DNA from: Thiohalomonas denitrificans
GTDB lineage: Bacteria; Pseudomonadota; Gammaproteobacteria; Thiohalomonadales; Thiohalomonadaceae
NCBI RefSeq assembly: GCF_016841685.1
Contig: NZ_JAENYR010000027.1
Span: 8,310 to 42,108 of the forward strand
Direction: 5' to 3'
DNA: 33,799 nucleotides
Part shown: in pieces, positions 1 to 33,799 of the stretch
Layout of the letters: each line of letters begins with the position of its first letter
How positions within the stretch are numbered: position 1 is the stretch's first letter
Translations under genes and position numbers: made by a program
The notes under the pieces: generated by a model
Seen by the model: only the letters and a program-made list of their open reading frames with translations
What the model was told of the DNA's origin: nothing
The model's database searches: none

Positions 1-14
1 TCATGAAAAATTTC

Positions 15-91
15 CTCTCGCGAAGCCGCCAAGATCGCCAAGAAAACCTCTCTTTCATCCCTTCTTAGCGATCTTGGCGTCTTGGCGAGAG
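15..91. repeat. Palindromic element with 9-base periodic arms (CGCCAAG type)
   Basis: Two 30-base arms (15-44 and 62-91) are inverted copies that match at 27 of 30 positions, with a 17-base loop. Each arm is built from the word CGCCAAG repeated at about 9-base spacing (CGCCAAGAT, CGCCAAGAA). At 109-133 there is a further piece of a different word family (the reverse complement carries CACGGTGAA-CACGGGGAG). The element lies just downstream of ygiQ, so its transcript could act as a 3' hairpin, but there is no clear T run. It is not coding. Confidence 0.75.
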
Positions 92-143
92 AACATATCT
101 TCCTAATCCTTTCTCCCCGTGTTCACCGTGGAACTCATGTCCC

Positions 144-2234
144 CTACGATCTGCGGCGGCCCTTGCGCGGGTCTTTGGAACGCGCCACGGGCTTGCCCTT
201 CTGCACAGGTGCCCGCATCGGCCCCGGCTTTGGCGCCATTCCCGGTTGCCAGCGGGGCACCAGGTGGCGCTTGCCATTGCCGATGAGATCGGCGCGGCCC
301 ATGCGTTTCAGCGCATCGCGCAACAGCGGCCAGTTGTCGGGGTCGTGATAGCGAAGAAAGGCCTTCTGGAGCCGGCGGGCGCGGCCACCCTTGGGGACCG
401 GGACATCACCGGGTTCACGCCGCACCCGCTTCAGCGGATTGTGCCCTGTGTGCCACATGGCCGTGGCCAGCGCCATCGGGGACGGCAGAAAATTCTGCAC
501 CTGATCCAGCCGGAATTTGTTGCGCTTCAGCCACAAGGCAAGCGTGAGCATGTCCTCTTCCCTGGCACCCGGGTGGGCGGACATGAAATAGGGGATCAGG
601 TACTGCTCCTTCCCCGCCTCTTTCGAGTAGCGCTCGAACAGCTCCCTGAAGCGGTCATAGGTGCCCATGCCGGGCTTCATCATGTGCGACAGTGGTTCGC
701 TTTCGGTGTGCTCCGGGGCGATCTTCAGATAGCCGCCCACATGATGGGTCACCAGCTCCTTGATATATTCGGGATCGTGCACCGCCAGGTCGTAGCGAAG
801 CCCCGACGCGATGAATACCCGTTTCACACCCGGCAGTTCCCGCGCCTTGCGGTAGAGCTGCGTCAGCGGCTTGTGGCTGGTGGACATGTTTCGGCACACG
901 TCCGGATAAACGCAGGAGAGTCGCCGGCAGGCCGATTCGATCTCCTCGGATCGGCAGCGCAAACGGTACATGTTGGCGGAGGGTCCGCCCAGATCGGAGA
1001 TATTGCCGGTAAAACCGGGCACCGTGTCGCGTACGGTCTCGATCTCGTGGAGGATCGACTCCTCGGAACGGTTCTGGATGATGCGCCCTTCGTGCTCGGT
1101 AATGGAGCAGAACGTACAGCCGCCAAAACAGCCCCGCATGATATTGATGGAGAAGCGGATCATCTCGTAAGCGGGCAGCTTCGCATCACCATAGGCCGGA
1201 TGCGGACGACGCGTGTAGGGCAGCTCATAGACCCCGTCCAGCTCTTTGGTCGACAGCGGTACAGGCGGCGGATTGATCCACACGTCCCGGTCGGCATGGC
1301 GCTGAACCAGAGGCCTGGCGTTGTGGTAGTTGGTCTCCAGGTGCATGACCCGCGAGGCGTGGGCGTAGAGAACGTCGTCACGGCGTACCTGCTCGAACGA
1401 CGGCAGGCGAATGACCACATTGTCCCGCTGATCGCGCGGCACCTCCCGTAGCTGCTGAACCACGGTTCGGCACGGCTCTGCGGCATACGGATCGTGCAGC
1501 GGTTCGACCTTCTCCCCCGGGGTATCCACCTCACTGGAATCGAGTTCGAACCACTCGCCCGGCGCACTGCCGAAAAATGCCGTACCGCGGAGGTCCCGGA
1601 TGGAATCGACTGCCTCCCCCCGGGCCAGGCGGTGGGCGAGCTCCACGATGGAGCGCTCGGCATTGCCGAACAGCAGCAGATCCGCCTTGGCATCCACCAG
1701 GATCGACCGGCGCACCTTGTCGGACCAGTAATCGAAGTGGGCGATACGCCTCAGGCTCGCCTCGATACCGCCGATGATGATCGGTACGCCTTTCCAGGCT
1801 TCCCGACAGCGCTGGGAGTAGACCAGCGTGGAACGGTCGGGGCGTTTACCGCCTTCCCCTTCCGGCGAGTAGGCATCATCCGAACGGCGTCTGCGGTCCG
1901 ACGTATAGCGATTCACCATGGAATCCATATTGCCGGCCGTGACTCCGAAGAACAGATTGGGTCGACCCAGCTCCGAGAAGGCCTCCGTCGAGGTCCAGTC
2001 GGGCTGCGCGATGATCCCCACCCGAAAGCCCTGGGCCTCCAGCAGGCGGCCAATCAGCGCCATTCCGAAACTGGGATGATCGACATAGGCATCCCCGGTG
2101 ACCAGGATGACATCGCAGCTGTCCCAGCCGAGTTCATTCATCTCCTGCCGGCTCATGGGCAGCACCGGCGCCGGCAGCAACCGCGCTGCCCAGAAGCGGC
2201 GATAGGAGAACAAATCGGGAGTTTCGTGGCTCAT
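144..2234 (-). CDS. ygiQ: YgiQ family radical SAM protein
   Basis: A 696-residue protein, the usual length for the YgiQ (UPF0313) family. The N-terminal part (about residues 40-200) is the B12-binding-like/YgiQ N domain, starting with a conserved segment near residues 40-60. The radical SAM cluster motif CxxxCxxC is at C369, C373 and C376, preceded by the family-typical MRGCFGG. The C-terminal tail (from about 640) is basic and low complexity. The family binds a 4Fe-4S cluster and is expected to use S-adenosylmethionine; its substrate is not established. The start at 2234 keeps the family N-terminus (DLFSYRRFW), although no good Shine-Dalgarno is visible. The gene is monocistronic and divergent from the small gene at 2346. 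Confidence 0.93.
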
Positions 2235-2345
2235 AAGAGTAAATAACCAGGGTGTGCGGCAGCGCGCAGGCCAAACCGCATTTTACGTGGGACAATCAGC
2301 CGCGGTATATTGCGGAATATGAACAGTTTATCAAGGAGCCGTACG

Positions 2346-2639
2346 ATGCGTCTTCTATCCGCCGCGACAGGGCTGATATTCATCGGGCTATTCAGCCTGC
2401 CCGCTACGGCGGACACGCTTACCATGCCCCCCAAGGATCGCGTTCCCGCCGAACGGGCGGGAGCCGAATTCGAAATGCCGGCCAAGGGCATGAGCATGCG
2501 CCAGGTCGAAGCGCGATTCAGCACCCCCGAGCACAAGGCGGCGCCGGTCGGTGATCCGCCCATCACCCGCTGGAAATATGATGAATTCACCGTCTATTTC
2601 GAGCACCAGTACGTGATTCACTCGGTTCTCAATCGCTGA
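2346..2639 (+). CDS. Small exported protein, conserved hypothetical
   Basis: A 97-residue protein with a clear Sec signal peptide: M-R-L-L followed by a hydrophobic core, and a likely cleavage site after the ATA of LPATA near residue 22. The mature part has a segment MSMRQVEARFSTPEHKAAP followed by a short beta-rich stretch (TRWKYDEFTVYFEH), which resembles the repeat logic of BamE/SmpA-like lipoproteins (a short helix, then paired strands) but has no lipobox cysteine. The ATG at 2346 is chosen because AAGGAG (2333-2338) sits 7 bases ahead; an in-frame upstream ATG would add a polar stretch before the signal. Its stop lies 7 bases before aguA, so the two are probably cotranscribed. Function unknown; periplasmic location is inferred. 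Confidence 0.75.
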   Translation: MRLLSAATGLIFIGLFSLPATADTLTMPPKDRVPAERAGAEFEMPAKGMSMRQVEARFSTPEHKAAPVGDPPITRWKYDEFTVYFEHQYVIHSVLNR

Positions 2640-2646
2640 TCCTGCC

Positions 2647-3699
2647 GTGAGCAAATCCCACATCCGCCTGCCGGCCGAATGGGAGCGGCAGGATGGCCTG
2701 TTGCTAACCTGGCCCCATGGGCATAGCGACTGGGGTGAACGGCTGGCGGAGGTCGAACCGGTTTTCGTGGCCATCACTCGTGCCGTGGCCGAACACGAAC
2801 GCGTACTCATCTCCTGCTTCGACCCGGACCATCGCACCCGGGTTCGACAGCTACTGGAAAAGGGCAAGGTTTCGATGGAGCGAGTGGCGCTGTTCACCGT
2901 TCCCTCGAATGACGTCTGGGTGCGCGATCACGGTCCTGTTACCGTGATTCGTAACGGCAGCCCCCGGCTGCTCGACTTTGGCTTCAATGGCTGGGGCCGG
3001 AAATACGAGTACCGGCTCGATAACCAGGTCTCCCGCAACCTCGAGCGTGCCGGTGCTTTCGGCGACACCCCCATGGACAGCATCAGCCTCATCCTCGAGG
3101 GCGGCAGCATCGAGAGCGACGGTGCCGGCATGCTGCTGACCACCAGTCACTGCCTGCTCTCTCCCCAGCGCAATCCCCAATACGACTGCGCCGACCTGGA
3201 GGCCGCCTTTGCCCGCGAATTCGGCACCCGCCGCATACTCTGGCTGAAAAAGGGTCGGCTCAGCGGCGACGATACCGATGGTCACATCGATACCCTGGCG
3301 CGTTTCTGTGATCCGGCCACCATCGCCTATGTCGCCTGCACCGATCCGAACGATGCCGACTACCCGGAACTGGTGGCAATGGAAGCCGAGCTGAAGGAAT
3401 TCCGCACCGAAGACGGATCCCCCTACCGCCTCGTCCCCCTGCCCCTTCCGGCCCCCAAATACGACGAACAGGGCGACCGTCTGCCGGCCACCCATGCCAA
3501 TTTTCTGATCATCAACGATGCCGTCCTGGTCCCCACCTATGACGACCCGACCGATTCGGTCGCCATGCAGCGGCTGGGCGAGTGCTTTCCCGAACGAACG
3601 CTCATCGCCATCAATGCCCTCCCCCTGATTCGCCAGTACGGCAGCATTCACTGCGCAACCATGCAGCTGCCGGCCGGTACACTCGATAATCGCCGTTAA
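2647..3699 (+). CDS. aguA: Agmatine deiminase
   Basis: A 350-residue member of the peptidyl-arginine-deiminase/agmatine deiminase family, which hydrolyses agmatine to N-carbamoylputrescine and ammonia in the cytoplasm. Family landmarks are present in order: WPHGHSDW near residue 22, NDVWVRDHGP near residue 88, EGGSIESDG, GDDTDGHID (catalytic Asp/His region) and the nucleophile in GSIHCATMQLP (C336). The start is GTG at 2647, giving the normal N-terminus (LPAEWERQDG); no strong ribosome site is seen, so coupling to the gene ending at 2639 is likely. The next enzyme of the route, N-carbamoylputrescine amidase, is in the same window at 12472, about 9 kb away, in the same orientation. Confidence 0.93.
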   Translation: MSKSHIRLPAEWERQDGLLLTWPHGHSDWGERLAEVEPVFVAITRAVAEHERVLISCFDPDHRTRVRQLLEKGKVSMERVALFTVPSNDVWVRDHGPVTVIRNGSPRLLDFGFNGWGRKYEYRLDNQVSRNLERAGAFGDTPMDSISLILEGGSIESDGAGMLLTTSHCLLSPQRNPQYDCADLEAAFAREFGTRRILWLKKGRLSGDDTDGHIDTLARFCDPATIAYVACTDPNDADYPELVAMEAELKEFRTEDGSPYRLVPLPLPAPKYDEQGDRLPATHANFLIINDAVLVPTYDDPTDSVAMQRLGECFPERTLIAINALPLIRQYGSIHCATMQLPAGTLDNRR

Positions 3700-3900
3700 C
3701 CCTTCAGTACAGGCGGAGTATTGCTACCATGGCAATCGTTCACTGGAGCAAATCTCCCCGACGGATAGGCCGCCAGCCTAATACCTTTGGAGAGGTCCAG
3801 GGAGGAGCACTCCTCCAGAGGAAGCATCTCCAGCCCATCCGCTCCCCCTCCGGGAGGGTTAGGAAGGGGCCGATACTTTTAACCTTGCGGAGCAACACCC
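3700..3900 (+). other. Intergenic leader with small hairpin
   Basis: No gene is evident here. A near-perfect inverted repeat, GGAGGAGCACTCCTCC at about 3802-3817, could form a small hairpin in the 5' leader of the FmdE-like gene. Open frames running through this stretch lack a plausible start and family features. No recognised riboswitch was identified. Confidence 0.4.
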
Positions 3901-4503
3901 ATGCACACTTCCAAATTATTCCCCGGCAACCCCACACTGGAGTTTTTCGATCCCCTGGCGCAACTCCTCGGCGCAGGCGATGGCATCTTCACCTATACCT
4001 TCGACGACGCCATCAAACTGGCCGGCCACGCCTGCCCTACCGTCGCCGGCGCTTTCGTGATGGCCCACCAGGCGATGGCACGGCTCTATCCGCAAGAGCG
4101 CCCGCTGCGTGGCGGCATCCGCATCCGCTTCGCCGGACCACCCGACCAGGGCGCCAACGGCCCCCTCACCCAGGTCCTGACCCTGCTCACCGGCGCCGCG
4201 GCCGAGAACGGCTTCGCCGGCCTGGGCGGCCAGCACGTCCGCAAGGGTCTGCTCAGCTTCGAGACCGACGCCGAGCCGGGACCCGTCACAGCCACCTTCG
4301 AGCGCACCGACACCGGCAAGCAGGTCACCCTGCAGTACGACCCCTCCCCGATCCCGGCCGACCCCCACATGATGAAAGATCTTCAACAGGTACTCTCCGG
4401 CAGCGCCGACGACGGGACCCTGCAACGGTTTCGGCAGACATGGGCCGACCGGGTGAGCCGAATCCTCCGCGACGGCGGCGAGTCGACGATCAGCGAAGTG
4501 TGA
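3901..4503 (+). CDS. FmdE-like conserved protein
   Basis: A 200-residue soluble protein. Residues 42-52 read GHACPTVAGAF, resembling the GH-x-CP signature at the start of the FmdE domain (formylmethanofuran dehydrogenase subunit E family), with H43 and C45 as likely metal ligands. The rest is alpha/beta with no signal or membrane segment. FmdE itself belongs to methanogenesis, but stand-alone FmdE-domain proteins occur in many bacteria without known function, so no reaction is assigned. A GGAG about 9 bases upstream supports the ATG at 3901. An overlapping frame starting at 3729 is rejected as arginine/proline-rich shadow. The gene converges with the uspE-like gene at 4543. Confidence 0.7.
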   Translation: MHTSKLFPGNPTLEFFDPLAQLLGAGDGIFTYTFDDAIKLAGHACPTVAGAFVMAHQAMARLYPQERPLRGGIRIRFAGPPDQGANGPLTQVLTLLTGAAAENGFAGLGGQHVRKGLLSFETDAEPGPVTATFERTDTGKQVTLQYDPSPIPADPHMMKDLQQVLSGSADDGTLQRFRQTWADRVSRILRDGGESTISEV

Positions 4504-4542
4504 TCAACACACGAATAACCCGCAGGTAGAAACCGGACCCGA

Positions 4543-5505
4543 TTAGCCCAGCGTCACGGGCGAGACGAAGCCTGGCGGTTTAGTGGCGAGCACAGAGCAG
4601 CGCAACTGTTCGAGAACCGTCTCCGCCGTATTGCCGATGAAGATTCCGGGGACGCCGGTGCGCGCTACCGTTCCCATGACGACCAAATCGGCCTGCAACT
4701 GTTTAGCCATCTCTGGGATCACCCGGGTTGCCGAACCCTGGATCAGGTGAAAGCGGGGAGAGAGATAGTCATAGGCTTCCTGACCTATCCGCGCACGTAA
4801 TTCCTCACGCAGAGAAGCCATCCCGTTCTGATGGCGTGAACGCTCCTTTTCGACGTAGCGGGAGGCGGCCTCCTCGGGGTTGTCGCTCCAAGAGCGCAAC
4901 AGCATTTCGGCAGGGGCGTCCCAGACATGTAAGAGATGCAATTGAGCGAAATCGGAGAGCGCAAGCGAACTGGATAGTTCCAGAAGCGTCCGGTTCAGCC
5001 CCTGTTGTGCCGACTCGGGCTCTGACGGGTCGAAATCGACGGCGGTCAGTATGCGTTCATAGTTGGTTTTTTCGGCCATTTTCATCAGCCAGACTGGTGC
5101 GGGACATTTGCGCAGCAGGTGCATGTCATCGCTGCCAAAAATCCTTTCCAGAAAATCCGGATTCGCGGCGGGCTTCATCACCAGATCGTAGCCATCCCGA
5201 ATCACTGTGCGGATCACTTCCAGATACATCGCGCCCACCAGCACCTTCGATTGAATAGGCCTTCGCTCGAGGTACGGCTCCACCAGGGAATCCAGGGCCT
5301 GCCGACACTCGGCCTCAAGCCTCACCTGTGTATCGGAAACTGCTCTTCCGGAGGCGAGCCCGATCCCCGCAGTGATCTGAGGAATCACATCGACGACCGT
5401 TAAATCGGCCTGATTGTTCTCTGCCAATGATACCGCCCTCGCAAGGGCGGAATCCTGTTCGACCGCGTTCTCGGATACGTAAAGAATATTTTTGAAACCT
5501 TTCAT
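4543..5505 (-). CDS. uspE: Tandem universal stress protein (UspE-like)
   Basis: A 320-residue cytoplasmic protein with two Usp domains (about 1-145 and 150-315), matching the UspE architecture and length. The second domain ends with the ATP-binding-type glycine loop GTVARTGVPGIFIGNTAE (from about residue 278), very like UspE's GTVGRTGI-x3-FLGNTAE. In the first domain the equivalent loop (KPAANPDFLERIFGSDDMHL) is the UspE-type variant. A GGGAGA six bases before the ATG supports the start. Its first four bases overlap the stop of the CPA2 antiporter, so the two genes are translationally coupled; Usp proteins often act as partners of transporters, which would suit a regulatory role here (inference). 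Confidence 0.88.
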   Translation of the reverse strand: MKGFKNILYVSENAVEQDSALARAVSLAENNQADLTVVDVIPQITAGIGLASGRAVSDTQVRLEAECRQALDSLVEPYLERRPIQSKVLVGAMYLEVIRTVIRDGYDLVMKPAANPDFLERIFGSDDMHLLRKCPAPVWLMKMAEKTNYERILTAVDFDPSEPESAQQGLNRTLLELSSSLALSDFAQLHLLHVWDAPAEMLLRSWSDNPEEAASRYVEKERSRHQNGMASLREELRARIGQEAYDYLSPRFHLIQGSATRVIPEMAKQLQADLVVMGTVARTGVPGIFIGNTAETVLEQLRCSVLATKPPGFVSPVTLG

Positions 5506-7172
5506 GGATTCTCTCCCGCCAGCTGGGAAACGGCGACCGACGTTTTTGCGGGGACCAGGCGTTCCGCTGCCTCTTCAGCCGCATCGGCATAGGGGATAAA
5601 TACTTTGTCTACCCCCTCCTTTTCGAACATTCGGGCCTCCTGTCGGCTTGATGCAGAGAGCGCTACTTTTCCCTGGTAACCCTGTTGCTGCAGGCCGTGC
5701 ATCAGCATCCGGTTTATGCTGCGGTCGCGAACGGTGCTGACCACCCACTCGGCCCGTTGCAAGGGGAGAGAGGCCACGAATTCGGGGTCCTCGGCATCGC
5801 CGTAATGGACAGTGTAGCCATCGCGGGTGTGCTGACGGACAGTCTCCGGATCGAAGTCGACGGCCAGCAGCCGGCAGCCACGCTCGCGAAGGCTCGCCGC
5901 GATGGCGGCACCGAAACGGCCCAATCCAATTAGCAGGATATCGACGCGCCCCTCATCTTCCAGCGGGCTGTCCAGCTCCCGATGCGCCACTTTGCGTTCG
6001 AAAATCGATAAATAGGGAGCGATGCGTTCATAGATCGCATGCGAGTAGAGAATCATGTAGGTGGAAGCGCTGATGGTGACCAGTCCGACCAGGGTAATCA
6101 GCCCCACGGTTTCCTGATCCAGGTGACCGAGGCTCAGCCCCAGTGCCGCCAGAATCAGCGAAAATTCGCTGATCTGGGCCACCGTCAACCCTGCCAGGAA
6201 CCCGGTCCGTTTGCGGTAGCCCATATAGCCCATGATGGCCATGACGATAAGCGGGTTACCAATTAGCACGAAGAGGGAGAAGATCACTGCGGCGCCTGTT
6301 TGGGCGCCGAGCACACTCATATCCAGCGCAGCCCCCAGCTCGATGAAGAAGAACAGCAGCAGAAAGTCACGCAGACTAACCAGGCGCGCCGCCACTTGCT
6401 CGCGGTAGGGCGTGGAGGCGATGGATATCCCGGCCAGGAAAGCACCTACCTCCCTGCTGAAGCCAAGGGCATCGCCCGCGGCTGCCCCCAGCACCGCCCA
6501 GGCGATGGCGAACAGCATCAACAGTTCCGATGAGTGGGCCAGACGATGCATCAGCGCGGGCAGAACGTAGCGCATCAGCAGGGCGACCACGGCCAGCATC
6601 AGCACGCCCTTGACGAGGATCTGCAGGCCTTCCCACCCCAGATTGACGCCCTCACCGGCCTGACCCATGGCCGTCAAGCCGATCATCACCAGGACTACGA
6701 CGATGTCCTGGACGATGAGAAAACCCACCGCGATGCGCCCGTGCAGCGAGTCAACCTCTTTCTTGTCGGAAAGTAGCTTGACGATGATGATGGTGCTGGA
6801 GAAGGTCAGGGCCACAGCCACATAAAGGGCGGTGGTTGGGGGCATGCCGAGCAGTAGCGCGATAAGGTAACCAAACAGGGAGGTAAAGAGTACCTGTCCG
6901 AGACCGGATGCCAGCGCCACCGGCCCAACGGTACGGATGATATGCAGGTCCAGCTTCAGCCCCACCACAAACAGCAGCAGCGCGATACCCAGTCTCGCGA
7001 AAAGCTCGATTTCGCTACTGTGGACCACCAGGCCAAAGCCGGACGGTCCCAGCAGAATGCCGACCGCAATGAAGGCCACGATCAGCGGCTGACGCAGTGC
7101 CTGAGCCAAAACGCCCCCGATCGCCGCCAAGCCGACAATCGCCCCTATTTGGAGAAAAGTATTTTCGATCAT
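5502..7172 (-). CDS. CPA2 monovalent cation:proton antiporter with RCK domain (KefB/YbaL-like)
   Basis: A 556-residue inner-membrane protein. Residues 1 to about 385 form the Na+/H+ exchanger domain with 12-13 hydrophobic segments; about 405-530 is a TrkA-N (RCK) nucleotide-binding domain beginning with ILLIGLGRFGAAIAASL (Rossmann GxGxxG) followed by the acidic strand end VDFDPE. There is no TrkA-C domain after it. This matches K+ efflux/antiport systems of the KefB/KefC/YbaL group, in which NAD(H) or glutathione status gates ion flux. No KefF/KefG ancillary gene is adjacent; instead a universal stress gene overlaps its stop by 4 bases. It is divergent from the CPA1 antiporter at 7521. Confidence 0.9.
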   Translation of the reverse strand: MIENTFLQIGAIVGLAAIGGVLAQALRQPLIVAFIAVGILLGPSGFGLVVHSSEIELFARLGIALLLFVVGLKLDLHIIRTVGPVALASGLGQVLFTSLFGYLIALLLGMPPTTALYVAVALTFSSTIIIVKLLSDKKEVDSLHGRIAVGFLIVQDIVVVLVMIGLTAMGQAGEGVNLGWEGLQILVKGVLMLAVVALLMRYVLPALMHRLAHSSELLMLFAIAWAVLGAAAGDALGFSREVGAFLAGISIASTPYREQVAARLVSLRDFLLLFFFIELGAALDMSVLGAQTGAAVIFSLFVLIGNPLIVMAIMGYMGYRKRTGFLAGLTVAQISEFSLILAALGLSLGHLDQETVGLITLVGLVTISASTYMILYSHAIYERIAPYLSIFERKVAHRELDSPLEDEGRVDILLIGLGRFGAAIAASLRERGCRLLAVDFDPETVRQHTRDGYTVHYGDAEDPEFVASLPLQRAEWVVSTVRDRSINRMLMHGLQQQGYQGKVALSASSRQEARMFEKEGVDKVFIPYADAAEEAAERLVPAKTSVAVSQLAGENP

Positions 7173-7520
7173 CGCCTTTTACTGACGGTTCGCAAAGGTA
7201 CCGGTTCCACCTCGCTCATCACCCGACTGCTATTGACAGGTTCCGGTGAGCTGGCGGCAAATCCAAACCATCGTACCGATCGGGCCATGCGGAAACACCA
7301 CTTGAAAGCGGCGTGTCTCCTAAAGCAGGATATATTTTCGCTCCCACGGTGACAATGGACCGGAACCTTGGCAATCTCTTTTGGCCCCTACTCCCCTGCC
7401 TTTCCGCACTGAACCGCATCGGATTACACAGTAAGACGCCACCGGTCGCGTTCGGGTCGGGCACGGGGTGGACGGCCGCCCCTTGCTATACTACCGCAGA
7501 CTCTTCGGAACCCACCCCTG
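7173..7520. promoter_or_regulatory. Divergent intergenic region between two antiporter genes
   Basis: This 348-base region must carry promoters for both flanking operons. A good -10-like box, TATACT (7487-7492), lies about 30 bases before the NhaP2-type start, but no matching -35 was found at the usual distance. No gene, repeat or hairpin of note was recognised in the rest. Confidence 0.4.
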
Positions 7521-9251
7521 ATGGACTTTACCAATCAAGTTATCCTGATCTTCAGCCTTTTGCTCATGGCGAGTGTCCTGGCGAGCCTGTTTTCGGCCCG
7601 ATTGGGAATGCCCGTCCTGCTGGTGTTTCTCGTCCTGGGCATGCTGATGGGTGAAGACGGACCGGGTGGGATCGAGTTTGAGGATGTGCAAAGCGCCCAT
7701 TTGCTGGGGTCTTTGGCCCTGGCTGTGATCCTTTTCGATGGAGGGCTGCGCACTGATGCGGGCAGCTTTCGGGTCGGACTCAAACCGGCCCTGTCGCTGG
7801 CCATCATTGGCGTCGCGTTTACTGCGGCTATTACCGGTGTCGCTGCGACATGGCTGCTGAACCTGCCGTGGCTGTTTGGGCTGTTGATTGGCGCCATTGT
7901 TGGTTCAACCGATGCAGCGGCTGTTTTTTCAGTGCTCCACTCCCGCGGCCTGGAACTGAAACAGCGGGTCGGAGCCACGCTGGAGATCGAGTCGGGCAGC
8001 AATGATCCGATGGCCATCTTTTTGACCATCGGGTTGGTGGAGTTGCTTGCAGCAGGGAAATCCGAACTGGATTGGACCATGCTCAGCAGCTTCGCTCAAC
8101 AATTCGGGTTGGGCGGGATTCTGGGCGTGGCCGGTGGTTTTGTCCTGCTCTGGTTGTTGAATCGCTTACGATTGGCTGCCGGGCTCTATCCCTTGTTGGC
8201 CATGTCCGGCGGAATGGTGCTGTTTGGTGTGACCTCTTCGCTGGGTGGAAGTGGCTTCCTGGCCATTTACCTTGCCGGTCTGATCCTGGGTAACCGCCCG
8301 CTACAAGCTGCACGCAATATCCGCCGTTTTCACGATGGCATCGCCTGGCTCAGCCAAATCAGCATGTTCCTGGTACTGGGGCTCCTGGTCACACCGAGCG
8401 AACTGGTGACGACAGCCCCCCAGGCGATGGCAGTGGCGCTGGTGCTGATCTTCCTGGCCCGCCCTGTCGCTGTGACATTGAGTCTGCTCCCGTTTGGCTT
8501 CGCCTGGCGTGAACAGCTCTTTGTCGGCTGGGTGGGTCTGCGTGGTGCCGTTCCCATCATTCTGGCGCTGTTTCCCTTGCTGGCCGGTTTGGAATATGCC
8601 GATACGATTTTCAACATCGCATTTTTCGTGGTCCTCGTATCGCTGATTGTTCAGGGGTGGACCGTCGCACCGGCCGCACGCTGGCTTGGGCTGGAGATTC
8701 CCCCGCGTACCGCTTCCTGGCAACGGGTCGATCTGGATATTCCCGGGGCGTTCGAATATGAATTGGTGGGCTACCGTCTTGAGGCAGACAGCCCTGCGAC
8801 GGGGCGACTGATCGGCGCGCTCGCACTACCGGACCGGAGCCGCCTGGTAGCCCTAATCCGGGGGGAGCAGTTGCTGGGACCTGAGGTGCCCGAAGTGAAG
8901 TTTGAAAAGGACGATCATGTCTACCTGCTGGCGGCCGCGCAGGCGATCGAGGCTCTCGACCGCATTTTCATTACTGTTCGTACGCCGGAACGGCTGAAAG
9001 CACAGCAGTTTTTTGGCGAGTTTGTGCTCAACGGCGACGCCAAACTGGCCGACGTGGCCGGCTTTTATGGTTTTCCCATACCCGATGAGGCAGTGGATGC
9101 CTCCATCGCCGACTACTTTCGACGGCGTTTCCACAACCAGCCTGTAATCGGTGATCGGATAAGAGTCAGTGGGGTGGAAATGGTCGTACGCGACATCAAA
9201 GAGGGTGTTGTTGTCCAGGTGGGCCTGAGGTTGGCCCAGAAAACGGACTAA
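7521..9251 (+). CDS. nhaP2: Potassium/proton antiporter, NhaP2/CvrA type
   Basis: A 576-residue inner-membrane CPA1 antiporter. Residues 1 to about 390 form the transporter core with about 12 membrane segments, including the acidic residues in the conserved GSTDAAAVFS and SGSNDPMAIFL segments characteristic of the family. About 400-490 is a TrkA-C (RCK-C) ligand-binding domain and about 500-576 a CorC/HlyC-type transporter-associated domain; this order is that of NhaP2 proteins, which exchange K+ (or Na+) for H+ and help cells tolerate high potassium or alkaline stress. No clear Shine-Dalgarno precedes the ATG, but the N-terminus aligns with the family. The TSUP exporter follows 118 bases later on the same strand. 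Confidence 0.92.
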   Translation: MDFTNQVILIFSLLLMASVLASLFSARLGMPVLLVFLVLGMLMGEDGPGGIEFEDVQSAHLLGSLALAVILFDGGLRTDAGSFRVGLKPALSLAIIGVAFTAAITGVAATWLLNLPWLFGLLIGAIVGSTDAAAVFSVLHSRGLELKQRVGATLEIESGSNDPMAIFLTIGLVELLAAGKSELDWTMLSSFAQQFGLGGILGVAGGFVLLWLLNRLRLAAGLYPLLAMSGGMVLFGVTSSLGGSGFLAIYLAGLILGNRPLQAARNIRRFHDGIAWLSQISMFLVLGLLVTPSELVTTAPQAMAVALVLIFLARPVAVTLSLLPFGFAWREQLFVGWVGLRGAVPIILALFPLLAGLEYADTIFNIAFFVVLVSLIVQGWTVAPAARWLGLEIPPRTASWQRVDLDIPGAFEYELVGYRLEADSPATGRLIGALALPDRSRLVALIRGEQLLGPEVPEVKFEKDDHVYLLAAAQAIEALDRIFITVRTPERLKAQQFFGEFVLNGDAKLADVAGFYGFPIPDEAVDASIADYFRRRFHNQPVIGDRIRVSGVEMVVRDIKEGVVVQVGLRLAQKTD

Positions 9252-9369
9252 ACGGACATCACTTTACCTCCCCCTGCCGGTCAGTGGTACTGAACTGCCA
9301 TAGCTTGCTTGCAGATTGGCGCCGGATACGGGCAGTCTGCACAGCACAAAAACTCTGGAGCAGGAGCCG

Positions 9370-10254
9370 ATGTATTTCGATGTCGCGGGGGTGGAGGTCT
9401 CGCCCTGGCTCCCCCCGCTGGTGGGGTTTGCGATTTCGCTGTTCACCTCCATGGGTGGCGTTTCGGGCGCCTTCCTGTTGCTGCCGTTTCAGGTGAGCGT
9501 CCTTGGCTTCACCAGCCCGGCGGTCAGCGCCACCAACCAGGTGTTTAACGTAGTGGCCACGCCGAGCGGGATCTACCGTTACCTGCGGGAGGGGCGCATG
9601 GTCTGGCCTCTGGCGTGGGTTATCGTGGCGGGGACACTACCGGGCGTGGCACTTGGCGCTCTGCTGCGCATTGCCTTGCTGCCAGACGCCCGTGACTTCA
9701 AGCTTTTTGTAGCAGCGGTTCTTCTCTACATCGGGCTGCGACTCGGACGCGACATCCTCTCGCGCGGCCAACGGCCGGGGGGCCCGCCTCAGACGGCGAC
9801 CGTGGTACCTGCGCGCATTCCCTTCCGCATCGCCTATCGCTACGGCGGCGAACTGTTCACCGCCAATCGCTGGGGCGTGTTTGCCCTAGCCCTGATCGTC
9901 GGCGTAATCGGCGGCGCCTACGGGATCGGTGGCGGAGCGATTATGGCCCCGTTTCTGGTCAGCCTGTTCGCGCTGCCGGTGCATACGGTCGCCGGGGCCA
10001 CGCTGCTGGGTACGTTGGTTACCTCCGTGGCGGGAGTCGCCTTTTACCACTTGATTGCCCCGGTTTTTCCCCACATGGCGGTCGCCCCGGATTGGGGCCT
10101 CGGCCTGCTGTTCGGCCTGGGCGGTGCTGCGGGCATGTATAGCGGGGCGCGGCTTCAGCGTTACGTCCCCGCCCGTACGCTGAAGTTGCTGCTCGTGGTC
10201 TGCCTGGTGGGTCCTGCGGCGGGTTACGTTTACGAGTTTTTCGTTGGGGGATAA
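9370..10254 (+). CDS. TSUP family anion exporter (TauE/SafE)
   Basis: A 294-residue membrane protein with about eight hydrophobic segments arranged as two related halves. The halves begin with GGVSGAFLLLPF (about residue 33) and GGAYGIGGGAIMAPF (about 200), typical of the sulfite exporter TauE/SafE (TSUP) family, which moves sulfite, sulfonates or related organic anions out of or into the cell. The exact substrate cannot be read from sequence. The ATG at 9370 is preferred over the upstream TTG at 9316 because AGGAG lies just ahead and the membrane domain starts directly after it. The neighbouring ion antiporters suggest a general ion or anion-balance setting, but no sulfur-metabolism gene is adjacent. 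Confidence 0.88.
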   Translation: MYFDVAGVEVSPWLPPLVGFAISLFTSMGGVSGAFLLLPFQVSVLGFTSPAVSATNQVFNVVATPSGIYRYLREGRMVWPLAWVIVAGTLPGVALGALLRIALLPDARDFKLFVAAVLLYIGLRLGRDILSRGQRPGGPPQTATVVPARIPFRIAYRYGGELFTANRWGVFALALIVGVIGGAYGIGGGAIMAPFLVSLFALPVHTVAGATLLGTLVTSVAGVAFYHLIAPVFPHMAVAPDWGLGLLFGLGGAAGMYSGARLQRYVPARTLKLLLVVCLVGPAAGYVYEFFVGG

Positions 10255-10390
10255 CTGGCCAGATCACTTCGGTCGAGCGGTGTCCTGTCACATTACATGG
10301 TTCATGGTTCCTGTTTCCGTGAAAGTCCATCAAGCGCGTCCCACCCGTGGGTCAGCATCCGCTTATCAGGGAACCTCTAAAAGTCAATTT

Positions 10391-10465
10391 TTCATCACTC
10401 CCGCCAAAGCGGCAGTCCAGTAGAATCAAACGGCAGGATTTCCGCTTTTGCGGAATAACGAATTT
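10391..10465. repeat. Degenerate palindromic repeat in intergenic region
   Basis: Within the 282-base gap 10255-10536, an imperfect inverted repeat pairs CTCCCGCCAAAGCGG (about 10398) with CCGCTTTTGCGGAATAACG (about 10442). It resembles a worn copy of the widespread ATTCCCGCTTTCGCGGGAATGA type of intergenic repeat. The sequence GGGAACCTCTAA just before it could be an old element border. No gene was seen in the gap. Confidence 0.45.
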
Positions 10466-10536
10466 ATAGAAGTGCCCTCAAGCCGCTTGAAAGTTTGGTG
10501 ACTGCAAAAGATTGCTGGCGTGACAGCGTTGAACCT

Positions 10537-10767
10537 CTACATGACACCCATACCGACATCGCTCAGGCTCGTGCCCGAGCGCATCTTTCGGGCCAGCTCT
10601 TCCACCTGTTCGGCAGCATCATGCAGTTCATCCGAGAGAGCCTCCTGGATGAAGAGCGCCAACTGTTCAAAATCATTGTCCGGAATCGTTTCCAATGCTT
10701 TCTTGTCCAGCAGTACCCGAAAGGACTCTACGACTTTTTGTGCGCGGTCCCGCTGTCGTTCGGTCAT
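10537..10767 (-). CDS. Small hypothetical protein, helical
   Basis: A 76-residue, charged, largely alpha-helical protein (VVESFRVLLDKKALETIPD; then AAEQVEELARKMRSG) with no signal, membrane segment or cysteine. It was not matched to a family. It is thought real because an excellent AAGGAG lies 9 bases before the ATG and the composition is that of a folded soluble protein. It lies 53 bases downstream of the cytosine deaminase gene on the same strand and may share its transcript. A role as a small regulatory or adaptor protein would be a guess. Confidence 0.6.
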   Translation of the reverse strand: MTERQRDRAQKVVESFRVLLDKKALETIPDNDFEQLALFIQEALSDELHDAAEQVEELARKMRSGTSLSDVGMGVM

Positions 10768-10820
10768 GAGTCAAGCTCCTTGCTGAATCGTACTATGCGG
10801 ATCCGTAAATGGCCTCGCCT

Positions 10821-11276
10821 CTATTCACTCTCGCCAATGTCTTCATTCCAGATATCGGGGGATTGCTGAATGAATCGCCGCATCAATTCGGTGCATCCCG
10901 GGTCATTGAGCTCAACCACCTGAATGCCCGCTTCGCGGAGCCAGTCCAGGTGACCGGCGAAATTTTCGCACTCGCCGATAACCACCGTTCCGATGCGAAA
11001 CTGGCGGATGAGTCCTGAACAATACCAGCACGGCGCCAGTGTGGTGACGAGGATCTTGTCGCGGTAGGTGGTTTGCCTGCCCGCTTTTCGAAATGCGTCG
11101 GTTTCGCCGTGGGCTGAAGGATCATTATCCTGCACCCGCCGATTACGGCCGCGGCTCAGCACTCTTCCCCGTGAGTCGAACATGGCTGCGCCGACGGGCA
11201 CGCCGCCCTCCTCGAAGCCGGCCTGCGCCTCTTCATAAGCGGGTTTTAACAGCGCAAGCCAATCCTTAGCGTCCAT
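10821..11276 (-). CDS. Cytosine deaminase-like protein (Fcy1 type)
   Basis: A 151-residue member of the zinc cytidine/deoxycytidylate deaminase fold. Zinc ligands and catalytic acid are in order: HGE with H56 and E58, and PCWYC with C83 and C86. The overall pattern is strikingly that of yeast-type cytosine deaminase: GGVPVGAAMFD near residue 24, IGTVVIGECENFAG near 94, and a C-terminus QQSPDIWNEDIGES comparable to the RPQDWFEDIGE end of Fcy1. It probably deaminates cytosine or a related heterocycle in the cytoplasm. This is unlike the bacterial amidohydrolase-type CodA. A tRNA adenosine deaminase (TadA) is less likely given the C-terminal match. Confidence 0.82.
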   Translation of the reverse strand: MDAKDWLALLKPAYEEAQAGFEEGGVPVGAAMFDSRGRVLSRGRNRRVQDNDPSAHGETDAFRKAGRQTTYRDKILVTTLAPCWYCSGLIRQFRIGTVVIGECENFAGHLDWLREAGIQVVELNDPGCTELMRRFIQQSPDIWNEDIGESE

Positions 11277-11298
11277 CGCTCTACCGTTTGGTCAGGCT

Positions 11299-11390
11299 TA
11301 GTGGTCCATGCGGGAAATCATGTAAATCTCAGAGCCCCGCTAATGATTCAAGGCAAGGCGCACTCCACAGGTTTCCCGCATGGGCCACTA
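11299..11390. repeat. Palindromic element between deaminase and GYD genes
   Basis: Arms 11299-11317 and 11372-11390 are inverted copies (18 of 19, core CATGCGGGAAA), about 92 bases in total. The right arm includes the stop codon of the GYD-domain gene (11388-11390), so the hairpin begins right at the end of that reading frame. The interior contains CAAGGCAAGGCGC, a word also present in the large element at 19089-19408. It may serve as a terminator-like hairpin, though no T run follows. Confidence 0.7.
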
Positions 11391-11780
11391 GGGCAATTCC
11401 GAAATCAGGTTCCCGTACTGCTCTTCCGTAAACAGCCGATGGGTCTTGGTCCGAACGTTACCGCCCGAGGCAATGGCAAGAGCCATTTTGGCGACCGCCT
11501 CCTCGCCGGGGGCTTCAACAATGAAGATCGTATCGAATTCACTGCCCAGGATTCCGTAGAAGGTCTTCATCTCACCGCCCATACTCCGCACAATCTCCTT
11601 CGCCGTTTCGACCCGTGCCGGACTCTCCCTGATATTTTCGGTGCCCTGCGCCGTGAAGCTAAAGAAGATTGCATACAGTTTCATCGGTTCACCGCTTTGG
11701 TCAGGTTCTTGTGCAAGGGAATGGGTCGATAAAGGAACGAGTACCAATGATAGAAGCAGTGCCAGCGTCCTGCCGTTCAT
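11388..11780 (-). CDS. Exported GYD-domain protein
   Basis: A 130-residue protein with a Sec signal peptide (MNGRTLALLLSLVLVPLSTH, likely cleaved after SLAQ near residue 24) and a mature GYD domain: MKLYAIFFSFTAQG, then RVETAKEIVRSMGGEMKTFYGILG and FDTIFIVEAPGEEAVAKM, ending TKTHRLFTEEQY. GYD proteins are small ferredoxin-like-fold proteins of unclear function; periplasmic export is unusual, as most are cytoplasmic. The ATG at 11780 is chosen over longer frames because AAGGAG precedes it and the signal peptide starts there. Its stop codon is embedded in the palindromic element 11299-11390. Confidence 0.78.
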   Translation of the reverse strand: MNGRTLALLLSLVLVPLSTHSLAQEPDQSGEPMKLYAIFFSFTAQGTENIRESPARVETAKEIVRSMGGEMKTFYGILGSEFDTIFIVEAPGEEAVAKMALAIASGGNVRTKTHRLFTEEQYGNLISELP

Positions 11781-11862
11781 ACGATTCTCCTTCGATGTTT
11801 CGGTGTGCGCTCTGCCTCGTACGGCTCTTCCAGGAAATGACCCGCGTGTACGCGTATTGTAG

Positions 11863-12100
11863 TCACTCTCGCAGTAATCTCCTTTCTGACGCCGAGTCTT
11901 GGCCACGCGCGGCTGCCATGCTGCGCCGGAATCGCAGCAGCGCCAGGAGAAAAAGGGCAACTCCGATTCCAGCGGTGACTGAAAGCCGGATCCAGACCTC
12001 CGCCAGTGTGGCTCTGCGGAAAACTACCGCCTGTGCCAGGCTGACAAAGCGGGTGGAGGGCGAGAGCTGCATGAAAAAGACATCAACGACAAACCTATCG
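11863..12100 (-). pseudogene. C-terminal remnant of an ABC-2 type transporter permease
   Basis: About 70 residues reading FMQLSPSTRFVSLAQAVVFR, then RATLAEVW, a hydrophobic segment, and ALLRFRRSMAAAR match the extreme C-terminus of ABC-2 permeases (YhhJ/DrrB-like, which end P-T-T-H-F-V-x-x-x-Q-A-I-x-x-R-G-A ... ALLRFRRSM). The upstream 300 or so residues are absent: the frame runs directly into the palindromic repeat 12121-12209, whose translation supplies the spurious N-terminus. No partner ATPase is nearby. It is a truncated, non-functional relic. Confidence 0.7.
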
Positions 12101-12120
12101 GCTTCGCTATTGATTCCCGC

Positions 12121-12209
12121 TGTCATTACGAGGAGCCCCAGCGACGAAGTAATCTCCTGCTCCCAAGACAACAGATTGCCGCGTCGCCTGCGGCTCGTCG
12201 CAATGACGG
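12121..12209. repeat. Palindromic repeat, TGTCATTRCGAGGAGCC family (copy 1)
   Basis: The sequence starts TGTCATTACGAGGAGC and ends with its imperfect inverted copy GCTCGTCGCAATGACGG. It belongs to a widely dispersed intergenic palindrome family; a second, tighter copy is at 14788-14873. It abuts the truncated ABC-2 permease, suggesting that it marks the deletion or insertion point. Confidence 0.75.
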
Positions 12210-12213
12210 CCAA

Positions 12214-12471
12214 GAGTTGATCAATCGATTGGCGCTGCGGAGCGGTGCAATGACGGCCAGGAGTTCATCATTGATTCGGGCCTGTGCGGCAGGGGGGTAT
12301 GCTCGCAAGGGACGATGGAGTGGCACTCAAGGCCAATAGAGGGAAGTCGCCAGCCGGTGGAACCTCACGGCTGTTCCCTCATCTGAATTGCAGTATTATC
12401 TTCCGTTTGCGCAGGGCGGTGACAACTCCCTCGCCTCGATTTCCTTGATTTCTTTAAAGAGCGGAGTGCTT
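12214..12471. other. Intergenic stretch with partial repeat copies upstream of aguB
   Basis: There is a partial second copy of the repeat tail (GGTGCAATGACGGCCAGGAG at about 12244). It is followed by a 24-base block (12262-12285) that recurs with one mismatch at 14673-14696 and more loosely at 14977-15000. No gene was seen. Confidence 0.55.
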
Positions 12472-13362
<891 letters not shown>

Positions 13363-13461
13363 ATAGCGGAGTCGGCGGATTACGCTCGGCTGCGCCCTCT
13401 GCGACCTTGCGGCAGATCGGTTACTATCTGGTCTGCCATTTCAAAACTTGACGAAGACAAA

Positions 13462-14586
13462 ATGATCGTAATTCTTCAGCCGAATGTGGAGCGGGATACG
13501 GAAGAGTACCATTCCGTCATGGAGTACCTCTCCAACCTGCCGGGCGTCAGTGTTCGGGTCCACGAAGAGCGCGGCGTCGAGCAGGTGCTAACCGAACTCT
13601 ACCTGGTCGGCAACACCAAGACGCTGGAAATGGAAGATATCGAGGTGCTGCCCGGTGTGGAGCGGGTGGTTCGCGTCTCGGAGGAGTATCGCATCCTTGG
13701 CCGCCACAAGGACGACCAGCGTCCCACTTCGTTCAACTACAATGGTGTCCACTTCGGACAGGACAACGTTCACGTGTTCGCCGGCCTGTGCGCCGTGGAT
13801 ACCCCTGAACATGTGGAGATCATGATGCGGACGCTGGCCGAGCATGACCAGGTCTGCACCCGTATGGGGGCCTACAAGCCCCGCACCAGCCCTTACTCTT
13901 TCCAGGGGCACGGCAAGACCTGCCTGCCTTATGTTTTCGAGCTGGCGGGCAAATACGGCATCAAGGTGATCGCGATGGAGATCACCCACGAATCCCATGT
14001 CGACGAAATCCACGACGCATTGCATGCCACCGGCAACCCGACCGGCGTGATGCTGCAGATCGGCACGCGCAATACCCAGAATTTTGAGTTACTCAAGGCG
14101 GTCGGTCGCCAGCGGGAGCTCCCGGTGCTTCTGAAACGCGGCTTCGGGATTACCCTGGAGGAGTCGCTGAACGCGGCCGAATACCTGGCGTCGGAAGGCA
14201 ACAGCAAGGTGATCTTCGCCCTGCGCGGCATGAAGACCAACATGGGCGATCCGCATCGAAACTTCGTCGATTTCTCCCATGTGCCGGTGGTGAAACGTCT
14301 TACCCGCATGCCCGTCTGCGTAGACCCATCGCACTCGGTGGGCACCCGGGACGCCTCACCCGACGGTCTGCTGGATGTCATGCACGTTACCGCCCAGGGG
14401 ATCGTCGCGGGCGCCAACATGGTACTCGCGGATTTCCACCCGCACCCCACCAAAGCCCTGGTGGACGGCCCGCAAGCACTCCAGCTCAACGAGTTGTCGT
14501 GGTTCCTGGACGATGTGCAGATCGCTCGTGAGGCATACGAGAAACGTTGTGCACGGGCCGAGCGGCATCGCAGTGAGGAGGCATAG
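13462..14586 (+). CDS. Type I-beta DAHP synthase-like enzyme with altered active-site motifs
   Basis: A 374-residue protein. The N-terminal ~80 residues form a ferredoxin-like domain as in the regulatory domain of Thermotoga-type DAHP synthase; the rest is the TIM barrel that condenses phosphoenolpyruvate and erythrose 4-phosphate at the head of the shikimate pathway. Seen motifs: GAYKPRTSPYSFQG (136-149), LLKRGF (223-228), VDPSHS (287-292). By my alignment to the Thermotoga enzyme the metal ligands would be C110, H291, D324 and D335. The usual AGPCSVE is AGLCAVD here, and the Glu ligand of VEVHPEP is replaced by Asp (LADFHPHP). It may be an active but divergent DAHP synthase or a paralogue with a changed substrate. 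Confidence 0.85.
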   Translation: MIVILQPNVERDTEEYHSVMEYLSNLPGVSVRVHEERGVEQVLTELYLVGNTKTLEMEDIEVLPGVERVVRVSEEYRILGRHKDDQRPTSFNYNGVHFGQDNVHVFAGLCAVDTPEHVEIMMRTLAEHDQVCTRMGAYKPRTSPYSFQGHGKTCLPYVFELAGKYGIKVIAMEITHESHVDEIHDALHATGNPTGVMLQIGTRNTQNFELLKAVGRQRELPVLLKRGFGITLEESLNAAEYLASEGNSKVIFALRGMKTNMGDPHRNFVDFSHVPVVKRLTRMPVCVDPSHSVGTRDASPDGLLDVMHVTAQGIVAGANMVLADFHPHPTKALVDGPQALQLNELSWFLDDVQIAREAYEKRCARAERHRSEEA

Positions 14587-14982
14587 GCGGGGACGCACGG
14601 TACGCGGTGGATAACCACGGGGAACACGGGGAAAGAAAAAACTCAAAACAACTTGTTTTACCCGTGGTTACCAGTTCTTCATTGATTCGGGCCTGTAGCA
14701 GGGGGGGTACTGCGCTTGATGAACCTCCCCTGTTGTCATTACGAGCACCGCCCGGTGCGGCCGCAAATCAACGACTAATTTCCCTCTTGTCATTGCGAGG
14801 AGCCTAAGCGACGCGGCAATCTGGTACTCGGCTCTTCGAGATTGCTTCGTCGCTTAGGCTTCTCGCAATGACAGCGTGGAGATTGCCGAGTCGCTGGAGC
14901 TCGGTTTTGGAAGGAGAACACGGGGGGAAAAAAAATCCGAACAACTTTTTTTACCCCTGTGTACCCCGTGGTTAACAGTTCG
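14587..14982. repeat. Composite repeat region between the DAHP synthase gene and ygfX
   Basis: This 396-base gap has no gene. It holds two related blocks in direct orientation: 14608-14696 (CCACGGGGAACACGGGGAAA, a purine run, TTTTACCCGTGGTTACCAG, then ATTGATTCGGGCCTGT) and 14915-15000 (AACACGGGG, purine run, TTTTTTACCCC, then CCCCGTGGTTAACAGTT and a GATTCGG tail). Each block is itself an imperfect palindrome of the 9-base word CACGGGGAA. Between them lies the hairpin 14788-14873. The second block runs into the 3' end of ygfX. Confidence 0.7.
14788..14873. repeat. Palindromic repeat, TGTCATTRCGAGGAGCC family (copy 2)
   Basis: Two 35-base arms (14788-14822 and 14839-14873) match as an inverted repeat at 32 of 35 positions, with a 16-base loop. 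The ends are TGTCATTGCGAG and CTCGCAATGACA. As RNA it would fold into one long hairpin. It is the better-preserved relative of 12121-12209. Confidence 0.85.
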
Positions 14983-15468
14983 TCACTGATTCGGCCTCTG
15001 CGACTCTGCGGCGGGTTTTTTCATCGGGAAATCTTCATCGGGTTTCATTCCCTCGATCCGAAGCCGTACTTTAAGTCTTCGAAACGTCACCGGGTCCAAC
15101 GCATCGCGCGGAAGGACCAGGGAGCGACGGCCGCCCTCGGTACGGAAGTTGAGGATGACGAGACCGGAGTTGAGGTAGGTATCACCCAGCAGGTCGGCTG
15201 GTAGAGCGTGGCCCGCCTCGTGCCAGTACCACTCCCCTTCGCGATTCCACTCCACCCAGACAGGCGCGCCGCCAAGCTCCGGACGTTTTTGCCAGGTTCG
15301 GACCGTCGCGGCCACCGCAATGAGTGAAAGAAGGAGCCGGAGAGAGAAAGGCAGCGGCGTCAGCCAGAGACTGGCAACGGCACCGATGCAAACGGCCGCA
15401 ACAACGCGCTTCAGGGCAGCAGAAGCGTGGGGTTCAATTCTGAGAGGTGCGTATGGATTCGATGACAC
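14983..15468 (-). CDS. ygfX: YgfX/CptA family membrane protein
   Basis: A protein of about 161 residues from a GTG start at 15468, overlapping the 3' end of sdhE by 35 bases. Two hydrophobic segments (about residues 20-55: VVAAVCIGAVASLWLTPL and LRLLLSLIAVAATV) are followed by a cytoplasmic beta-rich domain with EWYWHEAG and SLVLPRDAL, the pattern of YgfX. In E. coli ygfX is likewise encoded directly after sdhE; it has been described as an inner-membrane toxin-like protein acting on division proteins, but its link to sdhE is debated. AAGGAAG about seven bases ahead supports the GTG. The last dozen residues (KKPAAESQRPNQ) appear to be encoded by the invading repeat at 14977-15000 and beyond. 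Confidence 0.82.
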   Translation of the reverse strand: MSSNPYAPLRIEPHASAALKRVVAAVCIGAVASLWLTPLPFSLRLLLSLIAVAATVRTWQKRPELGGAPVWVEWNREGEWYWHEAGHALPADLLGDTYLNSGLVILNFRTEGGRRSLVLPRDALDPVTFRRLKVRLRIEGMKPDEDFPMKKPAAESQRPNQ

Positions 15469-15679
15469 GTGCCACTTCCTTGTCGTCCGGTTGCCTTGTC
15501 CCGAACAGGTAATCATGCAGGTCCTGGTCGGAGAGTTCCAGGACCTCCTCCTCGAAGACCCGCCGACCCGAATCGTCCATGGAGCCATAGCCGTGCCCCA
15601 GAAAACGCTGCAGAAGCAGATCGAGTTCGAGCATTCCCCGTCGGCAGCGCCAGTACAATTTTGACTGCGATTGACTCAT
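15434..15679 (-). CDS. sdhE: FAD assembly factor SdhE
   Basis: An 81-residue protein of the SdhE/Sdh5 family, which promotes covalent attachment of FAD to SdhA. The diagnostic RGxxE motif is present as R14-G15-x-x-E18 within WRCRRGMLELD, followed by the acidic helical bundle (SMDDSGRRVFEEEVLELSDQDLHDYLFG) typical of the family, at normal length. It starts 10 bases after the sdhB stop, the last step in a tight sdhCDAB-sdhE run, so it is made together with its flavoprotein client. Its 3' end overlaps ygfX. Confidence 0.93.
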   Translation of the reverse strand: MSQSQSKLYWRCRRGMLELDLLLQRFLGHGYGSMDDSGRRVFEEEVLELSDQDLHDYLFGTRQPDDKEVARVIESIRTSQN

Positions 15680-15689
15680 GGCCGGTTCT

Positions 15690-16388
15690 TCAGAGATTCC
15701 GCCGCAGCATCAGCTTGCGGATGTCGCCGATCGCGCGGCTCGGATTGAGTCCTTTGGGGCAGACGCTGGTGCAGTTCTGGATGGTGTGGCAGCGGAACAG
15801 TTTATAGGGCCCCTCCAACTCATCCAGACGCCGATCGGTATCTTCGTCGCGGGAGTCGGCCAGAAAGCGGGCGGACTGCAGCAGCGCAGCGGGGCCGCGG
15901 AATTTTTCCGGGTTCCACCAGTAGGAGGGGCAGGCGGTGGAGCAGCAGGCGCAGAGAATGCATTCGTAGAGTCCGTCCAGTTGCTCGCGCTCCTCCGGCG
16001 TTTGCAGCCGCTCCACCTCCGGCTCCGGGCTCTTGGCGGTGAGGTAGGGGCGCACCGCCCGGTAGTGGCGGAAGAACTGGGTCAGGTCTACCACCAGGTC
16101 GCGAATCACCGGCTGCCCCGGCAGCGGCCGCACTTCCACCGGCTCTTTCAGTTCGGAGAGCCGGGTTGTGCAGGCCAGCTTGTTGGTGCCATTGATGTTC
16201 ATTCCATCGGAGCCGCAGACCCCCTCTCCGCAGGAGTGTCGAAAGGTCAGCGTCGAATCCTGCTCCGCCTTGATGACCAGCAGGGCATCACGAAGCATCA
16301 TGCCGTTCTCGACTCTGTCGAGCGTATAGGACTGCATATACGGCTCGCGGTCAGTCTCCGGATTGTAGCGGTAGATCCTGAATTGCAT
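15690..16388 (-). CDS. sdhB: Succinate dehydrogenase iron-sulfur subunit
   Basis: A 232-residue protein carrying the three electron-transfer clusters of complex II. The 2Fe-2S site is C53, C58, D61 and C73 (SCGEGVCGSDGMNINGT), with the Asp replacing the third Cys as in E. coli SdhB. The 4Fe-4S motif is CILCACCSTACP and the 3Fe-4S motif CHTIQNCTSVCPKGLNP. The ATG at 16388 gives the normal N-terminus MQFRIYRYNPE; an in-frame TTG at 16403 lies in the upstream repeat. Unusually for this operon, 139 bases separate it from sdhA, occupied by the palindromic element 16404-16521. Confidence 0.95.
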   Translation of the reverse strand: MQFRIYRYNPETDREPYMQSYTLDRVENGMMLRDALLVIKAEQDSTLTFRHSCGEGVCGSDGMNINGTNKLACTTRLSELKEPVEVRPLPGQPVIRDLVVDLTQFFRHYRAVRPYLTAKSPEPEVERLQTPEEREQLDGLYECILCACCSTACPSYWWNPEKFRGPAALLQSARFLADSRDEDTDRRLDELEGPYKLFRCHTIQNCTSVCPKGLNPSRAIGDIRKLMLRRNL

Positions 16389-16403
16389 GTTTCTATGACT
16401 CAA

Positions 16404-16521
16404 AACCGCAAAGCGCGCAAAGACAGGAATGAAAGGTTTCCACCGAGTATGCTTTCAAGTTTCTCTCTAGGCCCATAGTCACAAATATCACCCCTTGCAG
16501 TTCTTTGCGCACTTTGCGGTT
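16404..16521. repeat. Palindromic element inside the sdh operon, 9-base periodic arms (CGCAAAG type)
   Basis: Arms 16404-16423 and 16502-16521 are inverted copies at 19 of 20 positions. Each contains CGCAAAG twice at 9-base spacing (CGCAAAGCG-CGCAAAGAC on the left; the right arm's reverse complement is CGCAAAGTG-CGCAAAGAA). The element, including its 78-base loop, fills the sdhA-sdhB gap, so it is transcribed within the operon mRNA and could form a long-range hairpin between the two cistrons. Confidence 0.85.
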
Positions 16522-16527
16522 AGCTTG

Positions 16528-18288
16528 TTAATAGGTACGTGGCTTCGGCGGAAACGGGGCGACGCTGAGCGGTTTCAGGCGGACCGGTTTGAAGTCGAGG
16601 GCGCGGCCTTCACGGTAGAAGAGCGTGTGCTTGAGCCAGTGCTCGTCGTCCCGTTCCGGATAGTCGATACGCGAATGGGCGCCGCGGCTCTCCTTTCTGG
16701 CCAGTGCCGAGGTGACCGTGGCGATGCCGAGCTCCACCAGATTCTCCAGCTCCAGGGCCTCGATGCGGGCCGTATTGAAGACCCGGCTATGGTCGTCGAG
16801 CCGCACATCACTCAGGCGCTTATGGATATCCAGGACCTTTTGCAGCCCTTCCTGCAGGACCTCTTCGGTGCGAAACACCCCGCAGTAGTGTTCCATAGTC
16901 TGCTGTAGTTCCGAACGCAGGCCCGCCACCGATTCAGTGCCGTCCGGACGCTCCCAGCGGCCGAGCCGCTCCAGGGCCCGGTCGACGCTCTCCTGGTCCA
17001 GCGGGCGATGACGGCGATTCTCCTCCAGGAATCGGAGAATGTCATTGCCAGCGGCGCGGCCGAACACCACGATATCCAGCAGCGAATTGCCGCCCAGGCG
17101 ATTGGCGCCGTGCACCGACACGCAGGCGCACTCCCCCACCGCATAGAGACCGGGGATGGGCTCCTCCCCTTCCTTTTCCGGGACGACCACCCGGCCGGCG
17201 CGGTCGGTGGGGATGCCGCCCATCGTGTAGTGGGCGGTCGGGAACACCGGAACCGGCTCTCTGGCCGGATCGATATGCAGGAAGGTCTGCACCATCTGCC
17301 GGATGGCCGGCAGCCGTTTGGCGATGGTTTTCTCGCCCAGGTGATCGAGCTTCAGTTCGACGTAATTTCTATCCGGACCGCAGCCGCGCCCTTCGCGTAT
17401 TTCCGTGGTGATGGCGCGGCTGACCACATCGCGGCTCGCGAGATCCCTGGCCTTGGGGGCGTAGCGCTCCATGAAACGCTCGCCCTCTCCATTGATCAGG
17501 TAGCCGCCCTCTCCTCTCACCCCTTCGCTGATCAGCATGCCCTTGCCGGCGATCCCGGTCGGATGGAACTGAAAGAACTCCATATCCTGCACGGGGATGC
17601 CCGCTCGCAGGGCCATGGCCATGCCGTCGCCGGTATTGATGTAGGCATTCGTATTGGTTCGGAAAAGCTGGCCGACGCCGCCAGTGGCGATGAGGGTGGT
17701 CTTGGCCTCGATAAGCAGCGGCTCACCGGTTTCAATCTCCAGCACCAGTGCGCCGAGCACATAGCCCTGGCGGTCGCGGATCAGATCGATCGCGAAGTAT
17801 TCATCGAAAAAGTGGGTGCGCGAGCGGATATTCTGCTGATAGAGGGTGTGGAGAATGGCATGGCCGGTCCGGTCCGCCGCGGCACAGGTGCGCGCCGCCT
17901 GCTCACCGCCGAAGTTCTGGCTCTGTCCGCCAAAGGGCCGCTGGTAGATCTTGCCATTGTCGAGGCGCGAGAAAGGCACGCCGGCGTGCTCCAGTTCAAC
18001 CACCAGATGGGCGGCGGCCCGGCACATGTATTCGATGGCGTCCTGGTCACCGAGATAGTCGCTGCCCTTGACCGTGTCGTACATGTGCCAGTGCCAATTG
18101 TCGGGCAGGACGTTGGCGAGCGCGGCATTCATGCCGCCCTGGGCGGCCACGGTATGGGAGCGGGTGGGAAAGACCTTGGAGACGACGGCTACCGTCGCCT
18201 CCGCCTGTGCCAATTGCAGGGCGGCACGCAAGCCTCCCCCACCGGAGCCGATGACCAGCGTATCGAAGCGGCGCCGCATCAGTTCCAT
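16528..18288 (-). CDS. sdhA: Succinate dehydrogenase flavoprotein subunit
   Basis: A 586-residue FAD subunit of complex II, which oxidises succinate to fumarate. The Rossmann motif is [17 protein letters not shown] (residues 12-28), and covalent FAD attachment is at H45 in [17 protein letters not shown]. Further landmarks are [25 protein letters not shown], the catalytic RDVVSRAIT region, [10 protein letters not shown] and [12 protein letters not shown], all intact. The start at 18288 follows GGTGAG and overlaps the 3' end of sdhD by 10 bases, giving translational coupling; an alternative ATG lies three codons in. Length is normal for the family. Confidence 0.96.
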
Positions 18289-18629
18289 GGACTCACCACC
18301 GTCAGCAAAATTTCCAGTATCCAGAATCCCAATATCAGCAGCCAGGCGCCAACCAGGGCGAGCAGGGTCAGCCGAAGGCCCGTCGACCAGCCTACATAGT
18401 CGAGGATCACGTCACGTATCCCCACCCAGCTGTGCAGCAGCAGTGCCACAAAAAAGAGCGCTGTGGCTGCGGAGACGACCGGTCGCCCCCAGAGCGCCTG
18501 CCAGTCGCCGTAATCGTCGATCGGCGTGACGGTAAACAGTACGACGGCAGCGATGGTGAACAACGCCATATAGATGGCGCTGAGCCGCTGCACAAGCCAG
18601 GCGGAGAGTCCTGTCAGCGGCCGACTCAC
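18279..18629 (-). CDS. sdhD: Succinate dehydrogenase membrane anchor subunit
   Basis: A 116-residue hydrophobic anchor with three membrane segments (about 18-36, 55-75, 88-112). The N-terminal [13 protein letters not shown] and [16 protein letters not shown] (heme- and quinone-side His and Asp-Tyr) are typical of SdhD. The GTG start at 18629 is chosen because it overlaps the sdhC stop in a 4-base GTGA junction; the open frame extends further upstream, but that part is shadow of sdhC. It forms the quinone site with SdhC and SdhB in the inner membrane. Confidence 0.9.
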
Positions 18630-19006
18630 AGGATCAACAGCAAAGCGACAAGGAGAATGACCCCACTGCCCGCCAGGACCATCCAGGCCCCCCGCCGGGC
18701 ACCCGGCAGGTCCGATCCGATATCGGAATCGGTCAGTAGCAGCCGCACGCCGGCCAGGAGGTGATACCCGTACCACCCGATGATCAGCAGAGTGATCAAC
18801 TTCATCGGCCACCAGGCCAGCCACGCAGCGGCCTGTTCGAAGCCTTCGGCGCCGCGGAGCGACATCTCGAACAGATAGAGCATGAAGGGTAACAGAAGAA
18901 ACAGCAGAATCCCGGTCAGGCGGTGACCGATGGAGATGACCGCGGTAACCGGCATATGGATACGCCGCAGATCAAGAAATACGGGGCGTTGGTTCGTGTT
19001 TACCAT
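18626..19006 (-). CDS. sdhC: Succinate dehydrogenase cytochrome b556 subunit
   Basis: A 126-residue anchor with three membrane segments. The signature RPVFLDLRRIHMPVTAVISI followed by GHRLTG near residues 7-32 is that of SdhC (RP-x-SP-x-L-x-I-Y in E. coli). The heme-ligand histidine is present in GWYGYHLLAGVRLLL; the second His found a turn later in the E. coli protein is Leu here. It is the first gene of the sdh run and is divergent from ygfZ, with the 320-bp structured element 19089-19408 between them. No strong Shine-Dalgarno is visible ahead of the ATG. Confidence 0.92.
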   Translation of the reverse strand: MVNTNQRPVFLDLRRIHMPVTAVISIGHRLTGILLFLLLPFMLYLFEMSLRGAEGFEQAAAWLAWWPMKLITLLIIGWYGYHLLAGVRLLLTDSDIGSDLPGARRGAWMVLAGSGVILLVALLLIL

Positions 19007-19088
19007 GCCAAAGAAAATTCAGGGTTCAATGAGGACCGATCCAGTATTACAACGCGAGGCCGAATTAGCTATCCTGTAGTCTAATACA

Positions 19089-19408
19089 CTTGCATGATAT
19101 TGACGGTTTCAGAGCCACCCAGAAGCTCCAAGGCAAGGCGCGCAGCGCAGGGAATGGCGGGCCCTTTCCAAGGAGCGCACCAATCCGCCGGGAGCGGATT
19201 GGGACGGCGCAGGCCGGCCCGAAGGGCGGACTCCAGGGAAGGAGTCCGCAACGCAGGATTGGAGCTTCTGGGTGGCTCCCTTCGGGCGGACCGGGAAGCG
19301 GCGTCCGCGGTGTTGCACCTCTTGCCAAGGACACGCCATTGCCTGCGAGGTGCGCCTTGCGGCCAGCCGCTTCCCGGCCCGCTGAAACCGTCAAGATCAC
19401 TGTGCAAG
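19089..19408. repeat. 320-bp highly structured palindromic element between sdhC and ygfZ
   Basis: The outer ends pair as inverted repeats (CTTGCA, a few bases, TTGACGGTTTCAG at 19089-19112; complement at 19382-19408). Inside are a perfect 20-bp inverted repeat (19112-19131 with 19259-19278, GAGCCACCCAGAAGCTCCAA) and two perfect 9-bp hairpins (CCAATCCGC, 19180-19202; GCGGACTCC, 19226-19249). A longer imperfect pairing joins CAAGGCGCGCAGCGCAGGGA (about 19136) to its complement near 19345-19367. No convincing protein is encoded; overlapping frames on both strands are rich in Arg, Pro and Ser. It could be a composite mobile element or a structured RNA. Confidence 0.8.
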
Positions 19409-19437
19409 CGTATCAGTCTTTTAGTGGGGTTATATGC

Positions 19438-20502
19438 ATGAATGAAAGCTGGAAAGCCTTTCTCGAAAAGGCCGGTGCCCGGATGGAAAGCGACCGTGTC
19501 GAGGGCTTCAGCGACCTCGGCGAGGCCAAAGCCGCCACCGAAGGCGACATTATAACCGACCTGTCCCACTTCAGTGTGGTGCGGGTGACGGGAGATGATG
19601 CCCGGGGATTCCTCCACAACCAGTTCACCAACGACGTCCGCCTAGTATCGGGTGAACAGAGCGAACTCAACAGCTACTGCACGGCGAAGGGAAGGATGCT
19701 GGCCGTTTTCCGCCTTTTCCGGCTGGCGGACGGGGCTTATGCCTTGCGCATGCCGCAGGAGGTGTCGGAAGGGTTTCTGAAGAAACTGCGCATGTTCGTC
19801 ATGATGTCCAAGGTGGAGATTGAGGATGCATCCGATTCATTGATGCGCTTCGGCATTTCGGGACCGCGCGTCAGCGACGCGCTGACGGGCCTCGTCGGCA
19901 CGATTCCCGATGCGGTCAACGGGGTGGTCCATGCCGGGGAACTCACCATCATGCGGGTTCCCGGCCCGCATCCACGCTTCGAAGTCTACGGACCGGAAGC
20001 GGAAATGGAGAGGCTCTGGACAGGGCTTGCCGAAGCCGCGAAGCCCGTTGGCCATGATGCCTGGGCGCTGCTGGATATCCACGCCGCAATCCCGACGGTG
20101 TATGAAGGTACGGTCGAGGCATTTGTACCGCAGATGGCGAATATGCAACTCGTCGAGGGCGTCAGCTTCAAAAAGGGCTGCTATCCCGGGCAGGAGATCG
20201 TGGCCCGCATGCAGTACCTGGGTAACCTGAAGCGCCGCATGTATCGGGCTCATATCGATACTGCCGAACGCCCGCTTCCCGGCGATGCCCTCTTTTCCAT
20301 CCATTCCAAAAGCGGCCAGGGCACCGGGAAGGTCGTCGATGCGCGGCCCTCGCCCGAAGGTGGGTATGATCTCCTGGCGGTCGTTCAGATTGACTGCGCC
20401 GAGGCGGATGACGTCCATCTGCACGAGGCCGATGGCCCCAAGCTGAGCTTCCGCAACCTGCCCTATCCGGTCGAGACAGAAGACGCACCCCAGCCTTCGT
20501 GA
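19438..20502 (+). CDS. ygfZ: tRNA-modifying / Fe-S cluster folate-binding protein YgfZ
   Basis: A 354-residue member of the GcvT-like YgfZ family, a folate-dependent protein that supports a subset of Fe-S enzymes such as MiaB. The family signature K-G-C-Y-x-G-Q-E is at residues 246-253 (KGCYPGQE) with the key C248; the N-terminal GcvT-like part shows VRVTGDDARGFLHNQFTNDV (residues 48-67). The ATG at 19438 is chosen because the open frame upstream runs into the repeat element. YgfZ and SdhE are neighbours in E. coli; here the sdh operon lies beside ygfZ, putting Fe-S and flavin maturation factors next to the enzyme they may serve (inference). Confidence 0.92.
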   Translation: MNESWKAFLEKAGARMESDRVEGFSDLGEAKAATEGDIITDLSHFSVVRVTGDDARGFLHNQFTNDVRLVSGEQSELNSYCTAKGRMLAVFRLFRLADGAYALRMPQEVSEGFLKKLRMFVMMSKVEIEDASDSLMRFGISGPRVSDALTGLVGTIPDAVNGVVHAGELTIMRVPGPHPRFEVYGPEAEMERLWTGLAEAAKPVGHDAWALLDIHAAIPTVYEGTVEAFVPQMANMQLVEGVSFKKGCYPGQEIVARMQYLGNLKRRMYRAHIDTAERPLPGDALFSIHSKSGQGTGKVVDARPSPEGGYDLLAVVQIDCAEADDVHLHEADGPKLSFRNLPYPVETEDAPQPS

Positions 20503-20532
20503 TTTCAATACTTTAATGCTGCTCCTGCTTGA

Positions 20533-20562
20533 GCCTCCGCCTTCCTCAGGATAGGCGGAGGC
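20533..20562 (+). terminator. Hairpin downstream of ygfZ, possible terminator
   Basis: A perfect 10-bp inverted repeat, GCCTCCGCCT (20533-20542) with AGGCGGAGGC (20553-20562), has a 10-base loop and lies 31 bases after the ygfZ stop. No T run follows, so it may be an attenuating or RNA-stabilising hairpin rather than a classical terminator. The rest of the gap up to 20778 shows no gene. Confidence 0.45.
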
Positions 20563-20778
20563 GCAATGGCCACAATGGGGTGAATCCATAATCGAGTCAC
20601 CCACAGGTGCAGCCCTGCGCCTGCTTGTGCGACAATAGTGCGCAGCGCCACGATTCTGGTCCGAACCTCCCGAACCACTCGTTGTCAGACCCGACGACCA
20701 CGTCATGTTGCCGTCGCAGCCATCATCTGTGGTGCTCGCCCGAAACTCTCTCGTTAACCGGATACCTGGATACTATAA

Positions 20779-22371
20779 GTGCTCACCACCGCCAATATCA
20801 CCATACAGTTCGGCGCCAAGCCGCTTTTTGAAAACATCTCCGTCAAGTTTGGCGATGGCAACCGCTATGGCCTCATCGGCGCCAACGGCTGCGGCAAGTC
20901 GACACTGATGAAGATCCTCGGAGGGGACCTGGAGCCGACCTCCGGCAATGTGAGCCTCGACAGCAACGAACGCCTGGGCAAGCTGCGTCAGGATCAGTTC
21001 GGCTTTGAGGAGCACAGTGTGCTGGACGCCGTGATTATGGGCCATGAAGAGCTCTGGCAGGTGAAGCATGAGCGCGATCGCATCTATTCGCTGCCCGAGA
21101 TGAGCGAAGCGGACGGCATGAAGGTGGCGGATCTCGAGGTGCAGTTCGCCGAGTACGATGGCTACACCGCCGAGGCGCGCGCCGGCGAACTGCTGCTCGG
21201 AGTAGGCATCCCGGTCGAACAGCACGCCGGCCCCATGAGTGCCATCGCCCCTGGCTGGAAGCTGCGTGTACTGCTGGCACAGGCGCTGTTCTCCGACCCG
21301 GATATCCTGCTGCTGGACGAGCCGACCAATAACCTGGATATCAACACCATCCGCTGGCTGGAGGATATGCTCAACGCGCGCAACAGCACGATGATCATCA
21401 TCTCCCATGACCGCCACTTCCTGAACAGCGTCTGCACGCATATGGCGGATCTGGACTATGGCGAACTGCGCGTCTATCCCGGCAACTATGACGAGTACAT
21501 GACTGCGGCTACCCAGGCTCGCGAGCAGCTGTACGCCGACAATGCCAAAAAGAAGGCGCAGATTGCCGAGCTCCAGACCTTCGTCAGTCGCTTCTCCGCT
21601 AATGCCTCGAAGGCCAAGCAGGCCACTTCGCGCGCACGCCAGATCGAGAAGATCAAACTCGATGACATCAAGCCCTCCAGCCGTCAGAACCCCTTCATCC
21701 GCTTTCAGCAGGAGAAGAAACTGCACCGCAACGCCCTGGAGGTGGAGGGGCTCGGCAAGGGGTTCGATGGAGAACCGCTGTTCAGCGATCTCAACATACT
21801 GGTCGAAGTGGGCGAGCGCGTCGCTGTCATCGGCCCCAACGGCATCGGCAAGACCACGCTGCTGCGCTGCCTGGTGGGAGACCTGGAGAGCGATACCGGC
21901 CGGGTGAAATCATCCGAGAACGCCAGTATCGGCTACTTCGCCCAGGACCATGCTGCTGACTTCGCCAATGACATGCCCCTGTTCGACTGGATTTCGCTCT
22001 GGGGCCAGGAGGGAGACGACGAACAGATGTTCCGAGGCACTCTGGGCCGGCTGCTGTTCTCCCAGGACGAGATCAAGAAGTCGGTCAAGGTGATCTCCGG
22101 CGGCGAACAGGGGCGCATGCTGTTCGGGAAACTGATGCTGCAACGTCCCAACATCATGGTCATGGACGAGCCGACCAACCATCTGGACATGGAATCCATC
22201 GAGTCGCTGAATCTGGCACTGGAGAACTACGAAGGTACACTCGTCTTCGTCAGCCATGACCGCGAATTCGTCTCCTCGCTGGCGACCCGCATCATCGAAC
22301 TGACACCGGACGGCGTCATCGATTTCAGCGGCACCTACGAGGAGTATCTGCGCAGCCGTGAGGCTGCCTGA
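20779..22371 (+). CDS. ybiT: ABC-F family ATPase YbiT
   Basis: A 530-residue soluble tandem ATPase that closely follows E. coli YbiT along its whole length, starting [12 protein letters not shown] then [13 protein letters not shown]. The first cassette has Walker [10 protein letters not shown] (34-42) and Walker [11 protein letters not shown] with the YbiT-type signature [14 protein letters not shown] in place of a standard LSGGQ. The inter-domain linker is [20 protein letters not shown]. The second cassette has [23 protein letters not shown] and [15 protein letters not shown] proteins of this class act on ribosomes to relieve stalls. The start is GTG at 20779; no clear ribosome site is visible. 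It converges with the alcohol dehydrogenase gene, with only 16 bases between their stops. Confidence 0.95.
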
Positions 22372-22387
22372 CCGAGTTAATCCCTTG

Positions 22388-23464
22388 TCAGGGTGAGATG
22401 GCGACCTTCAGGACCCCGTCCCGCTGGTTTCCGAACAGGTCATAAGCCGCTTCGATATCGTCAAGCTTGAAACGGTGCGTCACCAGTGGCTCGAGGTCGA
22501 CGCGCCCACCCTCTATGACATTCATCATTCGGCGCATGCGCTCCTTGCCGCCCGGACAGAGTGAGGTAATGATCTGGTTGTCACCCAGTCCGGCGTGAAA
22601 GGCGTCGAGCGGAATGGATAGATCCTTCGAGTAGACGCCGAGGCTCGATAGCGTGCCGCCCGGCTTGAGAACGCGAAGGGCCGCCTCGAAGGTCGACTGC
22701 ATTCCAAGCGCCTCGATGGAGACGTCGACCCCGCGTCCATCGGTGATTCGGCGAATCTCATCAACCGGGTCGACTTGCTTGAAGTCGATAACGTGGTCCG
22801 CGCCCATCTTTTGCGCCATTTCCTTGCGCTCGGGCACCGATTCGACCGCGATGATGGTGCTGGCACCGGAGAGTCTGGCGCCGGCCGTCGCGCAGAGACC
22901 AATCGGCCCCTGGGCGAATATGGCCACGATATCGCCGATACGGACCCCTCCCCGCTCCGCTCCGACAAACCCCGTCGACATGATGTCGGGGCACATGAGC
23001 ACCTGTTCATCGGTGAGCCCCTCCGGCACCGGCGCCAGATTGGCCATCGCATCCGGCACGACCACGTATTCGGCCTGACAGCCGTCGATGGTGTTGCCGA
23101 AACGCCAACCACCCAGAGGCTTCAGGCCGTGGGCACCGGCACCGCCATCCTGGGAGTGCAGGCCGTCCAGGGACGCGTTGGAGTAACCGGTCGGGCAGAT
23201 GGCACCGGCGATAACCCGCTGGCCCTCCCGGTAGCCGGCGACGTTGGTCCCCAGTTTCTCGATAACGCCCACCGGTTCGTGACCAATCGTCAGGCCCTTT
23301 TCAACCGGATACTCGCCCTTGAGGATATGGATATCGGTCCCGCAGATGGTAGTGGTGGTGACTCGAACCAGTGCGTCATTCGGTCCGGGGGCCGGTACGG
23401 GTTTATCCTCGAGAACGATTCGCCCCGGCTCTACAAATACGGCTGCCTTCATTTTTTCCGTCAT
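22388..23464 (-). CDS. Zinc-dependent alcohol dehydrogenase (MDR superfamily)
   Basis: A 358-residue medium-chain dehydrogenase. Catalytic zinc ligands are C41, H62-E63 and D160 (CPDIMSTGF), the Cys-His-Glu-Asp arrangement of secondary-alcohol dehydrogenases. The structural-zinc loop at 90-118 has lost its four cysteines and is glycine/histidine rich instead. The coenzyme fold begins AIFAQGPIGLCATAGARLSG (181-200), ending the second strand at VES. It likely oxidises a small alcohol or reduces an aldehyde/ketone in the cytoplasm. GGGAG eight bases before the ATG supports the start. It is last in the operon behind the TetR-type operator at 24828, which fits a detoxification role (inference). 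Confidence 0.87.
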   Translation of the reverse strand: MTEKMKAAVFVEPGRIVLEDKPVPAPGPNDALVRVTTTTICGTDIHILKGEYPVEKGLTIGHEPVGVIEKLGTNVAGYREGQRVIAGAICPTGYSNASLDGLHSQDGGAGAHGLKPLGGWRFGNTIDGCQAEYVVVPDAMANLAPVPEGLTDEQVLMCPDIMSTGFVGAERGGVRIGDIVAIFAQGPIGLCATAGARLSGASTIIAVESVPERKEMAQKMGADHVIDFKQVDPVDEIRRITDGRGVDVSIEALGMQSTFEAALRVLKPGGTLSSLGVYSKDLSIPLDAFHAGLGDNQIITSLCPGGKERMRRMMNVIEGGRVDLEPLVTHRFKLDDIEAAYDLFGNQRDGVLKVAISP

Positions 23465-23533
23465 GGCCTGTCTCCCTGGCCGTGGAGTATCCCGAAATCA
23501 ATAGAACAGAACAGCGCCCGACGCATCGGTAAT

Positions 23534-23974
23534 CTATACGAAAAAATCCCCGGACCAGCGATCTTTCCGGTAATCAAGTAGCAGTTCCCGGGCACGCATT
23601 CGCTTCGCCCCGGTGGAGACCAGTTCACGCCGGGCCGGGTAGTCGGCGGCAAAGGCAATCGGGTCACATCGGTCGGATTCGACGGTGGTCAGGTACACGA
23701 GAAAGCGATCGTCCACCCTAAGGGCATCGGGGGGAGCCGCGGCCGGGAACAGTGTCCGCTTCTTCACCACGCAGGCGAAGTAGAGCTGCATCTCCACCGC
23801 CAGGGGATCCGTTCGCGAACGAAGCGCCCGCTCCGCCCGCGAGGTCCAGCGGATGGTGAGTTCACCGCCGCGAAGCGGGACCTTCCGGATGTGTCGGTAG
23901 GGATTGAGGACGCGCTCCATTGCGGTCAGCGGGTTCCAGCCCTCGATGGAGAAATAGCTACCATGCAGATTCAT
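23534..23974 (-). CDS. Conserved hypothetical protein, third gene of the TetR-controlled operon
   Basis: A 146-residue soluble protein with no signal or membrane segment, not matched to a known family. Visible features are a compact alpha/beta N-terminus (HGSYFSIEGWNPLTAMERVL), a basic patch RWTSRAERALRSR, a hydrophobic strand VEMQLYFACVVKKRTLFP, and VDDRFLVYLTTVESDRCD towards the C-terminus. Two cysteines are present (in FACVV and in DRCD). GGGAG before the ATG supports the start. It lies 28 bases after the 73-residue gene and 69 bases before the dehydrogenase gene, so cotranscription is likely. Confidence 0.65.
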   Translation of the reverse strand: MNLHGSYFSIEGWNPLTAMERVLNPYRHIRKVPLRGGELTIRWTSRAERALRSRTDPLAVEMQLYFACVVKKRTLFPAAAPPDALRVDDRFLVYLTTVESDRCDPIAFAADYPARRELVSTGAKRMRARELLLDYRKDRWSGDFFV

Positions 23975-24002
23975 CGTCAGCTCCCGTCAGTTTGGCGAAG
24001 GA

Positions 24003-24224
24003 TTACAGATCGATCACCCGCGCGACGACTCCGGCGTCCGCAGCCATTCGTACCAGCTCATGGGGGGCCGTTCGGTTTTCGTCATAACCGATGAAGATCA
24101 GGTGCGGCTTCATGGAGGCAGTGGCCGCCTCACAGGTTACCCCTTCCCCCTGCAGGCGAGCACAGAACCGCTCGCGCTCGCCCTCACTCAGTGCCTTGTC
24201 CAGGTGCAGCATCGTTTTACGCAT
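24003..24224 (-). CDS. Small hypothetical protein (ferredoxin-like fold predicted)
   Basis: A 73-residue protein, MRKTMLHLDKALSEGERERF and so on. The strand-helix-strand pattern (MLHLDK, then SEGERERFCARLQGEG, VTCEAATAS, HLIFIGYDEN, then a helix, VVARVIDL) resembles a heavy-metal-associated/ferredoxin-like unit but lacks a CxxC metal site; two single cysteines are present. The ATG at 24224 is preferred over the in-frame TTG at 24245 because GAGGAG precedes it; the TTG would overlap the stop of the AhpD-like gene. It is sandwiched in the TetR-controlled operon. Function unknown; binding or sensing of a reactive compound would be speculation. Confidence 0.62.
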   Translation of the reverse strand: MRKTMLHLDKALSEGERERFCARLQGEGVTCEAATASMKPHLIFIGYDENRTAPHELVRMAADAGVVARVIDL

Positions 24225-24241
24225 GGTGGAATTCTCCTCGG

Positions 24242-24778
24242 TCAAAAATCGATATCAATCTGCAGTGTGTCGAGAAACCGGTTGAATCCGATGAATAGCT
24301 CCATTACTCCCAATGCCTCGACCAGTTCGCCATCACTCCAGCCCGCATGGTGCACCGCCTCAAGCTCCTCGTCGGTCACCTGCATCGGCGAACGGTTGCT
24401 CTTTCGGACCAAGCGAAGCAGAGCCAGCTCCCGTTCGTCGAATCCTTCGGGAAGCCCCTCCCCGTTCTGATTGACCAGCGATTCAACCGTACTGTCAGTG
24501 GTGCCGAGCGCCTTTAGTGCCCGGCCATGGGCTGCAACGCAATAGGCGCAACCATTGTCACCGGAAACCGAGAGGGCGATCGCCTCTTTCAGGCGGCGGT
24601 CCAGTCTTCCCTCCCCCATGACACACTGAACCTTCTCCCAGTTGGCACGCAACAGGGGCGGATGGTGGGCATAGGCACGGAACAGATTGGGTACCCGGCC
24701 GAAAGCTGCCTCTATCGCTTGCAGGGTCTCAGCGGCTTCGGGCACTTTGCTTTCGACGCTGAGGTCAATTCGAGCCAT
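24242..24778 (-). CDS. AhpD-like alkylhydroperoxidase / carboxymuconolactone decarboxylase family protein
   Basis: A 178-residue protein with the full AhpD active-site set: E65, C77, C80 and H84, spaced exactly as in mycobacterial AhpD (E, +12 C, +3 C, +4 H), within KEAIALSVSGDNGCAYCVAAH. The second half (GFDERELALLRLVRKSNRSP, then DEELEAVHHAGWSDGELVEAL) matches the peroxidase-related CMD family. It probably reduces peroxides or related electrophiles through the CxxC pair. AAGGAG seven bases before the ATG makes this a well-expressed first gene of the four-gene operon. A 19-base TetR-type operator lies 50 bases upstream. Confidence 0.9.
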   Translation of the reverse strand: MARIDLSVESKVPEAAETLQAIEAAFGRVPNLFRAYAHHPPLLRANWEKVQCVMGEGRLDRRLKEAIALSVSGDNGCAYCVAAHGRALKALGTTDSTVESLVNQNGEGLPEGFDERELALLRLVRKSNRSPMQVTDEELEAVHHAGWSDGELVEALGVMELFIGFNRFLDTLQIDIDF

Positions 24779-24827
24779 TGATGTTCTCCTTATCTCTCCA
24801 GCTTTAGCGTTTTCGGCAGACGTTCTA

Positions 24828-24846
24828 TAGTCGACCGGTCGGTCTA
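24828..24846. promoter_or_regulatory. Putative TetR operator in front of the AhpD-ADH operon
   Basis: The near-palindrome TAGTCGACCGGTCGGTCTA is centred on GACCGGTC. On the minus strand it reads TAGACCGACCGGTCGACTA and overlaps a -10-like TATAGA, so a bound repressor would block the promoter of the AhpD-like operon. The core ACCGACYGGTC recurs at 25540-25550 ahead of the tetR gene itself. TAGACC/GGTCTA ends are also known in NemR-type boxes. Confidence 0.7.
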
Positions 24847-24857
24847 GTCTGCGGGCT

Positions 24858-24898
24858 AAAAAAAAGACGCTGCCGCACCGCCTCCCGAACGTCTACTT
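24858..24898 (-). terminator. Possible terminator after tetR
   Basis: Directly after the tetR stop on the minus strand, an AGACG...CGTCT pairing around a GC-rich loop is followed by a run of eight T. The stem is short, so this is tentative. Confidence 0.4.
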
Positions 24899-24899
24899 C

Positions 24900-25523
24900 T
24901 CAGTTGGCGCATGCCGACTGCTCCCGGCATGCCGTTACCAATGCGAGCGCCGAGCGCCCCAGCGTCACGACGGCCTCCGGATCGTTACGTGTCTTGGCCA
25001 TCAGCAGGGCCCCCTCCATATAGGCAAACACCGCCCGGGCGGCAGATGGCGGGTCCACACGGGATGCCGAGCCATCGGCCCGAGCCGCCTCCAGGGCCTT
25101 CTCGATATGCCGTTCGGCGGCCCGGAACAGAGCATCCAGCCGGTCGCGCAAGACATCGTCCTGTGTACTCATCTCCAGGGCCAGGTTGCCGAAGGGACAG
25201 CCGAGCACATGGCCGGCAACCCGCGCCTGGGCACGCTGAAATTCGGCGCTGTACACGAAAAAACGTTCGATTCGCTCAAGCGGCGGCACATCGTCGGCGA
25301 ACGCCGGATCAAACACCTGCGCCTGAAGGCGCTGCCAAAGCACATCGATAGCCGCCAGGGCCAGCTCCCGCTTCGAGCGAAAGAAATGGTAGAAGCTGCC
25401 CTTCTGGACCTTGGCGCGTACGCAGATTTCCTGCACGCCCACCGAACCGAAACTGCGGGCATAGATCAGGTCGATGGCGGCCTCGACGAGCCGATCTTTG
25501 GTATTGGTGGTTGTCCTTCCCAT
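24900..25523 (-). CDS. TetR family transcriptional regulator
   Basis: A 207-residue repressor. The N-terminal helix-turn-helix domain (residues 1-60) reads TKDRLVEAAIDLIYARSFGS, then VGVQEICVRAKVQKGSFYHF and FRSKRELALAAID, which is the group of TetR proteins with a KGSFYH(Y/F)F recognition helix that includes NemR. The ligand domain contains two cysteines that could sense electrophiles (the one in GHVLGCPFG, and CREQSACAN at the C-terminus). The ATG at 25523 is chosen because it begins the conserved domain; the longer frame would read through its own operator at 25540-25550. It likely represses itself and the adjacent AhpD-like to ADH operon. Confidence 0.88.
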   Translation of the reverse strand: MGRTTTNTKDRLVEAAIDLIYARSFGSVGVQEICVRAKVQKGSFYHFFRSKRELALAAIDVLWQRLQAQVFDPAFADDVPPLERIERFFVYSAEFQRAQARVAGHVLGCPFGNLALEMSTQDDVLRDRLDALFRAAERHIEKALEAARADGSASRVDPPSAARAVFAYMEGALLMAKTRNDPEAVVTLGRSALALVTACREQSACAN

Positions 25524-25539
25524 GACCACCACTCTAATT

Positions 25540-25550
25540 GACCAGTCGGT
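25540..25550. promoter_or_regulatory. Putative TetR operator in front of tetR
   Basis: GACCAGTCGGT matches the core of the operator at 24833-24843 (GACCGGTCGGT) at 10 of 11 positions and lies 16 bases upstream of the tetR ATG. This suggests autoregulation. Confidence 0.6.
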
Positions 25551-25578
25551 AAAATTCAATCCCGGGTATCGTAGCTGA

Positions 25579-26541
25579 TCAGACCTGCGGTTCACCGGCC
25601 TTGAAGTCATCAGGCCTCGCCTGCCTCAACACTTCCGACAACCCTGCGACGGCACCGCCGATACTGGAGAGTTCAGCGGGAATGATCATGGAATTGTTGG
25701 TTTTGGCGAGCTTGCTGAAGGCACCCACATACTGCTCGGCGATGCGCAGGCTGACGGCATCCTTGCCACTGGGTTGCTGAATGGCTTGAGCGATCCGGCT
25801 CAATCCCCCGGCTGTGGCTTCCGCGATCAGCTGAATCTCCTGGGCGCGGCCTTCGGCCTCGTTGATCTGCTTTAGCTTGGTGGCCTCCGAGAGATTGATG
25901 ACTTCCTGCTTCTGGCCTTCGGAGACGTTGATCATGGCCTGGCGTTCGCCTTCCGATCGGGCAATCGCCGCCCGGCGCTCGCGCTCGGCTCTCATCTGCT
26001 GCTCCAGTGCCCCCTTGATACTCTCCGGCAGCTCGATATCGGAGATCTCATAACGCAGCACCTTGATGCCCCAGGGTGAAGCAGCCTCGTCCAAAGCCCG
26101 GACCACCTCTTCGTTGATCTTCGCCCGCTCTTCGAAGGTTTTGTCCAGATCGGTTTGGCCAATGACCGAACGCATGGTGGTCTGCGCCAACTGGGTGGCG
26201 GCGTTGCGATAGTGGTCCACACCGTAACTGGCCTTATGCGCATCAATGACCTGAATGTACAAAATGGCATCGATGCCCACCTGAATGTTGTCCCGGGTGA
26301 CGCAGGCTTGCTGGGGCACATCGATCACTTCTTCTTTCAGCGTGTGTTGGTAGGCCACCTTGTCGATGAAGGGGATCAGGATATGAAACCCGGAATCGAG
26401 GGTCCGGGAGTATTTACCCAGACGCTCCACTACGAAATTCGAACGCTGGGGCACAATCCGTGCAGTCTTGAGGATGATTATGACAACGGCCAGTGCGAAG
26501 CCGATTGCCAACAGGGAGCCAAAGTCGAGAAACCTTTCCAT
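25579..26541 (-). CDS. qmcA: SPFH/stomatin family protein QmcA
   Basis: A 320-residue membrane-anchored protein: one N-terminal hydrophobic segment (about 8-26, LLAIGFALAVVIIILK), an SPFH/band 7 domain (about 30-190, with QRSNFVVERLGKYSRTLDSG and TLKEEVIDVPQQACVTRDN), and a long Ala/Glu-rich coiled coil (about 190-260) before a C-terminal tail. QmcA-type proteins assemble large rings with NfeD partners and influence membrane protease (FtsH/HflKC) function. AAGGAT before the ATG supports the start. The NfeD gene lies upstream on the same strand but is separated by about 300 bases of repeat element. Confidence 0.93.
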   Translation of the reverse strand: MERFLDFGSLLAIGFALAVVIIILKTARIVPQRSNFVVERLGKYSRTLDSGFHILIPFIDKVAYQHTLKEEVIDVPQQACVTRDNIQVGIDAILYIQVIDAHKASYGVDHYRNAATQLAQTTMRSVIGQTDLDKTFEERAKINEEVVRALDEAASPWGIKVLRYEISDIELPESIKGALEQQMRAERERRAAIARSEGERQAMINVSEGQKQEVINLSEATKLKQINEAEGRAQEIQLIAEATAGGLSRIAQAIQQPSGKDAVSLRIAEQYVGAFSKLAKTNNSMIIPAELSSIGGAVAGLSEVLRQARPDDFKAGEPQV

Positions 26542-26564
26542 CAGATATCCTTTTTATCAGTTTT

Positions 26565-26818
26565 TAATTACTCGCCCCTTTGGAAAAGATCTCACCGCAG
26601 AGGCGCAGAGTACGCAGAGAGGATCCAATAACGCCCTGGGTAATTACTCGTAGCTCCGTGCTGAAGCATGGAACGGTAGATGATGCTCTTACCAAGCGCA
26701 TAATGTCTCAACATTATGCGCCTCGTAATTCGGCACGTGCATGATGCCTGTTTTCAGGTCTTCTCTGCGTACTTTGCGCCTCTGCGGTGAAAATGTCTTG
26801 AAGGGGTGAGCAGTTACG
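26565..26818. repeat. Palindromic element between nfeD and qmcA, 9-base periodic arms (CGCAGAG type)
   Basis: Arms 26592-26620 and 26762-26790 are inverted copies at 28 of 29 positions, and weaker similarity extends outward on both sides to about 26565 and 26818. Each arm holds three CGC(A)(R)AG words at 8-9 base spacing (CGCAGAGG, CGCAGAGTA, CGCAGAGAG). The centre contains an independent perfect 11-bp hairpin, GCGCATAATGT (26696-26721). The ten-base word TAATTACTCG occurs directly repeated at 26565 and 26641. There is no gene in the 26542-26839 gap. Confidence 0.85.
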
Positions 26819-26839
26819 TCGTTTTTTGAAATTGCGGAA

Positions 26840-27295
26840 TTACTGCTTGGTTTTGGGCCGTTGTGATGATACGGTCAGGCGAATACCTTCATTGGACACC
26901 ACCCAGGCGACATCACCCGCTTTCAGTTTTTCCTCGGAGACGGCATCCCAGGCAACGCCGTTCAGCACAACACGGCCCGCCCCGTGGACGAAGTCATCCT
27001 GCACGGTTACCCGTTCACCAATATCCCTTTGAAACCGGCTCCCGGCTTCACCCTGATCAGTACTGAACCCACCGAACCAGCCCTTCATTTGCCTTCGCGC
27101 CAGCACCAGACTGATGATACTCACCAGCCCGAACACCGTCAGTTGCGAGGCCAGCGACTCAATCCACCCCAGTTGCAGTAACACTCCGACGGTAATCGCC
27201 CCGATGCCGATGAAAACGGCGATGATACTGGTAGCGAGCAGTTCGGACAGTATCAGAACAATGCCGGCGATGATCCAGACAGTGGCGGCACTCAT
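26840..27295 (-). CDS. NfeD family protein
   Basis: A 151-residue short NfeD protein. Two or three membrane segments (about 5-22, 24-42, 48-66) are followed by a soluble OB-fold-like C-terminal domain (about 85-145) with the typical IGERVTVQDDF, GAGRVVLNGVAWDAVSEE and GDVAWVVSNEGIRLTV strands. NfeD proteins pair with SPFH proteins such as QmcA, the next gene on this strand. The genes probably form one transcript that was later parted by the palindromic element 26565-26818. AAGGGG lies ten bases before the ATG. Confidence 0.92.
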   Translation of the reverse strand: MSAATVWIIAGIVLILSELLATSIIAVFIGIGAITVGVLLQLGWIESLASQLTVFGLVSIISLVLARRQMKGWFGGFSTDQGEAGSRFQRDIGERVTVQDDFVHGAGRVVLNGVAWDAVSEEKLKAGDVAWVVSNEGIRLTVSSQRPKTKQ

Positions 27296-27332
27296 GTTGA
27301 TTGAACCCCTTTAGCCAAATTTCACACTCCTT

Positions 27333-28388
27333 CTAAGCTGGCACTGTGGGCGATTCTACTCTTTCGGTCCTGGTCCGCACTAATTCGATCTGCGACCAAT
27401 CACCCGCCTCTGCTTCCAGTAGCCGCCTTAGTGCCTTGCTTTTTCGACGATAGTCCCGGGCATCGGCGTCCCAACGCTGCCTGGCCGATGCGTGCAGTGG
27501 GCCGCTGATCTGGCGGATGGCTTCGGTGCGCATCAGGTAGAGCCCTTTGCGTTCGTTGTGAAGCTTGTCGAGAGGGTCCGGTACCAGGGAGTCGTGCAGG
27601 TGGGGTTCGAATTGCAATCCAAAGGCGGTGGCTTCGTGAAGCATCCAGTCCCCGGCGCAGTGGCTCAACCCCGGCTCCTTGTAGCCGCCGCCGATGTCGG
27701 AGTGGGTGCCGGCGAACCAGACCTGCCGGATATCGAGGCCGGGCCTTTGATCCCAGAGGGTGGGTTCAAAGTCCCCGCGATTTTCATCGATGGCCACCGC
27801 GTGCCGGGCATGCCGGATGATCTTGCTGGGCTCGGTATCGTGAAACAGATAGTCGCGGTCTCCCAGCGTGCCCCAAAACGGCAGTGGCACGCCAAAGGAG
27901 CCCACCGTGTCGAATACACCGACAAACTCGATGGGGGTGATATCCGCTACCGCGTAATTCTGCCTGAATTTGACGCACTTCGGGGCATTAGGGCTGCTGT
28001 TTCTGGCGCGGCTTCGGTAGAGGCGGTAGGCGGCAGGTATCTGCCTGGCGTATTGGCGCCGGAGCAGGCCGCAGTTACGAATGAATCCCGCCAGTGAACG
28101 GACGGTGTAGGCGCCGCGACTGAACCCGAAAAAGTAGAGCCGATCCCCGGGTTCATAGTTGTGTACGAGGAACCGGTAACAATCCATGATGTTCTTGTCG
28201 ACACCCCCGCCCGTGAGTCGCCCGGCAATCGGCCTTCGGTCGGTACCGACGCCCCAGTCATAGAACGTCACCTGGTTGACGTCGTCGGCATTTGGCTTGA
28301 CCGCTCTGGCCATCAGCAGTGGATTGGTTGCACCTCCATGTACCGGTGAGTTCCAGGTTCCGTCGGCGAATAGGGCTATCCGTTTCAT
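27333..28388 (-). CDS. DUF2235 alpha/beta hydrolase-like protein
   Basis: A 351-residue protein of the DUF2235 family (related to Tle1-type phospholipase domains). It opens with KRIALFADGTWN, has the nucleophile elbow GFSRGA at 88-93 (S90), and retains GVFDTVGSFGVP and the VWFAGTHSDIGGGY segment carrying the Asp and His candidates for a serine-hydrolase triad. No signal peptide, VgrG/PAAR gene or immunity-like partner is nearby, so a type VI effector role is not supported; an intracellular hydrolase is more likely. The ATG at 28388 begins the conserved domain; a TTG at 28421 with a close AGGAG is an alternative that would add 11 residues. Confidence 0.82.
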   Translation of the reverse strand: MKRIALFADGTWNSPVHGGATNPLLMARAVKPNADDVNQVTFYDWGVGTDRRPIAGRLTGGGVDKNIMDCYRFLVHNYEPGDRLYFFGFSRGAYTVRSLAGFIRNCGLLRRQYARQIPAAYRLYRSRARNSSPNAPKCVKFRQNYAVADITPIEFVGVFDTVGSFGVPLPFWGTLGDRDYLFHDTEPSKIIRHARHAVAIDENRGDFEPTLWDQRPGLDIRQVWFAGTHSDIGGGYKEPGLSHCAGDWMLHEATAFGLQFEPHLHDSLVPDPLDKLHNERKGLYLMRTEAIRQISGPLHASARQRWDADARDYRRKSKALRRLLEAEAGDWSQIELVRTRTERVESPTVPA

Positions 28389-28488
28389 CTGTCGATTGTC
28401 CCTGCGAAAATTCCGGATCAAATCTCCTGTTGACTAAACTATCCCAAACGGCTGGTGTCGGGTCAATTCATGATGCGGAGGGCTATTC

Positions 28489-28516
28489 TTGACTAATAAA
28501 TTAAGGTATGTAGAGT
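28489..28516 (+). promoter_or_regulatory. Putative sigma-70 promoter for the DUF4399 gene
   Basis: TTGACT (28489-28494) and TAGAGT (28511-28516) are separated by 16 bases, 30 bases ahead of the GTG start. The -35 match is good and the -10 moderate. Confidence 0.45.
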
Positions 28517-28545
28517 AAACGGTCTACCAAAAGCGGGGAGCTGCT

Positions 28546-28962
28546 GTGACTGCAAAGATAATGCTTCTACTGTTCGGCACCGGATTGTTGATTGCAACGA
28601 GTTGGGCACATGAGGTTCCGGAGGACGCCGAAATTCACTTCATGGAGCCGAAGGATGGAGCCATTTTGTCCAATCCGGTCAGGGTACGGATGTCCGTCGA
28701 GGGGTTTGGTGTAGCGCCCGTGGGCGAAAACAAGCACAAAGCCGGACACCATCACCTGCTGATCGATGTCGATAACCCTCCGCTTGAGGGACCGGTCCCG
28801 GCCGATGAACATCATCTGCACTTTGATGGAGGCGAACAGACGGCGGAAATCGATCTGCCTCCGGGCGAGCACAGTTTACAGCTACTGCTTGGCGACGAAG
28901 AGCACGAGACCTTCTATCCACCGCTGCTCTCCAAACGCATCCGCATCGTGGTGACGAACTGA
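28546..28962 (+). CDS. Exported DUF4399 protein
   Basis: A 138-residue periplasmic protein with a Sec signal (MTAKIMLLLFGTGLLIATSW, cleaved about AWA/HE near residue 21). The mature domain is the DUF4399 beta-sandwich: NPVRVRMSVEGFGVAPVGE, KAGHHHLLID, HHLHFDGGEQTAEIDLPPGE and HSLQLLLGDE. The dense histidine clusters (GHHHLL, DEHHLHF) look suited to metal binding, though this has not been shown for the family. GGGAG six bases before the GTG supports the start. The cytochrome c gene follows 40 bases later on the same strand, suggesting a periplasmic pair. Confidence 0.87.
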   Translation: MTAKIMLLLFGTGLLIATSWAHEVPEDAEIHFMEPKDGAILSNPVRVRMSVEGFGVAPVGENKHKAGHHHLLIDVDNPPLEGPVPADEHHLHFDGGEQTAEIDLPPGEHSLQLLLGDEEHETFYPPLLSKRIRIVVTN

Positions 28963-29002
28963 ATCTTCTCAGGAACAGACGCAACCTGAACGGCATTGGA
29001 AC

Positions 29003-29428
29003 ATGCGCATTGCACTTGCACTTGTCGTTGCACTTATCGCATCCCTGACCGTACTGGACTGGATGGCGCCGGATGCCGAGTCTCGCCGCGAATCCGCCGT
29101 CATGCCACTGGAATCGGGCGTCGGGGATCCGGGGACGGGAGCGCATCTTTTCGAGGCTGAATGTGTTCAGTGCCACGGTGCCGATTTGAAGGGGACGCAA
29201 GAGGGTCCGCCCCTGATTCATCCCTATTACCGTCCCGACCACCACGCGGACCTGGCGTTTTACATGGCCATCAGGGATGGCGTTGTCCAGCACCACTGGG
29301 ACTTCGGCGATATGCCTCCGGTACCTGCCATCGACCGGGAACAGGCACGAGATATCGTGACGTTCATACGACAGGCTCAGCGGGAGGCCGGCATGTTGGA
29401 CGATACCGGCAGTGCACCCGCCCGATGA
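29003..29428 (+). CDS. Small c-type cytochrome
   Basis: A 141-residue class I-like monoheme cytochrome. An N-terminal hydrophobic stretch (residues 2-20) acts as signal or membrane anchor. The heme motif CVQCH is at 54-58, followed by GADLKGTQEGPPL, and the distal ligand is probably M104 in FGDMPPVP. A histidine-rich middle (HPYYRPDHHADL and VQHHWDFG) is unusual. It lies directly behind the DUF4399 gene and probably transfers electrons in the periplasm; the partner is unknown. The FAD-Rieske gene nearby is on the opposite strand. Confidence 0.9.
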   Translation: MRIALALVVALIASLTVLDWMAPDAESRRESAVMPLESGVGDPGTGAHLFEAECVQCHGADLKGTQEGPPLIHPYYRPDHHADLAFYMAIRDGVVQHHWDFGDMPPVPAIDREQARDIVTFIRQAQREAGMLDDTGSAPAR

Positions 29429-29456
29429 CCCGCATGATCAGATACGCTGTTCGGGT

Positions 29457-30050
29457 TTAGATGAGGTGGTAGATAATCGAACCGAAAGTCGCCAGCCATA
29501 CGGCAAGCGCGATCAGTACCAGGAAGCCGTCGTGGGCAATTAGGCCCAGTCCGAAAGCGGTCAACGCCGCACCGGCACCGTTGGCGCTGAAGGGCACCAC
29601 TTCCATGGGCGGCATCCCGATGGCGATGACGACACAGGCGAGAGCCACGAGGTAGGCGCTAAAGCCTCGAGTCAGTTGGGTCAACCTCGGCCGCGACCAG
29701 CGGTCCATAAACCGTGCCACTGGTCGCAACCAGCCCAGGGTTTTGCACAGGGAGTCGCGCATGATGGTCCGCTTCAGCATCCAGTGCGGGAGCCAGAAAT
29801 GGTCTCGTTGCAGTACCAGTTGACCACCGGTCAGAAGCACGAGCAGCCCCATCAGGGTGGGTACACCCGGGATGTCGCCCACGAGTGGCGCCACCGTTAC
29901 CAGACCCGCAACGAGCAGAATGGGCCCAAACGAGCGCCGCCCCACCGCCTCCAGGACTTTCTCAAGGGTAATCTGGTCGCGATCGCTGGTCGTCTGCTCG
30001 ATACGGTCCAGCAATTGCTCCAGGTTCTCCGGCTGCTGTTCACCTTCCAT
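29457..30050 (-). CDS. ExoD family membrane protein
   Basis: A 197-residue inner-membrane protein of the ExoD family. The N-terminus is a soluble helix (ENLEQLLDRIEQTTSDRDQI then TLEKVLEAVGRRSFGPILLV, the family hallmark), followed by about four membrane segments ending at the C-terminus. ExoD was named from exopolysaccharide synthesis and alkali tolerance in Sinorhizobium, but its mechanism is unknown. It lies 34 bases after the FAD-Rieske gene on the same strand and is probably the last gene of that run. Confidence 0.88.
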   Translation of the reverse strand: MEGEQQPENLEQLLDRIEQTTSDRDQITLEKVLEAVGRRSFGPILLVAGLVTVAPLVGDIPGVPTLMGLLVLLTGGQLVLQRDHFWLPHWMLKRTIMRDSLCKTLGWLRPVARFMDRWSRPRLTQLTRGFSAYLVALACVVIAIGMPPMEVVPFSANGAGAALTAFGLGLIAHDGFLVLIALAVWLATFGSIIYHLI

Positions 30051-30084
30051 GGACCCAACCTGTCCGCCACCGCCTGACAGACGG

Positions 30085-31602
30085 TTAATCCAGGCGTTTC
30101 ATGTCCCGTACCGCCGGGCCGTGAATCATTCGCCCGTCATGGGCAAACACCGAACCGTGGCAGGGACACTCCCAGGTGCGCGCCTCGCTGTTCCAGGAGA
30201 CGTAGCAGTTCAGATGCGTGCAGCGCGGCGACAGAAGATGCAGTGCGCCTTCGTCATCCCGGTAGGCAGCGACCGAGCGGCCATGTCGACGACAGATACC
30301 GCCCTCCCCCGCTACGAGAGTTTTAGCATCGCGGGAACCCAGTGCCTTGCCCCGATCCGTCACGAACTCCCGTCCCACATGAAGATTGATGTCCAGCAAT
30401 TTTCTCCCTGCGGTCCGCAGATTCCAGCGACTGGATGAGAATGGTGTCTTTGTGACATCCGCATCGCCCAGGATATGGCTTGCCAGCATCTGCGCGGAGG
30501 CGGTGCCGTTAGTCAAGCCCCAGGCGGAAAACCCGGTCGCCACCAGGATCTCTGGCGTCACCGGTGTCAGCGGACCCACATAGGGAAGACGGTCCGCCGA
30601 GTCATAGTCCTCATTGAACCACCAGCCAAGCACATCCGTGGTCCCGAAACGCTCCGCCGCCAGCCGTTTCAAATCGGAGAGCCGTTGCGAGGCAGAATGG
30701 TGGCCGGGACGGCTACCTGCGCCGGTAAGGATGAGCACCGGTCCCTCAGGGCTTTGGTGACGACGAAAGGAGTAGCGGGGTTCGTCGACATTGAGAAACA
30801 TACCCTCAAGCGCGGTCTCTTCCGGAAGCCGTGCTGCAAGGACCACATGCTGGCGGGGGGACACCTTGGTAAAAAACAGTCCCCGGTCCATAAACGGCAG
30901 ATTGGTGGCGATCACGACGTGATCAGCGTTAATCATCCCGTGGTCGGTGACCACCTCGTTCGGCTGACCGGCGCGAATCGAGTAGGCGCGGGTCCCTTCG
31001 TGGATGACGGCATTGTCGCTGTGAACGGCCCGGGCCAGGCCGAACGCATAACGGTACGGCTGGAATTGGAACTGGTCGGGCAGCATCACGCCGCTGTCGA
31101 AACCTACCGGGGAGCTGGCTTCGGTGACCCTCTCCACCGGAAGCCCCAGTCGCTGCGCGGCTTCGACTTCCCGGTCGATGGCCTCATGCTGCGCGCCCTG
31201 TTCACTGATCGTGTAAGCGGCAGCAGGGGTCAGATCGCAATCGAGACTGAACTCGCGGGTCCGCTCTTCCACGTATTTGATCGCGTCCAGATTGGCATCG
31301 GCATACGCCTTTGCTGAGTCGAACCCGTGCTTGCGGATGAGATCGTCATAGACGAGCCCGTGCAGGGCCGTCACTTTCGCCGTAGACCGGCCCGTCACCT
31401 GCGCGCCCACGCGTCCGTTTTCCACCAGGACGACATGGCGCCCGGCCCTTTTCAGCCGCTCGGCCACCGTCAGTCCAACGATGCCGCCACCGATGATGGC
31501 CACTTCGCACCGGGTGAGTCCGGGTAAGGGGGCAGAAATCTCCGATGGCGCCCCGGCCGTCCAGTAAGGCTGCTCCTCTTCCGTCGCCATAGTGTCCACC
31601 AT
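30085..31602 (-). CDS. FAD-dependent oxidoreductase with C-terminal Rieske domain
   Basis: A 505-residue two-domain enzyme. The N-terminal DAO-type flavin domain begins CEVAIIGGGIVGLTVAERLK with the acidic end VVLVENGRVG (about 33-68) and continues to about 400. The C-terminal Rieske 2Fe-2S domain has CTHLNC and CPCHGS (about 461-483, Cys-x-His ... Cys-x2-His), ending GPAVRDMKRLD. This is a self-contained flavin to Rieske electron path; the substrate is unknown, possibly an amine. The ATG at 31602 shares its first base with the stop of the Pmp3/YqaE gene, indicating coupling; an alternative ATG is at 31590. The protein is soluble. Confidence 0.87.
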   Translation of the reverse strand: MVDTMATEEEQPYWTAGAPSEISAPLPGLTRCEVAIIGGGIVGLTVAERLKRAGRHVVLVENGRVGAQVTGRSTAKVTALHGLVYDDLIRKHGFDSAKAYADANLDAIKYVEERTREFSLDCDLTPAAAYTISEQGAQHEAIDREVEAAQRLGLPVERVTEASSPVGFDSGVMLPDQFQFQPYRYAFGLARAVHSDNAVIHEGTRAYSIRAGQPNEVVTDHGMINADHVVIATNLPFMDRGLFFTKVSPRQHVVLAARLPEETALEGMFLNVDEPRYSFRRHQSPEGPVLILTGAGSRPGHHSASQRLSDLKRLAAERFGTTDVLGWWFNEDYDSADRLPYVGPLTPVTPEILVATGFSAWGLTNGTASAQMLASHILGDADVTKTPFSSSRWNLRTAGRKLLDINLHVGREFVTDRGKALGSRDAKTLVAGEGGICRRHGRSVAAYRDDEGALHLLSPRCTHLNCYVSWNSEARTWECPCHGSVFAHDGRMIHGPAVRDMKRLD

Positions 31603-31775
31603 CAACGCTTCAGGATGATGTAGAGGGCATGAACGATACCGGGAAGGTAACCCAGAAGGGTCAGCACCAGATTCAGCCAGAAATGCTTCGTCAACCCGAC
31701 TTCCAGGAAGACGCCAAGGGGCGGCAGAAGCACCGCAAACAGGATCTTCAACGGATCACCAATGGTCACGGCCAT
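31602..31775 (-). CDS. Pmp3/YqaE family small membrane protein
   Basis: A 57-residue protein beginning MAVTIGDPLKILFAVLLPPL and ending in a GYLPGIVHALYIILKR-type tail, with two membrane helices around the family core LPPLGVFLEVG and LLGYLPGIVHA. Pmp3/YqaE proteins are induced by salt, cold or membrane stress and affect membrane potential. AAAGGAG lies about ten bases before the ATG. The stop (TGA) overlaps the ATG of the FAD-Rieske gene by one base, so it is probably the leader gene of that operon. Confidence 0.92.
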   Translation of the reverse strand: MAVTIGDPLKILFAVLLPPLGVFLEVGLTKHFWLNLVLTLLGYLPGIVHALYIILKR

Positions 31776-31892
31776 ATGCAATTTCTCCTTTGCCTGTATT
31801 TCTCCGAGTCTAGCCCGTGATCCTGAGGCATTCTTTTTATGCGGCCTTTGCAGCGGTGTTCAGTCATCAACCCGGAGGCGGGCCGCAAAGCA

Positions 31893-32387
31893 TCAATCGG
31901 CGAAATCCAGGCGCTCCTGCACCTCGGCAACACCGGCTTTGGCGCAGAAGGCATCCTTGTCACCACCGGGGGCGCCGCTGACGCCGACCGCCCCGACCAG
32001 AGAACCGGCTGCCCGGATCGGAACGCCCCCCTCGAGAACCAGGATGCCATCCACGTGATTCATCTCTTCACGGATATCCTGGCGATTTTTTCCAAAGGTG
32101 CTCGAGTCGATACCCGAAAGGATCACGGCGTTGGCCTTTTCCCGGGCGATTTGCAGCGTGAAGCGCGAGGCCAGGGTGTCGCGCATGACCATCTGGTCGA
32201 AGCCATCGCGATCCACAACCACGGCGGTGACCTGATAGCCGTTTTCGCGACAGGCCTCCACTGCGCCCTGGGCGATGTCAACGGCCATTTCCATGGAGAG
32301 GCGCCGCACCTCGATGAGGTCATCGGCCAGCGCCGGAGTGGAGAGAAGAAGTCCGGGCAACAGGTATTTGAGACAGATTCGCTTCAT
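31893..32387 (-). CDS. Exported GlcG/HbpS family protein
   Basis: A 164-residue periplasmic protein: signal peptide MKRICLKYLLPGLLLSTPAL (cleaved about ALA/DD near 21), then the GlcG/HbpS fold with MAVDIAQGAVEACRENGYQV, VVVDRDGFDQMVMRDTLASR, the strongly conserved EGGVPIRAAGSLVGAVGVSG and a C-terminal GVAEVQERLDF. The family binds heme or cofactors in some members; exported versions are common next to redox genes. The ATG at 32387 has AGGGAG upstream; a longer frame to 32576 is rejected because it would overlap the hydrogenase-like gene and lacks a signal. It may be transcribed with the downstream genes, though 117 bases separate it from the Pmp3 gene. Confidence 0.88.
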   Translation of the reverse strand: MKRICLKYLLPGLLLSTPALADDLIEVRRLSMEMAVDIAQGAVEACRENGYQVTAVVVDRDGFDQMVMRDTLASRFTLQIAREKANAVILSGIDSSTFGKNRQDIREEMNHVDGILVLEGGVPIRAAGSLVGAVGVSGAPGGDKDAFCAKAGVAEVQERLDFAD

Positions 32388-32449
32388 CGGGGATCTCCCT
32401 TGTTCATGCACCACATAACGCACTCGCTGCGATCGTTCGGAGCTTCGGG

Positions 32450-32980
32450 TCAATCGGAAATCCGCTCCCCGGCCGCATTGAGCACACCGAGCAGCCCCTT
32501 GAGCAATTGCATTGGCGTCGGCGGGCAGCCCGGGATCTTCACATCCACCGGGATCACGTTTTCCACCGCGCCGCAACTGGCATAGGAGACGCCGAACTCG
32601 CCACCGTCACAGGCGCAGCCGCCGGCGGCGATCACCCGCTTGGGTCCGGGCGTGGCTCGCCAGGTGCGGCGCAGCGCCGTCTCCATGTGACGGGAGACAG
32701 GGCCGGTGACCAGCAGCACATCGGCGTGGCGCGGAGAGGCGACGAAGTGGACACCGAAGCGTTCGACGTCGTAATAGGCGTTGTTGAGGGCATGGATTTC
32801 TAGCTCGCAGCCGTTGCAGGAGCCGACATCCACCTGCCGAATTGCGAGGCTTCCGGCGAAGCGCGACTCAATCCGGCCGCGCAACTCGATACCGAGCCGC
32901 TCCAGTTCAATTTCGTCGGTCACCGGTGCCGGTTCGGTCACCAGGCCGATGCCCAGCGACTGTTTCAGTATCCGCAGCAT
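32450..32980 (-). CDS. HycG/HyfI-type NADH-quinone oxidoreductase-like small subunit
   Basis: A 176-residue 4Fe-4S subunit of the group 4 hydrogenase/complex I family (NuoB homologue). Cluster ligands are C55 and C58 (GSCNGCELEIHAL), C122 (AAGGCACDGGEFG) and C152 (VKIPGCPPTP); the whole matches HycG/HyfI of formate hydrogenlyase or hydrogenase-4, including VERFGVHFVASPRHADVLLVTG. It would carry the terminal cluster near a large subunit (HycE/HyfG), a proton-pumping membrane module and ferredoxin subunits, none of which are in the window. AGGAG eight bases before the ATG supports the start. Upstream, where partners would lie, there is instead a repeat and an IS200 copy. Confidence 0.9.
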   Translation of the reverse strand: MLRILKQSLGIGLVTEPAPVTDEIELERLGIELRGRIESRFAGSLAIRQVDVGSCNGCELEIHALNNAYYDVERFGVHFVASPRHADVLLVTGPVSRHMETALRRTWRATPGPKRVIAAGGCACDGGEFGVSYASCGAVENVIPVDVKIPGCPPTPMQLLKGLLGVLNAAGERISD

Positions 32981-33011
32981 TGACGTGCTCCTAAACCAAA
33001 AAAAACCAACC

Positions 33012-33035
33012 ACGGGGCACGGGGCACACGGGGAC
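33012..33035. repeat. CACGGGG word repeat ahead of the HycG/HyfI-like gene
   Basis: The word CACGGGG occurs three times in 25 bases (spacings 7 and 9), a remnant of the same family as the blocks at 14608 and 14915. It sits directly upstream of the ribosome-binding site of the hydrogenase-like gene. Confidence 0.6.
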
Positions 33036-33076
33036 AACTAAATACGTGTTCCGAATTGGTGTCCAGTCATCCGAGG

Positions 33077-33226
33077 CTGTGGCGGTGGGCTATCCGGGAC
33101 CATCAGCGGCAGGGATGCCGCTGTCGAGCCTACACGGACGGAAGATGATGGCTCCTGCATAATCTTCACTTCCTACATCCCTGTAGGTCGTATTCACGGC
33201 GTGTCCCGGATAGCCCACCGCTACAG
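33077..33226. repeat. 150-bp palindromic element next to the IS200-like copy
   Basis: Terminal inverted repeats 33077-33100 and 33203-33226 match at 23 of 24 positions (GCGGTGGGCTATCCGGGAC). Inside is a perfect 8-bp hairpin CAGCGGCA/TGCCGCTG (33104-33123) and shorter ones (GAAGAT/ATCTTC; CTACA/TGTAG). It is non-coding and MITE-like. Its right end lies within ten bases of the putative IS200 end. Confidence 0.8.
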
Positions 33227-33799
33227 AGTAAGCGTCCCCCGGCAAAGCCGGGGGCTTTAACTTGTGAGCCGCTCAAAGCGGCCTGGACGGACCGCTTCGC
33301 GGTCCTTGAGCCCCCTAAAGGGGGCAACCTACATCAAGTTCATCTGGTCAATCCAGACGGTCTTCTGCCTCTTGGTGCCGGATATAGTTCCGAATTACCG
33401 CTTCGTCTCGCCCTACCGTCGATACGAAGTAGCCTCGTGCCCAGAAATGCTGTCCCACGAAGTTCTTCTTCCGCTCCATATAGGTCTTCGCTATGTGGAT
33501 CGCGCTCTTGCCTTTGATATACCCGACGACTTGCGATACCGAGTACTTCGGCGGAATTGCGATCATCATGTGAACGTGGTCCGGCATTAGGTGACCTTCT
33601 TCGATATGGCTCTCTTTCTGCTTCGCCAGACGGTGAAAGACTTCTCCCAATTCTCGCCGGATATGACCGAAAATCGTCTTTCGCCGATACTTCGGGATGA
33701 AAATTATGTGGTACTTACACTCCCGGCGCGTGTGACTTAAACTTGCTACTTGTCTCATGAGTTCTCCCATTCGTGATGCTTGGCGGCTCACGTTTGGGA
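33227..33799 (-). mobile_element. IS200/IS605-family insertion sequence (right end inside window, left end at or beyond the edge)
   Basis: The element carries tnpA (33348-33758, minus strand). Downstream of it is a string of perfect small hairpins typical of IS200-type ends: CCCCCGGC/GCCGGGGG (33236-33254), GCCGCT/AGCGGC (33268-33282), GGACCGC/GCGGTCC (33289-33305) and GCCCCCT/AGGGGGC (33310-33325). The outermost hairpin probably marks the right end, near 33227-33236. The left end, upstream of tnpA, is not certain within the last 40 bases. Confidence 0.75.
33348..33758 (-). CDS. tnpA: IS200/IS605 family transposase TnpA
   Basis: A 136-residue HUH-type Y1 transposase that moves the element as single-stranded DNA. 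Core signature: SLSHTRRECKYHIIFIPKYR near the start, MPDHVHMMI (the HUH motif with the two histidines), a GYIKGKSAIHIAKTY segment, GQHFWARGYFVSTVG and the catalytic tyrosine probably in NYIRHQE. All are intact and the length is normal, so the copy looks active. The ATG at 33758 has GGGAG five bases upstream; the reading frame continues upstream to 33791. No TnpB (OrfB) is present, as in the IS200 subgroup. Confidence 0.93.
   Translation of the reverse strand: MRQVASLSHTRRECKYHIIFIPKYRRKTIFGHIRRELGEVFHRLAKQKESHIEEGHLMPDHVHMMIAIPPKYSVSQVVGYIKGKSAIHIAKTYMERKKNFVGQHFWARGYFVSTVGRDEAVIRNYIRHQEAEDRLD

Follow-up and report, generated by a model that had tools for sequence, protein, structure and literature searches.

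NemR senses HOCl through Cys106 (PMC7464077), and a thiosulfinate-tolerance cluster is under the control of AltR, a NemR-like TetR regulator for which Cys100 is essential (PMC13178969). This alt cluster, from Pantoea ananatis, contains a CMD-family gene (PMC5817063). In P. aeruginosa, HOCl and HOSCN induce the AhpD-like protein RclX (PMC7950407). In the DitR-mfsBC system of Stenotrophomonas, the TetR regulator needs two cysteines for diamide sensing (PMC9342713). The locus analysed here lies within a 33,799-nucleotide stretch of the Thiohalomonas denitrificans genome, hereafter the window. A previous sequence-only reading described there a tetR gene and a four-gene run on the minus strand, each preceded by ACCGACYGGTC, with redox detoxification types as the first and last genes of the run; the genes and both motif copies were all found where that reading had placed them, and the neighbours of the regulator are of redox type.

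Gene layout and operator sites

The five genes, taken from the window ORF list, all lie on the minus strand and are arranged as tetR followed by the run CMD-P73-P146-ADH. The features are as follows.

24900..25523, minus strand: TetR-family regulator (TetR_N and TetR_C_13), 207 aa, with invariant Cys34 and Cys109
24242..24778, minus strand: CMD, AhpD-like peroxidase-related protein (TIGR01926-like), 178 aa, with the motif CAYCVAAH
24003..24224, minus strand: P73, small protein of heavy-metal-associated (HMA) fold without CxxC, 73 aa
23534..23974, minus strand: P146, from an unnamed family in which Cys68 and Cys103 are invariant, with a predicted HesB/IscA-like fold, 146 aa
22388..23464, minus strand: ADH, zinc medium-chain dehydrogenase of the secondary-alcohol (isopropanol) dehydrogenase type, 358 aa
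25540..25550, minus strand: operator core ACCGACTGGTC of the tetR promoter, flanked by TTGAAT and TAGAGT-like hexamers
24828..24846, minus strand: operator TAGACCGACCGGTCGACTA upstream of the CMD run (core ACCGACYGGTC at 24833-24843)
24866..24879, minus strand: possible tetR terminator, a 5-bp stem followed by T8 (weak; shuffles yield 2.6 such sites)

The genes of the run are separated by 17, 28, and 69 nt. A further 121 nt, which contain the second operator, separate CMD from tetR upstream on the same strand. The possible terminator weakly suggests two transcription units, with tetR apart from the run. The tetR start at 25523 was preferred over the start of the longer ORF at 25610, because the operator falls between the two, and the TetR of the sister species begins with the same MGR as the window TetR started at 25523. 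Models of Pfam and NCBIfam assign names to the outer genes and none to P73 or P146. In the comparison with the sister species, dN/dS was 0.07 for ADH, 0.34 for P146, 0.33 for P73, and 0.14 for TetR, indicating purifying selection on all four and supporting P73 and P146 as real genes; the synonymous distance of tetR to the sister (0.85) is several-fold above that of the neighbouring genes. The host genome carries dsrA and soxB, and by its gene content the host is probably a sulfur oxidiser.

Exact copies of ACCGACYGGTC occur in the window only at 24833-24843 and 25540-25550, one before each unit. The 11-mer alone is not rare, since the genome contains six copies of it versus seven of a reversed control pattern, and an equally similar pair of 11-mers in two gaps of this size was obtained in 21 of 400 shuffles (5%). 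These two counts would suit an explanation in which the palindromes are alike by chance and share no common regulation. However, the sister species (G001, L022) retains both sites, TGTACCGACCGGTCTACTAG ahead of a CMD relic and TGAACCGACCGGTCAACTAA ahead of tetR, in surrounding DNA that has diverged. Both window sites match the core at 12/14, which none of 849 upstream regions of unrelated genes reaches. In the window and the sister alike, each of the two promoters (four in all) has the palindrome between a −35 that is TTGAA(C/T)-like or weaker and a TA-rich −10; these hexamers were read by eye, because the tetR and CMD promoters fail the 9/12 rule of the promoter scan.

Furthermore, among 35 tetR ortholog loci, drawn from genomes of the class and of the Thiobacillus type, the operator stands approximately 30 bp ahead of the tetR start codon at 28, and a second copy lies between tetR and the next gene at 18. 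The ortholog consensus is ACTTGACCGACCGGTCAACT, with central ACCG and GGTC fully conserved. When 229 genomes were searched for the 17-mer TDGACCGACCGGTCWAC, 13 matches were found in 10 genomes, versus one match for the control pattern, and all 13 lay at a tetR ortholog that had itself been found independently (p ~1e-11 for the genomes). The sister conservation, the ortholog-wide operator, the 17-mer search, and the 849-region control thus place the similarity of the two sites beyond chance, and a coincidence is extremely improbable. The comparative evidence for a regulator–operator pair is strong, and we have high confidence in the predicted identity of the operator, in autoregulation, and in control of the CMD-P73-P146-ADH run. 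The earlier proposal of a TetR unit that regulates itself and has an operator at each of its promoters is therefore supported by the sister species and by the operators at 28 of the 35 orthologs, and NemR-like recognition agrees with the NemR-type ACC-N4-GGT form of the operator.

The regulator, its cysteines, and its ortholog targets

The regulator scored 45.3 bits against TetR_N (Pfam cut-off 24) and 55.6 bits against TetR_C_13 (cut-off 27), and NemR is among its three best solved relatives. Two cysteines are invariant in 37/37 regulators compared: Cys34, which belongs to the DNA-binding domain, and Cys109, which is part of a Gly-Cys motif. Cys34 is absent from 11/11 paralogs compared, and Cys109 is common to the paralogs too. 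The ligand-domain cysteine to which the sequence-only reading drew attention is borne out by Cys109, which aligns with the Gly-Cys position of NemR, that is, NemR Cys106. The Gly-Cys motif is frequent throughout the domain family TetR_C_13. Cys34 could have a structural role.

Directly 3′ of the ortholog tetR lie tusA and/or dsrE2 (18/35 loci), as in the tetR-tusA-dsrE2 arrangement of Thiobacillus thioparus DSM 505 (L208), an AhpD-like CMD gene (10/35), or an AhpC/TSA-type gene (2/35); the other five loci are without a recognised target gene. These names derive from Pfam TusA, Pfam DrsE_2, NCBIfam DsrE2, and TIGR01926, the DsrE2 match (200.5 versus a cut-off of 210) and likewise the CMD matches lying under their cut-offs. 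The dsrE2 genes of the host genome have no adjoining tetR ortholog or operator. Sulfur oxidisers move sulfane sulfur via TusA and DsrE2. Because the orthologs control tusA-dsrE2, an AhpD-like CMD, or AhpC/TSA, thiol oxidants or reactive sulfur would be likelier to induce the system than aldehydes or alcohols, and the ortholog neighbours together with the invariant Cys34 and Cys109 make a thiol or reactive-sulfur response more plausible than a switch for aldehydes or alcohols. The broad inducer class first suggested (electrophile, peroxide, aldehyde, or alcohol) may thus be narrowed on the ortholog targets, with reactive sulfur and thiol oxidants favoured.

CMD carries the AhpD motif GCAYCVAAH, in which CxxC is followed by His (CAYCVAAH). 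It scored 49.0 bits against Pfam CMD (cut-off 23) and 80.3 bits against TIGR01926, just under the cut-off of 81.8, and its PDB relatives are annotated as AhpD or peroxidase-related. The CxxC of the ‘AhpD-like CxxC reductase’ described previously is thus present, and ‘reductase’ is an assumption. In the sister species, CMD is an internal-deletion relic in which the start of the gene is fused to its last part; the sister keeps both operators, P73, P146, and ADH despite this loss.

The retention of ADH by a sister without CMD could be read differently: the regulator would be a catabolic switch, of the AcuR or alcohol/aldehyde type, with a small organic metabolite as its ligand, ADH the main effector, and the other proteins helpers. 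The best NCBIfam model of the regulator is indeed AcuR (NF051457), though at 83.7 bits it is far under the equivalog cut-off of 247, and the run ends in a strongly constrained isopropanol-type ADH, the nearest relatives of which are NADP-dependent secondary-alcohol dehydrogenases. However, ADH was recognised as a neighbour at 0/35 orthologs, where tusA/dsrE2, CMD, or AhpC/TSA stands instead, and the regulator has two invariant cysteines. We consider a catabolic switch rather unlikely.

The small proteins and the recurrence of the gene set

One scan recovered at least 188 relatives of P146, which fall into a long and a short form. Many belong to sulfur oxidisers (for example Thioalkalivibrio, Thiohalophilus, Thiobacillus, and Sedimenticola), and only Cys68 and Cys103 are invariant in the family. 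Searches of Pfam, NCBIfam, and PDB with P146 gave nothing credible, and a Pfam search of 55 members gave no match. Two AlphaFold2 models for the family (mean pLDDT 88 and 89) match SufA/IscA-type structures ahead of all others, the Z scores for SufA being 4.5 and 5.4, below 8. For the short member, rows 1–9 of the structure matches all have the HesB/IscA fold, and the Foldseek probability of the short form versus the SufA/IscA type is 0.82. The three-cysteine set of A-type carriers (Cys35 plus a C-terminal CGC) is absent from P146, and profile comparison with the Pfam Fe-S_biosyn members showed no relation (hhalign probability 1%). The models weakly suggest a SufA/IscA-type fold for P146; because the profile comparison with IscA fails, this likeness is a fold-level lead and not membership.

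The P73 family is present in 59 of 369 genomes of the class, and its context is scattered, mostly as orphan single genes. Its profile matches ATP7B at 1.3e-13 and also CopZ-type chains, indicating homology to the HMA fold; with Pfam HMA itself, matches were obtained for 6 of 27 members (best E 0.0022). The CxxC metal site is absent from all 27 aligned members, in which His7 and His41 are invariant. Judged by their folds and conserved residues, P73 and P146 probably carry or protect sulfur or metal. The two proteins, announced as new components, belong to wider unnamed families and are not peculiar to this locus.

Conservation of the gene order elsewhere, which had been named as the check on the proposed unit, was found in part. 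The complete order tetR-CMD-P73-P146-ADH is confined to this genus, the sister being without an intact CMD; the tetR-CMD pair is kept across many genera, P73-P146 adjacency occurs in three lineages (this genus, G006, and G053), and P146-CMD-TetR clusters occur in several lineages. Outside the genus, P73, P146, and ADH are unlinked to the TetR ortholog except in G053 (L028), where a decayed tetR-tusA-dsrE2 adjoins P73-P146. At 12 of 80 named loci, a CMD gene and a TetR gene both lie no more than 3.5 kb from P146; these 12 are not independent and represent about four lineages. From 38 Pfam CMD genes in 36 such genomes, approximately 0.2 would be expected by chance in the 537 kb searched, an underestimate because Pfam CMD misses some TIGR01926-type genes. 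Among 50 P146 lineages, TetR recurs in six and CMD in six, and, alongside generic kinases and ABC ATPases, the two are the commonest neighbours of a specific kind.

The P146-linked TetRs of Thiobacillus and relatives were considered as orthologs of the window TetR and rejected, the true ortholog of these genomes lying at another place, beside tusA-dsrE2. Their own promoter contains a related ATACCAACCGGTAT palindrome. The TetRs linked to P146 and CMD are paralogs without Cys34, and the association was therefore assembled more than once.

With tetR-CMD as the conserved pair, the full order restricted to one genus, and the broad P73 family mostly orphan, the functional regulon might consist of tetR and CMD alone, P73, P146, and ADH being passengers on the transcript in this genus. 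However, the sister dropped CMD yet keeps both operators, and P73, P146, and ADH are under purifying selection. The recurrence of P73-P146 pairs in G053 and G006 and of P146 with CMD and TetR also speaks against passengers, and we regard so small a regulon as improbable.

Proposed mechanism and comparison with known systems

Considering these results, we propose the following scenario, in which the locus is probably an autoregulated thiol-stress operon whose TetR acts on its own promoter and on the CMD-P73-P146-ADH promoter via the operator ACCGACCGGTC. Binding of a TetR dimer within the 17 bp that separate −35 from −10 would block RNA polymerase, so that repression is likely to be by promoter occlusion. 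A thiol-reactive species, for which sulfane sulfur or polysulfide, an oxidant of the HOCl/HOSCN type, or another electrophile are candidates, may modify Cys109 and perhaps Cys34, and the modified repressor would release the DNA and the operon would be induced. Sensing through cysteine chemistry appears reasonably probable; that reactive sulfur is the true signal is a tentative suggestion. CMD may act as an AhpD-like thiol peroxidase or reductase, P146, with its two invariant cysteines and A-type-carrier-like fold, and P73, with its HMA fold but no CxxC, would carry or protect sulfur or metal as suggested above, and ADH may clear a carbonyl or alcohol by-product or be a later addition. A wider possibility, which we put forward with reserve, is that sulfane sulfur or polysulfide is the signal of this TetR subfamily, sensed via Cys34 and Cys109, and that the subfamily governs the cytoplasmic sulfur carriers TusA-DsrE2 or AhpD-like proteins of sulfur oxidisers; P146 would then be a new two-cysteine carrier of A-type-carrier fold in the same response.

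The literature searched on TetR with TusA/DsrE2 names no TetR regulator of tusA or dsrE2. Systems of this kind are already known; the literature searched contains no description of the subfamily, of its operator, of tusA-dsrE2 and CMD as its targets, or of either small-protein family. The sharply defined 17-bp operator, the single-locus targets, and the two invariant cysteines make the regulator a clean candidate for a thiol or sulfur switch, and the locus provides a first functional context for two unnamed families, P146 with invariant cysteines and P73 without CxxC.

Among solved folds, only the A-type Fe-S carriers (SufA, IscA, and DsrR) match P146 above background rows, though P146 differs from them in having no C-terminal CGC and no relation by profile comparison. 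The P73 family profile matches the HMA domains of CopZ and other HMA-domain proteins, but the family has two invariant histidines instead of their CxxC. The DitR system resembles the window system in its two-cysteine TetR and in one operator placed between −35 and −10; it differs in the low identity of DitR to NemR, its transporter targets, and its CATAC-N5-GTATG operator. With AltR, the window regulator shares the NemR-like TetR type, autoregulation through an inverted repeat, a cysteine that is essential in AltR, and a CMD-family gene in the cluster. However, the AltR operator is CAATCTAC-N6-GTAGATTG versus ACCGACCGGTC in the window, and the DsbA-like, thioredoxin-like, OsmC, and glutathione reductase genes of the alt cluster are absent from the window run. 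The NemR-nemA-gloA system of Escherichia coli is similar in having a TetR repressor on its own promoter, a cysteine at the Gly-Cys position, and detoxification genes, whereas the subfamily described here has its cysteines arranged differently, with Cys34, no NemA or GloA belongs to the system, and the targets are CMD or TusA/DsrE2.

CMD relic and additional operator-like sites

In the sister species (L022:6748-6939), the AhpD-like protein gene CMD is an internal-deletion relic, in which the start MARIDL is fused to the end ELFIGFN, and the operators and the rest of the operon are retained despite this deletion. In the loci of Thiobacillus-type genomes L205-L208, an additional operator-like palindrome, TCTTGACCGRACGGTCATCT, was observed near the tusA start, in the gap after tetR; counting this palindrome, up to three operator-like sites occur per locus.

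Genes near P146 and elsewhere in the genome

DUF692-type (BufB-like) genes lie near short-form P146 at L032, L037, L067, and L079, accompanied at some of these loci by a Cys-rich small protein, a setting that hints at metal handling. Both this genus and genomes of the Thiobacillus type also have a Band-7/SPFH gene no more than a few kb from P146 (window 25579-27295; L066, L086, L103, and L109), a proximity that may be coincidence. The window and the genome further contain the following:

Window 27333-28391: isolated protein with a T6SS Tle1-like phospholipase domain (255 bits in Pfam)
C108:4960-6174 and C160:45572-46774: dsrA, two full-length genes in the own genome

P73-P146 beside an apparent decayed tetR-tusA-dsrE2 unit

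At L028:5673-8118 in another genome (G053), P73-P146 adjoin an apparent decayed tetR-tusA-dsrE2 unit, an arrangement that is possibly a link between the two target types.
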